The notes under the pieces were generated by a model that worked only from the letters and a program-made list of their open reading frames with translations, was not told where the DNA came from and searched no databases. Positions 1-64,000 of a DNA stretch of 64,000 nt are shown piece by piece. Where the stretch lies: positions 1-64,000 of the forward strand of contig NZ_JADQBZ010000004.1 of NCBI RefSeq assembly GCF_016278365.1. Reading direction: 5' to 3'. Each line of letters opens with the position of its first letter. Position 1 is the stretch's first letter. This stretch comes from Methanolobus sp. (GTDB lineage: Archaea; Halobacteriota; Methanosarcinia; Methanosarcinales; Methanosarcinaceae). A program made the position numbers and the translations under genes.

Positions 1-414
1 TACGGATCGCTGCCAGCTCACTTATTCTATCACTCTTCTTTTTGTATTGTTATGATCACTGTGACCGAAGGTCATGATTGTGTTATTTTGTTATTGTTAT
101 GTTCTGATACTGGTGCTTTTGCACTATCCCTGTTGCTTCTTGGGTAATTGAGGTTGTACCTTTTCCGTCATATCTAGCATATGCGGTATAATCAAAAAAT
201 CTTTATATCATTACCTGCTTCACTTACCTGCTTCTCTCTAGTTCAAAAGTAGGGGTCATGAGGCCCTTTTTACTTTTTATCACTTTCTTTGCTTCCGGAT
301 ACAATTCCATCTTTTGATATATTCAAAAACTTTCTTTAACATCAGGAACACCAAAATATTATTGAACAGGATGACATCTAATACCATAGGAATACTCTAT
401 TGTGGGGTGAACTA
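1..414. other. Intergenic region upstream of the FAD oxidoreductase gene
   Basis: No convincing gene is visible. The plus strand is open from base 1 to about 147 in one frame, but the translation is low-complexity Leu/Cys-rich and looks non-coding. A small hairpin, TGACC-GAA-GGTCA, lies near 71-83, and the words around TTACCTGCTTC are repeated near 211-234. The T-rich stretch 270-300 could end an upstream transcript. No clear promoter element stands out. Confidence 0.4.
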
Positions 415-1860
415 ATGAAAGAATACGATCTGATTATCATTGGCACAGGTTCAGGAACCAATTATATCTATCCCATGCTGGATGCGGACCCTCATCTGAG
501 AGTTGCTGTCATCGACAAGGACGAGCCTGGCGGTATCTGTCTCACAAGAGGCTGTATTCCATCTAAAATGCTTCTCTATCCTGCAGAACTTTTAAGGGAT
601 ATTGGTAAAGCTGGCAGGTTTGGGATCAATGTTCGCATTGAAAGTATAAACTTCAGGGATGTAATGGAAAGGATGCGATCGATAATCTCTGAAGATATTG
701 ACAACATTCGGCATAGTTTTTCTCATAATAACAGAATAGATTACTATAACGCTTCCGCCAGTTTTGTTGCGCCATATACCATGCAGGTGGGTGATGAGAC
801 ACTCACTTCAAAAATGATCTTTCTGAGCACAGGTTCAAAGCCGGCAATCCCTCCAATAACAGGCCTTGAAGAGACCGGTTACCTTACAAGTGATACGTTA
901 CTCTCCATGGAAGAGCTTCCTGAGAGCCTGGCAATAATTGGAGGTGGTTACATCGCTGCCGAATACGGACACTTCTTCTCGGCGATGGGCTCAAAAGTTA
1001 CAATAATCGGAAGGAACCCTTACTTCATCCCTGATGAGGAGCCCGAGATATCTGTCCTTGCTAAGCGAATGATGTCCAATCACATGGAAATCCTCACAGA
1101 TCATGAGGTTCTGGGAGTTTCTGTTTCTCCCGAAGGTAAAAAGGTCCTTGCCAAGGACCGCAAAACTGGTGAAGAAAAAGTGGTGATTGCCAGCGAGATC
1201 CTGGTTGCCACAGGCCGCTCACCCAACAGTGACATCCTCAGCCCTGGCCTTGGAGGCATAGAGACTGATGCACTGGGGTGGATAAAAGTGAATGAGGGCA
1301 TGAAAACTTCTCAGGAGAACATATGGGCTTTCGGTGACGCTACAGGAAAATATCTGTTCAAGCATGTCGCAAATCACGAATCCACGGTCGTTTATTATAA
1401 TGCTGTATTGGACAGGCAGGCCAAAGCAGATTACCATGCTGTTCCACATGCCATATTCTGCTATCCCGAAATAGCCGGTGTGGGTATGAGCGAGATAAGA
1501 GCCACAGAAACTTACGGTGAGGAAAATATTATTATCGGATTCTATCGTTTCGAGGAAACAGGCAAAGGCAAAGCAATGGATCTTCAGGATGAGTTTGTAA
1601 AGATCATCCTTGAAGCATCGACGCAAAAGATACTTGGCGCCCATATCATAGGCCCCCATGCTTCTGTTCTTATCCATGAGATAATCCCTCTCATGTACAC
1701 CCCGGAGCAGAATGCTACCCCTATAATGTACGCAATGGACATCCATCCTTCACTAAGCGAGGTCATTAAGAGAGCTTTTTATTCGAGGATGCCGATTAGC
1801 GAGTACCACATGATAATGCAGGCACTGGGACTGGAAGAGGCTTCTGACACTTCCTCCTAA
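415..1860 (+). CDS. FAD-dependent pyridine nucleotide-disulfide oxidoreductase (dihydrolipoamide dehydrogenase-like)
   Basis: A 481-residue member of the class I flavin disulfide reductases, the family of dihydrolipoamide dehydrogenase and mercuric reductase. Seen: an N-terminal FAD-binding motif (GTGSGTNY), the redox-active pair in CLTRGCIPSK (about residues 42 and 47), a second dinucleotide motif IIGGGYIAAEYG near 175, the second FAD motif ending in FGDATG, and the C-terminal HPSLSE carrying the His-Glu catalytic pair. I start at the second Met because GGGGTG lies just upstream of it. No lipoate-enzyme genes are adjacent, so the substrate is unknown; a low-molecular-weight disulfide or lipoyl protein is possible. 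It converges on cofE with a few bases of overlap. Confidence 0.85.
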   Translation: MKEYDLIIIGTGSGTNYIYPMLDADPHLRVAVIDKDEPGGICLTRGCIPSKMLLYPAELLRDIGKAGRFGINVRIESINFRDVMERMRSIISEDIDNIRHSFSHNNRIDYYNASASFVAPYTMQVGDETLTSKMIFLSTGSKPAIPPITGLEETGYLTSDTLLSMEELPESLAIIGGGYIAAEYGHFFSAMGSKVTIIGRNPYFIPDEEPEISVLAKRMMSNHMEILTDHEVLGVSVSPEGKKVLAKDRKTGEEKVVIASEILVATGRSPNSDILSPGLGGIETDALGWIKVNEGMKTSQENIWAFGDATGKYLFKHVANHESTVVYYNAVLDRQAKADYHAVPHAIFCYPEIAGVGMSEIRATETYGEENIIIGFYRFEETGKGKAMDLQDEFVKIILEASTQKILGAHIIGPHASVLIHEIIPLMYTPEQNATPIMYAMDIHPSLSEVIKRAFYSRMPISEYHMIMQALGLEEASDTSS

Positions 1861-2633
1861 CCATTTTTTATATTGCTGTAATACATGCACTCATCCCTTG
1901 TGAATAAGGGCATTTCCATGTTACCCTCAATTACCTGGACAGGTGCACCTCTTACCAATACTGCAGGTACGCTTTCTCCTGCCTCCCCCATGAGCAGCTG
2001 AGCGGCGGAAACCATATTATCGGCAACGGCCTTGCGTGTTATCTTCAGTTCCTTTCCAAAAAGGTCAAATGTGCCCCTGGCATCCTCCACGGGTACGATG
2101 CCTGATGTGCCGATGGCGATACCCACACAACCGAGCCTGAGGGGCTGGGTACGGCTATCACCTATGATAACTCCGATACGGCAATTACAACGATCCTGTA
2201 TGTATCTGTGAATCCTCGCGGCGCTCTCCTGTGCGTTCTTCGGAAGAAGCACCACATAACCATCAGGTGCGTTGGAGCTGTCTATGCCTGCGTTGGGTGC
2301 GAGTGTTCCCCTCGTGATAGTCAATGCAGCTCCCGGCACACCGCCGAATATTTCATCACACTCCTGCAGGATAAGTTCCATCTCCCTGGGGTCGAGTTGG
2401 TACTGCTCTGCAAGCTGAAAAGCCTTCTCTGAAGGTTTTACCTCGTCAAGCAGGGCCAGCCGGTGTTCTGAAGTAGCAACCGGTGACTCTGCGATAACAA
2501 GGACATCATTGTCTCTGAGCTGCAGGCCCTGCCTCTTAAGGGAGTCTGCTATGATTTCAGCAATGTTGTCTCCTGGCTTTATGAGTGGTGTCTTTATGCC
2601 ATACATCTGTAAGGATGGAAAATCAGCTTTCAT
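1857..2633 (-). CDS. cofE: Coenzyme F420-0:L-glutamate ligase
   Basis: Adds glutamate residues to F420-0 using GTP, the last steps in making the deazaflavin hydride carrier of methanogenesis; cytosolic. At 258 residues it is full length for archaeal CofE. Seen: the N-terminal GIKTPLIKPGDNI segment, DVLVIAES, the LAPNAGIDSSNAPDGYVV block and GVIIGDSRTQPLRLG, all characteristic of CofE. Its ATG directly follows the TGA stop of thiC, so the two genes are very probably cotranscribed and perhaps translationally coupled. It is the last gene of the minus-strand one-carbon/cofactor run. Confidence 0.93.
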   Translation of the reverse strand: MKADFPSLQMYGIKTPLIKPGDNIAEIIADSLKRQGLQLRDNDVLVIAESPVATSEHRLALLDEVKPSEKAFQLAEQYQLDPREMELILQECDEIFGGVPGAALTITRGTLAPNAGIDSSNAPDGYVVLLPKNAQESAARIHRYIQDRCNCRIGVIIGDSRTQPLRLGCVGIAIGTSGIVPVEDARGTFDLFGKELKITRKAVADNMVSAAQLLMGEAGESVPAVLVRGAPVQVIEGNMEMPLFTRDECMYYSNIKNG

Positions 2634-3881
2634 TCAGTTAGCCCCTGACAGGTAGCCCTTCATTATCTTTATCGCGCAATAATCCCCGCACATGGAACAG
2701 GGTCCTTCCTGGGGGCACATCTGTTCCGGTCGGTCAGGGTCCAGGGCAAGTTCTGCCTGTCCTTTCCAGTCAAAATCCGCTCTCTTCCTGGCAAGCATCA
2801 GGTCCCTGTCGTCAAGTCCGTACTTCATGGAGTCACCGATGTGCGCCGCAATCCTGAATGCGATAAGTCCCTCTCTGACCTGCTCCGGGTTTGGAAGTGA
2901 GAGATGTTCTGCAGGAGTGATGTAGCACAGGTAATCCGCCCCCGCCCCACTTGCGAGACTTGCTCCAACTGCTCCCGCGATGTGATCGTATCCCACAGCG
3001 ATATCAGTTGGCAGCGGACCTGCTACAAAAAGGGGGTAGTCTCCCATTTCCTTGTAAAACCTGACACTTGCAGGAATAGAGGAGGCCGGTATATGTCCGC
3101 CCATACCATTGATGATTACCTGCACGCCCATTTCGTTCGCTCTTTTTGCAAGGTCGGCGTTCCTTCTGGCTTCCATTAGCTGTGCCTGATCCTGCAGATC
3201 ATGAACACAGCCGCTCCTCATGGTATTCCCAAGGGAAAGCACAACATCGTTTTTCCTGAGTATCTCCACGACTTCCTCAAAGTGCTCTATAAAAGGATTC
3301 TCACAATTATTCAGCAGCATGAAGGTGCTGGTAAAAGACCCGCCCTTGGACACCATGCCCATGACCCTGCCGGAGCCTTTCAGACGTTCAAGCATATCCC
3401 TGTCAACGCAATGCAGCAGAATGGAGCTGACGCCCTCTTCCACATGCTTTCGGATATAAGAGATGATATCATCAATGCTTGCGCCATCCATCCCGCATTC
3501 CACAATGGTCTGGTATATGGGCACCGTTGTGACAGGAAGCACCGTGTTCTCAAACACCATTCTCCTTATTCCGGTGATGTCACCACCCATTGACAGGTCT
3601 GTGATAGTGTCTGCGCCGTACTTCCCGGCAACCATCACTTTCTCAAGCTCGGAATCAAGGTCAATGGAAGCCGAAGAAGTACCCAGGTTTACATTGATCT
3701 TTGTGGATGCTCCTTTTCCTATAGCAATCGTTGGGCATCCTTTCCTGGTCATTATCACAAGGCTACCATTGGCGACCCTTTCCACTACAAGTTGCTCATC
3801 AAGGCCTTCGGTCTTTGCAATATATCGCATCTCAGGGGTCAGGACCCCGTTCTTTGCATAGTCTACCTGCGTTTTTGACAT
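2634..3881 (-). CDS. thiC: Phosphomethylpyrimidine synthase ThiC
   Basis: Radical-SAM enzyme that rearranges aminoimidazole ribotide to hydroxymethylpyrimidine phosphate for thiamine synthesis. Its 415 residues fit the shorter archaeal/ThiC-like form without the plant/bacterial N-terminal extension. Seen: NVNLGTSS near the start, DLSMGGDI, the long barrel, and a C-terminal CSMCGDYC cluster-binding motif near residue 395, the CxxCxxxxC signature of ThiC. Its start codon overlaps the metF stop by one base (TAATG) and its stop abuts cofE, so it sits inside the operon. Methanogens can carry two thiC paralogues; which one this is cannot be told here. Confidence 0.93.
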   Translation of the reverse strand: MSKTQVDYAKNGVLTPEMRYIAKTEGLDEQLVVERVANGSLVIMTRKGCPTIAIGKGASTKINVNLGTSSASIDLDSELEKVMVAGKYGADTITDLSMGGDITGIRRMVFENTVLPVTTVPIYQTIVECGMDGASIDDIISYIRKHVEEGVSSILLHCVDRDMLERLKGSGRVMGMVSKGGSFTSTFMLLNNCENPFIEHFEEVVEILRKNDVVLSLGNTMRSGCVHDLQDQAQLMEARRNADLAKRANEMGVQVIINGMGGHIPASSIPASVRFYKEMGDYPLFVAGPLPTDIAVGYDHIAGAVGASLASGAGADYLCYITPAEHLSLPNPEQVREGLIAFRIAAHIGDSMKYGLDDRDLMLARKRADFDWKGQAELALDPDRPEQMCPQEGPCSMCGDYCAIKIMKGYLSGAN

Positions 3882-4762
3882 TAATTATCCTTCCTGATCC
3901 CTGCCATCTCTAGCAATTCAGGTGTCCTGCTATGATTGCCGATAGGCATCACATGAATACCCCGGCAAAGCCCTTTAAGCTCCATTATGGTCTGTGCACA
4001 TATTGAAAGCCCTTCCCAGGCCGGTTCTTCCGCATTCTCCATGCGCTTGATTATCTCCGGAGGGACATTGATTCCGGGTATGTTCCCGTTCATGAATCTT
4101 GCCATTTTTGCTGACTTGAGGGGAATCACCCCGGCAATCACAGGAACATCCATGTCAACTATATGTTCCATAAATGTCTGAAACTGCCCGGTATCATATA
4201 CAGCCTGTGTTTGTATGAATTCTGCACCCATCTTTATCTTTTTCCTGAGCTTCAGCAGTTGCATGGGTTTGGACAGGTCGGTGTTGGATACTGCTCCCAC
4301 TGTCAGGTCAGGCAGGCCACCTATCTCGTTACCTGAGAGATCGAAACCTTCTTTCATTTTCTGGATAGTTCCCAGAAGCTGTACGGAGTCAATATCAAAG
4401 ACAGGTCTGGCCCGGGGATGGTCTCCTTTGGTAGTATGATCCCCTGACATTACAGATATGTTCCTTATTCCCAGTGAATAAGCTGCAAGCACATCCGACT
4501 GGAGCGCCAGCCGGTTTCGGTCCCTGCATGTCAGCTGCATAATAACCTCATGTCCTTTGTCCAGCAGTGTCTTACTGACCGCAAGAGGGCTCATTCTCAT
4601 AACTGCCCGCTGGTTGTCGGTAACATTGAGTGCATCCGCCAACCCCCTGAGCATCTCCGCGTCTTCAAGGGCTTCGCTCAGGTCTGTTCCTTTCGGGGGA
4701 GTGATCTCAGCCGTAACAAGAAAATCATCAAATAAAAGTTTTTCTTTGAAAGTCCGGGGCAT
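3881..4762 (-). CDS. metF: Methylenetetrahydrofolate reductase, catalytic (MetF-like) subunit
   Basis: Flavoprotein family reducing 5,10-methylene- to 5-methyl-tetrahydrofolate. About 293 residues from the chosen start (MPRTFKEK); a longer reading from 4798 is possible, but family proteins begin near this Met. Seen: the early VTAEITPPKGTD strand with the conserved Glu and Pro, NVTDNQRAVMRMS, the DRNRLALQSD segment and the FIQTQAVYD motif, all typical of MetF barrels. The zinc-protein partner metV lies 78 bases upstream, matching the two-subunit MetFV arrangement known from acetogens. The electron donor cannot be inferred from sequence; no MetF-adjacent NADH module is present. Confidence 0.87.
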   Translation of the reverse strand: MPRTFKEKLLFDDFLVTAEITPPKGTDLSEALEDAEMLRGLADALNVTDNQRAVMRMSPLAVSKTLLDKGHEVIMQLTCRDRNRLALQSDVLAAYSLGIRNISVMSGDHTTKGDHPRARPVFDIDSVQLLGTIQKMKEGFDLSGNEIGGLPDLTVGAVSNTDLSKPMQLLKLRKKIKMGAEFIQTQAVYDTGQFQTFMEHIVDMDVPVIAGVIPLKSAKMARFMNGNIPGINVPPEIIKRMENAEEPAWEGLSICAQTIMELKGLCRGIHVMPIGNHSRTPELLEMAGIRKDN

Positions 4763-4840
4763 CGTGGGACTATATGCGAGTCTGGTTTTTAAAAGCATCG
4801 CAATTCACAGGAGAGCATATTTTGCCTGATACAGGAAATC

Positions 4841-5452
4841 CTACTCAGGTATGCCATCAGAATCCCATATCTTTTCCAGCAAATCCAGCCTGCCAATCCT
4901 CTCAAGCCTCAGATAGATCAGTTCCCACACGCAGTCCTTGTCCTGATCTACTTCACATTTCCCATCCAGCGATCCGCCGCAGGGTCCGTTGATTAGCTGC
5001 TTGGGACACTGTCCCCTGGGGCAGATGCCACCGAAATAATATATTGTACAATTCCCGCACATGGCACAGAGTTGGGGAATCACTTCTCCTTGTGAGCGCC
5101 CCCCCAGGGAATCCGTGTTGTTCGATGGGTAGACCGGCAGGTCTGCAACTCTGGATACTGTGGATACTCCGCTTCCGCAGGCCATGACAAGAACCACTTT
5201 TGCTTCCTTCAGGGCAGGGCTCTTTTCAACAAGCGCATCAAAGGATGCCACGCTGCAGGCGGCGCTTGGGACCACCCATCCCACTACGCGCTTTCCTGCT
5301 TCCTCAAGACGCTGCTGCATTCTGATGACCTCGGGCTCGCCGCCGACATGCAGTTTTGCGGCACATGCATTGCAGCCCAGGATAAATATATCGTCCTCCT
5401 CTTTAAGCAGTTCCAGTATTTCTTCAAATGGCTTTGCAGATGAGATTATCAT
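4841..5452 (-). CDS. metV: MetV-like zinc/Fe-S partner of methylenetetrahydrofolate reductase
   Basis: A 203-residue cysteine-rich protein matching the MTHFR C-terminal zinc-binding family (MetV). Seen: GCNACAAKLHVGG near residue 27, a conserved CGSGVSTV block near 93, and the C-terminal cluster CAMCGNCTIYYFGGICPRG followed by CPKQLINGPCGG, the NGPCGG signature. In acetogens MetV binds MetF and carries Fe-S or zinc centres that relay electrons to the flavin (family knowledge). Its start overlaps the folP-like stop by four bases (ATGA), and metF follows, so the three are probably translated as a unit. Confidence 0.85.
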   Translation of the reverse strand: MIISSAKPFEEILELLKEEDDIFILGCNACAAKLHVGGEPEVIRMQQRLEEAGKRVVGWVVPSAACSVASFDALVEKSPALKEAKVVLVMACGSGVSTVSRVADLPVYPSNNTDSLGGRSQGEVIPQLCAMCGNCTIYYFGGICPRGQCPKQLINGPCGGSLDGKCEVDQDKDCVWELIYLRLERIGRLDLLEKIWDSDGIPE

Positions 5453-6684
5453 AGCTCCCTCTGATAGCGGTATTCCACATCCATGTCCTGTTCCAGGGCC
5501 TTTGCCATCATCTCTGCAATGAGCGGAAGGCTGCGTGCCTGGTATGAGAGCTTGCGGACCAGTTTCTCGAACTGCAGGAGTGTACCTATGATCAGTATGT
5601 CCGTCTTTTCGGTCTCATGGGATACGGCATCACGCTCAAGGGCTGCATCCCCTCCTCTGGCCAGCATCTCCTGCTTGATGATCAGGGCTTCGGTGGTGGT
5701 GATATTGCTGACACGTATAACTTTGCTCACGGTCTTATTCTTCATTACCTTTGCACCGGTTCCAGTGACACCAATGCCCTTCATGAGATATTCAGCGTCA
5801 TCAGGATGAGTTATATCTATGATGGATATCTCAAAATTGTCTGATTGGACAACGGATTGCCTGTTTCTAATCGCCCTTGCAACCTCGACAACGTCCCTGG
5901 TTTCCGCGACATCATGGGTCCGTATGATATGAGCTCCCTTGTGTACGACAATAGCCGTGGCTGCAAGGCTTCCATATAGCCTCTCACTTGCGGGTTTATG
6001 CAGCACCGCATCGATGCAGGATTTCCTGGATATAGCTGCAAGCAGTGGTTTCCCAAAAACCTTCAGGCTCTCGAACTGGTCGATGGTCTCAAAATCATAA
6101 ATGGGGTCTTTTTCAGGGATCCACTTTCCAATGGCAGGGTCGAGTATGAGCTTGTTTGTATCTATTCCCTTTGAATCGGCCCTGGAAATGATGGATGCAA
6201 GGGACCCCATGATGGCATCCATGCCTATCGGGTCCCCCGGGAGCTTATCTGATGCCATAATAACAGCAGGACAGGAGTGGTCTGCCACTACATCCATCAT
6301 ACGCAGGTCGATGGTGAATCCCGACACATCGTTAACAATATCAGCACCATGCTTCAGAGCACCCTCAGCAACATCAGAGTAAACAGTGTCCACAGAAATA
6401 AGCGCATCCACGTTATCCTTCAGCATGTCCAGTGCAGGTAACATGCGCTGCAGTTCCTCCTCTTTGCTGACAAGGGGTTTTGCAAGAGGCCATGTTGAGC
6501 GGGCTCCTATATCTATTATCATTGCACCGTCATCTACCATTTTCCGGGCAACATCAAGGAGAGAATCAGTACTTACCACGGAGTCCTTATAGAACGACTC
6601 CCTGCTCAGGTTGATAACGCCCATCAATCTGACAGGGTGCTCGTCACCAATTTTCAAGCCACATATATCAACATCAACAACCAT
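5449..6684 (-). CDS. Dihydropteroate synthase-family protein
   Basis: A 411-residue protein whose first 280 residues match the dihydropteroate synthase barrel: MGVINLSRESFY at the start, DIGARSTWP (the DIGxxST substrate loop), SVDT, NDVSG, and HIIRTHDV. The final 130 residues are an extra archaeal domain not found in bacterial FolP. The family joins a pterin pyrophosphate to p-aminobenzoate or a related arylamine. Placed beside metV/metF and folD it is best read as making the pterin coenzyme used by the neighbouring folate enzymes, although an H4SPT-related role is equally possible. A TATA element lies upstream, and GGTTGA precedes the ATG. Confidence 0.82.
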   Translation of the reverse strand: MVVDVDICGLKIGDEHPVRLMGVINLSRESFYKDSVVSTDSLLDVARKMVDDGAMIIDIGARSTWPLAKPLVSKEEELQRMLPALDMLKDNVDALISVDTVYSDVAEGALKHGADIVNDVSGFTIDLRMMDVVADHSCPAVIMASDKLPGDPIGMDAIMGSLASIISRADSKGIDTNKLILDPAIGKWIPEKDPIYDFETIDQFESLKVFGKPLLAAISRKSCIDAVLHKPASERLYGSLAATAIVVHKGAHIIRTHDVAETRDVVEVARAIRNRQSVVQSDNFEISIIDITHPDDAEYLMKGIGVTGTGAKVMKNKTVSKVIRVSNITTTEALIIKQEMLARGGDAALERDAVSHETEKTDILIIGTLLQFEKLVRKLSYQARSLPLIAEMMAKALEQDMDVEYRYQREL

Positions 6685-6740
6685 AGTTCAACCTGGCAGG
6701 ATCAATTCACCACTGGATAAAAGGACATTGGCTACTAAAT

Positions 6741-6756
6741 TATAAAAGTATATAAG
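6741..6756 (-). promoter_or_regulatory. Probable TATA promoter of the folP-metV-metF-thiC-cofE unit
   Basis: Read on the minus strand, the 80-base gap between folD and folP holds an archaeal TATA-type element (CTTATATAC, followed by TTTTATAATT). It sits about 65-70 bases before the folP start, which suggests a short leader. So the downstream five genes may be transcribed independently of purN-glyA-folD. Confidence 0.45.
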
Positions 6757-6764
6757 AGTGCTTA

Positions 6765-7625
6765 TCAGGCATTCATTGCTGCCCTAAGCACATGTTCCAT
6801 GAGTATGGCTATTGTCATGGGCCCCACACCACCGGGAACCGGGGTGATGAGAGAAGCCTTCCGGATCACATTGTCAAAATCAACGTCCCCATAGACCTTA
6901 CCATTTTCTTCGGTAATGCCCACATCGAAGATGACCGCACCTTCCTTGATCATATCTTCCTTTATGAGGTGTTTCACGCCTGTGCCAACAACAAGAATAT
7001 CAGCATCAAGTGTGTACTTTTTCAGGTTGTCTGTGAAGACATGACAGACAGAGACCGTTGCATTGCGGTTGATGAGCATTGCAGCCATGGGCTTTCCCAC
7101 GACATTGCTGTGTCCTACGATCACAGCGTGTTTTCCCTGGATCCGGACATTGTACTCTTCCAGTGCCCTGATGACTCCTTTAGGTGTGCAGGGTACAAGT
7201 CCCTCCTCACCTATGAGAAGCTTTCCCATGTTGCATGGATGGAAACCATCTGAATCCTTGGCGGGGTCAATGGCCAGCATGGCGGCCTTCGCATCCAAGT
7301 GTCCGGGAAGGGGGAGCTGTAACAGTATGCCATGGATATCCTTTCTGGAGTTCAGTTCCCTGATAACTCCCATAAGCTCTTCCTGACTTGTGGACTCAGG
7401 CAGGTTATGATCCTCTGCATGTATCCCTATCCTTTCACAGGCCTTATGCTTCAGGCGGACATACATCTTTGAGGCCGGATCCTCTCCCACAAGTATGGTT
7501 GCAAGGCCTGGAGTCACATTCTTCTCTTTTTTAAGTTGCCCGACTCCCTGCCTGACCTGTGCTTCCACTTTGCCTGCCAGGCTTTTGCCGTCAATCCTTC
7601 TGGAATCATAGTTCTCTTGAGCCAT
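6765..7625 (-). CDS. folD: Bifunctional methylene-THF dehydrogenase / methenyl-THF cyclohydrolase
   Basis: Interconverts 5,10-methylene-, methenyl- and 10-formyl-tetrahydrofolate, supplying formyl-THF for purN. The 286 residues from the chosen ATG fit FolD. Seen: the [12 protein letters not shown] segment with the catalytic Tyr/Lys pair, [28 protein letters not shown] (Rossmann phosphate loop) and the [10 protein letters not shown] signature. A GTG three codons upstream overlaps the GGGGTG ribosome site, so the ATG of MAQENY is the better start. glyA ends 38 bases upstream on the same strand. FolD is unusual in methanogens that carry C1 only on tetrahydromethanopterin-type coenzymes. Confidence 0.94.
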
Positions 7626-7663
7626 TGTGGACACCCCGTTTCATGCCTTCCGAAGTAATACTT

Positions 7664-8899
7664 TTACTTGTATATCGGGAAACTGCTGCAGAGCTGCTCC
7701 ACATCGGAATTGACGCTGTTGAGCACAGTTTCGTTAGCAAGGTTGTCGATAACAGTCTTGATGTAGCCGGCGATCTCTTTCATTTCCTTTTCCTGCATAC
7801 CCCTGGTGGTGGTTGCCGGAGTGCCTATCCTTATACCGCTTGTGATGAAGGGGCTTCTGGTCTCAAAGGGAATGGTGTTCTTGTTAAGGATGATGCCTGC
7901 CTTGCTCATGCCCGCTTCAACTTCCTTTCCAGTAACATTGAACTTGTTAAGGTTGATGAGCATAACGTGGTTGTCAGTACCTCCTGACACTATGTCAAAG
8001 CCGCTGGTCTGAAGTTCGTCGGAAAGTGTCCTGGCATTGCTGACAGTCTGGAACTGGTCTTTCTTGAACTGCTCGCTCATAGCTTCCTTGAATGCCACTG
8101 CCTTTGCAGCAATAATGTGCATAAGGGGTCCTCCCTGTAGTCCGGGGAACACTGCCTTAGCGACTTCCTTTGCGTATTCCTCGCGGCACATCACCATTCC
8201 ACCTCTGGGGCCCCTCAGGGTCTTGTGGGTGGTGGTGGTCACGAAATCACAGTACGGTACCGGGCTGGGGTGTGCTCCTGCTGCTACAAGACCTGCGATA
8301 TGGGCGATATCCGCAAGCAGGTATGCATCTACCTCATCTGCTATTTCCCTGAATGCCTTAAAGTCGATAGTCCTTGAATATGCCGAGGCGCCGCAAACTA
8401 TCATTCTGGGCTTGCTGGCCTTTGCCATTGCCATAAGAGCGTCGTAATCAAGTGCTTCGGTTTCCTTGTCTACTCCGTATGGTACTATCTTGTATAGCTG
8501 GCCTGCAAAATTCACAGGGCTGCCGTGTGAAAGGTGACCGCCGTGTGAAAGGTCCATTGACATGATGGAATCGCCTACTTTCAGTACCGAGAAATAAACT
8601 GCCATGTTGGCACCGGAACCTGAATGAGGCTGGACATTAACGTGCTCAGCACCAAATATCTTCTTTGCCCTCTGGATAGCAAGGTCTTCAGCTATATCGA
8701 CATAGTCGCACCCGCCGTAGTAGCGCTTACCTGAATAGCCTTCGGCATACTTGTTTGTCATCACGGAGCCCTGGGCCTCCATGACTGCACGGCTTGCATA
8801 GTTCTCCGATGCAATAAGGTTCAGCTTGTAATCCTGGCGGTTCGCTTCAAGCCTGAGGGCTTCGGCGATCTCTGGGTCAACTTCCGAGATATATGACAT
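7664..8899 (-). CDS. glyA: Serine hydroxymethyltransferase
   Basis: PLP enzyme converting serine plus a reduced pterin to glycine plus the methylene-pterin; the main entry of C1 units into this cluster. It has 411 residues, the usual length. Seen: [10 protein letters not shown] near residue 27, [24 protein letters not shown], and [14 protein letters not shown] containing the PLP lysine near residue 228. GGTTGAT precedes the ATG, and a TATA-like stretch (ACATATATTA on the minus strand, about 8924-8933) suggests its own promoter in the purN-glyA gap. Adjacent folD and purN argue that the pterin is tetrahydrofolate here; this is inference. Confidence 0.95.
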
Positions 8900-8949
8900 G
8901 TTATCAACCGTTAGACTAGTGTAATAAATAATATATGTATTAATGTGGA

Positions 8950-9558
8950 TTATGTGCGTACTACAACCCTGCCTTCCACTTTAAGTTTACCCTCAACGAA
9001 AAGTTTCACGGCCTCAGGGAATATCTGATGTTCCTTTTCAAGTATACGCGCCGCAAGAGTATCCGGTGTATCTCCTTCCAGGACCGGTACGCATTTCTGG
9101 ATTATTATGGGTCCTGTATCCATACCTTCGTCCACAAAGTGGACAGTGCAACCCGATACCCTGACACCGTAGTCAAAAGCCTGCTTCTGGGCGTGCAGTC
9201 CTTTGAAAGATGGCAGCAGTGCCGGATGTATATTGATGATCTTATTGCGGTAGGCCTCAATGACCTCCCTGCCAACTATCCGCATGTAACCTGCAAGGAG
9301 TATCAATCCGATATCATACTGGCCCAGGGTTTTGAGCACATCCTGTTCGTATGCTTTCTTATCCACAAAAGAGCGAGGGTCTATAAATATAGCATCGATT
9401 CCGTGCCTGCGGGCGCGCTCAAGGGCAAATGCATTTTTGACATCGCTGATGACCACAGATACCTTAACATCCCGGATACTTCCACTCTCAATGCTATCTA
9501 TAATTGATTGCAGATTTGAGCCCCTTCCGGAAACAAGTACTGCGATATTCGTAGTCAT
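8950..9558 (-). CDS. purN: Phosphoribosylglycinamide formyltransferase (formyl-THF dependent)
   Basis: Transfers the formyl group of 10-formyl-THF to GAR in purine synthesis. It has 202 residues, full length. Seen: the N-terminal [13 protein letters not shown] phosphate loop, [13 protein letters not shown] holding the catalytic Asn and His, and [13 protein letters not shown] holding the catalytic Asp. Many methanogens instead use formate-dependent enzymes at this step, so PurN next to folD and glyA supports a working folate pathway. It lies 27 bases after the HTH regulator gene and 50 bases before glyA. Confidence 0.94.
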
Positions 9559-9585
9559 TGCTACTCTTAAAGGGATTTCTGTATA

Positions 9586-10569
9586 TTAGGGTTTTGGAAT
9601 ATGCCGCTTTGTCCTTTCATCTATCAGTTCCGCAAGTTCCTCGCTTCCTGATAATTTATCAAGTTCCCTCTTCTCGATAAGGATTGTGTTCTCAACGTTC
9701 TGTGACTTTGTTTCCCCGTTGATGATGAACACTGACTTTGTCATGGTGACACATGAAATACTGCTCATAAGGTCTGCACGCTTGATCATTGCGCTACTGT
9801 AGCTGCTGATCCCAGTGAGCAGGATATCTGAAGTATCCTTTGAGATCGCTTTAAAGGGCGCCTGGGCCGTTGACATCACCTGGTATCCAAGGGCATGCAG
9901 CATGTCTAATATTCCCTCATCGGGGGTTTGCTTTTCTATTTTTGTTTCGGTTTCCGCTTCAGGAGAGGCACCTATTCCCTTGTGTTTCTCAAAGCATTGC
10001 AGCAGGTCGATGGATCTGGCCAGGGCCACATCCAGCAGCTCTTCAAGCTGGAGGACTATGTCGATGGAAGCGTCCATCCCTCCATCTTCATATTTACTTA
10101 TCGTCCTGCGTGAAACACCAAGCTGGGATGCCAGGGATCCAAGTGACATAGATGTACGCTGGCGGGCTTCCTTCAGTACGTCACCATCAATGGAGACATA
10201 AAGTCCTCCGGGGGATGCTGATACCAGTGGGGGTACGTTCTCAATAAAGTAATCGTAAAGGGTCTGAACATTGATTGCAGGTATGTCATAACGCATGTAA
10301 ACGACATTGTCCTCAAGCAACTGGTCTCTTGTCTTTGCTCCTATTAGCAGTGCAGATCCGCCAAGGCAATGGGCCAGTCCTCTCATTTCCCTTGCCGTTT
10401 CTTCATTAAGTCCGTCAATATTAAACAGTACTTTGCAGAAAAGGAGAGTTTCAGCGTTCCTGGCGGCGAGATCAAAACTTCGGGGCCGGATATTGCAGCG
10501 TTTTGAAACAATAAAACCTGCCTGCCTCAATACATCGACAATCTGATGTATTAGAATCTCTTTTGTCAT
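9586..10569 (-). CDS. Archaeal HTH (Xre-type) regulator with N-terminal nuclease-fold-like domain
   Basis: A 327-residue conserved archaeal regulator. Residues about 135-190 form a Cro/C1-type HTH (LGSLASQLGVSRRTISKYEDG). The first 100 residues look like a PD-(D/E)XK-type sensor fold (AGFIVSKRCNIRPRSFDLAAR then LLFCKV), but the usual E/Q before the catalytic Lys is absent, so it is probably not a nuclease. The C-terminal third repeats a similar segment (LHALGYQVMSTAQAPFKAI). It heads the purN-glyA-folD run and is divergent from tiaS, with a TATA-like element (ATATATTTATATAG on the minus strand near 10594-10607). A role in controlling the run is possible but unproven. Confidence 0.75.
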   Translation of the reverse strand: MTKEILIHQIVDVLRQAGFIVSKRCNIRPRSFDLAARNAETLLFCKVLFNIDGLNEETAREMRGLAHCLGGSALLIGAKTRDQLLEDNVVYMRYDIPAINVQTLYDYFIENVPPLVSASPGGLYVSIDGDVLKEARQRTSMSLGSLASQLGVSRRTISKYEDGGMDASIDIVLQLEELLDVALARSIDLLQCFEKHKGIGASPEAETETKIEKQTPDEGILDMLHALGYQVMSTAQAPFKAISKDTSDILLTGISSYSSAMIKRADLMSSISCVTMTKSVFIINGETKSQNVENTILIEKRELDKLSGSEELAELIDERTKRHIPKP

Positions 10570-10706
10570 TACAGATTAGCCTTTGTTTGCATGTCTATAT
10601 AAATATATCTTCACCCGGAAATGCAGGAAGATTATTAAGGGGGAGATTATGAAGTACGACATGCGGAATAGTTTAATTATAGGCACGAGTATGGGTTATC
10701 GGTTCG

Positions 10707-12011
10707 ATGGATAAAAGCTGCAAAAGAATTATCATCGGAATAGATGATACTGATTCCAGGGAAGGCATGTGCACAACTTATCTCGGAGCCCTGTTGATAG
10801 ATGAGCTCTCTGATTTTTGCAATCCTGTAGGTGATCCTTTACTTATCCGCCTGAACCCTACAATTCCATACAAGACCAGGGGAAACGCTTCAGTAGCAAT
10901 GTGTTTCAATTGCAATGAACCTGAAAAGCTTATCGGGCATGTTGTCTCAAGGATTTCCTCCCTTGCCAGGATGGAATGTGAGAATACTAATCCGGGTGTG
11001 GTATTCATCATGGAAGAGGATTTCGGAAAAGCTAAACCTTTGCTGTCGGAGTTCTTCCTGCACGCTGTAAGGGATGTCATATCCATAGAAGAAGCAAAGT
11101 CGCTTGCAGAAAACCTGGGATTGACATTCCGGGCCTTCAAGAACGGGCGCGGCCTTATAGGTGCGCTTGCAGCCTGCGGCGCGATGCTTGATAAGGAATG
11201 GGAACATACCTACGAATTCCTTACTTACAGGAAGACTGAGGCATGCGGTACAAAACGCTTTGTGGATAGTGATTCGCTCTTTGAGGCTGACCTGAGAACA
11301 TATCCTGGAACATGGGATTCAGTTGACAGGTTCAATGAATTGGTCGTATGCGTGCCAAGATCCCCGGACCCGGTGCTGTACGGCATCAGAGGGAACACAA
11401 GATTTGCTGTAGAGGCAGCCGTAGCAATGGTCCGCTCTGAAGAGATCGAGCGTTCATGTATTTACAGGACTAATCAGGGAACAGATATGCACCTCATGCA
11501 TACGCAGGGGGTGGATGATGTTCTGGACATGCATTCTTATATGCTGGAAGGGACAGTTGCAACTGCATCTCATACGATCAGGGGTGGGCATTCAATTTTC
11601 ATATTAGAGGACGATTCAGGGAAAACAATAGATTGCGCAGCCTTTGAGCCGACCAAGAATTTCCGGGAAATCATTCGCAAACTTATCCCGGGAGATCGGG
11701 TCATTGTGTATGGCAGTGTTATGGAAAGCACCCTTAATATCGAGAAGATTCAAATTATATCTCTTGCACAACTTGTTGAAAACAGGAACCCCTTGTGTCC
11801 GTCTTGTGGTAAAAGAATGAAATCCGCAGGCACCGGCCAGGGTTACAGGTGCAGGAAATGTGCGACTGAATCTCTTGAGACCCAGTCTCTGCAGGTGAAA
11901 AGGGATCTTGAGGCAGGATTCTATGAAGTCCCTCCATGTGCCAGGAGACATCTTGCCAAACCCCTGATAAGGTTCAGGGACTCCGATGCTTCTCTTTTTC
12001 CGGGCAGATGA
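10707..12011 (+). CDS. tiaS: tRNA(Ile2) 2-agmatinylcytidine synthetase
   Basis: Modifies the wobble C34 of the CAU-anticodon isoleucine tRNA with agmatine so that it reads AUA; essential and archaea-specific. It has 434 residues, the family length. Seen: IIIGIDDTDSREGMCTTYLG at the N-terminus, the kinase-like domain, LIGALAACG, an OB-fold RNA-binding stretch around 270-345 and a C-terminal zinc ribbon (CPSCGKRMKSAG then CRKC). Its own promoter is likely, with TTTAATTATAGG about 35 bases upstream. It converges exactly on nadE. Confidence 0.95.
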   Translation: MDKSCKRIIIGIDDTDSREGMCTTYLGALLIDELSDFCNPVGDPLLIRLNPTIPYKTRGNASVAMCFNCNEPEKLIGHVVSRISSLARMECENTNPGVVFIMEEDFGKAKPLLSEFFLHAVRDVISIEEAKSLAENLGLTFRAFKNGRGLIGALAACGAMLDKEWEHTYEFLTYRKTEACGTKRFVDSDSLFEADLRTYPGTWDSVDRFNELVVCVPRSPDPVLYGIRGNTRFAVEAAVAMVRSEEIERSCIYRTNQGTDMHLMHTQGVDDVLDMHSYMLEGTVATASHTIRGGHSIFILEDDSGKTIDCAAFEPTKNFREIIRKLIPGDRVIVYGSVMESTLNIEKIQIISLAQLVENRNPLCPSCGKRMKSAGTGQGYRCRKCATESLETQSLQVKRDLEAGFYEVPPCARRHLAKPLIRFRDSDASLFPGR

Positions 12012-12809
12012 TCATACCACTATATCCGACTTCCTCAATGCATCCAGTTCCGGAAGTGGGGGAGCTTTCCTTTTGTGAATGTTCGCATGGATGCGCGCAA
12101 ACACCGAGTCCCTCTGCTGCGGTGTCATACCGAGTGTATTCTGGGCTACCTGCGGCTTTTCTCCTTCCAGGAGCATTGCCAGGAATCTGTCTACAATTGC
12201 GTAGGTAATGCCAAGTTCTCCCTCATCAGTCTGTCCGGCCCATAGCCCCGCTGAAGGCGCCTTATCAATAATGCCCTGTGGTACTCCTACAAGACCTGAC
12301 ATTTCTCTTACTTCTGTCTTGTACAGGTCCCCTATTGGTTCAAGGTCTACGCCGCCATCACCATACTTCGTAAAATACCCGAGCAGGAGCTCTGTTTTGT
12401 TACCTGTGCCGACTACAACTCTTTGCATCGTATTGGCATAATAGTATAGTACTGACATACGTATCCTGGCCTTGAGGTTGCCGTTAGCATGGCGAAAGTC
12501 CGGTCCGCTATCCGGCACTGCCACCATGAAAGCTGTCAGAGGACCGGATATATCTATGGTCCTGAATTCTATTCCCAGACGCTCGGCCACTTCAGTGGCA
12601 TCAAGGACATCTTCGGCGGGCGTGAGGTTGACTTCCGGAAGATGAATTCCCAACACATTTTCCTTTCCCAATGCTTCGACACAAAGATATGCTGTCAGTG
12701 CAGAGTCAATGCCCCCGCTGATACCCACAACCGCTCCTTTGCATCCTGCTTCCCGCACTTTTTCCCTGATGAACCTGACGATGATATCTTTAGATTTATT
12801 GATGTCCAT
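12012..12809 (-). CDS. nadE: NH3-dependent NAD+ synthetase
   Basis: Amidates nicotinate adenine dinucleotide to NAD+. From the internal ATG (MDINKSKD) it has 265 residues, the size of ammonia-dependent NadE without a glutaminase domain. Seen: the PP-loop GISGGIDSALTAYL near residue 30, GTGNKTELLLGYFTKYGDGG and the C-terminal KAPSAGLWAGQTDE. A reading frame continues 29 codons further upstream, but that extension (KELHCWHP...) does not look like the family. The stop abuts the tiaS stop. Confidence 0.93.
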   Translation of the reverse strand: MDINKSKDIIVRFIREKVREAGCKGAVVGISGGIDSALTAYLCVEALGKENVLGIHLPEVNLTPAEDVLDATEVAERLGIEFRTIDISGPLTAFMVAVPDSGPDFRHANGNLKARIRMSVLYYYANTMQRVVVGTGNKTELLLGYFTKYGDGGVDLEPIGDLYKTEVREMSGLVGVPQGIIDKAPSAGLWAGQTDEGELGITYAIVDRFLAMLLEGEKPQVAQNTLGMTPQQRDSVFARIHANIHKRKAPPLPELDALRKSDIVV

Positions 12810-13174
12810 ATTATCATTACCGGATGTTTTTAAGGGATTATCAGCAGTTAGGTTTATCTTTTTTACCATGGGATGCCAGCAGTGCAATTCCTTCACCGGT
12901 TATATCATAATTCCAGTAATACTTTAGTTCCTCTCATTTTCGGGATGGACATGAAACCTTTTGTCTTCACCGCATAGAGGTTTTCCTTGACTTTCAGTTC
13001 TATTGTTCCACAAGTGGAATATTTTATCCATATGCGGTATTTCGCAAAATGGTCTGTTTAAATTAGTTATAATTATTTAATATTTATTTTATAATATTTA
13101 TCTATGTCTCTTGCAAAGTGCTTCTTCCCTGAACACCCAAAGAGTTAATCAGTGCAGAATCTCTATACTGACCA
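12810..13174. other. AT-rich intergenic region between nadE and nob1
   Basis: Divergent promoter region. The right part (13060-13110) is almost pure A/T with several TATA-like words (TTATAATATTTATC), a plausible promoter for nob1. No gene or repeat is seen; CATATGCGGTAT at 13030 echoes the same word at 179 but is probably chance. Confidence 0.4.
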
Positions 13175-13651
13175 ATGATCTATATCGCTGATTCGGCAGT
13201 CTTTATAATGGGAAAGGATATCGACCCTTCAACGATTGTAACTGTGAGTTCCGTTGTGAAAGAACTCAGGAGCCATGAGGCTTCTATGAGGTTCGAGCTG
13301 GCTCAGGAAAATGGTGCAAGGGTGGAGTCTGTTGACCCGGTCATGAAACAGCGGGTAATTGAGGCTGCAGGTAGCACCAGAGACTCTGAGGAGTTGTCTG
13401 CAACGGATATAGACGTGCTCGCAAAAGCCCTCGAGTTTGGTAAGGATGCTGTCCTCCTGACAGATGATTATGCTGTACAGAACACTGCCAGCGTGCTTGG
13501 CATCAGGGTAATGCCTGTGGCGCAGAAAAAGATACGGGATGTGCTCGAATGGGAGAAAGAGTGTTTCGGATGCCGAAGACGCTTTCCCACGGGAGATATT
13601 TGCCCCGTGTGTGGTTCGCAGCTTAATAAGAAGCGTAAAAGAAAAATATAA
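13175..13651 (+). CDS. nob1: Nob1-like PIN endonuclease for 16S rRNA 3'-end maturation
   Basis: A 158-residue archaeal Nob1: a PIN domain (IADSAVF at the start with the first Asp, SATDIDVLAKALE and LTDDYAVQN with the later acidic residues) followed by a zinc ribbon (CFGCRRRFPTGDICPVCG) and a basic tail ending KKRKRKI. Nob1 cleaves the pre-rRNA at the small subunit 3' end. It is followed 55 bases later by the PRTase-type regulator on the same strand. Confidence 0.9.
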   Translation: MIYIADSAVFIMGKDIDPSTIVTVSSVVKELRSHEASMRFELAQENGARVESVDPVMKQRVIEAAGSTRDSEELSATDIDVLAKALEFGKDAVLLTDDYAVQNTASVLGIRVMPVAQKKIRDVLEWEKECFGCRRRFPTGDICPVCGSQLNKKRKRKI

Positions 13652-13706
13652 CATGTCTTACATACATAAGGAAGAAACGAATCTTATCTAGAATAGCGGG
13701 GTTCAT

Positions 13707-14318
13707 ATGAAGAATATTGACAAATTGATCCAGAAGGCTGTGGAGTTGCAGGCTAACGGGCTTGTTACAAGGCAGATAGCAGACGAACTCAACGTTTCCA
13801 GGGACACAGTGACCTGGCTTTTAACACGTTCAAAAAAGGAAGAATCTTCTCCTGCTCCCAAGGATATATCTGTTAACTGGAGTGGTATAGGCAAGAGTGC
13901 TTTCAGGCTGCGCCATATAGGTATCGCTCTCTGTGACATGGTCATCGAGACACTGGAACAGGCAGATACCGAGGCAGATGTCATCGTAGGCATCGGCTTA
14001 AGCGGTGTTCCTCTGGCAAGCCTCATGGCTGACGAACTCGAACTGGAGCTTTCGGTCTACCATTCGTACAACGAGCAGACTGAGGATGCACAGATAAGGG
14101 GTGCCTTCAGCAGGAACTTCGCAAGCATCAAGGGCAAGAGGTGTGTCATAGTAGATGATGTCATCACCAGCGGAAGTACAGTGAACGATGTTGTAGCTCA
14201 TCTTCGCAGCTCCGGCGCAAAGCCCATAGCTATCGCAGTGCTTGTCGATAAAAGCGGCTCGGAGACTATCTCAGAAGTACCTGTAAGCTCTCTTGTACGC
14301 ATAGTGCGCGTAGACTGA
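13707..14318 (+). CDS. gfcR: HTH-PRTase regulator, orotate phosphoribosyltransferase-like (GfcR family)
   Basis: A 203-residue protein with an N-terminal HTH (residues about 5-45, [21 protein letters not shown]) fused to a type I phosphoribosyltransferase domain with the PRPP loop [14 protein letters not shown] near residue 148. The architecture is that of archaeal PyrE-like proteins, of which GfcR is a sugar-pathway regulator in haloarchaea (family knowledge). True PyrE lacks the HTH. Its target in methanogens is not evident from the neighbours. It ends 36 bases before the convergent RecJ-like gene. Confidence 0.8.
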
Positions 14319-14354
14319 TATGATCAGAAATAAATAAAAGATTGCGTAGAAGTA

Positions 14355-16478
14355 TTATTCTACTTCTACAGCGCCTATTTTCTCAGCTAATTTTGAAAGC
14401 ACTTCGGTACGCATACCTTCTACGAACTTTATGCTGCCAACTACAAGGTGTCCTCCGCCGTTCACGCCTCCACCTTTTATTTCGTCATGAAGCTCCCTTA
14501 CCATGCGCGGAATATTCATCTTGACGCCTTTTGACCTTATAACTGCAAAGTCCGGCCCAAAGCCCAGGGTGATGAGCGGCTTTCCTTCAAACTTGCGGCA
14601 CAGGCGGTCGTGTACTTCCCCGGATGTCTTTCCAGGTGGCGGGAAAGTGAATGTATGGGCATAGTTCTCCACATCAAGGACGTTAAGTAAAGCTCCGTTG
14701 GCCAGTGTCTGTGTTTTGACATGAGACGTGCATACTTCCATCTGCTCATCTATCATCTCGTTGGCCTGCTCGCAAAGCACTTTCACCAGGTTCTTATGTA
14801 TCTTCTCGTCTCCAAAATTGAGAATATCGTCGATTATACCTTTGCCATTATTGAATTTTAGCCAGTATGCTTCAAAGTCAAGCGCAAGGGCCATGTCCTT
14901 CAGGTCTTGCAGGCTGTACTTATCGGACACCATCTGGATATATACCTTCGCTTCAGGAGCTTCTGAACGGTCACCGACAGCTGCAACAGCAGGCAAATGC
15001 CTTATGTCATTCTCCACATCTTTGTTGATCATACGTGCTACTTCAGTGCACAGCATCCCGGCTGTTATGCCGAAGTCTCCACCCACATGTGCCGGATTGA
15101 CATGCGCTATCAGGAACTCATCAACTTCCTGGTCAGGGTGGTGATGGTCGACAACTATCATCCTGATACCATATACACTGGCCTTCCTCATTGCAGGTAT
15201 ATTCTCTATCGAAGAGCCGTTGTCAACACTGACAACAAGAGGCATCTTCTGTCCGTGACGCACCGTATCCTCAAGAGCGAAACTGATATCGCGTACAACA
15301 TCGGCCATCTCATAGAAAGGTGCTTTTGAAGGTGCCCTCTTATAAAAGTGATATTCACCATCCTGACCGTTCACTTCCTTTATCAGGGGGAGTATGGCCT
15401 TTTCGATTGCCAGTGCTGCGGTCATTCCGTCAGCGTCAGCATGATGACGCAATAATATAGGTGTGGAAGTGATTATAGCCTTGCGAATCTCCTTTGCAAC
15501 ATGGCTCATGGAAGGTCTCAGCTTCTCAAGCACTTCACTCTCCACCATGAACTCAATCTCATGCGGTTCCGCTCTCCTGTCAAGGGCAGCCTCGATACGT
15601 TTACGTATCTCTGCCTCTTTTGGTCCGCTCTGCTTCTTGAGACTCTTAATTTCCAGTTGCACACTGTCCCCACGGGCAGTGATATCGCCAGTGGCGGACA
15701 CTATCATATCCGAAGTGATGTGGGGATATGCCCTCTCGCCTGCGCTCTCGAACGCTGCTGCGGATATCTGTCCGGTCTCATCGGCAATAGTGAATATGGT
15801 CGGGCCTGCAGTCTGTTTGACCTGTATGATCTCTCCCTCTACCCTTACGCTCGTCCCGACAAGCTTCTGGATCTCTGACGCAAGCTTTGTTGGCAGGTCC
15901 TTTTCAAGGTCCACGGTCTGGTACTCTTTAAGCTTACGTGGCACAAGGTCCATTTTTCCCCTTGGTTTTATTTCCTTGACAGCCACAATTACATCCTCGC
16001 CGACTTTGAGTTCTTCCTTCATGTTGCTGGAGTGGATGAGTCCTCTCATGTTGGAATTCATGTCGACGAAAACTCCGAAATCCGCTATGTTCCTGACAAC
16101 CGCGTGGTAAAGTTTTCCAACTTCCAGCTCTTCAATATTGCAGGAATCATCGAGCTTATACACGATCTGTTTTTTAGCACATGACGAGCAAACCTCTTCG
16201 CCATTGTATAATCCCTCAGTTGCCACTCCACATATCCTGCACTTGTAAAAAGCACCTCTTCCAGAGCAGGCAACGCATTCTTCCGTTATCTCTATCTCGC
16301 CGGTGCCATTGCATTTAGTGCAACTGGAACCGTTCTTGAGGAAACTATCCATATCTTTTTCTGAAAGCTTCATCAAATCGACCGATCTGGACTTACCTGC
16401 CCCTTTGCATTCGGGGCATTTCTTTGAGTCGACGACTTTGTGTCCTTTCCCGCCGCACTCCTGACATTTTTCGCTCAT
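14355..16478 (-). CDS. RecJ-like DHH phosphoesterase with DnaJ zinc fingers, S1 and OB domains
   Basis: A 707-residue archaea-specific multidomain protein. In order: two DnaJ-type CxxCxGxG repeats (CQECGGKGHK, CPECKGAG, CTKCNGTG, CVACSGRG), a zinc ribbon (CRICG...CSSC), an S1 RNA-binding domain near 115-190, an OB fold near 205-280, then a DHH catalytic domain (RHHADADGMTA, VVDHHHPDQE) and a DHHA1 C-terminus (GGGVNGGGHL). DHH proteins of this type are 5'-3' nucleases on single-stranded DNA or RNA; the S1 and zinc fingers hint at RNA. The complete set of Asp/His motifs suggests an active enzyme. Confidence 0.9.
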   Translation of the reverse strand: MSEKCQECGGKGHKVVDSKKCPECKGAGKSRSVDLMKLSEKDMDSFLKNGSSCTKCNGTGEIEITEECVACSGRGAFYKCRICGVATEGLYNGEEVCSSCAKKQIVYKLDDSCNIEELEVGKLYHAVVRNIADFGVFVDMNSNMRGLIHSSNMKEELKVGEDVIVAVKEIKPRGKMDLVPRKLKEYQTVDLEKDLPTKLASEIQKLVGTSVRVEGEIIQVKQTAGPTIFTIADETGQISAAAFESAGERAYPHITSDMIVSATGDITARGDSVQLEIKSLKKQSGPKEAEIRKRIEAALDRRAEPHEIEFMVESEVLEKLRPSMSHVAKEIRKAIITSTPILLRHHADADGMTAALAIEKAILPLIKEVNGQDGEYHFYKRAPSKAPFYEMADVVRDISFALEDTVRHGQKMPLVVSVDNGSSIENIPAMRKASVYGIRMIVVDHHHPDQEVDEFLIAHVNPAHVGGDFGITAGMLCTEVARMINKDVENDIRHLPAVAAVGDRSEAPEAKVYIQMVSDKYSLQDLKDMALALDFEAYWLKFNNGKGIIDDILNFGDEKIHKNLVKVLCEQANEMIDEQMEVCTSHVKTQTLANGALLNVLDVENYAHTFTFPPPGKTSGEVHDRLCRKFEGKPLITLGFGPDFAVIRSKGVKMNIPRMVRELHDEIKGGGVNGGGHLVVGSIKFVEGMRTEVLSKLAEKIGAVEVE

Positions 16479-16846
16479 TGTATCAAACCCTAAAAGGCAT
16501 ATATCTGATTTATGTCTTTGCTTCAGAGTCCCCGTCCTTATATTGTTTTTACTACTCTCTTAGTTATCTGATGTCGTTTTTCTTTCAACGGTTTGAAATT
16601 GTTAACGGCAAAATCAATCACATTAATAAACGATAAGTGAGATTATTGTTTATCGGGTCTGAAGGTTATTATCAAAATAACAACTGACAGTAATGCTTTC
16701 GTGTACATCCCCTCAGAAAAGGCTTCAGGCCCGTCTCCTATTAATTCTTCTGTGTCCTTCAAAAGATAAGCGATGTCTTTTTAATGCCCTGGCTCTTTAT
16801 AGTTATTGCATATAGACTTTTTTAATCTCCCGGGAGTTTAAATAAA
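16479..16846. other. Divergent intergenic region between the RecJ-like gene and the slipin gene
   Basis: Carries promoters for both flanking genes; CTTTATAG and GCATATAG at about 16794-16815 are TATA candidates for the slipin operon. A strong hairpin near 16640 is listed separately. No gene is supported. Confidence 0.4.
16626..16653. repeat. 11-bp-stem hairpin in the RecJ-like/slipin intergenic region
   Basis: ATAAACGATAA and TTATTGTTTAT pair across a six-base loop GTGAGA, with one G-T wobble. It is about 150 bases upstream of the RecJ-like start and 190 upstream of the slipin start, so it could be an operator or a leader structure. No T-run follows it, which argues against a terminator. Confidence 0.5.
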
Positions 16847-17614
16847 ATGGTATTGGAACAAATCATAATTATAGCAGCAGTAGTTGCAATTTTTATTCTT
16901 TCCAAAGCAATACAGATCGTCAAGGAATACGAGCGTGTTGTTATTTTCCGTCTTGGAAGACTAAGCGGTGTAAAAGGACCGGGTCTTTTCTTTATAATCC
17001 CTGTCATCGATACAGTGGTAAAAGTGGACCTGCGTGTGGTTACAATAGATGTCCCCAAACAGGCAGTTATTACAAGGGACAATGTTACAGTTGCAGTTGA
17101 TGCAGTTGTGTATTACAAGGTTGTGGACCCTTCAAGGGCTGTCAACGAAGTTGAGAACTATAAATATGCGACCTCCACTCTTTCACAGACCACACTCCGT
17201 GATGTCATAGGCCAGATCGACCTGGATGACGTGCTCTCCAAGAGAGATGAGATCAACCTGAACATACAGGAATCACTTGACATTTCCACAGATCCATGGG
17301 GTATCAAGGTAACAGGCGTGACCCTCAGGGATGTCAGCATTGACGATACAATGCTGCGTGCTATTGCAAAGCAGGCAGAGGCAGAACGTGAGAAGCGTGC
17401 CCGTATCATCCTTGCAGACGGTGAGTTCATTGCGGCTGAGAAGATGAAACAGGCTGCCAAGCTGTATGAAGAGGTCCCTGTAACCATCAAGCTCAGGGAA
17501 CTGCAAACTCTTGCCGAGATCGCAAGAGAGCGGAATATGATAGTTGTGGCCAACTCCATCGAGATGGGGGAGATCGCAGCCATGTCCAAGGCTCTCCAGA
17601 ACAAACCCAGATAA
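16847..17614 (+). CDS. Slipin / stomatin-family SPFH membrane protein
   Basis: A 255-residue SPFH (band 7) protein: one N-terminal membrane segment (residues 2-20), then KEYERVVIFRLGRL, VDLRVVTIDVPKQ, ITRDNVTVAVDAVVYYKV, and a helical C-terminal part rich in charged residues (KQAEAEREKRARIILADGE). These proteins form oligomeric membrane scaffolds. It is followed nine bases later by nfeD; the slipin-NfeD pair is a classic conserved operon in which the protease cleaves the slipin C-terminus (family knowledge). Confidence 0.93.
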   Translation: MVLEQIIIIAAVVAIFILSKAIQIVKEYERVVIFRLGRLSGVKGPGLFFIIPVIDTVVKVDLRVVTIDVPKQAVITRDNVTVAVDAVVYYKVVDPSRAVNEVENYKYATSTLSQTTLRDVIGQIDLDDVLSKRDEINLNIQESLDISTDPWGIKVTGVTLRDVSIDDTMLRAIAKQAEAEREKRARIILADGEFIAAEKMKQAAKLYEEVPVTIKLRELQTLAEIARERNMIVVANSIEMGEIAAMSKALQNKPR

Positions 17615-17623
17615 GGTAACAAT

Positions 17624-18946
17624 ATGAATTTTCAAAACAGGCTTTTTATAAGCCTTCTTTTTTTCCTGACACTAACCACTATCCTGTTGTCCTCTGCCGC
17701 CGGAGCCCAGGAGAACCGGGATGTGCTGGTACTTGAAATATCAGGTGCTATCACTCCTGTAACAGATGATATCGTGGCAGATGCCATAGCCATAACAGAG
17801 AATGAAGGCTATGAGGCACTTGTTATAACCCTGAACACTCCCGGTGGCGGACTGGATGAAACACTCAGGATAACGGAGATGATACCACAGACAAACATAC
17901 CTGTGATAGGGTATGTATATCCTGAAAGTACGCAGGCATGGTCAGCCGGGACACTCATACTGATCAGTACCGATGTTGCTGCGATGGCTCCTTTTACTGT
18001 CATCGGTTCTGCCCAGCCGGTCAGCGTGACACCCAGCGGCTCAGAACCTGTCACTGATACCAAGATCGTAAACGCGCTTGTTGAAAGGGCCACCGAAAAT
18101 GCCAGGATGCATGGAAGGAATGAGACCGCGGCCAGGGAGTTCATAACTGAGAATCTTAATCTCAACTCGGAAGTAGCTCTTGAGTACGGTGTGATAGAAT
18201 ATGTTGCTCCTTCTATAGAGGACCTGCTTGAACAGATCGATGGACTGGAGGTAAAAGGCAGGACGCTTGAAACAGCAGGTGCAGAGATCGTTTATTATGA
18301 AGCTCCCCTCAGGCTTGGTTTTATGAACATTGTCTCAAATCCTATTGTTTCCTCGTTGCTCTTGCTGTTAGGGGTGTATGCTGTGATCCTTGGCATTTCA
18401 AATCCTGGTTTCGGCGCTGAGGTTTTCGGCGTGGTTGCCATCGTGCTGGGACTCATTGGCACAGGCTTTGATGTGAACATAGGCGCCATTTTCCTCATAC
18501 TGGTGGGCATAGCCCTGCTGGCCCTGGAACTGCAGTCGCCGGGTGTGGGTGTGTTCGGTATAGCGGGGATGATATGCATAGTGGCCGGGAGTGTGCTGCT
18601 TGCACCCACTGATTTCCCGCGCAATTATTCGCCTGCCGAGTTCCAGAGGACAATTATCGCTTCGATAGTGACTCCCACCATCATTGTAGGGCTGTTCCTG
18701 CTATTTGCTATGTACAAGGTCCTTGAGGTGAGGAAACGCAAGCCTCAGTTCGGAGAGATCATAGGAGATACTGCAATAGTTCATAAGCCCATAACTCCTG
18801 ACCAGACCGGCTATGTGATACACAGGGGAGAATACTGGAAAGCACGCTCTGCAGAGCCCCTGGAAAAAGGTGAAAAAGTCGTTATACTGGAAAAAGACAA
18901 TGTGATATTGGTAGTGGAAAAATTGAGAGAGGCCGGTAATCAGTAA
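17624..18946 (+). CDS. nfeD: NfeD-family membrane serine protease
   Basis: A 440-residue long-form NfeD. It begins with a signal peptide (about 1-27), then a ClpP-like protease domain with NTPGGGLDET, a putative nucleophile Ser in QAWSAGTLI and a Lys in TDTKIVNAL, then four to five membrane segments (about 225-360) and a C-terminal OB-fold NfeD domain (IIGDTAIVHKPITPDQTGYV). The Ser-Lys dyad is family knowledge matched to these positions. It is in an operon with the slipin upstream and probably acts on it at the membrane surface. Confidence 0.92.
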   Translation: MNFQNRLFISLLFFLTLTTILLSSAAGAQENRDVLVLEISGAITPVTDDIVADAIAITENEGYEALVITLNTPGGGLDETLRITEMIPQTNIPVIGYVYPESTQAWSAGTLILISTDVAAMAPFTVIGSAQPVSVTPSGSEPVTDTKIVNALVERATENARMHGRNETAAREFITENLNLNSEVALEYGVIEYVAPSIEDLLEQIDGLEVKGRTLETAGAEIVYYEAPLRLGFMNIVSNPIVSSLLLLLGVYAVILGISNPGFGAEVFGVVAIVLGLIGTGFDVNIGAIFLILVGIALLALELQSPGVGVFGIAGMICIVAGSVLLAPTDFPRNYSPAEFQRTIIASIVTPTIIVGLFLLFAMYKVLEVRKRKPQFGEIIGDTAIVHKPITPDQTGYVIHRGEYWKARSAEPLEKGEKVVILEKDNVILVVEKLREAGNQ

Positions 18947-18947
18947 A

Positions 18948-20270
18948 TTACCTGCTCCTCACCTTCTCTATTATTCTATTTTTCTTCCCTGTGGCCTCAA
19001 GTGCGGCCCTGTCGATTGCCTTTTGCATTTCTTCAAAGTTGCGGGGCTGCTCTTCACCTATCATTTTCTTGATGGGAGTGTATGCGGATTCCCTGAATCT
19101 TGGAGTGAAGTCCCTCAACTCACCGTCGACCATGATCATGGCGCCGCTACCTCCCTCTACTCTTCCAATGATGCTTATTCCCACACCTGCCGACCTTACG
19201 GTTCCCATGATGTCCTCAGCCACTTCCGCCGGGGCAATGATGAGCAAAGCATCCAGTGATACTCCAAGATAATCTATCTCGAGAGATTCCAGCATCCGGA
19301 GAACAATAGGATTCACAAGTTTGCGCATCTCTTTTTCATCGAACACAAGCTTTACACCAGCTGTACGTGATATTTCCTTTGCATCTCCGCGTATCCCTCC
19401 GTTGGTCACGTCTGTCATGGCGTGGATATGCCTGACAAGACCTGAATCGAGGATCTTCTCACATGCTTCCAGGAATTTGATATTGATCGTTTCGTCAACG
19501 ACCTCGTGCATATCATAATAGAGTGCAGCTGTGGATATTGTACCACCGCCTGCTCCCTCGGTCATGAGGATGACATCTCCCACCTGTGTCTGCTGCCTGG
19601 CGGTGAGGTCAGATGACACTCCAACAGCACCTACACCGCCTGTCATGCGCTCCCCGATTACCATGTCCCCGCCTATCCTCAGGGTGCTGCCTGTAATGAG
19701 CGGTATGCCAGAGAGCTCTGCAACTGCAGTTATGCCTGCTATGTGGTCGAAGATCTTTGCGACGTCGCCGTCATCTGCAACATGGATGTCAGAAAGCATT
19801 GCCACCGGGCGGGCTCCCATAACATAGACATCTCTTAAAGCCGCACGGGCTACGTGAAAGCCTGCAAGGAAGGGGAAATCGCTGAGTCTGGAATGTATGC
19901 CGTCTATGGTGACTATGATATACTCACCAGGGTCCTTTGACCTGACAACACCTGAGTCGTCAAGCTGGGTGGTATCAACAATGGCACTGGTCTTGCCGAT
20001 GACCTCGGCTATCTTCTCATGAGTATAGAAATCCCCGATGCCTCTTGAGCCGACCCCGAACTCTCCCATTGTCACGCCGGATATGGTTGGTTCCAGTGCA
20101 TCGCCACTGACATGCAGGGTTGCCTTCGCTTCCACAATGGCAGCTCTTGCAAGTTTACGGGCATGTTCCGGTGTTGTCTTTTTCACTTCCAGTATCCTGG
20201 ATGTGAGCTTCTCCTCAAGGTCGGGGTCACTATTTTTGAGCCCTTTTTTTGCGTAGCCTTCGATATCCAT
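18948..20270 (-). CDS. AIR synthase-related (HypE/PurM-fold) ATP-binding protein
   Basis: A 440-residue protein with the PurM/HypE/SelD fold: an N-terminal helical region of about 60 residues, ATP-binding acidic motifs (DTTQLDDSGVV, VTIDGIHSR), VYVMGARPVAMLSDI, GGDMVIGERM and the glycine-rich DVTNGGIRGDAKEIS characteristic of the superfamily. Archaeal proteins of this kind are annotated as HypE-like, but no other hyp genes are here, and the C-terminal Cys of HypE is absent (it ends IIEKVRSR). The exact reaction is unknown. It converges on nfeD with one base between stops. Confidence 0.78.
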   Translation of the reverse strand: MDIEGYAKKGLKNSDPDLEEKLTSRILEVKKTTPEHARKLARAAIVEAKATLHVSGDALEPTISGVTMGEFGVGSRGIGDFYTHEKIAEVIGKTSAIVDTTQLDDSGVVRSKDPGEYIIVTIDGIHSRLSDFPFLAGFHVARAALRDVYVMGARPVAMLSDIHVADDGDVAKIFDHIAGITAVAELSGIPLITGSTLRIGGDMVIGERMTGGVGAVGVSSDLTARQQTQVGDVILMTEGAGGGTISTAALYYDMHEVVDETINIKFLEACEKILDSGLVRHIHAMTDVTNGGIRGDAKEISRTAGVKLVFDEKEMRKLVNPIVLRMLESLEIDYLGVSLDALLIIAPAEVAEDIMGTVRSAGVGISIIGRVEGGSGAMIMVDGELRDFTPRFRESAYTPIKKMIGEEQPRNFEEMQKAIDRAALEATGKKNRIIEKVRSR

Positions 20271-20291
20271 GTAAGCCTCGTTCTAACAATT

Positions 20292-20900
20292 CTAACACAT
20301 ATTGACGAAATTCCTGAGCATTCTCAGGCCTATATCCCCGCTCTTCTCGGGGTGGAACTGCGTGCCTATGACGTTGCCTGCATTGTTGACAACAGATGCT
20401 GCGAACTTTGTGCCGTATTCGCACAATGCAAGTGCATTACTTTGTGCCGTATCTACATAATAGGAATGTACAAAGTACACATACGTGTTATCAGGTATGC
20501 CTTCAAAGAAAGGATGCTGCCGGGTCATACCGATGGAATTCCAGCCCATGTGAGGTACTTTAAGATCGCTGTGAGGAAATCTCAGGACACTGCCCTCTAT
20601 AAGGCCAAGTCCCTTTGTATGCCCGCCTTCCTCAGACCGGCTCATGAGGATCTGTTGCCCCAGACAGATGCCTAGCATGGGCTTACCTGAATCGACGTAG
20701 CCGTTAATGGTGTCAAGCAGTCCCTGGATGTTCTTCATCGCATCCCTGAAGGCCCCGACCCCCGGCAGGATGACACCGTCTGCACTCAGTATCTCCGAGG
20801 GGTCACTGGATATCAGTACATCAGCACCGGCATGTTCCAGGCCCTTGCGGACGCTCCTGAGATTACCGAGGCCGTAATCGATGATAACTATCTTTTTCAT
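20292..20900 (-). CDS. hisH: Imidazole glycerol phosphate synthase glutaminase subunit
   Basis: Releases ammonia from glutamine for HisF in histidine synthesis. From MKKIVIIDYGLGN it has 202 residues, the family length; a frame running 48 codons further upstream is not HisH-like. Seen: GVILPGVGAF, the nucleophile Cys in GICLGQQILM near residue 85, and GTQFHPEKSG with the His-Glu pair near 182. hisF is not in the window. The gene lies just upstream of the AIR synthase-like gene on the same strand, and a divergent promoter separates it from the pilin-like gene. Confidence 0.94.
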   Translation of the reverse strand: MKKIVIIDYGLGNLRSVRKGLEHAGADVLISSDPSEILSADGVILPGVGAFRDAMKNIQGLLDTINGYVDSGKPMLGICLGQQILMSRSEEGGHTKGLGLIEGSVLRFPHSDLKVPHMGWNSIGMTRQHPFFEGIPDNTYVYFVHSYYVDTAQSNALALCEYGTKFAASVVNNAGNVIGTQFHPEKSGDIGLRMLRNFVNMC

Positions 20901-21031
20901 GTGTGATTTAAAGCAGGGTTTTGGTACATGAATGTGACGATTATTTATTATTGTTGGCACTTTATAAAAAATCAGAAGCAAATAGCATAATTTATATACA
21001 AGGTCATTTTCTTGTATGTCGGTGGTAATTT

Positions 21032-21529
21032 TTGAAAAAAACAAAAAAATTGTTTAGTAATGATTCGGCTATTGAGTTGCCCATCAATATCGTTGTGATG
21101 CTGGTGGTCGGGATGGTTGCCCTTGCAGCCCTGATTGCGATAATCCCGCCTCCCACCAAGAACATGTCCGTGAATGTCGATGAGGCAGGCCTGGATTCAA
21201 CTACTCTATCGCCTGGTAACACTATCCTTGTTGATTCCACAGTCATATCAGCCGGTCCTTTCCCAGTAACAGTACAAATATCTGCAAAGGACCCTGATGG
21301 TTATCCCGTGAGGGATGCGAATGTAGTGTTGCGCGGTCTTGGCGGTGCTGCAACAGGTGTTACGGATGATGCAGGCATGTGCACACTGCAAGCCGATTCG
21401 ACACTCAGCGGAGCATCGGTTAGCATGGGAGCCAACCAGAATGAAGGGACCATGGACCTGAAGATCACGGCAAATGGTTTCTACGACTACGAGAAGACGA
21501 ATGCAGTGATGATCGTCAGGACATCATGA
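21032..21529 (+). CDS. Membrane-anchored, pilin-like protein with Ig-like domain (first of a tandem pair)
   Basis: A 165-residue protein read from a TTG start, supported by GGTGG five to seven bases upstream. It has a short basic N-terminus (KKTKKLF), then SAIELPINIVV and a single hydrophobic segment (about 13-40), like an archaeal type IV pilin or an uncleaved membrane anchor. Residues about 60-165 form a carboxypeptidase-regulatory or Ig-like beta domain (VQISAKDPDGYPVRDANVVL, GGAATGVTDDAGMCTL). The next gene shares the same layout. A role in a surface filament or adhesin is inference; no pilus ATPase or prepilin peptidase is nearby. Confidence 0.7.
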   Translation: MKKTKKLFSNDSAIELPINIVVMLVVGMVALAALIAIIPPPTKNMSVNVDEAGLDSTTLSPGNTILVDSTVISAGPFPVTVQISAKDPDGYPVRDANVVLRGLGGAATGVTDDAGMCTLQADSTLSGASVSMGANQNEGTMDLKITANGFYDYEKTNAVMIVRTS

Positions 21530-21553
21530 TCCTGACACCTTTTTCTAATTCCT

Positions 21554-22000
21554 ATGAACCCAAAGCGCTTTTTTCATGACCGTTCCGCAGCCCTGGGGCT
21601 TCCCATACGGATGGTGGTACTGACAATTATCGGCATGATAGGGATGTACGTAATCCTCTACGCTGTCCTCAATACTCCCCTTGCTCCCGGGGCTATCTAT
21701 GCAACTGTCGACAACACCAGTTTTGCGTTGCCTGGCGGACAGGGGGACTCCCCGGTAATGCAGGTGCGGGTGCTTGACTCAAAGGATGTGCCGGTGGGAG
21801 GAGCAAATATCGTGCTCTGGTGCCCTTCAAGACAGAAGGCTATTGGCGGGGTTACCGGCCCCGGAGGTACTTTTGAAGCAACCCTGACAAATATATCACT
21901 GCCGACAGGAAAGAACGAGGGTTATATCGCTGTGCGGGTGATGCAGGAAGGATATATGGACTACTCCGATGAATTCTTCGTGAAGGTCAGAAGAGGGTGA
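21554..22000 (+). CDS. Membrane-anchored, pilin-like protein with Ig-like domain (second of a tandem pair)
   Basis: A 148-residue paralogue of the preceding gene, 24 bases downstream and surely cotranscribed. It shares the N-terminal pattern: a basic start (NPKRFFHDR), then SAALGLPIRMVV and one hydrophobic helix (about 16-40), followed by a beta domain with VRVLDSKDVPVGGANIVLW and GGVTGPGGTFEATL. The conserved SA-(I/L)-x-LPI-x-(I/M)-VV box before the hydrophobic helix is the main link between the two. Function is unknown; surface display of the beta domain is likely. Confidence 0.68.
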   Translation: MNPKRFFHDRSAALGLPIRMVVLTIIGMIGMYVILYAVLNTPLAPGAIYATVDNTSFALPGGQGDSPVMQVRVLDSKDVPVGGANIVLWCPSRQKAIGGVTGPGGTFEATLTNISLPTGKNEGYIAVRVMQEGYMDYSDEFFVKVRRG

Positions 22001-22162
22001 ACCTTTGGATTGCTCTCACATCTTATTTTTCGGTTTTGTGGAATAGCTGTATTGAACTATTAACAACTAAATTACAAGAATGGAGAGAGGAAGACCTTCT
22101 GTAAACTCAGCGTTCTCTGTGGTTAGATATATTCAGATATCCTGATATGTGATATTTTGCAT

Positions 22163-22795
22163 TTACGCTTTTGAGTTGTTAGCAAAATAGAACTTAATCA
22201 GAACTGCCACGGCAAGTGCGAGTGCGATGCTGAAAGAGAAATACGGGGAGCGTATGATGTCCCACCTTCCCGCTATGATGAGCCCGCCTGTCAGGGCCAG
22301 CACCAGCGCACCGACGATGCCTGACATTTCCAGAGGCACTTTCATAGAGCCTATATGGATACGATTCTTGTTCTCAGTTTTGTCAAGGCGCTGGCTGAGT
22401 GATGTTATTTCATTCCTTAACTCTGCCACAAGCTGCCCGTAAGCCGGCTCACCGGGACCATGCACTGCCTGGAGCTTTGAGTTATCTTCATTGAGCAGCT
22501 CTATACGCCTGTTGAGTTCAAGGACCAGTTGACGGTTTGCAGCCAGTTCTTCATCAAGCGACTGGGAGCTTTTATATTCCATCAGCCTTTCCGTGACGGC
22601 GTCGAGATATTTCCTGATCTCCTCTATCTCTTCTTCAAGTTCGTGATTGTCAGTCTGCTGCAGACCCTCAGGTACCTCTCCTGCAGAAAGGCGCCTTTCG
22701 ATGGCACGCAATCGCTTCTCAAGGCTCCTGAAACCCTGGTCGAGGGAATGGATCCTGCCGTTGATGTCTTCTTTTATCTGGTTGTCGTTTTTCAT
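22163..22795 (-). CDS. Coiled-coil membrane protein of unknown function
   Basis: A 210-residue protein. Residues 1-150 are almost entirely charged heptad-like coiled coil (DQGFRSLEKRLRAIERRL, EEEIEEIRKYLDAVTERLME, ELRNEITSLSQRLDKTENK), followed by two hydrophobic segments near 160-180 and 186-205, ending in the cytoplasm-like FANNSKA. I do not recognise a family. The layout suggests a membrane-tethered cytoplasmic rod. The neighbours (pilin-like pair upstream on the other strand, a small unknown gene next) give no function. Confidence 0.6.
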   Translation of the reverse strand: MKNDNQIKEDINGRIHSLDQGFRSLEKRLRAIERRLSAGEVPEGLQQTDNHELEEEIEEIRKYLDAVTERLMEYKSSQSLDEELAANRQLVLELNRRIELLNEDNSKLQAVHGPGEPAYGQLVAELRNEITSLSQRLDKTENKNRIHIGSMKVPLEMSGIVGALVLALTGGLIIAGRWDIIRSPYFSFSIALALAVAVLIKFYFANNSKA

Positions 22796-22852
22796 GAGTG
22801 CCCACCACGTGAGCTGTCAGTTTTTCACTTCATCTATTAAAATCCTTCGATT

Positions 22853-23113
22853 TTACTCGGATAATTGGAGAGTAATGTTTTCATTAGTGACATTATGGAC
22901 GTAGAACTTTTGCTTGTCCAGCATGATGTATGTAGACTTTTTGGGAAAGAACAGGTTGAGGCCGTGCCCATGATAGCCTTTTGACAGGAGAAGTCCTATG
23001 GAGAATGTATTCTCCCCGGAGATCCCGCAATAGATAATGTCCACAGTGCCACCTAAAAAGCTGCTCTTGATCGTTTTCCTTTCTCCTGTTCCGATGGTGA
23101 ATCTTTCTGTCAT
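22853..23113 (-). CDS. Small hypothetical protein
   Basis: An 86-residue protein (MTERFTIGTGERK to ITLQLSE) with alternating hydrophobic pattern suggesting a small beta-rich fold. A good ribosome site (AGAAGGT) lies eight or so bases before the ATG, which supports it as real. No family or motif is recognised, and it has no membrane segment. It is 57 bases upstream of the coiled-coil gene on the same strand and may share its transcript. Confidence 0.5.
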   Translation of the reverse strand: MTERFTIGTGERKTIKSSFLGGTVDIIYCGISGENTFSIGLLLSKGYHGHGLNLFFPKKSTYIMLDKQKFYVHNVTNENITLQLSE

Positions 23114-23223
23114 GTAAGAACCTTCTGAGATGTGTGTCCTGTACAGGGGCGAGTCTCGCTTTCATATGTTGGATCCGTGTTTGCTCTGTAGAAATGCTCT
23201 TGAATACATCTAAAATCATTCTT

Positions 23224-23294
23224 AACCACAGAGGGCACGGAGTTCACAGAGATGTATTAAATGCCGTTTCAGTCTCTGTGAACTCTTGTGGTTC
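23224..23294. repeat. Imperfect inverted repeat of the dispersed CTCTGTG type
   Basis: AACCACA...GAGTTCACAGAGA on the left is matched by TCTCTGTGAACTCTTGTGGTT on the right, with about eight extra bases (GGCACGG region) in the left arm. Words of this kind (accacagag / ctctgtggt) occur as dispersed intergenic repeats in many bacteria and archaea. It lies in the gap between the small hypothetical gene and ugd. Confidence 0.6.
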
Positions 23295-23379
23295 AAATGA
23301 AGATGCAGGTCTTCTGCAGAGTCTCTTTACTTTTATGCATACGATGTGCCAGGGACTTGTATGCTTCCTGGCTTCATGC

Positions 23380-24675
23380 TTACCAGCAGATGCCTTCGTA
23401 ATCAATCTTTGTCTTGAGCTGATCGGGTTTGAGCATGTGCCGCCCGTCGATGACCACCCTGTCGGCCATGCCCCCGAATTCGCTGTCCAGTTTCCCGAAC
23501 TCTTCCCATTCTGTCATTATCAGGCATCCATCGGCCCCTGACAGGGCCTCGGATGAGGTGGCGCAATAAGTGATATTGATGAAGATCTTCTTCATGTTCC
23601 CTGCGGCCATGGGGTCGTAGGCTGCGATATCGGCCCCAAGGCGCAGCAGTTCAGCAATGACGGGGATGGAGCGTGATTCCCTTATGTCGTCGGTGTCGTT
23701 CTTGAAGGCCAGCCCCAGGACAGCTATTCTCTTGTTCCTGATATGTCCTGTTTTGCGCTGGAGCAGCTCCACCATCTTGAGGGGCTGGTGGTCGTTGACA
23801 GCAACCACGGACTCAAGGAGCTGAGGTTCGTAGCCGATCCCCTTTGCCTTGCCTATGAGCGCCTTGACATCCTTGGGAAAGCATGACCCCCCAAAACCCG
23901 CACCGCAATTGAGGAACCTGCGCTCGATCCTGAAGTCCGTACCCACGGCGTCCATGACCTCGTAGGTGTCGATACCCAGCTGCTTGCAGATGTTGCCCAC
24001 TTCGTTTGCAAAGGAGATCTTGGTGGCCAGGAAGGAGTTGTTGACGTACTTGATCATCTCCGCAGTCCTTGGATTGGTGCGCGTGACCGTACATTCCAGC
24101 CCCCGGTACAGCTCCGCCACCACAAAACCTGACCTCTCATCAATGGCGCCCACCACGATCTTGTCCGGATGCATGAAATCATAAACAGCCTTGCCCTCTC
24201 TCAGAAACTCCGGGTTCATCGCCACCCCGAAATCCTTCCCCGCCTTCTTCCCCGAGAACTCCTCAACGATGGGCAGCACCACTTTCTCTGTAGTCTCCGG
24301 CACCACGGTGCTCTTGACCACGACCACATGATAACCATCCTTCCTCCCGATGGCCGCACCCAGGCTGGCACTGGCCGCCTTCACGATGCCCAGGTCGATG
24401 CTCCCGTCCTCCCCCGATGGTGTCCCCACGCAGATAAAAGACACATCCGAGTTCGCCACGGCATACTCATAATCCGATGTCGCAATAAGGCTCTTCTGCG
24501 AGTGCTTCAGCAGCAGCTCGTCCAGCCCCTCCTCCCAGATAGGCGCCTTGCCCGCATTGATCAGCTTCACCTTTTCTTCATCGACATCTATACAGATAAC
24601 CTCATGGCCAAGTTCAGCAAAGCAGGCTGCTGAGACCGAGCCGACATAGCCGGAACCGATTATTGAGACTTTCAT
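23380..24675 (-). CDS. UDP-glucose 6-dehydrogenase-family nucleotide sugar dehydrogenase
   Basis: Oxidises a UDP- or GDP-hexose to the uronic acid in two NAD-dependent steps. From MKVSIIGSGYVG it has 431 residues, the family length; an upstream extension of 31 codons is not family-like. Seen: the Rossmann motif GSGYVGSVSA, FICVGTPSGEDG, KSTVVPETTEKV, and the catalytic Cys in GAGFGGSCFPKD near residue 253. The sequence is closest in style to UDP-glucose dehydrogenase. Surface polysaccharide or N-glycan synthesis is the likely use, but no glycosyltransferases are adjacent. Confidence 0.9.
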   Translation of the reverse strand: MKVSIIGSGYVGSVSAACFAELGHEVICIDVDEEKVKLINAGKAPIWEEGLDELLLKHSQKSLIATSDYEYAVANSDVSFICVGTPSGEDGSIDLGIVKAASASLGAAIGRKDGYHVVVVKSTVVPETTEKVVLPIVEEFSGKKAGKDFGVAMNPEFLREGKAVYDFMHPDKIVVGAIDERSGFVVAELYRGLECTVTRTNPRTAEMIKYVNNSFLATKISFANEVGNICKQLGIDTYEVMDAVGTDFRIERRFLNCGAGFGGSCFPKDVKALIGKAKGIGYEPQLLESVVAVNDHQPLKMVELLQRKTGHIRNKRIAVLGLAFKNDTDDIRESRSIPVIAELLRLGADIAAYDPMAAGNMKKIFINITYCATSSEALSGADGCLIMTEWEEFGKLDSEFGGMADRVVIDGRHMLKPDQLKTKIDYEGICW

Positions 24676-24812
24676 GATTGGAATTCTCCTGTGTGAGGAT
24701 TGTTGGGGAGTGTATATTAGGATTTGGGGTAAAGTGATTATGAATGAACCTTTATTTTTCAAAAGCAATTTCTTAATATATTCTTAATCTAATACTCTGA
24801 TAAATATTAATT

Positions 24813-27800
24813 GTGAATGTGAATGCTATGAAATCAGGATTATATGAACATATTGTGAACGAATTCCTTTCTAAAAACTTGTTCGATATTGATGACAAGC
24901 ATAAACATTTGTCTCGACTAAATGATGCTGATAGCAACGATTACTTAGCACAATATCTATATCGAATTCTTTCTCATGGTTTATCTGAGATTAAAGGCGA
25001 TAAGAACGGAAAAACAAAGATCGATAAACAGATAGAAATATGCAATGCAATAGTAGATATTTTAAAAAGCTATGGCATAGAAACCCACGGTTTAGATATC
25101 TCTGAAACTGCTGAAAAACTCATGGCAGTATTAGATCAAAATCTAGGTTTAGATTTTTCACGCCCTGATACTCCACTTTCTTTAGGTGCTTTACTCACAG
25201 GTACAAGGCAGGACCCCTCATTAATTTCTCAACTTAAAAAAGAGATTTTATCATCCGATAGAGTAAACATTCTTTGTTCTTTCATCAAATGGAGTGGTAT
25301 AAGAATATTACAAGAGGAACTAAAAGAGTTCACTTCAAGAAAAGGGAGTGAATTAAGAGTTATAACAACCAGTTATATGGGTGCAACGGATTCAAAAGCG
25401 ATTGAATTTCTAGAAAATTTGCCAAATACAAGTTTAAAAGTAAGCTATGATACTAGAAGAACAAGATTGCATGCAAAAGCCTATCTGTTTGAAAGGCAAA
25501 CTGGTTTTTCTTCGGCATACATCGGTTCTTCTAATATCTCTAATGCAGCACTGACTGATGGATTGGAATGGAATATAAAAATTAGTCAATATGAGCAGCT
25601 GTTTCAATGGGTTAAAATAAAGGCTACTTTTGATACTTATTGGAATGATAGGGAATTTGAGACATATAGTAAAGATGACAAGTCTAGATTGATAAAGGCA
25701 CTACAAGCAGAAAAATACGATAATACTACTGAATTTGTGATGCCAAATTTTGATTTAACACCATATCCATTCCAAAGAGAAATACTTGAATCAATATGGG
25801 CAGAACGTCAACTGCATAGGAACAAACACTTAATCGTAGCTGCAACAGGTACGGGAAAAACGATGATTGCAGCTTTTGATTTTAAAAAATTCAGACATGA
25901 GTTTTTTGAAGCCCACAAAAGAGAACCATATTTGTTGTTTGTAGCACATAGAGAAGAGATACTGAAACAATCCCTGTACACATTTAGAATGGTTCTAAGA
26001 AATCACAATTTTGGGGATATGATGATTGATGGAAATGTTCCAACGAATACAGAACAAATATTTGCATCAATTCAAACATATAACTCTAAAGAAATTCATG
26101 ACCTTCTAGATTCTGAATATTATGATTATATCGTAGTAGATGAATTTCATCATGCGGCAGCACCAAGCTATAAGCTGCTTTTAGATCATGTAAGACCTAG
26201 TTGCTTGCTTGGTTTAACAGCGACTCCTGAACGTGCTGACAATTTAGACATTAAAATGTTTTTCGATAATCACATAACTGCAGAGATTCGTTTACCTGAT
26301 GCAATAGACAGAAAGCTGTTGTGTCCTTTCCAATATTTTGGTATTGCCGATAGTGTAGATTATTCCAAGTTGAAATGGCAGCGTGGTGGTTATGTTCAGA
26401 GTGAACTCAGTGATCTATATCTCGCAGATAATCATCGTGCAGAAATGATTTGTGAGAAAACTGTACAGACTGTTTTGGATATTAGATATGTTAAAGGTCT
26501 AGGTTTCTGTGTTTCTAAAGTGCATGCAGAATACATGTCTGGAATATTCAATAAATATGGAATTCCAAGTGAATATCTAACTTCAGATTCTAGCAAAGAT
26601 GTAAGAAGTTCTGTTCAGAAAAGATTGCTCAACAAAGAGATTAATTTCATTTTTGTTGTAGATTTGTACAATGAAGGAGTTGACATTCCAGAAATAGACA
26701 CTGTTCTCTTTTTGCGTCCAACTGAAAGTCTAACAATATTCTTGCAACAATTAGGGCGTGGACTTAGATTAAGTGACGATAAAGACTGCTTAACGGTATT
26801 GGATTTTGTGGGACAAGCGAACAAAAACTATAGATTTGACTTGAAGTTTAAAGCATTGATTGAAAATATCGGTCAAGATATTGATTTAGAAATCGAGCAA
26901 GGATTTCCACATTTGCCCGCCGGTTGCAGCATAGAACTTGAAAGAAAATCTAAGGAATATATATTAGATAACATTAGTCAGGCCCTTAATTTAAGGCGAC
27001 AAACAATCGTTAATAGAATCTCTAGTTTTGTTGCTGACACAGGAATGGAATTATCTTTTGAAAATTTCATAAGCTACTATAATTTAGACCTTGATGATAT
27101 TTACAAGAAGATGTGCTGGTCTAGAGCACTCGCAGAAGCTGAAATTATTGGTGGTTTCAATGAACCACATGAAGAACAATTAACAAGTGGTCTAAGAAGA
27201 ATTCAACATATAGATGACAGTAATTACATTGATTGTGTTCTTAGGAGTCTAACTGGCAAAAGTATAAATGAAGAAGCTCTATCTGGAAAAGAAAGATATT
27301 ATTTAACAATGTTTGTTCTAACTATTTGGAATAAGGATAAGTTTGCCTCTTTAAAAGATGCTTTCTCTAAATTACTAGATAATCCTGTACTTTATGATGA
27401 AATAATCATGCTGCTAAAATACAAAAAAAGCATCATAAAAACAATTTCTTCTGACATAGCATTGCCATATGTTTCATCTCTAAGTTTGCATTCCAGATAT
27501 ACGCAAGCTGAAGCACTTGCTGGAGTTGGTTACTTTGATTTGCAAAATAATCATACTATACAGACTGGAGTATTATACATCAAAGATAAAAAGACAGATG
27601 TGTTTTTCATTACGTTAAACAAGAATGAAAAAGACTATTCTCCAACTACAATGTATAATGACTATGCAATTAATGAAAATCTATTTCACTGGCAAAGCCA
27701 AGCATCTACTCGGATCGATTCTGAAACAGGGCAAAGATATATCAATCACATAGATAAGAATCAAACAATTATTCTTTTTGTGAGAGTAAACAAAAGTATC

Positions 27801-27947
27801 AATTCTTTATCTCAACCATACTATTTCTTAGGACCAGTAGATTATGTGAGTCATGAAGGTGAAAAACCTATCAATTTTGTATGGCAACTAAAGTATCCAA
27901 TGCCAGCTCATTTATTAAGGGAAACTGCAAGACTTGTTGTAGGGTGA
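24813..27947 (+). CDS. PLD-nuclease/SF2 helicase/DUF3427 protein, candidate defence gene
   Basis: A 1044-residue multidomain protein. An N-terminal helical region is followed by a phospholipase D-type nuclease domain (LHAKAYLFE then YIGSSNIS, about residues 215-245), an SF2 helicase (AATGTGKT near 345; DEFHHAAAPS near 447; LTATPER; QQLGRGLRLS near 650), and a C-terminal DUF3427 domain with the family block YSPTTMYNDYAIN and FHWQSQAS. The gene is strikingly AT-rich with A-ending codons compared with both neighbours, a sign of transfer. Proteins of this architecture are scattered across prokaryotes and are suspected restriction-like defence proteins; the function here is inferred. It is a single gene with no partner methylase. 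Confidence 0.85.
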   Translation: MNVNAMKSGLYEHIVNEFLSKNLFDIDDKHKHLSRLNDADSNDYLAQYLYRILSHGLSEIKGDKNGKTKIDKQIEICNAIVDILKSYGIETHGLDISETAEKLMAVLDQNLGLDFSRPDTPLSLGALLTGTRQDPSLISQLKKEILSSDRVNILCSFIKWSGIRILQEELKEFTSRKGSELRVITTSYMGATDSKAIEFLENLPNTSLKVSYDTRRTRLHAKAYLFERQTGFSSAYIGSSNISNAALTDGLEWNIKISQYEQLFQWVKIKATFDTYWNDREFETYSKDDKSRLIKALQAEKYDNTTEFVMPNFDLTPYPFQREILESIWAERQLHRNKHLIVAATGTGKTMIAAFDFKKFRHEFFEAHKREPYLLFVAHREEILKQSLYTFRMVLRNHNFGDMMIDGNVPTNTEQIFASIQTYNSKEIHDLLDSEYYDYIVVDEFHHAAAPSYKLLLDHVRPSCLLGLTATPERADNLDIKMFFDNHITAEIRLPDAIDRKLLCPFQYFGIADSVDYSKLKWQRGGYVQSELSDLYLADNHRAEMICEKTVQTVLDIRYVKGLGFCVSKVHAEYMSGIFNKYGIPSEYLTSDSSKDVRSSVQKRLLNKEINFIFVVDLYNEGVDIPEIDTVLFLRPTESLTIFLQQLGRGLRLSDDKDCLTVLDFVGQANKNYRFDLKFKALIENIGQDIDLEIEQGFPHLPAGCSIELERKSKEYILDNISQALNLRRQTIVNRISSFVADTGMELSFENFISYYNLDLDDIYKKMCWSRALAEAEIIGGFNEPHEEQLTSGLRRIQHIDDSNYIDCVLRSLTGKSINEEALSGKERYYLTMFVLTIWNKDKFASLKDAFSKLLDNPVLYDEIIMLLKYKKSIIKTISSDIALPYVSSLSLHSRYTQAEALAGVGYFDLQNNHTIQTGVLYIKDKKTDVFFITLNKNEKDYSPTTMYNDYAINENLFHWQSQASTRIDSETGQRYINHIDKNQTIILFVRVNKSINSLSQPYYFLGPVDYVSHEGEKPINFVWQLKYPMPAHLLRETARLVVG

Positions 27948-27973
27948 CTACTTTTATCTAATATATAGTCACC
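27943..27973. repeat. Hairpin repeat copy 1 (short variant)
   Basis: GGTGACTA and TAGTCACC form an eight-base-pair stem around a 15-base AT-rich loop. The left arm contains the TGA stop of the helicase gene. It is the most divergent long copy of the eight-member family described in the findings. Confidence 0.65.
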
Positions 27974-28089
27974 ATTTCAGCCCACTCCTTCCCAATAGCT
28001 TGCAAATAAGCACAACAAGCTCTATTTATCCTCATACCACCATTTCTTTCACATCAACAATATCCAATCTCAAAAAGGAATCCCTACAC

Positions 28090-28647
28090 ATGTCTCCAGA
28101 AAACACCCACATCTGCCCCCTAGAACACTCCGGCCGCCTCGACAGCAGTATCCGCAGATGGCTGCAGAACCCGCAGAAGATACTCGCACCCTATGTCAGA
28201 GAAGGGATGGACGTGCTGGAAGTGGGGTGCGGGCCGGGATTTTTCACGCTTGACATAGCCCGCATGGTCGGGAAGAGCGGGCGGGTGGTGGCTGTTGATC
28301 TGCAGGAAGGCATGCTTCAGATAGTGAGGGATAAGGTCCGGGGGTCTGGAGTGGAAGGGAGGATCGTGCTGCACAGGTGTGAGGCGGAACGGCTGGGCGT
28401 GTCCGGGAGCTTTGACCTGGTGTTCCTGTTCTACGTGGTGCATGAGGTGCCGGACAGGGGGGCACTCTTCCGGGAAGTGGTGGCGCTGCTCAAGGACGGA
28501 GGGCTGGTCTATGTTGAGGAGCCGCCCTTTGAGGTCTCAGGGAAGGCATTTGAGGAAACGCTGAGGATCGCCGGTGACGCGGGGCTTGAGGTTACGGGGA
28601 GGCCGAAGAGGTTTCCGGACAGGGCGGCGGTGCTGAAAAAGCCGTAG
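28090..28647 (+). CDS. Class I SAM-dependent methyltransferase
   Basis: A 185-residue small-molecule type methyltransferase. The start is set at MSPENTHICP, which has AAAGGA upstream. Seen: motif I VLEVGCGPGFFTLDIA, an acidic strand end VAVDLQEGML, a HRCEAERLG segment and FDLVFLFYVVHEVPD (motif IV region). It belongs to the UbiE/Methyltransf_11-type group; the substrate is unknown. It is GC-rich, unlike the AT-rich helicase gene just upstream, so the two probably have different origins. A hairpin repeat lies on either side. Confidence 0.8.
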   Translation: MSPENTHICPLEHSGRLDSSIRRWLQNPQKILAPYVREGMDVLEVGCGPGFFTLDIARMVGKSGRVVAVDLQEGMLQIVRDKVRGSGVEGRIVLHRCEAERLGVSGSFDLVFLFYVVHEVPDRGALFREVVALLKDGGLVYVEEPPFEVSGKAFEETLRIAGDAGLEVTGRPKRFPDRAAVLKKP

Positions 28648-28672
28648 GATGAGTATCTATCTGTTTTAGATG

Positions 28673-28689
28673 GGTGACTTATGGTCATC
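28673..28689. repeat. Hairpin repeat copy 2 (degenerate)
   Basis: GGTGAC and GTCATC flank a five-base spacer; one pair is a wobble. It looks like an eroded copy of the island hairpin family and lies between the 3' ends of the methyltransferase gene and hicA. Confidence 0.35.
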
Positions 28690-28909
28690 TTTCATTCAAA
28701 AAGTCTTCAAGCGATACATCTGCTTGTTTAAGTATACTATTCAATGTGCCCTTTTTCAGAGGGTCATGTAAAGGTACGGTCACGGTGTCATGTCCGCGTT
28801 GAAGGAACACGTGACTACCTTTTTGCCTAACAACCACAAAACCAAGTTTCACCAGGATCTTGATAGCCTTCCGGCCGGAAATTACAGGAATCTCAGGCAC
28901 TTGCAACAT
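28685..28909 (-). CDS. hicA: HicA-family mRNA interferase toxin
   Basis: A 74-residue protein with the small double-stranded RNA-binding-like fold of HicA: SGRKAIKILVKLGFVVVRQKGSH with the catalytic His in GSHVFL, then TVTVPLHDPLKKGTLNSILKQ. HicA cleaves mRNA and is neutralised by HicB. The start is placed at MLQVPEIP, inside the end of hicB (17-base overlap), the usual coupled layout. A decayed second copy exists near 37.3 kb. Confidence 0.88.
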   Translation of the reverse strand: MLQVPEIPVISGRKAIKILVKLGFVVVRQKGSHVFLQRGHDTVTVPLHDPLKKGTLNSILKQADVSLEDFLNER

Positions 28910-29105
28910 CAACCTTTGCGATCTCGCCAAGTACTCTGGCCTGCTCTTCAGTGACCTCAAGCACCAGTTCGATGGCTTCCTTGATATTTTCAAGGGCTTC
29001 TTCTTTAGTATCTCCTTCACTGATCGCTGCGGGGAGTTCGAGGCAACGTGCAGTGTATCCACCCTCTTCTGCTATTTCAAGAACTATTGTGTACTCCATG
29101 CTCAT
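28893..29105 (-). CDS. hicB: HicB-family antitoxin
   Basis: A 70-residue HicB: MEYTIVLEIAEEGGYTARCLELP with the partial RNase H-like fold, then AISEGDTKEEALENIKEAIELVLE. It lacks a separate C-terminal HTH/RHH domain, as many short HicB proteins do. It precedes hicA and overlaps it. HicB binds and inhibits HicA and usually represses its own promoter. The first Met or the third codon Met could be the start. A 5' fragment of this gene is duplicated near 29.75 kb. Confidence 0.87.
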   Translation of the reverse strand: MSMEYTIVLEIAEEGGYTARCLELPAAISEGDTKEEALENIKEAIELVLEVTEEQARVLGEIAKVDVASA

Positions 29106-29171
29106 TCATCTGTGATTCTTGTATATTAAATTGATTTATCGGGAAGTCCACTTTTACTAAGTGTGTCCATG

Positions 29172-29206
29172 GGTGACCACATCCTGACCGCACTATTGTG
29201 GTCACC
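29172..29206. repeat. Hairpin repeat copy 3
   Basis: Perfect arms GGTGACCACA and TGTGGTCACC around a 15-base loop (TCCTGACCGCACTAT); 35 bases in all. It lies between the hicB start and the 3' end of the DUF2283-like gene. Its loop is nearly the same as in copy 4, so the whole 35 bases is the repeat unit. Confidence 0.85.
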
Positions 29207-29236
29207 TCTCGTAGTTATTCTTTAAATGTTCGTATT

Positions 29237-29632
29237 CTATGTGATCATGGCAAGCGATCCGCTGCCTGTTGGCAGGTTCATTGAATTCATTGCCGATGCA
29301 CAGGCCACACGCTCGACCTCTACATTCCGTTTTAGTATTTTCAGGTCCAGCGTTACATTGATGAGATTCTCAGATACCTCCAGTTTCACATCAAGTCCGA
29401 GTTTTCGGGAAACTATGGATTGCCGGACATCCTGTCTGGTAATGCCGAATCTCCCCGAGACATAGAGGATCTCCACGCTCATGAGAGAGTTGTCTTCTGC
29501 GATATCCAGTATGATCCCATCCACATCTACGGATGTCCTGTACTTCAGGCCACGAGCATAGCTGAAAAGGCTGTCGTTCTGAAGATCATAATCCACTGCA
29601 TCGCCTTTGCGAACGGTTACTGGTTCACTCAT
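29237..29632 (-). CDS. DUF2283-like small protein
   Basis: A 131-residue protein. The first 65 residues follow the DUF2283 pattern: DYDLQNDSLFSYARG, then SVDVDGIILDIAEDNSLMSVEILYVSG, with the usual gap and acidic residues. The second half (IVSRKLGLDVKLEVSENLINVTLDLKILKR) is a beta-rich extension that I cannot assign. DUF2283 proteins are small, often near toxin-antitoxin or mobile genes; no biochemical role is established that I can rely on. It stands alone between hairpin repeats. Confidence 0.65.
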   Translation of the reverse strand: MSEPVTVRKGDAVDYDLQNDSLFSYARGLKYRTSVDVDGIILDIAEDNSLMSVEILYVSGRFGITRQDVRQSIVSRKLGLDVKLEVSENLINVTLDLKILKRNVEVERVACASAMNSMNLPTGSGSLAMIT

Positions 29633-29730
29633 TTGTCCTCACTCTTCTGCTGCGTGTTTCCTTAAAACATGTTATCAGTGATATTTTTACAGGATTGGAG
29701 TCAATAATGCCAAAGATAACAATGAGATCA

Positions 29731-29800
29731 TATTCTTCAACGATTGTGTACTCCATGCTCATCCATCAGTGGTTCTGGCATAGATTTATTCATTGGGCAA
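29731..29800 (-). pseudogene. Duplicated 5' fragment of hicB with its upstream flank
   Basis: On the minus strand this region reads the hicB start (MSMEYTIV) and about 45 bases of its upstream flank, closely similar to 29080-29140, then diverges into unrelated sequence (EEYDLIVIFG). No hicB body or hicA follows. It is a relic of a second hicBA locus or of a local duplication. Confidence 0.6.
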
Positions 29801-29870
29801 AATTCCATTGTATTGATTGCAGTTTGAATATTCTCAAGCCGGATATTCTGACAAGGATTCGGAGAACAGC

Positions 29871-30266
29871 TTACTTTTGTGCCGTTTGTTGTATTTGTAT
29901 CAGGTTGCCACAGCTATCGTCCAAGACTGCTATGGTCACCTGGGGCATCACTTCTGTCGGCTCCATCGTAAACTTCACACCCCGTTCTTTTAGCTTTTCA
30001 TACTCTGCACGGACGTCCCCGACACCAAAGGATGCGGCAGAGATACCTTGTTCAAATATTCCTTTCTGGTATGCCTGTGCCACTGGATTGTCGTTGGGCT
30101 CAAGCAAAAGCTCGGTCCCGTTCTGATCGTCAGGGGAAACGACGGTAAGCCACCTGTATCCTTCAGCAGCAACATCACTCTTTTTCACGAAGCCCAGCAC
30201 TTCGGTGTAGAATTTCAGAGCCTTTTCCTGATCACTTACAAACACTGAGGTTAGTATGATTTTCAT
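29871..30266 (-). CDS. VOC-family (glyoxalase/bleomycin-resistance fold) protein
   Basis: A 131-residue single-domain vicinal-oxygen-chelate protein: FVSDQEKALKFYTEVLGFVKKSD, RWLTVVSPDDQNGTELLLEP, FGVGDVRAEYEKLKERGVKF and LDDSCGNLIQIQQ. The likely metal residues differ from classic glyoxalase I (no His in the first strand), so the substrate is open; antibiotic or electrophile handling is possible. Monocistronic, with an AT-rich promoter region upstream. Confidence 0.82.
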   Translation of the reverse strand: MKIILTSVFVSDQEKALKFYTEVLGFVKKSDVAAEGYRWLTVVSPDDQNGTELLLEPNDNPVAQAYQKGIFEQGISAASFGVGDVRAEYEKLKERGVKFTMEPTEVMPQVTIAVLDDSCGNLIQIQQTAQK

Positions 30267-30610
30267 AGTTATTCATTTGGAGTTAGCTGCTTATAAATAT
30301 TCGTTTTCTTAGGTGAAATAGAAAAAATATATTATATTCCACAAAAAAATCAAGTTTTCTTCCATTTGAAATCCTGTATACATCACTCGTCAAAGAAAAT
30401 ATTTGGATAATGATATATAATTACCATATGGCAGAAACCAGGGAATTTCTTCCTGTTTCTCTGTTTTCTCTTTTCTATATGTACACTTAGACGGGTGACC
30501 ACATCCTGAATGCATTATTGTGGTAACCTGCAGCCTTCAAAGTACGTGGCTCAGGGCAGTAGCAGCATGGACTATTTAATCAAAGAGGACAGGTTCTATC
30601 ACAGGAAAAT
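30267..30610. other. Intergenic region between VOC and DUF3795 genes
   Basis: AT-rich left half with TATA-like words for the divergent VOC gene (around 30290-30340), and a right half with hairpin repeat copy 4 about 85 bases before the DUF3795 start. No gene is supported. Confidence 0.4.
30494..30528. repeat. Hairpin repeat copy 4
   Basis: Arms GGTGACCACA and TGTGGTAACC (one mismatch) with a 15-base loop; 35 bases. The loop starts TCCTGA and shares GCA and TAT with copy 3. It lies upstream of the DUF3795 gene, not at a gene end, which argues against all copies being simple terminators. Confidence 0.8.
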
Positions 30611-31165
30611 ATGGATATAAGATACCCTGAAATTGGAATATGCGGACTTTCCTGCAGGCTCTGTCCGAATTACCACATGACCACAGAAAGCCGATGCCTG
30701 GGCTGTAAAAGCGAAGGCCGGATGGCAGTAGGCTGTCCTTTCATCACCTGTGCAGTAAAGAAGAAAGGGGTTGAGTTCTGCTGGGATTGCGGGGAGAATG
30801 AAACCTGCCAGAAGTGGAAAAAGCACCGGGGTGCAGGAAAAAAGAATGATTCCTTCAAGTGCTATCAGAAACTTGAAGTCGATATCGCCTCTATCCAAAA
30901 AAATGGTGTGACCGAATTTGAGAAGTCACAAAAGATAAGGGAACAGTTGCTACAGGGAATGTTGCAGCAATTCAACGAGGGGCGTTCGAAAAGTTACTTC
31001 TGTATTGCAGCTACGGTTTTAGAGATAGCGGAATTAAAAGAAGCATTGGATAAAGCAACAAAGGGATCTGAAGGATTAGCTCTTAAAGAGCGATCCGGAT
31101 TACTCCATTCTATGTTAGACGATATCGCCGCCAGAAAACATTACAATCTGAAACTGAGAAAATGA
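30611..31165 (+). CDS. DUF3795 cysteine-rich protein
   Basis: A 184-residue protein with the N-terminal DUF3795 zinc/cysteine pattern: GICGLSCRLCPNYH, SRCLGCKSEGR, GCPFITCAVKKKG and FCWDCGENETCQKWKK, roughly residues 9-78. The remainder is helical and charged. DUF3795 proteins are common in methanogens and clostridia, and probably bind metal; the function is unknown. It appears monocistronic inside the island. Confidence 0.78.
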   Translation: MDIRYPEIGICGLSCRLCPNYHMTTESRCLGCKSEGRMAVGCPFITCAVKKKGVEFCWDCGENETCQKWKKHRGAGKKNDSFKCYQKLEVDIASIQKNGVTEFEKSQKIREQLLQGMLQQFNEGRSKSYFCIAATVLEIAELKEALDKATKGSEGLALKERSGLLHSMLDDIAARKHYNLKLRK

Positions 31166-31263
31166 TCGGTAAGGCTCTCCAATGCATAAACAGCCTGGTA
31201 CACTTCATATCACATAGCTGGCAGCAATACAAAATACTCTGCTGCAGCAACAACAGAAAGTCA

Positions 31264-31722
31264 TCATTCAACCGGCATCACTATGCGTGTCAGGAGTTCG
31301 CTCTCAGGCACTTCCATGGGAGAATTGTAATAATACTCGTAAGAGATGCCCTTTGCTCTGTACCCATTCTCCTCGATCCATTTTGCTATATCAGTATAGG
31401 GTTTTTCCATGCCTGCATAAGGGCCCTTGTATGTCGTGGACACATATTTGCCTGCGGGTATCTCTGACCTGTTGATCTCATCGTTGCCTTCCAGTGGCTC
31501 CGCAACCGGGAAACCGATCTCCAGGTCCAGGTCATCCATATCCATATTATAGTAGGCGACAAAAGGTGCTCCTGCTGGCTGCTTGCCAATCTTCTCCATA
31601 TACTGCATGATCTTTCCGTAGCTCTCCCCGATTATGTTTGGAAGGTCCCGAACCGCTGCCCTGGTCCTGATCGACAGCACAGGTTGTACTTGCTCTTCTT
31701 TCATCTCGATTCCATTGTTCAT
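31264..31722 (-). CDS. GyrI-like / AraC effector-binding domain protein
   Basis: A 152-residue stand-alone effector-binding (SOUL/GyrI-like) domain: VLSIRTRAAVRDLPNIIGESYGKIM, PFVAYYNMDMDDLDLEIGFPV, GKYVSTTYKGPYAGMEKPYTDI and a C-terminal Glu (LLTRIVMPVE). Such domains bind small cationic ligands and can work as gyrase inhibitors, sensors or hydrolases. No HTH is present, so it is not itself a transcription factor. Confidence 0.8.
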   Translation of the reverse strand: MNNGIEMKEEQVQPVLSIRTRAAVRDLPNIIGESYGKIMQYMEKIGKQPAGAPFVAYYNMDMDDLDLEIGFPVAEPLEGNDEINRSEIPAGKYVSTTYKGPYAGMEKPYTDIAKWIEENGYRAKGISYEYYYNSPMEVPESELLTRIVMPVE

Positions 31723-31867
31723 TTTAACTTCTCCAATATTTGAGCGTAAAAATTACTGTGTATTTCTGGTAAATAATTCTTATGTACTGTAGCTTTGATT
31801 TGTTGCTTTGCTATTGATTTGAATGGCTTATCTGAGGATATCAAACAAGTTCCTAAACGCCACTTCT

Positions 31868-31893
31868 AATTTCAGTACTTCACTAATTTTAGT
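31868..31893. repeat. Solitary copy of the insertion sequence end
   Basis: The words ATTTCAGTACTTCACTAATTTT closely match the inverted terminal sequence at the right end of the nearby insertion sequence (minus-strand ATTCAGTACTTCGCTAATTTT near 34240). No transposase is attached on either side. It may be a relic of an earlier insertion or of a non-autonomous element. Confidence 0.45.
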
Positions 31894-31952
31894 ATTTCTC
31901 AATTTATTATTCTAGTAAAATATGCAGTTGAGATAATTGATTAATTATTAAC

Positions 31953-32480
31953 TTAGTCGATTGCAAAGTAAAATACAACAACATGTAATACAAATAGCAG
32001 AAATGCGATAACCAAATAGGTTTGTTTCCTGTGTGCTACTAAAAACCCTATTAGTGCATGAATTATTGAAAGTGGCCAAACCTCCAAAATAAGATTTGAC
32101 ATGCGATGCCAAGTTAAGTGATTGATAGCTTGTTCGAATCCGAAGTCAAGAATAATGGCTAGAACATCAGTTTGAAAAAAGATAAGTGGATACAACAAAA
32201 ATCCAAATATGGTAGAAGTTATTTTATGTTCAGTATAATGACCATAAAAGAATAATGGGATTAATGGTCCAATTATTATAAAGTAATAAAAATACGGATC
32301 GACAAAGGATATGAAAAAGCTTAGTATCCCTGAATATCTTCCTTTTTCAAAAAGTACCCATGTTAGTGCGAATATGAATGGAATACCAAGAATAAAGATG
32401 ATTGAATTATTTGGATTCGTAATCGTTTCTCTAATCTTGTCTCGACACTCGACTGTTTTGTATAATTTATTTAGTTTCAT
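31953..32480 (-). CDS. AT-rich integral membrane protein of unknown function
   Basis: A 175-residue protein with about five predicted membrane segments (residues 26-46, 50-85, 90-112, 128-145, 152-173) and a short charged N-terminus (KLNKLYKTVECRDKIRET). I do not recognise a family. Its base composition is clearly lower in GC than the core genes and resembles the neighbouring insertion sequence, suggesting transferred DNA. Monocistronic. Confidence 0.55.
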   Translation of the reverse strand: MKLNKLYKTVECRDKIRETITNPNNSIIFILGIPFIFALTWVLFEKGRYSGILSFFISFVDPYFYYFIIIGPLIPLFFYGHYTEHKITSTIFGFLLYPLIFFQTDVLAIILDFGFEQAINHLTWHRMSNLILEVWPLSIIHALIGFLVAHRKQTYLVIAFLLFVLHVVVFYFAID

Positions 32481-32954
32481 AATATCAAGTCTTTTTGATA
32501 CTAATAAAAAGACAGGAAGAAATTTTGGTTTTGGTATTCATATTCTTACCTCTTTTAATGTACTCCAGAAGCAAGGATACACAAACTTTAAACTTGATCA
32601 AAGCTAACATTACCATGCCTCTGGGCAATGCCGGGGTTCAAGCCGACTTTGCAAATTCAGTGTGAACTCCGGCTCACATTCTTACAATGTGATATTAAAT
32701 GGTAATAGATTATATTATTTAAGTATTATGTCCATTGATTGAACTGTTTGTGCTATAAAAATATATGAAAATAACACCAAACTTAATAATTTTATCTATA
32801 ATGTTGCTACATAATTGCGAATGTATCATACAACAGAACATTGTGAAAAAATATAGTGGAGATTATAGGGTATTCACCAAATTTCAGTTGGAAGATATGG
32901 CCATAGTATATAAATAGAATATATATTACTCCCAACGTAAATAACCTATGAATA
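32481..32954. other. AT-rich intergenic region left of the insertion sequence
   Basis: No gene is supported. It holds an 11-bp-stem hairpin (separate entry), many TATA-like words, and the left edge of the insertion sequence. The AT content and lack of coding sequence fit old mobile DNA. Confidence 0.4.
32630..32673. repeat. GC-rich hairpin in AT-rich surroundings
   Basis: GCCGGGGTTCA and TGAACTCCGGC pair with one G-T wobble across 22 bases. It is the only GC-rich patch in this gap. It is not a tRNA: no acceptor or D-arm can be drawn around the GGTTCAAG word. Confidence 0.45.
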
Positions 32955-34242
32955 CAAAGTTAGTGGTTCGCTAATTTCGTCTCCTCGTGTCCTTACCACT
33001 ATTGGATTACCTTAAACATTGCACTACTACTGAATTTTTAACCTTCTCCTAAGCCATTCTTCAACAAACAGAATAAACCTGGCAAATCTGAACTTGTCTT
33101 CATCAATGGTTATTGGACCTGGTTTTACTATTGTGAAATGTTTTTTCTGGAGACAAAGCCATGTATTTCTCAGCAGGAACGATATTAGTGTAAAGAAGTA
33201 TCTGAAAGTTACATCTTTTGTTGATGTTCTTGGTTTAACGATATTTCTCATCCTATATGATGACTCGATAGCAAACCTTCTTCTGTAGACGTTACTAACC
33301 TTTCTTTGAGACCATTTAATCCCATAAACTACAAAAGCAAGGTTTTCACACCCATATTTGCCTCTTTTACCTTTCAGATACTTCACATCAATTACAATAT
33401 CCAGATGAACTTCTTTCTTTTGAGCATTCTTCATTACATATTCAGTAGACCTTGCCTTTCTCCCGTTAAGCAGTTGTTTGATTGCTTTTCCTCTTCTTAC
33501 TACTGGTGTAATGTGAGGGATATCTTTGTTCTGCAAGAACTCAAACACATCAACTGAATAGAACTCTCTGTCCAGACAAAGCACCTTGATATTGAAATCC
33601 AGTTCATCGATAAGATCTATGAAATAAGTGAGGTAGTCAACCTTTGTTTTATTCCTTTCAACAGGAATAACTGCAAGAGTATACCTATAATTTTTGTTTA
33701 TTATAGACAGTGATACATATGAATAAAAAGAGTTAGTGGACTTCTTGGCCTGACTACGTATCACGTAGTCTTCATTGGATGAATCAACTTTTCCATAATA
33801 TGGATCATTTGTAAAATCGATAGCAAACTCATACTTTTTCTCTGGTTTTAGAGTACTGACAGAACTTTGAAGAAGAATGCTTTGATTTGCCTGGATAAGC
33901 TCTTCGAGACTTAGTTTCCTGAGATGATATCTTAATGATGTCTCACAGGGAATCTCTTGATAGTGTTTTGACGCAGAATGAACTGAACTTTTATCGACTG
34001 CCATACATATGGCAGTGTTAAATAGATTTTTAGAGTTAAGTTTACCGTTTATCTTTATATCGATATTATTTATAAGTGGTTTCAGAACAGCATCAATACA
34101 TTGTTTTGGTCTTAATTCAAGTTTAGAAGTGGTTCGTGAATTGTATGGTAGAAATGACATATGGCGGCGTTTTAGCCGCATATAAAGCTATTGGATAGCA
34201 TAATTCGGTAGTCTATTCAAAATTAGCGAAGTACTGAATTTG
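32955..34242. mobile_element. Insertion sequence with DDE transposase (probably ISH3 family)
   Basis: About 1.29 kb with imperfect inverted ends: the left end reads CAAAGTTAGTGGTTCGCTAA and the right end on the minus strand reads CAAATTCAGTACTTCGCTAA, continuing similarly for a few bases. One transposase gene fills it. ATGAA occurs just outside both edges (32948 and 34243) but two bases off on the left, so the target duplication is uncertain. The exact edges may shift by a few bases. Confidence 0.65.
33027..34181 (-). CDS. IS4/ISH3-type DDE transposase
   Basis: A 384-residue apparently intact transposase. The RNase H-like core has the first Asp in YEFAIDFTNDPYYGK near residue 120, the second Asp in VLCLDREFYSVDVF near 201, and the Glu in RRRFAIESSYRMRN near 306, with the YREK-like spacing of IS4-group enzymes. 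The N-terminal helical part probably binds the ends. AT-rich. No frameshift or stop is seen, so the element could be active. Confidence 0.85.
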   Translation of the reverse strand: MRLKRRHMSFLPYNSRTTSKLELRPKQCIDAVLKPLINNIDIKINGKLNSKNLFNTAICMAVDKSSVHSASKHYQEIPCETSLRYHLRKLSLEELIQANQSILLQSSVSTLKPEKKYEFAIDFTNDPYYGKVDSSNEDYVIRSQAKKSTNSFYSYVSLSIINKNYRYTLAVIPVERNKTKVDYLTYFIDLIDELDFNIKVLCLDREFYSVDVFEFLQNKDIPHITPVVRRGKAIKQLLNGRKARSTEYVMKNAQKKEVHLDIVIDVKYLKGKRGKYGCENLAFVVYGIKWSQRKVSNVYRRRFAIESSYRMRNIVKPRTSTKDVTFRYFFTLISFLLRNTWLCLQKKHFTIVKPGPITIDEDKFRFARFILFVEEWLRRRLKIQ

Positions 34243-34261
34243 ATGAAAGCCCACAACTTAA

Positions 34262-34428
34262 AATCCGTGTTCATCTGTGTAAATCGGTGTCTTTGAGCTA
34301 AAATGGTTTGCATTTCTGGATTTATTTTTCAGACACGGATTAACACGGGATTTACACGGATTTGACCTGCAGAGGATTTCTAGACCCATATTCCAAGAAT
34401 CCGTGTTCATCCGCGTAAATCTGTGTCT
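34262..34428. repeat. Cluster of dispersed ATCCGTGTTMATC-type repeats
   Basis: Three copies of a roughly 32-base repeat: plus orientation at 34262-34292 (AATCCGTGTTCATCTGTGTA), inverted at 34332-34363 (GACACGGATTAACACGGGAT), plus at 34397-34428. Copies in opposite orientation can fold on each other. Very similar repeats are widespread in prokaryotic genomes. A second locus is near 38.7 kb. Confidence 0.75.
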
Positions 34429-34728
34429 CAAAGAAGATTGTGAAAAGCATCAGTCTGAATGGAAAAGAAAGCGGACTTTTGAATCCGAAATCGAATTTGA
34501 TGTTTCAATCTACAGAGCGCAAAGCAGCAAAAATATCCCGTGGTGCTCTTCTAACTTTTCTTTCATCTGCCTCATTTAACAAAAAAGAGCCAATGCACTT
34601 CAAATAGGTGACCACAGATATATATCCATTTTGTGGTCACCTCTGTTTCAAAAACCGGCTCTTTGGATCTTCGGGCAGGATATCTCTTTCTTTTGAACTC
34701 CATGCCTCAAAATGCTTAAATATGACTA
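34429..34728. other. Intergenic region between the repeat cluster and the tetR promoter
   Basis: No gene is supported. It contains hairpin repeat copy 5 and, at its right end, the TATA box (about 34714-34724) of the tetR operon. Confidence 0.4.
34607..34641. repeat. Hairpin repeat copy 5
   Basis: Perfect arms GGTGACCACA and TGTGGTCACC with a 15-base loop (GATATATATCCATTT); 35 bases. It lies 142 bases upstream of the tetR start, with no gene ending into it from the left. Confidence 0.85.
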
Positions 34729-34744
34729 TGGTCATTAATGACCA
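34729..34744. promoter_or_regulatory. Probable TetR operator
   Basis: TGGTCATTAATGACCA is a perfect 16-base palindrome, and the flanks extend the symmetry (TGAC...GTCA over 34724-34751). It sits just downstream of the likely TATA box and 40 bases before the tetR ATG, ideal for autorepression of the tetR-ABC operon. Confidence 0.7.
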
Positions 34745-34783
34745 CGGTCACATTGACATCGGCCAGCAAATAAATGAGGCAAT

Positions 34784-35395
34784 ATGTCCCTCCGTGAAAA
34801 AAAGAAACAGGAAACAAGAGACCGGATATTTGAGATATCCGGAAGGCTGTTCAGGGAAAAGGGCTTTGAGAACACCACAGTTGATGAGATCACACAGGAA
34901 GCCGGCATAGCCAAAGGTACGTTCTTCAATTACTTCCCCACAAAAGAATCGCTTCTGCTTTACTTCAGGGAACGCAAGGAAGAACTTGTTTTCAATATAC
35001 TTGGATCACAGATAGCTACAAATGCGCCTGCAAAGGATAAAATAAAGAATTTCCTTGTTCTCCTTGCAGAGAACTATGAAAAGGACAAGGTGCTTTTGAG
35101 GATGCTGTTCTTTGAACACAGGCGATTGGTCATGGCCTCAGGGCAGCACCCGGACAGAAAGCAACACGGGCACGGTAATCAGCTACGGTTCATAAGTATA
35201 CTCCGTGATCTTCTCAAAGAGGGTGTGGAGAACGGAGAGATTAAGGAAAGGGTTGACCTTCAGATCGCATCAGAGACCCTGCATGCCGTCTATTTCCACT
35301 CACTTATGATGTGGATGCACTCAGATACGGATGACTCGTTTTCCAGGGATCTCTCTGCAAAGATAGACTTAGTGTTCGAGGGCATCGGAGAATGA
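34784..35395 (+). CDS. TetR-family transcriptional regulator
   Basis: A 203-residue regulator. The N-terminal HTH is typical: IFEISGRLFREKGFENTTVDEITQEAGIAKGTFFNYFPTKESLL, residues about 14-57. The C-terminal helical ligand domain is of general TetR_C type. GAGG precedes the ATG. The stop overlaps the start of the ABC ATPase gene (ATGA), so it is cotranscribed with the exporter it presumably controls; a palindrome sits in the promoter. Confidence 0.9.
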   Translation: MSLREKKKQETRDRIFEISGRLFREKGFENTTVDEITQEAGIAKGTFFNYFPTKESLLLYFRERKEELVFNILGSQIATNAPAKDKIKNFLVLLAENYEKDKVLLRMLFFEHRRLVMASGQHPDRKQHGHGNQLRFISILRDLLKEGVENGEIKERVDLQIASETLHAVYFHSLMMWMHSDTDDSFSRDLSAKIDLVFEGIGE

Positions 35396-36381
35396 AAATG
35401 TCTGCAATTACAGTTAAGGATCTTACTAAGAAATTCGGTGATTTTACCGCCGTAAACAACCTTTCCTTTGATATAGAAAAAGGTGAGGTATTCGGCCTTC
35501 TTGGACCCAATGGAGCCGGAAAGAGCACTACCATGGCCATGCTGTCAACAATGCTCAAGCCAAGTTCAGGACAGGCATGGGTTAATGGATATGACATACT
35601 CAGGAACGAAGACGAAGTACGCAAGTCCATTGGGATAGTTTTCCAGGACCCGAGCCTGGATGAAGAGCTCACAGCCTATGAGAATATGGATTTTCATGCC
35701 CGTCTTTATCGTATCCCCAAAAATGAACGGCAAAAAAAGATAACCGAGCTACTTAAGCTGGTGGAGCTGGACGAGAAAAAGGACAATCTTGTCAAAACAT
35801 ACTCCGGAGGCATGAGGCGCCGCCTGGAAATCGCAAGAGGCTTGCTGCACGAACCAAAAGTGCTGTTCCTGGATGAGCCAACCCTCGGACTTGATCCCCA
35901 GACAAGGAATCACCTATGGGATTATATTCACAGGCTGAACCAGGAAAAAGGTATCACGATCATTCTCACCACTCACTATATGGAAGAGGCAGACAAACTC
36001 TGTCACAGGATAGCCATTATCGACAAAGGCCAGATCATAGCCCTTGACACCTCTGAGAAATTGAAAAACGATATTGGTGGCGATATTATTACTATAGTGT
36101 CTTCTGAAAAGGATAACCTGTATTCGGTTGTCGAATCCCTGCCGGGAATCAACAACATTGAAGTTCACGATTCGTCCATCACCATTGGTTTACATAACGC
36201 GGAAAAGCATGTTGCACAGATAGTCAATATGGCATCAGAAAGTGGTGTTCCCATTGACTCGATATCCATCCATAAACCAACTCTTGAAGATGTCTTCCTG
36301 CACTTCACAGGCCGGACCATCAGGGAAGAGGAAGCCACCGGGAAAGAGCAGATGCGCATGATGCAGAGGAGCAGGAAGTGA
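35392..36381 (+). CDS. ABC exporter ATP-binding subunit (DrrA-like)
   Basis: A 329-residue ATPase: Walker A GPNGAGKST near residue 45, Q-loop GIVFQDPSLDE, signature YSGGMRRRLEIARG, Walker B VLFLDEPTLGLDP, H-loop TTHYMEEAD, plus the extended C-terminal domain typical of the daunorubicin-resistance (DrrA) group. It energises the ABC-2 permease encoded four bases downstream. The TetR regulator in front suggests ligand-induced drug or lipid export. Confidence 0.93.
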   Translation: MKMSAITVKDLTKKFGDFTAVNNLSFDIEKGEVFGLLGPNGAGKSTTMAMLSTMLKPSSGQAWVNGYDILRNEDEVRKSIGIVFQDPSLDEELTAYENMDFHARLYRIPKNERQKKITELLKLVELDEKKDNLVKTYSGGMRRRLEIARGLLHEPKVLFLDEPTLGLDPQTRNHLWDYIHRLNQEKGITIILTTHYMEEADKLCHRIAIIDKGQIIALDTSEKLKNDIGGDIITIVSSEKDNLYSVVESLPGINNIEVHDSSITIGLHNAEKHVAQIVNMASESGVPIDSISIHKPTLEDVFLHFTGRTIREEEATGKEQMRMMQRSRK

Positions 36382-36385
36382 TAGA

Positions 36386-37135
36386 ATGGACATAGTTTAT
36401 ACTCTCTGGTTAAGGAGTGTAAAGCGTTACACTCGTTCAAAAAGCAGGATGGTAGGTAGTCTGGGTATGCCCGTGTTCCTTCTGCTCGTACTCGGATTTG
36501 GCCTGAATTCCGTAGTTGCGATCCCGGGTATGGAACAAGGATATATTGGCTTCATAATTCCCGGAATAATTTCCATGAGCGTTCTTTTCACTTCCGTGTT
36601 TGCCGGTATACAAATAATATGGGACAAGCAGTTCGGTTTCCTGAAAGAGACGCTGGTAGCTCCGGTCTCAAGGCTTGAGATAATGCTTGGGCAGACCTTC
36701 GGGGGAGCCACCACAGCCCTCATACAGGGACTCATGATATTTGTCCTCTCATTATTGATAGGTCTTGAGATAAGCAGTATTCCGGGATTCCTGATAGCCA
36801 TAGTTTTTATGATGCTCATCGGGATCTCATTCACGGCATTTGGGATTGCCATAGCTTCAAGAATGGAGGATATGCACGGTTTCCAGCTCATAATGAACTT
36901 TGTCATCTTCCCGATATTCGGTTTATCGGGTGCACTGTTCCCTATTGAGAGCCTGCCCGGATGGGTCAGATACCTGACACTGCTAGACCCTCTTACATAC
37001 GGTGTCGAAGGCATCAGGTATGGTCTTCTTGGTAGCTCTCATATAGATCCGGCCATCTGTTTTGTAATCCTTTCCGGATTTACCATCCTGATGGTCGGAT
37101 TTGGTTCCTATCTGTTCAGGAAAATAAGCATTTAA
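36386..37135 (+). CDS. ABC-2 type permease (DrrB-like)
   Basis: A 249-residue integral membrane protein with six membrane segments: about 25-43, 55-75, 100-130, 135-155, 168-185 and 225-243. It carries the ABC-2 motif region GLSGALFPIESLPGWVRYLTLLDPLTYGVEGIRY near residues 175-210, diagnostic for DrrB-type permeases. It partners the ATPase immediately upstream. The transcript probably ends near hairpin repeat copy 6, 20 bases after the stop. Confidence 0.92.
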   Translation: MDIVYTLWLRSVKRYTRSKSRMVGSLGMPVFLLLVLGFGLNSVVAIPGMEQGYIGFIIPGIISMSVLFTSVFAGIQIIWDKQFGFLKETLVAPVSRLEIMLGQTFGGATTALIQGLMIFVLSLLIGLEISSIPGFLIAIVFMMLIGISFTAFGIAIASRMEDMHGFQLIMNFVIFPIFGLSGALFPIESLPGWVRYLTLLDPLTYGVEGIRYGLLGSSHIDPAICFVILSGFTILMVGFGSYLFRKISI

Positions 37136-37154
37136 GAGTCGTATATTTGAGATA

Positions 37155-37186
37155 GGTGACTACAAAAAGATATATTTGTGGTCGCC
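37155..37186. repeat. Hairpin repeat copy 6
   Basis: Arms GGTGACTACA and TGTGGTCGCC with a 12-base loop; two positions differ from the consensus. Followed by TTTTTATAAAAAA. It sits between the 3' ends of the ABC permease gene and the decayed hicA. Confidence 0.75.
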
Positions 37187-37189
37187 TTT

Positions 37190-37410
37190 TTATAAAAAAT
37201 CTTCAAGCGATATATCAGTTTGCTTGAGGATACTATTCAGTGTACCTTTTTTGAGTGAATCATGCAAAGGTACGGTCACACGGTGTAGCTTCCGCATTGA
37301 AGGGACACGTGTCTCCCCCCCGGTCTCACGACCACGAAACCAGGCTTCACAAGATTGATATCTTTTCGGCCGGAATAAAGTAAAGAGAGGTTAATCTCTG
37401 GGATATTCTG
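37190..37410 (-). pseudogene. Decayed hicA toxin gene
   Basis: The minus-strand translation is clearly hicA: SGRKDINLVKPGFVVVR, then a scrambled stretch, then VTVPLHDSLKKGTLNSILKQ and DISLEDFL with a premature stop. Compared with the intact hicA at 28.7 kb, one base is gained in a run of G and two are gained before GTGACC, so the central 15 codons including the catalytic His are read out of frame before the frame is restored. One codon is lost near the start. No in-frame start codon or hicB is found. Confidence 0.8.
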
Positions 37411-37508
37411 CCGTTCCTTGTCTCCTTTACATCCGAAGCGGTTACTTAACCTTTATCACGCATAAAGCCCTACAAAATATTTAGAAGAATGTCGACTGAG
37501 TTACCCTT

Positions 37509-37955
37509 ATGAACGCACAAACCTCCTTCCCGGAAAAAGAACGCCTGATTTCTCTCCTCAAAGAGTTCTTCCGTGCACAGGATCAAGTGGAGCTGGTATA
37601 TCTTTTCGGGTCGGTGGCAGAAGGAAAGGCCGGCGCCTTTAGCGATATAGACCTAGGTGTCTATCTTGCTGACATACTGACAAAGGCAGAAAGGGGCTAC
37701 AAGCGCATCGAACTGATATCCGGTCTCACGTCCCTGCTTGGAAGTGACAGGGTCGACCTGCTTGTGCTCAACGACACACCACCGGTACTGAGTTTTGAGA
37801 TAATAAAACCCAACGTCCTGATATTTGAACGGGACAGCCGCCTGAAAGTGGATGTGGAGCAGCGCATCATGTCAGTGTATCTGGACTGGAAGTACTATGA
37901 GGACCGCATGAACCGGAATCTGCTCAAGAGGATAACGGAAAGGGGGCTGGCCTGA
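37509..37955 (+). CDS. mntA: MntA-type minimal nucleotidyltransferase antitoxin
   Basis: A 148-residue nucleotidyltransferase with the defining GSX10DXD motif: GSVAEGKAGAFSDID at residues 34-48. In the HepT-MntA (type VII) toxin-antitoxin system the antitoxin AMPylates a tyrosine of HepT to switch it off (family knowledge). The gene is directly followed by hepT with no gap, the canonical gene order for coupled expression. Confidence 0.88.
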   Translation: MNAQTSFPEKERLISLLKEFFRAQDQVELVYLFGSVAEGKAGAFSDIDLGVYLADILTKAERGYKRIELISGLTSLLGSDRVDLLVLNDTPPVLSFEIIKPNVLIFERDSRLKVDVEQRIMSVYLDWKYYEDRMNRNLLKRITERGLA

Positions 37956-38378
37956 ATGCGCGATGAGGATAAGATTCTCCGAAAACTGGGATTCATGAAA
38001 AGATGTGTCATCTACCTCAATTCCGTAGATGCGGACAGCACAGGACTTGAGGATAACTACGAACTGCGCAGTGCTGTCGAACGTAATTTCCAGCTTGCCA
38101 TCGAAAGTGCAATAGACATTGGCGAGATAATCATCTCCAGGGAAGGCTTTGAAAGACCCGAAGTATACAGGAGCGTGTTCCTCATACTAGGTAAGCACGG
38201 AATCCTGCCGGAAGAGTTTGCAGAATGTTTCGCTCAGGCAGCAGGTTTCAGGAATATCCTTGTCCACATGTATGAGGAAGTAGATATCGATATCCTGCAT
38301 ATGTTCCTGGCCGAAAGGTTGGAGGACTTCGATGAATTTGCCCGGCATATAGCACGATATCTTAACGGGGAATCTTGA
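37956..38378 (+). CDS. hepT: HepT-type HEPN ribonuclease toxin
   Basis: A 140-residue all-helical HEPN protein with the RX4HXY active motif RNILVHMY at residues 99-106, including the tyrosine that MntA modifies. HepT is an RNase of the HEPN superfamily. The full motif means an active toxin is likely. It starts on the base after the mntA stop. Confidence 0.88.
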   Translation: MRDEDKILRKLGFMKRCVIYLNSVDADSTGLEDNYELRSAVERNFQLAIESAIDIGEIIISREGFERPEVYRSVFLILGKHGILPEEFAECFAQAAGFRNILVHMYEEVDIDILHMFLAERLEDFDEFARHIARYLNGES

Positions 38379-38881
38379 ATCCGGCTTTTCTCTGAACCAG
38401 CACCTTTGTGCCCTTGCTCTTTGGATCCATTAGTTCGAGGTTTAATCTTCACAACAATATCGTAAAGCAAGCCTCATTCAAGATAATCCTTCTTTTATGA
38501 AATATGGGTGTCAAGAGAGCTGATATTATATTCGTTTATTGTTGATGTTATCAAATTAGCTCCTGAAACCCTCCTGTTCTAATTTGACGGCGTTCCTTAG
38601 TATTTCACTATTTGCGTTCATCCCTGAAATATAAAGACATGGATTAACGCAGATCTACATGGATTTCATCTTTACTGGGTTCTAAGATCTAATGTCCTTG
38701 CAAATCTGTGTTAATCCTGTAAATCCGTGTCTAATAATCGTTCGAAAAATAGATAGTCGTAATAAAAAATGAATAGACTTTTAAATCAAACTTCTAATTG
38801 GATAACCTCATTGTTGACCCCAAATTATTGACTTTGGCTGACCAGGGAGCCGGAACATGGCATATAGTTAGCGTTTCTGCA
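38379..38881. other. Repeat-bearing intergenic region between hepT and fic
   Basis: No gene is supported. It contains two opposed copies of the ATCCGTGTT-type repeat and abuts hairpin repeat copy 7. Otherwise AT-rich and featureless. Confidence 0.45.
38635..38733. repeat. Second locus of dispersed ATCCGTGTTMATC-type repeats
   Basis: An inverted copy (GACATGGATTAACGCAGATC, 38635-38670) and a plus copy (AATCTGTGTTAATCCTGTAA, 38702-38733) face each other, so the pair can form a long imperfect hairpin. Same family as the cluster at 34.3 kb, with more mismatches. Confidence 0.7.
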
Positions 38882-38916
38882 GGTGACCACAATTTAGTCT
38901 AAATTATGTGGTCACC
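38882..38916. repeat. Hairpin repeat copy 7
   Basis: Perfect arms GGTGACCACA and TGTGGTCACC; the 15-base loop (ATTTAGTCTAAATTA) is itself partly palindromic. 35 bases. It lies 15 bases after the fic stop on the minus strand. Confidence 0.85.
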
Positions 38917-38931
38917 TTTCTTAATGTCCCC

Positions 38932-39840
38932 TTACCCCAGTCCTTTCCTGTACTGCTCCACCAGAAACTCAAGCGTATCCTCCAGCTTATCCTCGCCGGA
39001 ATACTTTTGCAGGCAGTGATAGTACCTGCCTCTGTCCTCGAAAAGTATATTGATGGGCGGATAGCCATGCCGGAGCAGGACATAGTTCAGCAGCAGTCTT
39101 CCGACCCTGCCGTTGCCATCCTCGAAGGGATGGATGAACTCGAACTGGTTATGGATGAGTGCGGCCAGCACGAGTGGTTTCAGTTCATCGGCATTGTCCC
39201 TGTACCAGTTAGACAATTCCTCAAGCTCGCTCCTGATATCCTCTTTCGGGATTCCGCGGTGCACCACCTCGCCATAGGAATTCCGTATCACCACTTCCAC
39301 ATCCCTTAAGTTGCCGGCAAACTTTTTGGAGCCCTCAAAGCACAGCCTGTGCAACTTTGTGATTAGCTCAAGAGAGAGCTCTTCATCTGTGTTATGTATG
39401 AACTCCACGGCCCTTGCAACATTTAGTGCCTCCAGTTCATCAGAATTAGTAGCGTTCCGTTTCTCCTCTGGGTTGCGGAGAAGGTCATGGACCTCATCAG
39501 GGGTCACCTGCGAACCCTCGATGGCGTTAGTGTTGAAGACGAACTTCTCTGTAAAGACTTTCCAGCCCTCCACATCAAGATGGACTATCTTTATCTCCCT
39601 GTCGTATTCGTTAAGCTTTTCGATTTCTTTTTTGGTAAGGGAGAACTTCAGCAGGTCGGTCCTGGCTTCTATCTGCTGCTCTATTTCCTTTTCCGCTTCT
39701 TCCCTGCGCTCCCCAATCTCTTCATCTGTCAGGTTCAGGCCCAGATAATTCCGTATCTTCCTTGTCTTTTTCCCGACGCGGTAGGAATGGGACAGGTAAT
39801 ACTTCGTGTTGTTTCCCTGTTTTCTTTTTTCAATATGCAT
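38932..39840 (-). CDS. Fic-family protein (class II, self-inhibited AMPylator)
   Basis: A 302-residue Fic protein with the full active loop HPFEDGNGRVGR from residue 237, so AMP transfer to target hydroxyls is likely. The inhibitory helix motif (S/T)xxxE(G/N) is seen as TNAIEG at 104-109, N-terminal to the Fic core, which makes it class II. The N-terminal 90 residues are charged and coiled-coil-like. Target unknown. The gene is bracketed by hairpin repeat copies 7 and 8 within 10-16 bases of its ends. Confidence 0.9.
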   Translation of the reverse strand: MHIEKRKQGNNTKYYLSHSYRVGKKTRKIRNYLGLNLTDEEIGERREEAEKEIEQQIEARTDLLKFSLTKKEIEKLNEYDREIKIVHLDVEGWKVFTEKFVFNTNAIEGSQVTPDEVHDLLRNPEEKRNATNSDELEALNVARAVEFIHNTDEELSLELITKLHRLCFEGSKKFAGNLRDVEVVIRNSYGEVVHRGIPKEDIRSELEELSNWYRDNADELKPLVLAALIHNQFEFIHPFEDGNGRVGRLLLNYVLLRHGYPPINILFEDRGRYYHCLQKYSGEDKLEDTLEFLVEQYRKGLG

Positions 39841-39848
39841 AATAAATG

Positions 39849-39884
39849 GGTGACCACATTGTATATAGCACTTTTGTGGTCACC
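39849..39884. repeat. Hairpin repeat copy 8
   Basis: Perfect arms GGTGACCACA and TGTGGTCACC with a 16-base loop; 36 bases. It sits between the fic start and the 3' end of the PIN-ATPase gene and marks the right edge of the repeat-containing island. Confidence 0.85.
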
Positions 39885-39917
39885 TCCAGTCCGATCATTA
39901 TCTCAGCCAAGTCTTTT

Positions 39918-41768
39918 TTACGCCACTTTCACCCACACGGCTTCTCCGGTTTCCACGGCTTCCATAACGTTGCCGGCAACATCTGAATCTGTGCGGACCT
40001 TGATGTCACCATGTCTGCCTACGGTAGCTGAGAACAGGAAAGTTTCACCGGCGTAGACCTCTACGTCCTGGGTGGCAAGCTCGGGGACATTCAGGATCAC
40101 ATGCCTGCTGCTACGCTCTATAATGGGGCGGTGGGGCCTTGTGTCCTTTGCACCTTTCTTCTTTTCCTCTTTCTCCGACTCGAACTTGCGTACGTCTATA
40201 TGGATGCCGAGCATCTTTTCGATATCATCGATGGTGCTTCCCCCCTTACCTATAATACGGGGCATATCCTTCTCCCGGACTTTCACAAGTGCGCGGCTAT
40301 CCGATACCATCTCCACGCTTACAGGACCGCTGGCATATTCCTGCAGCACTGACTGAACCTCACCCTCAGCCAGTGCCCAGGCTGGTTTCCTGGCCTCCTC
40401 ATTTCCCAGAGGCATCACCACGACCTGTTCTCCATAGGTGTATATCTCAAACTCGTTCCTGCCTGTCTCGAAATCGGATATCAGAATCACAGGCCTTGCA
40501 AGATCCTCCTCCATCATTCCGGCGGGCACCTTTACAGTGAACTGCAGGGTCTGGACATTGGCAACTTCACCCTTGTCTATGAATATGACCGTGTCCACAA
40601 CCTGGGGAATCACACCGAGCTCAACCCTTCCGATAAGCCTCTGGATAGCGTCCACTGCGCGGTTTGCATGCACAACGCCGATCATGCCCACGCCTGCCAG
40701 CCTCATATCCGCAAAGATCTCAAAATCCCTTGTCTTGCGTACTTCATCATATATAGTGTAGTCCGGGCGCACCAGCAGCAACACATCCGCGGTGTTCTCC
40801 ATACTGCCATCAAGGGGCCCATACTGGGTAATTTCCGGCGGCACCTGCAGGTCGCGGGGAGACTCCATGGTCTTTACCACGAACCCCTTATCGTTGAGGA
40901 AAGTTGCTATTCCTGCGGCGAAGGTGGACTTCCCTGCTCCCGGAGGTCCGGCTATAAGTATGCCCCTCTGAGCGCGTATCCTTTCCTTGAGCATCTCGCT
41001 CATACGATACTGGTCAAGAGACACCGACGCCACAGGACGCACGATCGTTATCTCCACATCGTCCGAGAAGGGCGGGTTGGCTATGGCAATCCTCATCTTG
41101 CCTATCTGCAGCACCGATGCTCCGGTAAAGGAAAGCTCAAAGAAAGAGTTCTGGTCGGAGCGGGCCCGGTCCATCAGTTCCCTGGATATTTCCTTCAGTT
41201 CATAGAATGTACAGGGCTCATCCCTTATCTGTACGTACCTGACTTCTTTGATGGACCCCTTCTTAGCCATAGGAGGAACCTTGTTCTTCAGGTGCACCGA
41301 CATTGTATCGGGTGTGAAAAACTTGTCAACTATAAGGGGTCCCCGCTCTTTGTACTCCGGTTTCACGAAATCAACATCTATCCCCTTTGCTCTTGCAATC
41401 ATGGACTGGATGCGGTCTCCCGTGATGAACTTACCTTTCGCCTCCCTTGCAGTTTCACGTATAAGGGCATCTATCTCCCCGCCTCTCGCGAGTTTCACCT
41501 GATCCAGATTTGGCCTCTTACCACAGAAATAAAGCCTGATGGCGCCTTCCTTGGCCATATCCTGCAGTTTCTGTAGCTCTTCAAGCCCTCTGAATCCTAT
41601 TTCCAGTCCCCGGTTAGCCTGAGCTTCCAGCTCTGCAACTACACCTTCAGGTATACAGATGTCATAATCCCTATAATCTTCCCTTTCCACACCAGTAGAG
41701 ATAATGCCGTCAATGACAGAACTTGTATCCGGTATTATCCTTTGCGCATTCTTTTTGCCTTCTTTCAT
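39918..41768 (-). CDS. PIN domain-ATPase-KH protein, archaeal PilT/VirB11-like
   Basis: A 616-residue conserved archaeal protein. An N-terminal PIN domain (RIIPDTSSVIDGI; GGEIDALIRETA; KFITGDRIQ) occupies residues 1-150, a VirB11/PilT-type ATPase follows with Walker A AGPPGAGKSTFAAG near 275 and DYTIYDEVRKTRDFE as the Walker B region, and a KH RNA-binding motif (PRIIGKGGSTIDDIEKMLG) lies near 510. The combination suggests an ATP-driven RNA-processing enzyme rather than a pilus motor. The role is not established. It looks monocistronic. Confidence 0.88.
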   Translation of the reverse strand: MKEGKKNAQRIIPDTSSVIDGIISTGVEREDYRDYDICIPEGVVAELEAQANRGLEIGFRGLEELQKLQDMAKEGAIRLYFCGKRPNLDQVKLARGGEIDALIRETAREAKGKFITGDRIQSMIARAKGIDVDFVKPEYKERGPLIVDKFFTPDTMSVHLKNKVPPMAKKGSIKEVRYVQIRDEPCTFYELKEISRELMDRARSDQNSFFELSFTGASVLQIGKMRIAIANPPFSDDVEITIVRPVASVSLDQYRMSEMLKERIRAQRGILIAGPPGAGKSTFAAGIATFLNDKGFVVKTMESPRDLQVPPEITQYGPLDGSMENTADVLLLVRPDYTIYDEVRKTRDFEIFADMRLAGVGMIGVVHANRAVDAIQRLIGRVELGVIPQVVDTVIFIDKGEVANVQTLQFTVKVPAGMMEEDLARPVILISDFETGRNEFEIYTYGEQVVVMPLGNEEARKPAWALAEGEVQSVLQEYASGPVSVEMVSDSRALVKVREKDMPRIIGKGGSTIDDIEKMLGIHIDVRKFESEKEEKKKGAKDTRPHRPIIERSSRHVILNVPELATQDVEVYAGETFLFSATVGRHGDIKVRTDSDVAGNVMEAVETGEAVWVKVA

Positions 41769-41870
41769 ATTGAAGGTTTATGAATTGGATTATATAATTC
41801 AGTTGCGACCCACAAAATATCCGGGGAGTCGCTCTTTCCGGAGAGTTCCTCCCACATCAGTTAATAATTA

Positions 41871-42233
41871 TCAGTAAACATCATCCGGCTCAAAGACCTT
41901 CTCACCGGTTACTTTTCCTTCCATGTTGCGATAGAAGCATGACCGGTATCCTGTATGGCACGCACCGCCTTCCTGTTCCACCAGGATAAGCACTGCATCC
42001 ATATCGCAGTCGATGAACATCTCTTTAACCTTCTGCATATGGCCTGAGCTCTCTCCCTTTTTCCAGAGTTTCCCCCGGCTTCGGCTCCAGTAATGTACAA
42101 TGCCTGTTTCCATTGTCTTCTGAAGTGCTTCCTTGTTCATGAAAGCGCACATAAGTACCTCTTTTGTAGCATGGTCCTGTGCAATTGCCTGAATGAGCCC
42201 ATTCTCGTATTTCAGATCGTCTATGTTGATCAT
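41871..42233 (-). CDS. hisI: Phosphoribosyl-AMP cyclohydrolase
   Basis: Opens the adenine ring in step three of histidine synthesis; zinc enzyme. About 120 residues, full length for stand-alone HisI. Seen: the metal motif in [30 protein letters not shown] with the conserved Cys and Asp residues, and [19 protein letters not shown]. The ATG is favoured over a GTG three codons earlier. It is divergent from the KaiC-like gene, and hisH is 21 kb away. Confidence 0.93.
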
Positions 42234-42374
42234 AATAGTCACTTACACCTTACTCAGTAATGTTATAGATAGCAATCACTAATTGATATATACTATAAAA
42301 GCCTATTATTATTAAATCTAAATATAATTTATATAGAGTTTTTATAGTTGTGCATATGAGAGAAGGGTGAAGAA

Positions 42375-43139
42375 ATGGATTTCAGTTTTGAAGGTACCGG
42401 TGGCTGTCGTGTCGCTACAGGTATAGGAGGCCTGGATATACAACTGGGGGGAGGTGTGCCCGCCGGGACCACTATTCTTGTACTCGCAGAGCCGGGGGCT
42501 AATGGTGATCTGTTTGCCAGACAGTTTGTTCAGGGAGGCCTCTTTAACAACGAAGATGTCTATTATTTTTCGTCAGAACATCCCGTTCAGGAGATAATAT
42601 CCGACATGCAGGATATGAAACTGGATATCCGCAAATATATCGACAATGGCTCGCTTGAATTCATTGACGCTTACAGCCCCAGGTTCTACAATGTACTTCC
42701 CAAAGAATTCACAAGCACCATCTCTGCGAAGGATTTCCTTAAAAAGGGAACTGATTCCATGAATATGTTAAAGGGTACTGTAGTGCAGAAACGGGTAAAC
42801 AGGTATCGTGGAGTGATTGATTCCATATCTTATTTCCTGCGCTCATATCCCCTGAACAATGTAGTTGAAGCTATTGAGATAATGTCTTCCGTAGGCAAGG
42901 CAACAGGAGCCATCCAGCTGATACTGATGACCAGCGGGATGCACGATACGATTACAGAGAACAATCTTAAGCATATCTGTGATGGTGTGATCGAACTAAG
43001 GTTAAGGGAACATGGCAGTGAGATAGAGCGTACGATTATGATACGGAAAATGCGTGGCATGCTGGTCCCAAACAGAACTATCCCATTTTCGGTTACTGCA
43101 AAAGGAATTGAACTTGAAACTACTACCCGTGTGCTCTGA
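42375..43139 (+). CDS. KaiC/RAD55-like protein with degenerate Walker A
   Basis: A 254-residue RecA-fold protein of the archaeal KaiC/RAD55 group: GIGGLDIQLGGGVPAGTTILVL, VYYFSSEHPVQEI and GVIDSISYFL (Walker B-like strand with Asp), ending in the typical KMRGMLVPNRTIPF. The P-loop is EPGANGDLF at residues 39-47 instead of EPGSGKTT-like, so the Lys and Ser/Thr for nucleotide binding are gone. Hence it is probably a non-hydrolysing regulator. AAGGGTGA precedes the ATG, and TATAT-rich promoter words lie about 40 bases upstream. Confidence 0.78.
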   Translation: MDFSFEGTGGCRVATGIGGLDIQLGGGVPAGTTILVLAEPGANGDLFARQFVQGGLFNNEDVYYFSSEHPVQEIISDMQDMKLDIRKYIDNGSLEFIDAYSPRFYNVLPKEFTSTISAKDFLKKGTDSMNMLKGTVVQKRVNRYRGVIDSISYFLRSYPLNNVVEAIEIMSSVGKATGAIQLILMTSGMHDTITENNLKHICDGVIELRLREHGSEIERTIMIRKMRGMLVPNRTIPFSVTAKGIELETTTRVL

Positions 43140-43273
43140 TACACCAAAATCCCGTGTTATTCTGTTTTTTCACGTTGGATTGCTTATTAATTGATTATTA
43201 ATGAGTATTAATTGCTTATCTTTTTATTTAATGAGCCCTATTTTAGTTTTCAAAACAACGGATGCTGATTTTT

Positions 43274-44404
43274 ATGAAACAGGACCTAGTGCGTATATTA
43301 AAAGATATATTTACTTCGGCAGGCTATTCTGTCGTTGATTCTTACCAGCATGATCTGATTGCCGAGAAGAACGGCAAAAAGACATTCATCAAACTTGCCG
43401 TTCACGCTGATATCGCTGAAACGAACAGTTTCATCAGCATGATAGCCGATGGTGAAGGGCTGTATGTTGTGACAGGGAAGGCTGACAGGGATTTCTTACA
43501 GCATGCCCAGGATTCGGGCCTCAGGGTGTGGGGTCGGGATGATGTGGCGCTGCAGATAGGCAGGGCAGTACTTGCTGATATCGAAGGCAGTAACGGTGAG
43601 CTTGACCTGTTGGGCGACCCTGTGAAAAAGACTGTGTCCAAGGCTGATGAAGTTGCAAAAATGGCTATAAATGCGATATTTGGCGGTGGGGGGTCCGTGA
43701 GAGAGGAGCCTGTTGTACAGGGAAGCCCTCTTCTAGCCCGCATGTCTCAGCGTACTGAAATGATTCAGGAAAGAGCTCAGGTAGCACCTCCTGTGGTAAT
43801 AGAGGAAAGGCAGGCTCCTGCCCCTGCCATGGATCCTGATAGTATTCTTCTCAACCTGAGGGCGGTCCCTCTGAATGTCACAAAGGATCATGCTATCACT
43901 ATTGCAAAACCCCATATCCATTCATATCAGAATGCTATCCTGAAACTGGTACCTTTCTGGCAATACGATTATAACCTTAAGAGCGAACAAAAGTACAGGT
44001 CAAAGATCGTGGATATCACGGGGGAAGGGTCAGGTTGTCTGAATGCCCTTAACGGTCAGAGTGAAAACTTTGTGCTGCACGACGTGCGCGAGAGCATAGC
44101 TATCCCTGATATGCCTTATGAATTAAGGCAGTCCGCCAGTACAAAAGAAGAAGCCAGGAAGAACATGATTTCCAGGATAATTGATGAGCATACGAAGGAT
44201 TTGCGGTTTGATAATACCCAGGGTGATGCTATCATCTCTGAGCACAAACGCTTCAAGCCCTTGCTCTCCGATATCCAGTTGAATATCAATATGGTTTATA
44301 TACCAATATGGGAAGTAAAGGGACCGCGTAGCTCCATTGAGGTGAATGCTTATACCGGAGAAGTGTTGAATAACCCTGTAGATGATGATGCAGAATTTGT
44401 TTAA
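43274..44404 (+). CDS. Protein with inactive-looking Mrr-like N-terminal domain
   Basis: A protein of about 376 residues that I cannot name. Residues 1-95 resemble an Mrr/Holliday-resolvase-type fold (DIFTSAGYSVVDSYQHDLIAE, KKTFIKLAV), but the E/Q-x-K pair is IK, so catalysis is doubtful. A proline/glutamate-rich linker (about 150-200) leads to a C-terminal domain of 180 residues (ILKLVPFWQYDYNL; NINMVYIPIWEVKGPRSSIEVNAYTGEVL). The start is chosen for GGATG nine bases upstream; four codons earlier is possible. It follows the KaiC-like gene on the same strand. Confidence 0.55.
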   Translation: MKQDLVRILKDIFTSAGYSVVDSYQHDLIAEKNGKKTFIKLAVHADIAETNSFISMIADGEGLYVVTGKADRDFLQHAQDSGLRVWGRDDVALQIGRAVLADIEGSNGELDLLGDPVKKTVSKADEVAKMAINAIFGGGGSVREEPVVQGSPLLARMSQRTEMIQERAQVAPPVVIEERQAPAPAMDPDSILLNLRAVPLNVTKDHAITIAKPHIHSYQNAILKLVPFWQYDYNLKSEQKYRSKIVDITGEGSGCLNALNGQSENFVLHDVRESIAIPDMPYELRQSASTKEEARKNMISRIIDEHTKDLRFDNTQGDAIISEHKRFKPLLSDIQLNINMVYIPIWEVKGPRSSIEVNAYTGEVLNNPVDDDAEFV

Positions 44405-44523
44405 GGTGCAATGAATTTCAGTAATATTGTTCGCACTGGCACGAATATTTTATATAGCAATAACTCATATAAAGGATTACCCAGTAAAGCACCTTGTACT
44501 AAGTAAAACAAAGAGGATTTAAT

Positions 44524-44850
44524 ATGGTAGAAGTAAGCGAAAAGGCAGCATCAGAATTGAAATCCCTGCTTCAGGAGCAGGATAAGCAGGATTACTCACT
44601 GAGGGTATTCGTAGCAGGCACAAGCTGTTGCGGTGTCCAGTATGGTATGTCTCTGGACAATGATATCAGCGAAGACGAAGATATCGTCGAAGAGAAGAAC
44701 GGGCTGAAGATCGTCATCAACAAGAATGATGTAGAAGGCCTTACCGCAGCAACCATTGACTACGTTGAAGGTCCGCAAGGAAACGGTTTTATCATTGATA
44801 ATGCCTCATCCGCAGGTTCATGTGGTCCATGTGGCGGCGGATGCCACTAA
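44524..44850 (+). CDS. IscA/HesB-family iron-sulfur protein
   Basis: A 108-residue A-type carrier-like protein: VEVSEKAASELKSLLQEQ, LRVFVAGTSCCGVQYGM with a Cys pair near residue 38, then IDYVEGPQGNGFIIDN and a C-terminal SCGPCGGGCH. The last motif replaces the usual CGCG pair of IscA/ErpA and may bind an additional metal. It probably delivers or stores Fe-S clusters. A TATA element (TTTTATATAG) is about 70 bases upstream. Single gene. Confidence 0.85.
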   Translation: MVEVSEKAASELKSLLQEQDKQDYSLRVFVAGTSCCGVQYGMSLDNDISEDEDIVEEKNGLKIVINKNDVEGLTAATIDYVEGPQGNGFIIDNASSAGSCGPCGGGCH

Positions 44851-44914
44851 TTGTAACGGGTCACATAAGAATATTTAAATAGATACAGATCGGGTATTTC
44901 TACAAGGTGATTAT

Positions 44915-45265
44915 ATGCTTCCGGGAATTGGCGGTAGGGGTATGAACCCCGCAAAAGTCAAACAAATGATGAAACAGATGGGTATAAACGTTAACGAGAT
45001 CGACGATGTACAACAAGTGATAATCAGGACTCCTGATAAGGATATCGTGTTCAATGATGCAAACGTTTCTGTAATGACCGCCCAGGGTGTCGACACTTAT
45101 CAGATAGTCGGCACTCCGGAAGAGATCGCCCGGGAAATTGAAATACCCGAAGATGATGTGAGGCTGGTCGCAGAGCAGACCGGAGTTCCTGCAGAGAAAG
45201 CACGGCAGGCATTAAAAGATGCCAACGGCGACCTTGCAGAAGCTATACTGGCTCTCTCTTCCTGA
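44915..45265 (+). CDS. nac: Archaeal nascent polypeptide-associated complex protein
   Basis: A 116-residue archaeal NAC: an N-terminal MLPGIGGRGMNPAKVKQMMKQMGI, the NAC beta domain (IIRTPDKDIVFNDANVSVM, TYQIVGTPEE) and a C-terminal UBA domain (VRLVAEQTGVPAEKARQALKDANGDLAEAI). It forms a homodimer on ribosomes near the exit tunnel. ABCE1 and other translation genes lie within 10 kb but are not linked. Confidence 0.95.
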   Translation: MLPGIGGRGMNPAKVKQMMKQMGINVNEIDDVQQVIIRTPDKDIVFNDANVSVMTAQGVDTYQIVGTPEEIAREIEIPEDDVRLVAEQTGVPAEKARQALKDANGDLAEAILALSS

Positions 45266-45611
45266 ATTTATTTTTTTTGATATTTGTGCAATTTTAGTTA
45301 TAATTGTTCTTTTGTATTAACATTTGAAGTGCTCTAACTTTGTTTTTAAAGCTGTTAATTTTCTTAGACCACAATACTCTTATATTAATATCATGATTAT
45401 ACATGATATAGTCAAGTGTACAATCTTCTTCACTGTTGGGTCTCGCGTTCAATCAGTCTGACTTGTCCTGTTGCTACTTTGCATTTCCATCCGGGCCACC
45501 GGCAACTGTGTGCAAACATGGCACAAGATATAGCATTGGACTTGCCCCTCTTGTCAAAAAACAAGATCCTTCCATGGAGATCATTGTCAATAGGATTGCT
45601 TCGAGGTGAAC
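45266..45611. other. Long leader/promoter region of acs
   Basis: 346 bases without a supported gene. The left third is T-rich and may end the nac transcript; TATATTAATAT (45381-45391) is the likely TATA of acs, overlapped by a perfect inverted repeat; about 180-200 bases of untranslated leader follow. A 67-codon open frame from 45416 that overlaps the acs start is not convincing as a gene. Confidence 0.45.
45388..45409. promoter_or_regulatory. Palindromic site at the acs promoter
   Basis: ATATCATG and CATGATAT are perfect eight-base arms around ATTATA. The site overlaps the 3' side of the TATA-like element, the position expected for a repressor. It may match growth on acetate or another C2/C1 signal; the binding protein is unknown. 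Confidence 0.55.
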
Positions 45612-47501
45612 ATGTCTGAGAATTTTGATGTCAAACTTAACGGCAAGAGTTACCTGCCTGATCCCTCTGTTAAAGAGAATTCCTGGCTACAGGATTATGA
45701 TACTGCCTACGCTGGATTTCTCAAGGATCCTGAAAAGCACTGGGAAAGTATTGCAGAGGAGCTGGACTGGTTCAAAAAGTGGGACCATGTCAGGGAATGG
45801 GAACATCCGTATGCAAAATGGTTCACTAATGCAAAACTGAATATAACTTATAATTGCCTGGACCGCCACATCTTCAATGGTAAAAGGAACAAGGTCGCAA
45901 TAATATGGGTTGGCGATGATGGCAAAGAACAGGTGATCACATATCGGCAGCTTTACCGCGAGGTCATGAGGTTTGCCAACGGGCTGAAGTCACTGGGCGT
46001 GGTCAAAGGAGACAGGGTGTGCATCTACATGCCCCTGGTACCCGAGCAGATAATTGCCATGTTGGCATGTGCCCGTATAGGTGCGGTTCATAGTGTTGTC
46101 TTTGGTGGTTTCGGATCAAATGCACTGCACTCAAGGATCAAGGACGCGCAGGCAAAGATAGTCATAACTGCAGATGCAGCTATAAGACGTGGCAAACGCA
46201 TTGACCTTAAATCCCTTGTTGACAAAGCTGTTGTCAATGCCTCCTGTGTGGAAAAGATAATTGTCCTCAGGAGAATGTCACCACCGATGGAGCTCTTTTC
46301 GGAGATAGAGGTCGACTTTAATGACATCCTGGAGAAAGAGGATAAGGAATGCGAACCGGAAGTGATGGATTCCGAGGACCCGCTCTTTATACTTTACACC
46401 AGCGGCACCACCGGGCCCGCAAAAGGTATTGTCCATACATGTGGTGGCTATATGGTGGGCACCTATTATACCACCAAGTGTGTGCTAGACCTCAAAGACA
46501 GTGACGTGATGTGGTGCACTGCCGACCCTGGCTGGATTACCGGCCACAGCTACATAGTCTATGGCCCTCTCTCAATGGGTGCCACAATATTGATAACAGA
46601 GGCAACCCCTGATTATCCTGACCCCGGCATCTGGTGGAGCATTATTGAAGAGTTTGATGTGACCGTATTCTATACAGCGCCGACCGTTATTCGTATGTTC
46701 ATGAGACAGGGTGAGCAGTGGCCGCAACAATATAACCTGAATTCTCTCCGGATACTGGGTTCTGTAGGTGAACCTCTCAACCCGGAGGCTTTTGAGTGGT
46801 ACTACAGCGTCGTCGGTAAGAATAAATGCCCCGTCCTGGATACCTGGTGGCAGACAGAAACGGGCATGCACATGATCACCACGACTGTAGGTGAACCCAT
46901 GAAGCCGGGATTTGCAGGCCGTGCTGTTCCTGGCATTGTTGTGGATGTTGTCGATGAGAACGGCCAGCCCGTACCTCCAGGTACAGGCGGTCTCCTGGTC
47001 ATTAAGGAACCCTGGCCCTCAATGATGAGGACTGTATACGGCAATGATGAAAGGTACAGGCAGTACTGGAGCACTATTGGCAATTATTATACCGCCGGTG
47101 ACCTTGCTGTGAAGGACGAGGAAGGCTATATAATGATACTGGGTCGTTCTGACGATGTGCTTATAGTCGCTGGTCATAACATAGGCAGTGCGGAAGTGGA
47201 AAGCGCACTTGTCTCTCACGAAGCCGTTGCTGAAGCGGCGGTCATAGGCAAGCCCGATCCCCTCAAAGGAGATTCCATCAAAGCCTTCGTCATACTTTGC
47301 ATAGGTTACAAGCCCAGTGATAAACTCAAGCTGGATCTTGTATATCATGTAAGGATGGATCTGGGTCCTATCGCCATACCATCAGAGATAGAATTCGTGG
47401 AATCCCTTCCAAAGACCCGCAGTGGCAAGATTATGAGGCGGGTACTCAAAGCCAGGGAGCTTGGCATGGATCCGGGAGACCTCTCCTCTCTGGACGACTG
47501 A
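45612..47501 (+). CDS. acs: AMP-forming acetyl-CoA synthetase
   Basis: Activates acetate to acetyl-CoA through acetyl-AMP. About 629 residues, near the usual 630-660. Seen: [16 protein letters not shown]-type core, [15 protein letters not shown] near residue 260 (P-loop), the DTWWQTETG adenine motif near 412, [15 protein letters not shown], and the C-terminal [11 protein letters not shown] with the regulatory Lys. GAGGTG lies before the ATG at 45612; a GTG two codons earlier is inside that ribosome site. In methylotrophic Methanosarcinales Acs would serve acetate assimilation; in Methanothrix-like species, catabolism. Confidence 0.96.
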
Positions 47502-47559
47502 ACTTCTTTTTGCATTTTTGGGGCGCATGGTTCACACTGGTCATAAAAACAGTGGGAAT

Positions 47560-48324
47560 CTAGCGCTTTACATTTCCTTTTGCCCGTTTGTTGCCAAGCT
47601 CTATATCCACTTTTACTTTCCTTATTGCAAGATCTGCCGCAAGACCCCTGAGCATCCATCTAAGGGCAGAGGCCTGATGCAGTTCATCCTGTGGGAACTC
47701 TTTTAGGACAAGGGTCGTTGCATTTGCACCTGCCTGCTTTTTCAGATCATCTATCTTGATCCTGGAATAGGTGTCCATACCACCCACTTTTAATCCGGCG
47801 AAGCTTTTGAATCCCGGGGAAGGATGTGTGTTCAATTCATTAATCTGTACCCTGAGCAAAGGCAAGGCCTCCGAGGTATTCACATCTGCTATCACTTTCC
47901 TTTCAACGGGCCTGACTGGTATATCACCCGGCATTGCCAGCCTGTCAGCTATACTATTCTCATCCCTGGGAATCCATTTGAAAGCTACCCTGAGACCATT
48001 ACTGTGTATGAGCGATGCTATCTGCTCTTTGATAATTGCAAGGTTCTCGTTATTTATCTTCCACTTTCCGGACATCTGACTGATAACCAGCTTGCTGTCT
48101 CCGCACACCTGGAGCGGCCCCTTTCCACCAAGTTCCAGATAATTCGCTATTCCCTCTTTCAGTGCAGTGTATTCGGCTACATTGTTTGTATTTGCGGGAG
48201 AGCGTTGCTTCTCTTTTCTTCCTTCCGTGGGAGCCTTTTTGTTCTTCCAGTCAATGACCCATCCAAAACCCATTCTTCCGCCCGGGTTTGGATCGCACGA
48301 ACCATCAAAGTTCAGTTTATCCAT
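47560..48324 (-). CDS. rnhA: Ribonuclease HI with C-terminal extension
   Basis: About 254 residues. The N-terminal half is a type 1 RNase H: NFDGSCDPNPGG (first Asp), NNVAEYTALKEG (Glu), GDSKLVISQ (Asp) and DENSIADRLA (last Asp), a full catalytic set. The C-terminal 110 residues (GFKSFAGLKVGGMDTYSRIK; ALRWMLRGLAADLAIRKV) are unfamiliar. The start MDKLNFDG is chosen to match the domain; an 18-codon upstream extension is not needed. It removes RNA from hybrids. Convergent with acs. Confidence 0.9.
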   Translation of the reverse strand: MDKLNFDGSCDPNPGGRMGFGWVIDWKNKKAPTEGRKEKQRSPANTNNVAEYTALKEGIANYLELGGKGPLQVCGDSKLVISQMSGKWKINNENLAIIKEQIASLIHSNGLRVAFKWIPRDENSIADRLAMPGDIPVRPVERKVIADVNTSEALPLLRVQINELNTHPSPGFKSFAGLKVGGMDTYSRIKIDDLKKQAGANATTLVLKEFPQDELHQASALRWMLRGLAADLAIRKVKVDIELGNKRAKGNVKR

Positions 48325-48495
48325 AGCGTATTTGAACGACCTCTTTGCTTTTTTACTTGTCTGTTGACATACCCGCAATATTCTCTTCAGCGGCTGTTCT
48401 CTGAAGTGTTCTCACATGTCCTGTCACTACAGCCTCACACTATGGTAACAGTTATGAAGTATGTAAACCAAGTATTGCTGATTACAGGTGATATC

Positions 48496-49287
48496 ATGGT
48501 TGACTTTTTTGATCTCTATCTCTCGGAGGATTGCCCATATGGTGACGAGACCACCGAGCTTCTGGGTATAGCAGGCAAGGGGAGGCTGCGTATCATGTCC
48601 CGGGAACATGGAGTAGCTGCGTGCATGGATGACCTTTCTGAGTTCTATAGGAGAAACGGTCTGGAAGTTGTCAGCAGTCTCGGCAACGGTGCCGAATTCA
48701 ATGCTCATGATGTGATATTTGAGGCACAGGGTGAGCTTCCTGTTCTTTTCAGATTATGGAGGGTGTCACAGACCTTTCTTTCGCTTGTCTGTGCAATCGC
48801 TTCCAATACCCGGTTTAGCGTCGAGCTGGCGCATAAGGTTAATCCTGATCTTATAATAGCCACCAGCAGGAAAACACATCCTGGTTTTCGTAAGTATGAA
48901 CTCAAGGCTGTGAAGACCGGAGGCGGTCACCATCACCGCAACTCACTGAGCGATTCTGTCCTGCTCAGCCAGAACCATCTCAATATCATTGAAGATATCG
49001 GAAGACTGAGGTCCACCAGAAAGATAGAGATAGAGCCACGCAACAGGGAGGAAGCATATAAGTATGCACCCCTTGCAGACGTACTGCTGCTTGACCATTT
49101 CATTCCTGAGGAACTGGAAAGCCTTGTGCCTGAGCTTCGCTCTCTCAATCAAGGGCTTGAGGTTGCAGTGGGTGGAATTGAACTGAAAAGGGTTGCTGAA
49201 TATGCGCCATTTGTCGATATCATTGTAACCAGTGAACTCTACTATTCAAAACCACTGGATCTGACAGCAAAGATACGGAAACTCTAA
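48496..49287 (+). CDS. ModD/NadC-like (nicotinate-nucleotide pyrophosphorylase family) protein
   Basis: About 263 residues of the quinolinate phosphoribosyltransferase fold: FFDLYLSEDCPYGDETTELLGI at the start (family DD/E-G-D segment), TRKTHPGFRKYELKAVKTGGG, then HRNSLSDSVLLSQNHL. It resembles ModD, a NadC paralogue often beside molybdate transport genes. None are present here, so the substrate is unknown. GGTGAT before the ATG fixes the start although the frame is open for 220 codons further upstream. Confidence 0.82.
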   Translation: MVDFFDLYLSEDCPYGDETTELLGIAGKGRLRIMSREHGVAACMDDLSEFYRRNGLEVVSSLGNGAEFNAHDVIFEAQGELPVLFRLWRVSQTFLSLVCAIASNTRFSVELAHKVNPDLIIATSRKTHPGFRKYELKAVKTGGGHHHRNSLSDSVLLSQNHLNIIEDIGRLRSTRKIEIEPRNREEAYKYAPLADVLLLDHFIPEELESLVPELRSLNQGLEVAVGGIELKRVAEYAPFVDIIVTSELYYSKPLDLTAKIRKL

Positions 49288-49488
49288 TTCTGGCAGTAAT
49301 CAGAAAAGTATATATGCTTTTGACACAGAGGTTGTGTGCAATATTCGCATGACCGCTGTATATTGGCTATGCTGCCTGGGTCAGAAATCTAACCAGATGT
49401 TCTGCCCGTGCATGTGCCAGTAAAACAGTTATATCAACAGGTCATTCTTAACTTTAACAATTCTTAGCTTGAAATATAAGGTGTTAAC

Positions 49489-49758
49489 ATGAGCAAACCT
49501 GAATTATTGGATTTTAGTGCAACGTGGTGCGGACCCTGTAAGATGCAGAAGCCCTTCCTTGAGAAAGTAAAGGAAGAGCTGGGGGATAAAGTCGAAGTAA
49601 AGGTCATTGATGTTGACCAGAACCAGGAACTTGCATCAAAATATGGTGTTCAGGCAGTTCCAACTCTTGTCATCCTGAAGGATGGAAATCCTGTAAAACG
49701 TTTTACAGGTGTCACTACAGCGGGTGTTCTTATTGAAGAACTTAAAAAGGTGCTTTAA
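49489..49758 (+). CDS. Thioredoxin
   Basis: An 89-residue thioredoxin fold with active site SATWCGPCKMQKP at residues 9-21 and the cis-Pro in QAVPTLVILKDG. It is a short archaeal form lacking the first strand and helix of bacterial Trx. A TATA element (AAGTATATATGC) lies near 49305, which leaves a leader of over 150 bases. It reduces protein disulfides; its reductase is not adjacent. Confidence 0.92.
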   Translation: MSKPELLDFSATWCGPCKMQKPFLEKVKEELGDKVEVKVIDVDQNQELASKYGVQAVPTLVILKDGNPVKRFTGVTTAGVLIEELKKVL

Positions 49759-49879
49759 GCACCTTCCTTTTTTACTGTCCGTTCATTATGTATTCATTCA
49801 TTATGATTTTTGCTACAGTCCCCGTTCCTGAAAAGGCGTAAATACTATAAGATTCATCCCTGTTCGAGGAATACGGATA

Positions 49880-50893
49880 TTGCAGGAACTTATCGATCTT
49901 GGGGTGATGGTCTTCAGGCAGAAGAACACAAAAGGTACATTCAAACCCCATCTTTCTATTAAGTTCAGGTCCAACGAAGGCAATCTTACTACTTTTTCCA
50001 TAGACACAACAAGAACTCCGACGAAATATCTTCAGCCTGATGCTTATCTTATCACTCATGCACATTCCGATCATCATGGTATGTCTGCCATGCTCTCCGA
50101 ACGCGCCGTCTGCTCTGCTAAGACTGCCCGGGCTCTTGAGATAAGGCATGGCAGGATATATAAAGGCAGAACAATGGAGATTGGCGGTTCCATTGAAGTT
50201 AATGGTGTCACAATAACTGCCTATCCTAATTTTCATACCGTGGGATCCACATCCTTTTACTGGGAGAACGAAGTGGGCACACGTATCCTAGTCACAGGGG
50301 ATGTTAAGGACGCTTCCATGTTACCCAAATGTGATGTTCTCATTACCGAGGCCAACTACGGAGATCCCGGGGATACGACATGCTATTTTGATGACGATAT
50401 CATAGGTTTCAGGAACATCCTGCAGGACAATGCCTGCCTTGCTTTTGGAGCATATGCTTTTGGTAAGGCGCAGAGGGCCGTGGGATTGCTGAGAGGTCTG
50501 GGGTATAACGGTGCAATAGCCATGGAGGAGAAATCCCTTGCCCTGACACGCTACCTGCTTGAGGATGCTGGTGACATCATCGGGCTGGGGGAGGCATGCG
50601 GTGACTCTATCTGTGTCGTGCCCCCCTGGGACCTTGACAAACTTCCCATGAACATGTCCAAGTATGTGATGACAGGCAGATGCGACTACAAATATCCGTC
50701 CATACAGATAAGTGACCATCTGGACGCAAGGGGGCTGACTGGCATGGTGCAGGCTATGGACCCTAAATTCACGCTGGTCTACCATCCGTCAGGGCATAGG
50801 CCCGGTAAGTTCGCCGCTCATCTCCGGGGATTAGGTTTTAATGCTATTTCGCTTGACAAGGTGAATAATGTATTGAGCAATGATTTTATCTAG
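49880..50893 (+). CDS. Metallo-beta-lactamase-fold protein, putative nuclease
   Basis: A 337-residue MBL-fold protein. The metal motif is HAHSDHHGM near residue 56 (HxHxDH), with a further His in FHTVGSTSFYW and an Asp in VTGDVKD. The C-terminal YHPSGHRPGKF resembles the RNA-processing exonuclease (CPSF/Mbl-exo) group. TTG start with GAGGA nine bases upstream. It is probably a nuclease acting on DNA or RNA; no partner genes are adjacent. Confidence 0.78.
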   Translation: MQELIDLGVMVFRQKNTKGTFKPHLSIKFRSNEGNLTTFSIDTTRTPTKYLQPDAYLITHAHSDHHGMSAMLSERAVCSAKTARALEIRHGRIYKGRTMEIGGSIEVNGVTITAYPNFHTVGSTSFYWENEVGTRILVTGDVKDASMLPKCDVLITEANYGDPGDTTCYFDDDIIGFRNILQDNACLAFGAYAFGKAQRAVGLLRGLGYNGAIAMEEKSLALTRYLLEDAGDIIGLGEACGDSICVVPPWDLDKLPMNMSKYVMTGRCDYKYPSIQISDHLDARGLTGMVQAMDPKFTLVYHPSGHRPGKFAAHLRGLGFNAISLDKVNNVLSNDFI

Positions 50894-50987
50894 TTATGGC
50901 ATATTACCCTGCGCAGGATAAAAGTTTATATAACTATCAGCTTTCTATAGTATCCACATTATCCAAGTTGTTCCAGGAGATTGTCAA

Positions 50988-51407
50988 TTGTCAAAATCGT
51001 CCAAGAGAAAACAAGCGCTTGCTCCTTCTGTCCCTTCCGGGGAAGAGCCTGTTGAGGCAGGGGCGGCGCAGCCAGATGTAGATGCAGGTGCCTTAAAACC
51101 TGTTAAGAAGGTAAAGACCCCCGAGGAGAGAAAACAGGCACACATAGAGGGCATAATAAAGACCGCAGTTGCATCGATCATTGGTGTCATAGCCGGTTTA
51201 CTGGCTTATATCCAGTTTGGTGTTGGTGATGAGATAAGATGGTATGCAGTGCTCATTATAGTTGTTGCGCTTGCATATTATGCACAGAAGTTGATTTTCC
51301 CGCTCATTAAGATCGATACCAAGGAATTCGGTTTCAAGGATTGGTTCTTTGTTGAATTCCTCGTCATAGATTTCTGTCTTGTGACATGGACGCTGCTTCT
51401 GAATTGA
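50988..51407 (+). CDS. Small three-TM membrane protein, EMC6-like
   Basis: A 139-residue protein with a TTG start (AGGAGAT seven bases upstream). The first 55 residues are Ala/Pro/Lys-rich and probably disordered; three membrane segments follow (about 60-78, 85-103, 118-138). The layout and AGLLAYIQFG-type first helix fit the archaeal EMC6-like family, relatives of a subunit of the eukaryotic ER membrane-insertion complex. That assignment is from memory of the family and uncertain. It precedes ABCE1 by 48 bases on the same strand. Confidence 0.6.
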   Translation: MSKSSKRKQALAPSVPSGEEPVEAGAAQPDVDAGALKPVKKVKTPEERKQAHIEGIIKTAVASIIGVIAGLLAYIQFGVGDEIRWYAVLIIVVALAYYAQKLIFPLIKIDTKEFGFKDWFFVEFLVIDFCLVTWTLLLN

Positions 51408-51455
51408 TCATCTCTTTTTTGAACATGCACCTTATTTAAATGTCAGGGATCCCAC

Positions 51456-53225
51456 ATGCGAATAGCCATATTGAACAAGGACAGGTGCCAGCCAAGGCGC
51501 TGCAGTCATGAATGTGAAAAGTACTGTCCCAGGGTAAGGACAGGGGACGAAACCATCGTTTTCCCGGAAGGCGGCGGAAAGCCGGTTATCTCGGAAGAGC
51601 TGTGCGTAGGTTGTGGTATATGTATCAACAGGTGCCCTTTCGATGCTATTATGATTATCGGCCTTCCGGAAGAGCTTAAAGAACCCACTCACAGGTACGG
51701 AGCAAATGCATTTGCGCTCTATGGCCTGCCGGTTCCCCAGGTTGGCAGGGTCACAGGTATCCTGGGTCCTAACGGCATCGGAAAAAGTACTGCCGTGCAG
51801 ATACTCTCAGGTGCCCTTATACCCAATTTCGGCGATGGTGTAGGTAACTGGGAAAATGTGCTTCAGCACTACGCAGGCACAGCCCTGCATGACTACTTCA
51901 GTGATGTGGCTGACGGCAATACAAAGGTCTCCCAGAAACCTCAGTATGTGGATATGATCCCCAAGGCTTTTAAGGGGAAAGCCAGCGAGTTGCTTGACAG
52001 GACTGACGAGAGAGGTATTCTTGGGGAACTGATAGAAAAGCTTGGCCTGTCTCCTGTTATTGACAGGAATATATCCGAGCTTAGTGGAGGAGAACTCCAG
52101 AGAGTAGCTATTGCAGCATGTGCTGCAAGGGATGCTGACTTCTATTTCTTTGATGAGATCAGTCCATATCTTGACATCTACCAGCGCATTAATTCCGCCC
52201 AGCTTATCCAGGAGATAGCCAAAGATAAAGCGGTGCTTGTTGTCGAGCACGACCTGGCTATCCTTGACATGCTTGCGGATGTTGTACATGTGGCATACGG
52301 TCAGCCGGGAGCGTATGGTGTCATGACCTATCCAAAAGGTGTGCGCATTGCAATAAACCAGTATCTGAAGGGTTACCTTCCCGAAGAGAACGTGCGTATC
52401 AGGCCCGATGCCATAAAGTTTGAGGTTCATCCCCCGCGTGTAGGATCAGATATTGCGACTCTTGTTGATTACGATAGCTTCTCCAAGAAATACGGGAATG
52501 GGTTCTCTCTTGAGACCGATGGTGGCTCCCTGAAGCAGGGTGAAGTTCTCGGCATAGTGGGACCCAACGGTATCGGTAAGTCCACTTTTGTAAAGATACT
52601 GGCCGGAGAGGTGGAACCGGATGAAGGCAAACTGGACCTGGATATCACTATTTCCTATAAGCCTCAATACATCAAGCCTGATGTTTCCATGCAGGTGCAG
52701 TACTTCCTGCGTGGAATCTCCCGTAAGTTCGATACCAGCTATTTCCAGTCCGAGGTAGCCAAACCCATGCAGCTTGAGCCCCTGTATGAACGTGACCTTA
52801 CGGACCTCAGTGGCGGAGAGCTCCAGAGGGTGGCAATCGCTGCCTGCCTGTGCAGGGATGCTGATATGTATATCCTTGACGAACCAAGCGCCCACCTTGA
52901 TGTCGAACAGCGTTCCATGACCACAAGAGTGATCAAGAGATTTGCCGAGAACAGCGGCAAGACCGCAATGGTGGTCGACCACGATATCTACATGATAGAC
53001 ATGCTTAGCGAACGTTTGATTGTCTTTGAAGGAGAGCCTGCAGTTCGCGGTAAAGCACATCGCCCCTCCAGCATGCAGGATGGTATGAACAAATTCCTGG
53101 CTAACCTGCACATCACATTCAGGCGTGATGAGGATACTTCCCGGCCCAGAGTCAACAAGCCCGATTCAAGGCTTGACAGGGAACAGAAGGCCAGCGGGGA
53201 ATATTACTATCATAACCTCGAGTAA
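51456..53225 (+). CDS. abcE1: Ribosome-recycling ATPase ABCE1/RLI
   Basis: 589 residues. Two [4Fe-4S] clusters are encoded at the N-terminus (CQPRRCSHECEKYCP and CVGCGICINRCPF), followed by two ABC domains with Walker A GPNGIGKST (near 105 and 370), signatures LSGGELQRVAIA (both halves) and Walker B regions (FFDEISPYLD; ILDEPSAHLD), with the hinge between. ABCE1 splits post-termination ribosomes into subunits; essential in archaea. Full length and intact. Confidence 0.97.
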   Translation: MRIAILNKDRCQPRRCSHECEKYCPRVRTGDETIVFPEGGGKPVISEELCVGCGICINRCPFDAIMIIGLPEELKEPTHRYGANAFALYGLPVPQVGRVTGILGPNGIGKSTAVQILSGALIPNFGDGVGNWENVLQHYAGTALHDYFSDVADGNTKVSQKPQYVDMIPKAFKGKASELLDRTDERGILGELIEKLGLSPVIDRNISELSGGELQRVAIAACAARDADFYFFDEISPYLDIYQRINSAQLIQEIAKDKAVLVVEHDLAILDMLADVVHVAYGQPGAYGVMTYPKGVRIAINQYLKGYLPEENVRIRPDAIKFEVHPPRVGSDIATLVDYDSFSKKYGNGFSLETDGGSLKQGEVLGIVGPNGIGKSTFVKILAGEVEPDEGKLDLDITISYKPQYIKPDVSMQVQYFLRGISRKFDTSYFQSEVAKPMQLEPLYERDLTDLSGGELQRVAIAACLCRDADMYILDEPSAHLDVEQRSMTTRVIKRFAENSGKTAMVVDHDIYMIDMLSERLIVFEGEPAVRGKAHRPSSMQDGMNKFLANLHITFRRDEDTSRPRVNKPDSRLDREQKASGEYYYHNLE

Positions 53226-53389
53226 TAATACTTCCTCCCGCCCTTTTTTTATCCTATTTGTCTCCCTTTCACGAAATATATAAGTACATGCGGGTCTCAT
53301 CAAATATTGGGACTGGAACAGTGGCTTGAACAAGCATACGTGCCAAATTAGCGGGCGCTGTACCTGTATACATCAAGGGAGTGTGAGTT

Positions 53390-53674
53390 ATGTTATCAAA
53401 GATACCTGTGGACCTGTCCAAGGTCGATAAGAAGGACTTAAATCTGGAGATACTGAGGGCGGCAATCATTGCCGAGCTGGATGCTATCAATCTCTATGAA
53501 CAAATGGCAGGTCTAACCGACAACGATGAAGTGAAAAGAGTCCTTATGGATGTTGCACTTGAAGAGAAGACCCATGTGGGCGAATTCCAGACTTTACTGT
53601 TGAGGGCTGATGAGCAGCAGAAAGAGGAACTCAAGGCCGGGGAAAAAGAAGTCGATGAGGAGCTCTCAAAGTAA
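53390..53674 (+). CDS. Encapsulated-ferritin-like (EncFtn) protein, first copy
   Basis: A 94-residue two-helix ferritin-like protein. The iron ligands of the EncFtn family are in place: Glu29 (AAIIAELDAINLYEQMA), Glu59 and His62 (ALEEKTHVGEF). EncFtn proteins assemble into ring decamers that oxidise iron inside encapsulin shells (family knowledge). The segment is strikingly like the ferritin part fused to some archaeal encapsulins. The acidic, Lys-rich C-tail (GEKEVDEELSK) could be linker or targeting sequence. TATA-like ATATATAAG lies about 115 bases upstream. No encapsulin gene is in the window. Confidence 0.82.
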   Translation: MLSKIPVDLSKVDKKDLNLEILRAAIIAELDAINLYEQMAGLTDNDEVKRVLMDVALEEKTHVGEFQTLLLRADEQQKEELKAGEKEVDEELSK

Positions 53675-53688
53675 TCCAGGGGGTAAGC

Positions 53689-53964
53689 ATGTTATCAGAG
53701 ATACCTATCAACCTGCAGATGGTGAATAAAAAGGACCTTGATAAGGAGATAATGAGGGCTGCCATGATTGCGGAACTGGATGCTGTGAACCTGTACGAAT
53801 CCATGGCTGCACTTACTGACAGTGAGGATCTTAAAGTGATCCTACTGGATGTCGCTAAAGAGGAAAAGGTGCATGTAGCGATGTTCCAGACCGTGCTCAT
53901 GGAAGTTGACAGGGAATACATGAAGATCATGGCAGATTACGCTCTTGGGAAAGGGAGAATGTAA
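53689..53964 (+). CDS. Encapsulated-ferritin-like (EncFtn) protein, second copy
   Basis: A 91-residue paralogue of the preceding gene, 14 bases downstream, with the same ligands (Glu29 in MIAELDAVNLYESMA; Glu59, His62 in KEEKVHVAMF). The C-terminus differs: it has a longer helix (VDREYMKIMADYALGKGRM) and no acidic tail, so the two subunits may play distinct roles, for example a mixed ring. GGGGG-type ribosome site present. Very likely cotranscribed with the first copy. Confidence 0.82.
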   Translation: MLSEIPINLQMVNKKDLDKEIMRAAMIAELDAVNLYESMAALTDSEDLKVILLDVAKEEKVHVAMFQTVLMEVDREYMKIMADYALGKGRM

Positions 53965-54046
53965 TTCTCCAGTTGCCGGGCAAGCACTTCAAAAAAGTAT
54001 TTTTCACCCCGCTGTCAGCAAACCGGGACATTGGTACGAATGCATG

Positions 54047-54064
54047 AGCTGCCAATAGGCAGCT
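54047..54064 (-). terminator. Hairpin between convergent transcription units
   Basis: AGCTGCC-AATA-GGCAGCT, a perfect seven-base-pair stem with a four-base loop, lying two bases after the stop of the small minus-strand membrane gene and about 80 bases after the second ferritin-like gene. CATG/CATG flanks extend the symmetry. It could end the long envelope operon. Confidence 0.5.
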
Positions 54065-54066
54065 AT

Positions 54067-54354
54067 TCATGAGAGTTTCTTTGCACCGTAATAAGCATCA
54101 TAGATATTGTAAAGCCAGAAGATCGCAAGTATAATAAGAGTAACTATCAGATGTCCTGCAATTATCAGGGTGAATGCAATGGCAAAGAACAACAGTCCTC
54201 TGCTTATATTTCCGTTGTTCAGTTGTCCAAGGCCCGGAAACACAAGTGAGTAGATGGCCGACTTCCAAGGGACCGGCTTTCGCTGTCTGGTGCTTCCGCT
54301 TCCTGTATCATCTGTCTTAATATTCTCATCATTTTCCAGATAGATTCCCCCAAT
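54067..54354 (-). CDS. Small membrane protein, TM2-like, with no canonical start codon
   Basis: On the minus strand a frame of about 90 codons ends LFFAIAFTLIIAGHLIVTLI and YDAYYGAKKLS. It has a polar N-part (ENDENIKTDDTGSGSTRQRK), then KSAIYSLVFPGLGQLNNGNISRG, the typical PGLGQ turn of small TM2/DUF5683-type proteins, and two membrane helices. After the upstream TAA there is no ATG, GTG or TTG in frame; ATT (54352) or CTG (54337) would have to start it, or a frameshift has occurred. An overlapping frame does contain ATG ATG. Follows the 114-residue membrane gene by 26 bases. Confidence 0.55.
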   Translation of the reverse strand: MGGIYLENDENIKTDDTGSGSTRQRKPVPWKSAIYSLVFPGLGQLNNGNISRGLLFFAIAFTLIIAGHLIVTLIILAIFWLYNIYDAYYGAKKLS

Positions 54355-54380
54355 TGGTTTTTATCTCCCATAGTATTTTA

Positions 54381-54725
54381 TCATTTGCCTGATGTTCCTG
54401 AAACGTTTCCTTCTGCTTTTTTTCTCTTCCCGATTGTAAGGTACCAGGTAAGGAATTCTGTATAGAGGATGATTCCTGCCAGTGTGGACCAGAGCGTAAG
54501 CAGTATATGGAAATTATTCACAGGTACCAATCCCCCGGCAAAAAGGAAGTGCCTGTATGAAAGAAAGGCTAATGATGTGCCAGGCATAATGATGACCGCA
54601 AGGACAGGCACAGCTACCAGGACCAGCATCGCCAGCCGGGATGATATTTTTATCAGTATGAAAAGCACGGTGAGTGCAAAAGTGACAAAAAGCATCGCAC
54701 ACCCTATAAAAGCCAGAATCTCCAT
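54381..54725 (-). CDS. Three-TM membrane protein of unknown function
   Basis: A 114-residue hydrophobic protein with membrane segments at about 3-24, 30-52 and 78-98 and a basic C-terminus (IGKRKKAEGNVSGTSGK). No family is recognised. It is the fourth gene of the envelope operon, 23 bases after the DUF11-type gene, and is probably a small accessory subunit of that system. Confidence 0.55.
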   Translation of the reverse strand: MEILAFIGCAMLFVTFALTVLFILIKISSRLAMLVLVAVPVLAVIIMPGTSLAFLSYRHFLFAGGLVPVNNFHILLTLWSTLAGIILYTEFLTWYLTIGKRKKAEGNVSGTSGK

Positions 54726-54748
54726 TCAAATCCTCCTTCCGTTTTGTT

Positions 54749-56590
54749 TTATCTGTAAACACCCCTGATAGCTAGATACATAAGAGCCGGTATGATCGCA
54801 AGCAATGAGAACAGGGTGATGAAAGCAGATAGCAGAAAGCCGGCAGCCTCAATGCGTGTCAGCTCAGTATTTCCAATGTCAGGAGTTTCGCCGGTTTGTA
54901 CATTTACCGAACCCGGCTTTGCGTCAGTGCTTATCTGATTATGTTCAGTAGTGAGTACATCATCAATGTAGATCACAGGAGTATCTGAAACTGCGCTGTA
55001 CTGTTTTCCCTCCAGATCAGTGTAATCTGCCCTGGCAGCAGGTAACATGACGGTTCCGGCACTTATGGTCTTTACAACATAGCTGATCTTCTTTGATGCA
55101 CCTGCTTCAATGTCTCCTTCCCATAAGGGCTGGCCTGAAACCAAGGAAAGCCCCTCGGGAACACTATCCGTAAGTGTTATACGGACATTGCTATTTCCTG
55201 CATTCACTGCACTTACAACTATCTCGGTCATCTCTCCGGTATACAGGTAGCTGGAAACAATACTCTTCTCAATAATGACTTTCGAGCCTCTGACAATGAA
55301 AGCATCCGTAAAGGGGCTGGATTCCACAATATATGTTTCTCCTCCATCTTTCCACTGAGCCGTCCCAGGCTTGAAGGTGAAACTGCCTGCTTCAGTTGGC
55401 TTTGCAGTGTAGCTGATCTCTTTTGTAGCACCTGCATCAAGCAACATTGTCCATTCCGTCCCCTCCACGCCTTCAGGGATCATTGATGATGGCAGTTCGT
55501 CCCGTACTTCCAGAGTTGTCCTGTAGCCTGCCGTGTTCTTAAGTGTGAGCGTTATCATGAAATGCCCGTCAGTTCCCATTTCAGTGTCCTTTGGGGAGTT
55601 CCTGACAGCTTCCACTTTTTTCTCGATAGAGATGTATGGCCTGACCTGCACTTCAAAAGAAGCTGGCTCTGAGTATTCGTTACCCATGTAATCATACCCT
55701 GTAACCTGGGACTCTATCAGTATGTTTCTGGTGACAGGAGTTACGGGAGTTCTGACAGGCACAATGAACTTCTTCACTTTCAGCGGATCAAGAACTGCCT
55801 GCTGGAGGTGTGGTTCCCCAACCATTCCTGCTGAGGAACCGGTGGTCATGGTAATGCCATGCAGTGGAATAGTGCCGCTATTGGTGAGAGTTAATACGTA
55901 CGATATATCCTCATTTGAACCATAGACTATCTTATCTGTCAGGATATCGACTGTTAATGCGGGCGCACCCGGCCTGAAAGTCTCAATGGATACATCTCTG
56001 GTGTTTGGATTGATATAGATAACACGGATCATGAAATCACCAGCAAATTTCCTGTAGCTGCCCGACTGGTATGTTTCTTCAAAAACACCATTCTTTCCTT
56101 CTATGCTGACAAGAGCGCCGCTCTCACCAACCTCTTTGAGTTTCACACGGTAACTGCCATCTTCCAGTGTGTCACCGACTTTCATGTTTGTTTTCGGCAC
56201 GCTTGTGACCCAGACCCTTTCCGATTTCTGTTTATATGTTTCCAGTGAAACAATGCCCGAGTTAATACCAAGGACATTGATCTTCAATTCATTATCATAG
56301 ATCTGCTCACTGTTTGCAGAGGCATCCGTAAAGAACGATCTTTTGAAGTCCCTGTTGTGGTAAACAAGAACTATGGCAGAAGGTTCAGCACTATCCATAT
56401 CTACAGAATGTACTTTGACTGTGAATCCTTCAAGTTCCGCTCTGTTCCCGGCAGCAAGTTCGTAGGCACCCTGGAATATCCATAGGCTCTCATCCTGGAT
56501 ATCGTAGGCACTGACAGGGTATACTAAAGCGGGTAGCAGTGTTATCGCAAAGATCAGGACCGTCAGTGTTCTCACAGCCATTTGGAGCAT
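54749..56590 (-). CDS. Secreted, C-terminally anchored protein with DUF11-type repeats
   Basis: A 613-residue surface protein. A signal peptide covers about 1-28 (ending PVSAYD). Residues 30-200 are an S-layer-like beta region with a strand motif repeated twice (VSLETYKQK; VSIETFRPG). At least three DUF11/CARDB-like beta domains follow (VYGSNEDISYVLTLTNSGTI; MITLTLKNTAGYRTTLEVRD; MTEIVVSAVNAGNSNVRITL). One membrane helix near 585-607 with a short basic tail anchors it. It lies directly downstream of two ABC-2 permeases in one operon, so it may be exported with them or form the outer part of the complex. Confidence 0.7.
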   Translation of the reverse strand: MLQMAVRTLTVLIFAITLLPALVYPVSAYDIQDESLWIFQGAYELAAGNRAELEGFTVKVHSVDMDSAEPSAIVLVYHNRDFKRSFFTDASANSEQIYDNELKINVLGINSGIVSLETYKQKSERVWVTSVPKTNMKVGDTLEDGSYRVKLKEVGESGALVSIEGKNGVFEETYQSGSYRKFAGDFMIRVIYINPNTRDVSIETFRPGAPALTVDILTDKIVYGSNEDISYVLTLTNSGTIPLHGITMTTGSSAGMVGEPHLQQAVLDPLKVKKFIVPVRTPVTPVTRNILIESQVTGYDYMGNEYSEPASFEVQVRPYISIEKKVEAVRNSPKDTEMGTDGHFMITLTLKNTAGYRTTLEVRDELPSSMIPEGVEGTEWTMLLDAGATKEISYTAKPTEAGSFTFKPGTAQWKDGGETYIVESSPFTDAFIVRGSKVIIEKSIVSSYLYTGEMTEIVVSAVNAGNSNVRITLTDSVPEGLSLVSGQPLWEGDIEAGASKKISYVVKTISAGTVMLPAARADYTDLEGKQYSAVSDTPVIYIDDVLTTEHNQISTDAKPGSVNVQTGETPDIGNTELTRIEAAGFLLSAFITLFSLLAIIPALMYLAIRGVYR

Positions 56591-56607
56591 ATATGTATTT
56601 TTATCTT

Positions 56608-57717
56608 TTAATTGTTTTTATATGTCTTTTTCACCGTGGCAATTGTAAGCATGCACAGCGCCACAGCCACTAGTGTATAGAGGCCAATCCAGAGGGCTGA
56701 CTCGGATGACCCTATACTATTGATAGAGAGTCTTGTTACAAGATTGAGCGGTGAATTTGTGAACAGATAGGAGGCCATGAACAGGAAAATGAGTACCATG
56801 GAATACAGGAGCTGAGCAACGCCTCTCTCCTTGAAAATAACAGATATGATACTACTCGTAAGGACAAGTATCAGCCCGATAAGCGTGACCACGAACAGTA
56901 TCGTAAAGTAATTCATGATGGATATCCTGTTCATACTCAGCAGCAACATCCAGGCAAGAGCCTGCAGGGGTACAATAGCGGCCGCAACAAGCACCTTCCC
57001 ACTCACGATCTCCAGCATAGACGCGGGAGTGACAAGCAGTAATTCCATTGTCTTCCTTTCGAACTCCTCGGTAATGAAGTCAATAACAAGCCCTCCTGAA
57101 ATGAATGCTGGTGTAAATACCAGTAGTGGAAGCAGTGCAACGTAAATGAACTCGAAATAAGTGGATGAGGTCTTTATACCTCTTTTGTTGATATTGATCT
57201 CTATAGGGGAATATCCCGGCAAACGCTGGGTCCTTATGTCACGCACATGCTGCTCGAACTTCTCAAGTGGCTCTTTTAACTGAAGTGATATCAGAGTAGC
57301 CTTAATTTCCGATTTGGGAAGGTATATCTCCACGTTCAGTATATCCGTCCCTTCTGAGGGGCCTGGAGGAGCTATTAAGATGGCATCGACCCTGTGTTCA
57401 TAGAAATCCCCGTAAGCAGGTGTCAGGTCACTGTACAAACGGGTATTGACCTTACTTTCCTGAAGCAGCTTGTAAAGTTCATTTTCTTCAGTTCCGACAA
57501 CTGCAACGCTTATACCTTGCATCTCTATATCACCCATGATCGTGGGATCGTAGAACGAAGTGAGCCCTATGACAAGAAATGTTGAGAATGATGCTATGAA
57601 AAGCTGGATCAGTACGGAAAGTATGAACGTCTTCTCACGCATGAGCTCGCCTACTTCCTTTTTAGCGATACTCCTTACTTTTCCGCAATATCTTGGACGC
57701 TTAGACAAAAAGGACAC
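56608..57717 (-). CDS. ABC-2 permease with large extracytoplasmic loop (NatB/YhaP-like)
   Basis: A 369-residue permease. One membrane helix near 33-52, then an extracytoplasmic loop of about 130 residues, and five helices from about 185 to 365, with FITEEFERKTMELLLVTPASMLEIVSGK, the ABC-2 signature stretch, near 217-245. It overlaps the preceding permease gene by 17 bases. A cognate ATPase is not in this operon, but one is encoded divergently at 60.6 kb. Confidence 0.82.
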   Translation of the reverse strand: MSFLSKRPRYCGKVRSIAKKEVGELMREKTFILSVLIQLFIASFSTFLVIGLTSFYDPTIMGDIEMQGISVAVVGTEENELYKLLQESKVNTRLYSDLTPAYGDFYEHRVDAILIAPPGPSEGTDILNVEIYLPKSEIKATLISLQLKEPLEKFEQHVRDIRTQRLPGYSPIEININKRGIKTSSTYFEFIYVALLPLLVFTPAFISGGLVIDFITEEFERKTMELLLVTPASMLEIVSGKVLVAAAIVPLQALAWMLLLSMNRISIMNYFTILFVVTLIGLILVLTSSIISVIFKERGVAQLLYSMVLIFLFMASYLFTNSPLNLVTRLSINSIGSSESALWIGLYTLVAVALCMLTIATVKKTYKNN

Positions 57718-59515
57718 CTCTGAGAATGAAAAGATTGTATGCGCTATGGACCACTGTTGCCAGTATCACTGAAAGCAGATATCTCCTGGTGCCGAACCTG
57801 TACATTACTATCGAACTGACAGCTGCAGTCGAGATGTGCAGCAGGAGAGGTATTAACAGGAGTGTACCCATTGTCATCACTGCCCCGAATGCGGAACTTG
57901 CAATGGGTGCCAGCGTAAGGACAGCAACTGCCTTTTCTCCGGCAAAGAAGCCTGTACCTGAAAGGACAGCAAGCCTGAGAGCGTTTCTCATAGTTACCAG
58001 CTGAAGCTTTCTTTTGAAGATTGTGTATATTCCGGCTGATTTGACCAGTTCTTCTGCCATCGCAGAAAGTGCTATCATCACGATGACAGAATGCGGAGCC
58101 GGCAGGTTGAACAGCATGACGATCAACATTAGTTGCGTCATGTAAACGAACGGGATGAAGATAATGCTCAGCAGGAAAACAGAACCGTATGGGTTCAAAA
58201 GGAATATTTCCAGACAATCTGTTATCTTTTCTGATACTGCTTTCTGTGTGAAGAGGTCCTCTTCCCTGTATATATAGGTCCCGAATAAAAAGGCGGAAAA
58301 CGCGACAAAATAGAATGGCAGGGTTGAGAACAGATATGTGCCGATCTGCAGGGTCTCGCCTTCTATAAGGCGAACTATAAGGGTGATCGGGGAGATAGAA
58401 CTGATGGCGTGGATATTTGTAAACATCGCCGGGAAGAAGAGGTATCCGGAGATTATCACTGACAGGAAGACACTTGTGAAGGTCAGTTCCTTGAAGCTCC
58501 TTGAAAGTATGGCGCCGAAAAATGAGAGCGCGAAGAACAGAAGCACAACCGGTAGTATTGCTGCAAGGATCAGTAGTGAGCTCTGTGCTGTTCTTATGTC
58601 CGCCGGGATGCCCATTATATATAGAGTGATAACAGCCTGAATGAGTAGAGTAACGAGGACGTAGGGTAATGTTTTGCCGATTACGATCTCTCTGCTGGAC
58701 AGAGGTGCGGCAAGTATGAGCTCTCCTTTTTTATTAGTGCGCTCATCCATGATACTTGTGGAATAGAACTGCGAGATGAAATATATAGGGAATATGAACA
58801 GGAAAGCATACAGTATCGCCGTGAATGGAATAGGCGGTGAAAAGAAAGATGGCGTAGAGAGCGTCTGCTTCTGGAAGAATGCCCTTCCTTTGTAATCGTC
58901 AAGATCATTGATGTCCTCCGGAATCGTGAATGAGGAACCGGCATTAAGGTATTCTTGTGTTATTTCTCCTGCAGGGTAACCTTGATGCGATCGATCATTG
59001 GTGCTGCTTTCCACGCCCGTCTCTAAGCTGCGGGCAGCATTCCGGGCACTCAGTAGCTGGTAGTTTTGGGGCCTCTCTATATCATGTACAGTGACCCACA
59101 CCGGATGGCTGTTGTTAATATCATCGTAGGAAGTAAGTACGATCTCACGATATTCCTTGACCGTATTCTCCAGTGCACTTCCGGCAGCCGCTGACTTGTA
59201 ACTGTCTCCCAGATATACGTTATTACCGATAATTACAAAATCTGCTCCGTAAAGGTAAAACTCTGTAGCCTCAAATACCGTGACAGGCAGATAACTGAAT
59301 CTCTGGTCACTTTCAAGTATGGGGCGAAGTGCAGGTTCTGCTGATGCAGCAGTGTATATCTTCTGGTTCATACTCATCTGTGTCTGTGCGGCTGCGAAAG
59401 ATGCTGCTATGACCAGTGCCAGAGTAAGTGTCAGCAATATGGCTGACCTTGAATCGAATTTGAGTTTGGACCTGAAAAACTCCCATTTTGCTATCGTTAA
59501 CCATCCGGACATCAC
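57701..59515 (-). CDS. ABC-2 permease fused to a PrsW-type intramembrane protease domain
   Basis: A 604-residue fusion. Residues 1-430 form an ABC-2 permease: one helix near 25-45, a long extracytoplasmic loop (45-235), then several helices with TSIMDERTNKKGELILAAPLSSREIVIGK near 250-278. Residues 450-604 add about six helices with the PrsW motif set: AEELVK (Glu488-489), FFAGEKA (Glu527), LLHIST (His560) and VVHSAYN (His590, Asn594). All expected catalytic residues are present. The protein presumably couples transport to membrane proteolysis; this is inference. First gene of the envelope operon; GTG or the adjacent ATG starts it. Confidence 0.8.
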   Translation of the reverse strand: MMSGWLTIAKWEFFRSKLKFDSRSAILLTLTLALVIAASFAAAQTQMSMNQKIYTAASAEPALRPILESDQRFSYLPVTVFEATEFYLYGADFVIIGNNVYLGDSYKSAAAGSALENTVKEYREIVLTSYDDINNSHPVWVTVHDIERPQNYQLLSARNAARSLETGVESSTNDRSHQGYPAGEITQEYLNAGSSFTIPEDINDLDDYKGRAFFQKQTLSTPSFFSPPIPFTAILYAFLFIFPIYFISQFYSTSIMDERTNKKGELILAAPLSSREIVIGKTLPYVLVTLLIQAVITLYIMGIPADIRTAQSSLLILAAILPVVLLFFALSFFGAILSRSFKELTFTSVFLSVIISGYLFFPAMFTNIHAISSISPITLIVRLIEGETLQIGTYLFSTLPFYFVAFSAFLFGTYIYREEDLFTQKAVSEKITDCLEIFLLNPYGSVFLLSIIFIPFVYMTQLMLIVMLFNLPAPHSVIVMIALSAMAEELVKSAGIYTIFKRKLQLVTMRNALRLAVLSGTGFFAGEKAVAVLTLAPIASSAFGAVMTMGTLLLIPLLLHISTAAVSSIVMYRFGTRRYLLSVILATVVHSAYNLFILRGVLFV

Positions 59516-59643
59516 TTTTTATTAGTAATTTATTATATTAATATGTATGTAGTTATTTGGATATTTAAGGCCATTCTTATATTATATGGAGAGTAACTCC
59601 AAATGGAACATCAGTCTTTGAAGTATGTTCAGGAGTTGTAAAA

Positions 59644-60486
59644 ATGATAAACATCCCAATACTCTTATCCAATAACATTCCCTACACAAACCTTCCGATC
59701 TCACAGTTTCTGTTCGCTCTTTTTATTCTTGCTGCCGGTATTGTGGTTGCAGGAATCCTTTCCCAGGCTTTTCGCAGGGGTCTGAAAACTGCAAAACTTC
59801 CGCAACTTATCGCAGAATTTCTTGTACGGTTCATGCGCATACTGCTGTATGTAGCGGTACTGCTTGCCTTCATCAGTGCACTGGGGGTCGATGTTAGTGC
59901 TGTCGTCATTGGCCTTTCCGCGATTATCGGATTGGTGCTTGGTTTTGGCATGCAGGACTCCCTGAACAATGTGGCTGCAGGTGTGTGGATAGCCTCCCTC
60001 AGGCCCATGGACAAGGGAGAATTCGTCACTATCAATAGTTTCTCAGGCACTGTACATGCTGTAGGTATCATGGCTACTGAGATCCTTACCCCGGACAACC
60101 AGTTTATTACTATACCAAACAAGCTTGTCTGGGGGAGTCCCATAATAAATGCCACGCGCATGCCCATACGCAGGGTCAGTGTTGATGTTGGGATTAGTTA
60201 TGGAACAGATATTGGCAGGGCTGTCAACGTCGCCCTTGAACTGATAAAGGGTCACCCCAAGGTGCTCGGGACACCAGCTCCTGCTGTGGTCACCACCGAA
60301 CTTGCAGATTCTTCTGTTAACCTGCAGCTTCGCGCATGGACAAATACTCCTGACCTCTGGTCTGTCAAGGATGACCTGACCATCGCTATCTATGACGCTT
60401 TCAACAGGGAGGGCATAAACATCCCGTTCCCGCAGATGGATGTTTATATCAGGAGCAGTTCCGGCAGTAAGCAAAGTACTGATTAA
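59644..60486 (+). CDS. Small-conductance mechanosensitive channel (MscS family)
   Basis: A 280-residue MscS: helices at about 20-45, 60-85 and 88-110, the Gly/Ala-rich pore helix IGLSAIIGLVLGFGMQDSLNNVAAGVWI, then the MscS beta domain (DKGEFVTINSFSGTVHAVG; TEILTPDNQFITIPN) and the C-terminal cage domain ending IPFPQMDVYI. It opens on membrane tension and releases solutes. It is divergent from the ABC-2/PrsW operon and followed by a terminator hairpin. Confidence 0.93.
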   Translation: MINIPILLSNNIPYTNLPISQFLFALFILAAGIVVAGILSQAFRRGLKTAKLPQLIAEFLVRFMRILLYVAVLLAFISALGVDVSAVVIGLSAIIGLVLGFGMQDSLNNVAAGVWIASLRPMDKGEFVTINSFSGTVHAVGIMATEILTPDNQFITIPNKLVWGSPIINATRMPIRRVSVDVGISYGTDIGRAVNVALELIKGHPKVLGTPAPAVVTTELADSSVNLQLRAWTNTPDLWSVKDDLTIAIYDAFNREGINIPFPQMDVYIRSSSGSKQSTD

Positions 60487-60500
60487 GGCAAGAGTAAGTC

Positions 60501-60521
60501 ACGGTTGCCACGAGCAACCGT
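60501..60521 (+). terminator. Terminator-like hairpin after mscS
   Basis: ACGGTTGC and GCAACCGT form a perfect eight-base-pair stem with loop CACGA, followed by ATCTCTATTTTTATAAC. The hairpin plus T-run sits 15 bases after the mscS stop. The T/A tract doubles as promoter sequence for the ABC ATPase. Confidence 0.65.
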
Positions 60522-60572
60522 ATCTCTATTTTTATAACATTGCTTATATATAGTGAAGTATATCCTGTTTAT

Positions 60573-61487
60573 GTGGAACAGAATATCATCGAAGTGGAAG
60601 GACTCCGTAAAGAATACGGAGATTTTGTTGCTGTTGAAGACCTCGGTTTCTCTATAGCGAAAGGAGAGATATTTGGAATAGTAGGTCCCAACGGTGCAGG
60701 CAAGACAACCACTTTGAAGATGCTGAGCGGCCTTATCAGGCCAAGCAGAGGCAATATTACGATGAAGGGACTGGACATAGGTCGGGATGCTGTTAAGATC
60801 AAATCCTTCCTGGGTTTTCTTCCTGAAGAGTCACCCCTGTATGAAGGCATGGAAGTTGATGATTATCTGATGTTCTTCGCGGAACTCTATGGCGTCGAAA
60901 AGAATGTCGCCAGGAAAAGGATAAATGACCTGCTTTTTGATCTTTCTCTCAACGCTGACGGCAAGAAGATAGGCGACCTCTCCAAGGGTATGAAGCGCAA
61001 GGTTGCTATCGCCCGCTCACTAATAAATGACCCTGACATCCTGATATATGATGAACCGTCATCAGGCCTTGATCCGATGACCTCCAGATATATCACGGAT
61101 TACGTGCGCTCTCTCAAGGGGGCAGGTAAAACTATCATTTTCAGTGCTCACAATCTGTATCAGGTTGAAAGCCTGTGTGACAATATCCTGATTATGAAAA
61201 ACGGCAAGCTCATTACTCTGGGGACGGCAGCCGATATCCGCGAGGAATTCGGACGGATACAGTACAGGCTTGAGTTCAGGGTGGACAATCTCGATGATTA
61301 TGGCCTTGCCGAACTGAAAAAGACCGATGGTGGCTATGTTGTTATCACCCATGATATCAGCATTATCAACAACACAACCAAATGGGTCGCTTCAAAAGGC
61401 GGGGATATTGTTGAGATGCGTACAATCGTACCTTCGCTGGAAGATATCTTCCTGGAGCTGATGGGAGTCGAACTGTTTGTAGATTGA
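60573..61487 (+). CDS. ABC transporter ATP-binding protein
   Basis: About 304 residues from a GTG start (VEQNIIEVEG); an earlier TTG at 60540 falls in the promoter. Seen: Walker A GPNGAGKTT, Q-loop LGFLPEESPLYEG, signature LSKGMKRKVAIARS, Walker B ILIYDEPSSGLDP, H-loop FSAHN, and a C-terminal regulatory domain. The LSKGM variant of the signature is typical of NatA/YhaQ-type ATPases that pair with NatB-like permeases. It is therefore the likely motor for the permeases encoded on the other side of mscS. Confidence 0.88.
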   Translation: MEQNIIEVEGLRKEYGDFVAVEDLGFSIAKGEIFGIVGPNGAGKTTTLKMLSGLIRPSRGNITMKGLDIGRDAVKIKSFLGFLPEESPLYEGMEVDDYLMFFAELYGVEKNVARKRINDLLFDLSLNADGKKIGDLSKGMKRKVAIARSLINDPDILIYDEPSSGLDPMTSRYITDYVRSLKGAGKTIIFSAHNLYQVESLCDNILIMKNGKLITLGTAADIREEFGRIQYRLEFRVDNLDDYGLAELKKTDGGYVVITHDISIINNTTKWVASKGGDIVEMRTIVPSLEDIFLELMGVELFVD

Positions 61488-61523
61488 TCTGGCAGGCAAA
61501 GCGATTTTTTTATATACTATTTG

Positions 61524-61550
61524 TTGCGTATGCAATTGTTGCAATAGCAA
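61524..61550. promoter_or_regulatory. Double palindrome, probable MarR operator
   Basis: Two copies of TTGC-N4-GCAA (61524-61535 and 61539-61550) lie 15 bases apart, directly after the TATA box (TTTATATAC, 61508-61516) and before the marR start. They share a helical face approximately (1.5 turns apart), fitting two MarR dimers that block transcription of marR-mate. Confidence 0.6.
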
Positions 61551-61566
61551 TAAATAGAGTGGTTAT

Positions 61567-62052
61567 TTGACTTCTTCAGTTAAAAGCACAGATTGCCTCA
61601 CGTCAAGAGGCCACCAGTCAATTGGAAGGGACGCATTTCTGTTCTCCCGGGAAATTCATACTTTCATTGCAAGAGAGATGGAGCCATATGGTATAGGTAG
61701 CGGACAGTTTCCTTTCCTGATACGCCTGCTGCATCACGATGGTATCAGCCAGGAAATACTTATAAGGGACCTGGATTGTGACAGGGCTACAGGTACCAGG
61801 GCAATTAACAAGCTGGAGGAGAACGGATATGTGCGCAGGGAAACTGATCCCCAGGACAAACGCGCCTACAGGGTGTGCCTGACTGATAAGTCCCGGCAAC
61901 TGGGCCCGGTGATCAAGCAAATGTCTGTGCTGATCAATGATATTGTATTTGATGGTTTCACCGGGGAAGAAAAAATCCTTTTTGTTCAGATGATAAAACG
62001 GGCTATAGGTAACATCTCTTGTGAGAACGATATCAGGAAGGCCGGAAAATGA
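61567..62052 (+). CDS. MarR-family transcriptional regulator
   Basis: A 161-residue winged-helix repressor: HHDGISQEILIRDLDCDRATGTRAINKLEENGYVRRETDPQDKRAYRVCLTD, residues about 55-107, the complete DNA-binding region with wing. TTG start with GAGTGGT just upstream. It overlaps the MATE gene by four bases (ATGA), so it very likely controls the efflux pump and itself through the double palindrome in its promoter. Confidence 0.88.
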   Translation: MTSSVKSTDCLTSRGHQSIGRDAFLFSREIHTFIAREMEPYGIGSGQFPFLIRLLHHDGISQEILIRDLDCDRATGTRAINKLEENGYVRRETDPQDKRAYRVCLTDKSRQLGPVIKQMSVLINDIVFDGFTGEEKILFVQMIKRAIGNISCENDIRKAGK

Positions 62053-63449
62053 AAGAGGAAATTGAAGCAGGCACTTCCGGGATGCGGGCAATGGCAGGTG
62101 ATCCCAAAAAAGCCATACTTAAACTGGGCCTGCCGATGATGTTTGCGATGTCCATTCAGACCGTATATAATCTGGTTGACACTTTCTGGGTATCAGGCCT
62201 GGGATCTGATGCACTTGCAGCAGTAGGTTTTGTTTTTCCATTCTTTTTTGCCTCGATAGCCATCTCCACGGGACTTGGCGTAGGCGGAGGCTCGGCCATA
62301 TCCCGCAGGCTTGGTGCAAAAGATAAGCATGGGGCTGATAACGTTGCAGTGCACACGATGATTATAATGCTTATTCTGTCACTGCTGTTCGCTGTCCCTC
62401 TGTTCCTTTTCGCAGAGAGTATCTTCGTTTCCATAGGCGCGGGAAGTACAGCAGATATGGCAACTTCATACGGGAAGATAATCTTTGCAGGTACTTTATT
62501 CATATTCTTCCCCAACGTTGCAAATGCCATCCTCCGCAGCGAGGGAGACACCAAACGAGCCATGAATGCCATGATCCTGGGATCCATACTGAATATCATC
62601 CTGGACCCGATACTGATATACGTGCTTGATATGGGTATAGCCGGTGCTGCATGGGCGACCGTGATCTCTCTTGCTGTCACTGCCGTTCTTATGTCCAACT
62701 GGCTTTTTTTCCGCAAGGACACCTACATATCCTTTGATTTCAAGGACTTCAGCTTTGACAGGAGTATCCTGAAAGACATCTTCAGGGTGGGTTTCCCGGC
62801 ATCTGTCCAGCAATCCTCAATGGCTTTGATGATGCTTGTCATGAACATGATACTGATAACAGTCAGCGACACTGATGGGGTGGCTGTCTATACAGTGGGC
62901 TGGCGCGTTGCTACTATTGCTATCGCTCCTCTGATGGGGATCTCGACAGCTGTTGTTACGATGAGCGGATTTGCGTATGGGGAGCGATCTTACAGTAAGT
63001 TGTCTTCTTCACATCTTTATGCAACAAAGATATCCTTCATTGTGGAAACAGCCATAGCTGCCCTTACTTTCATCCTGGCTCCCCAGATAGCTTATGTTTT
63101 CACAATGTCAGAAAGTGCTTCCCACATCACCGGCGATCTGGTGATATTCATCAGGATCATCTGCCTCTTCTACCCAATGGTCTCTCTTGGAATGCTCTCG
63201 TCATCGCTCTTCCAAGGAATAGGTAAAGGTGTGAATGCACTTATCGCAACTATTCTGCGTGCTGTCATATTGGTTCCACTTTTTGCAGCACTTTTTGCTA
63301 TATACCTCGGACAGGGGCTTGTTGGGATCTGGTGGGGCATAGTGGTCGGTAATGTACTTGGGTCACTTGTGATCTTTATCTGGGCACGGTTGCACGTGGG
63401 GGCCTTGCTAAAGAAGGAGTCTGGTTTTTCAACTGCAGAGCCAGTGTGA
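62049..63449 (+). CDS. MATE-family multidrug efflux transporter
   Basis: A 466-residue protein with twelve membrane helices in two similar halves: GLPMMFAMSIQTVYNLVDTFWVSGLG at the start and DIFRVGFPASVQQSSMALMM at the start of the second half (near 245), both MATE signatures; GLGVGGGSAISRRLGAKDK follows the second helix. It exports cationic drugs in exchange for Na+ or H+. Full length, coupled to the MarR gene. Confidence 0.94.
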   Translation: MKEEIEAGTSGMRAMAGDPKKAILKLGLPMMFAMSIQTVYNLVDTFWVSGLGSDALAAVGFVFPFFFASIAISTGLGVGGGSAISRRLGAKDKHGADNVAVHTMIIMLILSLLFAVPLFLFAESIFVSIGAGSTADMATSYGKIIFAGTLFIFFPNVANAILRSEGDTKRAMNAMILGSILNIILDPILIYVLDMGIAGAAWATVISLAVTAVLMSNWLFFRKDTYISFDFKDFSFDRSILKDIFRVGFPASVQQSSMALMMLVMNMILITVSDTDGVAVYTVGWRVATIAIAPLMGISTAVVTMSGFAYGERSYSKLSSSHLYATKISFIVETAIAALTFILAPQIAYVFTMSESASHITGDLVIFIRIICLFYPMVSLGMLSSSLFQGIGKGVNALIATILRAVILVPLFAALFAIYLGQGLVGIWWGIVVGNVLGSLVIFIWARLHVGALLKKESGFSTAEPV

Positions 63450-63685
63450 ACCATGACTGGGGAATGTTATCCTTATGTTATTCCTATACTCAGGTCTCTT
63501 GTGCAGGTCCCGCTCACTTTAAATATCTATTTAAGGTAGTCCTGATAACTACTTGTTATTAACACATAAAGATTTGATGTACCTTATTTACCAATGCCTC
63601 TATCTTCATAAACACTCATACTTAACGGCACTTAAATTGAACAATTCCACTTTACATATAATATCTATAAAATGAAGGTGATAGT

Positions 63686-64000
63686 ATAGGACAGAATCCG
63701 GGAGCAGAACCCCCTGTAACCCCTAATCCCGAAGAATGTGAGCCTTTACTCAATGAAGGAGCTGTACTCCTGTTAGAGACCTCCGGTGGTGAGATGATTT
63801 ACCGGCATAAGGATTCCATTGTCGTCATGCTGCCTGATGGCAGAAGCACTCTCACGACCTCATGGGTAGGCGGTGGGTATAGGGAAGACCTTCATGCTAT
63901 CTTCAATCATCACGTTCCCCGGGACAAGAACTCTGCAAAGGAACTTGAGGGTGGCAGTATACATGCTTACCTGGGTCTCATTTCCACGGGATTGGGACTT
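63686..64000 (+). CDS. cbiZ: Adenosylcobinamide amidohydrolase CbiZ, 5' part (runs off the window)
   Basis: The first 105 codons of a gene cut by the window edge. TLTTSWVGGGYREDLHAIFNHH matches CbiZ, which removes the side chain of adenosylcobinamide so that salvaged corrinoids can enter cobamide synthesis, needed by methanogens for methyl transfer. The conserved part begins LLLETSGGEMIYRH. In frame, no ATG/GTG/TTG occurs between an upstream TAA and the conserved region; the best placed codon is ATA at 63686, nine bases after GGTGAT (GQNPGAEPP follows). CTG or TTA codons in the conserved part are less likely. Confidence 0.72.
   Translation, partial: MGQNPGAEPPVTPNPEECEPLLNEGAVLLLETSGGEMIYRHKDSIVVMLPDGRSTLTTSWVGGGYREDLHAIFNHHVPRDKNSAKELEGGSIHAYLGLISTGLGL

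Follow-up and report, generated by a model that had tools for sequence, protein, structure and literature searches.

The window, a 64,000-nucleotide stretch of DNA from Methanolobus sp., carries on its minus strand a gene encoding an ABC-2 permease joined to a predicted PrsW-type intramembrane protease. The coordinates (57701-59515) are exactly those of the original prediction, and the fusion described there was borne out: the gene is one uninterrupted frame of 604 codons, with a Pfam permease match and the protease motifs in place. The true start is probably the ATG at 59512, one codon inside, which would give a protein of 603 amino acids. This start is favored because the homologues have M-[SAP]-G-W in common and the preceding codon is not conserved; they align from this next ATG, and the annotated GTG start (59512-59515) is probably one codon too early. 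Residues are numbered here from the GTG at 59515. The gene and its parts are:

57701..59515, minus strand: ABC-2 permease/PrsW protease fusion gene, a single ORF of 604 codons from the GTG at 59515
58256..59515, minus strand: ABC-2 permease domain, residues 1-420, six predicted transmembrane (TM) helices (Pfam matches; helices from the model)
58826..59383, minus strand: predicted external loop between TM1 and TM2, residues about 45-230 (predicted helix pattern, alignment)
58673..58750, minus strand: segment MDERTNKKGELILAAPLSSREIVIGK, on the cytoplasmic side between TM2 and TM3; a candidate helix for coupling to the ATPase, similar in every orthologue
57704..58228, minus strand: predicted PrsW-type protease domain, residues 430-604, five predicted TM helices (Pfam of orthologues, profile comparison, fold)
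58040..58054, minus strand: PrsW motif 1, EELVK 488-492 (E488, E489, K492), invariant
57932..57946, minus strand: PrsW motif 2, FFAGEK 523-528 (F524, E527, K528), with E527 and K528 invariant
57836..57838, minus strand: PrsW motif 3, H560, invariant
57734..57748, minus strand: PrsW motif 4, HSAYN 590-594 (H590, N594), with H590 invariant and position 594 N or D

Residues 26-401 match PF12679 (39.4 bits) and PF12698 (37.8 bits), both above the cut-off, and PF12698 was matched in all 29 fusion homologues. The helices of the model and the distribution of positive-inside charges together predict 11 TM helices, with the N-terminus and the coupling segment inside and the protease helices as TM7-TM11. 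They also support the large extracytoplasmic loop that had been proposed. This loop has 186 residues, and its portion from 130 to 228 is variable and modeled with very low confidence, as is usual for disordered loops. From general knowledge of ABC-2 exporters, MDERTNKKGELILAAPLSSREIVIGK, between TM2 and TM3, is a candidate for the segment that couples to the ATPase. As read from the order of the helices, the active-site residues would lie between mid-membrane and the outer half of the bilayer.

The C-terminal domain and its family

The four PrsW motifs, with their catalytic residues, are present in the C-terminus where they had been predicted, and they are conserved. All 50 homologues from the same order have E488, E489, K492, F524, E527, H560, H590, and N594 unchanged. 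Among the 31 divergent orthologues that cover the region, E488, E489, K492, E527, K528, H560, and H590 are invariant, whereas F524 is a phenylalanine in 22 and position 594 is an asparagine in 29 and an aspartate in two. The HxxxD form of motif 4 is known to occur in PrsW (PMC4602095). The ordered-motif pattern matched 100 of 1,358 open frames of at least 150 amino acids taken from all loci, and only two of these matches were not homologues of the fusion. The fusion is thus real and its active-site set intact.

When the C-terminal domains of five orthologues were scanned in isolation, PF13367 (PrsW) was matched in all five with 30.8-36.8 bits (cut-off 23.5), and in a genome-level search, fused orthologues of additional families were also above the cut-off. 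The copy of the window scores below it, as do some other copies, and its membership in PrsW therefore rests on the orthologues. Single-sequence searches of Pfam, NCBIfam, and PDB with the window protein gave no PrsW match, its C-terminal 175 residues matching nothing. Likewise, hmmscan of whole proteins reported PF13367 in none of 29 fusions, including the five whose isolated domains exceed the cut-off. Automated annotation therefore probably overlooks the domain systematically. The copy of Haladaptatus salinisoli, which lies in an operon in the order ATPase-fusion-permease, illustrates how the domain is concealed, its RefSeq record naming only an 'ABC transporter permease subunit'.

Profile comparison with hhalign matched the C-terminal domain to standalone PrsW proteins of related archaea with 93-96% probability, but to CPBP proteins of related archaea with 1.5% only, and to MATE, MscS, the second permease of the locus (perm2), and the permease half with less than 1%. 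The fusion protein did not match PF02517 (CPBP/Rce1-like), and the EExxxR motif and the motif-2 histidine are absent from it. The signature is PrsW-like rather than CPBP-like: the basic residue of motif 1 is a lysine in fifth rather than an arginine in sixth position, motif 2 has a glutamate, and there is an extra histidine. Such an extra histidine, in a further core TM helix, separates PrsW from the type II CAAX proteases (PMC4602095). On this sequence evidence, the C-terminal domain is of the PrsW type, not CPBP.

The structure prediction of residues 430-604 that had been proposed as a check gave a supportive result only. Modeled with AlphaFold2 (pLDDT 86), the domain resembled TMEM147 (Z 10.7, 4.5 Å over 154 residues) and APH-1 (Z 10.3, 4.3 Å over 152 residues) best when compared with VIA-align, which also listed Rce1 (4cad; Z 4.3, 3.5 Å over 111 residues) and ABC permeases (Z 5.8 and 7.6). 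Foldseek placed APH-1 first for the C-terminal model, but with an E value of about 1, and returned only weak matches for the full-length model, with an ABC exporter first. TMEM147 has itself been modeled on APH-1 (PMC7505659); APH-1, CPBP, and PrsW are remote homologues, and the TM domains of type II ABC exporters share the APH-1 topology (PMC6588880). Since helical bundles reach comparable Z scores and ABC exporter domains share this topology, the fold match is weak by itself, and the assignment is carried by the sequence. Taken together, the profiles, the Pfam matches of the orthologues, and the fold place the C-terminus in the CPBP/PrsW clan, as had been predicted. We also considered that the PrsW half might be a duplicated ABC TM domain, as suggested by the topology shared in ECOD (PMC6588880), and rejected this, as the two halves compare at 0.8% only.

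Partner genes, distribution, and history

The genes surrounding the fusion are:

56608..57717, minus strand: second ABC-2 permease (perm2), 369 amino acids (PF12698, 65.7 bits)
60540..61487, plus strand, divergent from the fusion: ABC exporter ATPase, DrrA/NatA-like (PF00005, 99.3 bits; PF13732)
59644..60486, plus strand: MscS-type channel gene, between the ATPase and the fusion (PF00924/PF21082); not core
54749..56590, minus strand: DUF11/BatD-like membrane-anchored surface protein, downstream of perm2; a lineage-specific companion, not core
54381..54725, minus strand: small membrane protein of 114 amino acids, after the DUF11 gene; not core

The first 17 bases of perm2 are also the last 17 of the fusion gene, and perm2 adjoins the fusion at every sampled locus whose contig reaches that far. 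All 52 fusion-bearing genomes contain perm2, whereas in the other 48 only one 50-residue perm2 fragment was found. The ATPase is beside or near the fusion at nearly all loci; it is divergent in methanogen-type lineages and co-directional in haloarchaeal-type lineages. Clustering of neighboring frames of at least 70 amino acids detected no neighbor conserved across lineages beyond these three core genes. The fusion gene, perm2, and the ATPase thus form a conserved three-gene module that is kept phylum-wide. No Pfam match to a C39 peptidase domain, as carried by a known class of peptidase-containing ABC transporters, was found in the fusion, perm2, or the ATPase.

The remaining neighbors are of local extent. 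The MscS gene lies between the ATPase and the fusion only in Methanolobus-type and closely related loci, and at most Methanolobus-type loci the genes for MscS, the ABC ATPase, a MarR-type regulator, and a MATE-type efflux protein (59644-63449, plus strand in the window) form a divergent block. The DUF11 protein scores 24.5 bits with PF01345, just below the cut-off of 24.6, and 31 bits with TIGR01451, above its cut-off. Its gene is apparently broken in some relatives, as two overlapping frames (locus L032) or by an in-frame TGA (genome G011). The 114-residue membrane protein had no family match in Pfam or NCBIfam. Two tandem paralogous proteins of 94 and 91 amino acids, ferritin-like by eye (E..H motif), are encoded at 53390-53964, adjoined by an ABCE1/RLI-type ATPase gene (51456-53225).

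The fusion gene was found in each of the 26 further genomes of the genus that were searched, split by contig ends in two of them, and is strongly present in 52 of 100 relatives, the genome of the window included. A scan of all species contigs for close relatives gave named matches in Methanolobus and unclassified Methanosarcinaceae. The original prediction had called for a search for the same fusion in other archaea. A profile built from 29 sequences found it across Halobacteriota, with matches in 205 of 393 genomes, representing 83 of 136 genera; a few of the 205 are weak and possibly generic permeases. The fusion is therefore phylum-wide rather than a local novelty. The strong matches listed in this search extend to the PrsW terminus, indicating that the domain has not been shed. 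At the sensitivity used, the genome of the window showed no second copy of the C-terminal domain. Plasmids contained one haloarchaeal orthologue and no bacterial one.

The divergence of the permease core and that of the PrsW domain are correlated (r = 0.89; none of 999 permutations as high), and in a tree, the sequences group mostly by family, with few exceptions. Both results are consistent with a single fusion event, and the sequences probably descend from one ancient fusion by mainly vertical inheritance. Among the exceptions, the fusion of a genome assigned to family f2 (G084; loci L030/L057) nests within f1, which suggests either horizontal transfer or a mis-binned contig, and two other f2 orthologues (L048 and L050, from G061 and G099) branch with the haloarchaeal-type group rather than with their own order.

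Proposed function and comparison with known systems

We favor the reading that the locus encodes a heterodimeric ABC-2 exporter with a built-in PrsW-type protease, which would cut membrane-embedded proteins or peptides and help to expel the products; we give this proposal about an even chance of being right. The permease of the fusion would form one half of the exporter and perm2 the other, powered by the ATPase encoded at 60540-61487. The protease domain would be located beside the transport pathway and would cleave proteins or peptides that are anchored in the membrane, probably within its outer half. Driven by ATP hydrolysis, the exporter would then extract the hydrophobic cleavage product from the membrane and release it on the outside, which would keep the protease from being clogged by its own products. 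Intramembrane cutting and outward pumping are thus probably performed by one machine, and it is reasonable to suppose that cleavage is coupled to transport, because both halves have been retained and the pairing with a second permease is obligate. More tentatively, we envisage an ancient machine for membrane-protein clearance in Halobacteriota, a protease-exporter that uses ATP hydrolysis to pull intramembrane cleavage products from the bilayer and that databases name 'ABC transporter permease subunit'.

A different possibility, which we think improbable, is that the system matures and exports a specific cargo, PrsW removing the leader or the anchor of a secreted peptide or surface protein and the ABC half exporting it. 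This would liken it to the peptidase-containing bacteriocin exporters; CPBP relatives are putative bacteriocin-processing enzymes (PMC4602095), and a role in processing and extruding the toxins to which it is fused has been suggested for PrsW (PMC3482391). In part of the Methanosarcinaceae, the operon even includes a membrane-anchored candidate, the DUF11 protein, which the original prediction had put forward as substrate. Its distribution disfavors this role. The gene is found behind perm2 in Methanolobus and in part of the other Methanosarcinaceae but is missing beside many orthologues. In two fusion-bearing genomes (G029 and G042), it and the fusion are on separate contigs, and genomes without the fusion (G028, G030, G041, G043, G052, and G060) contain full-length relatives. 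The DUF11 protein therefore cannot be the general substrate, and patchy adjacency together with presence without the fusion argues against a dedicated one; it may be a local partner. Furthermore, no precursor gene, among the clustered frames of at least 70 amino acids, travels with the module across lineages, and conservation across the phylum fits a housekeeping function better than the handling of a specific cargo.

The module could also be an ordinary efflux pump for small molecules or ions, with PrsW as a sensor of membrane stress that controls the pump, or as a signaling protease that cleaves a regulator, in either case without handling the cargo. The ATPase is DrrA/NatA-like, the PrsW of B. 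subtilis is a stress-signaling protease (PMC9263693, PMC4602095), and genes for a MarR-type regulator and a MATE-type efflux protein adjoin the ATPase in Methanolobus. Yet, these two genes are not conserved beyond part of the Methanosarcinaceae, and the locus has no regulator that is conserved phylum-wide, making this explanation unlikely too. Less likely still, the C-terminal domain might be a PrsW/APH-1-like scaffold devoid of protease activity, comparable to APH-1 in gamma-secretase. The top fold matches, APH-1 and TMEM147, are indeed subunits of larger complexes. However, the full catalytic set (EExxK, the motif-2 glutamate, and both histidines) is kept without exception in the sequences examined, which disfavors an inactive scaffold, since this would have no need of such residues. 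Finally, chance motifs, or an ORF or assembly artifact uniting two genes, can be dismissed, as we found nothing in support, the ordered pattern arose in only one of 20,000 shuffles of the whole protein and in none of 20,000 of the C-terminus, and the same fusion recurs across the phylum with a frame free of stops in the listed orthologues.

If the protease-exporter reading is correct, the fusion would bear on a more general problem. Intramembrane proteases yield hydrophobic fragments, the cellular removal of which is poorly known, the Ecs/RasP system providing only a genetic hint. A natural and obligate fusion of protease and exporter would make fragment removal directly testable in a genetically tractable haloarchaeon.

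With the PrsW family (PF13367, MEROPS M82; B. subtilis PrsW), the C-terminal domain has in common the EExxK, F..E, H, and HxxxN/D motifs, in this order, and the arrangement of the core TM helices. It differs in having only five TM helices, placed behind an ABC permease, instead of about eight, and in its F-x-G-E-K form of motif 2, unlike that of the PrsW family. PrsW is known as a fused module, being joined to toxins, PilZ, and FHA domains, but the architectures covered by that description (PMC3482391) do not include an ABC permease. As a kind, chains that combine an ABC permease with an intramembrane protease are already known: in NF041647 (ABC permease/CPBP, NCBIfam), a NatB-type permease likewise precedes an intramembrane protease belonging to the CPBP/PrsW superfamily. 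Its protease half is CPBP, whereas that of the present fusion is PrsW, which makes the latter a variant. None of 60 genomes exceeded the NF041647 cut-off (435 bits over both halves), and the fusion protein was unmatched; in the genomes examined, the matches to this family fall on perm2 or on separate CPBP proteins, not on the fusion. In the openly accessible literature on PrsW or CPBP together with ABC transporters or permeases, we found no description of the PrsW version, of its phylum-wide conservation, or of its fixed partners. The ABC-2 exporters of the DrrAB-NatAB type (PF12698, TIGR01188) share with the system the permease family, the coupling segment, a DrrA-like ATPase, and a second permease, but in the fusion system one permease half carries an intramembrane protease.

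A functional parallel may be EcsAB of Bacillus: intramembrane proteolysis that depends on RasP requires this ABC transporter, and a role in cleaning the membrane of peptides has been proposed for it (PMC2996298). In both cases an ABC transporter appears functionally linked with an intramembrane protease. The Bacillus transporter and RasP are separate proteins, however, and RasP lies outside the PrsW family, whereas the fusion unites a PrsW-type domain with the permease in a single chain. By analogy, the fusion would hard-wire the connection that has been proposed for EcsAB and RasP.
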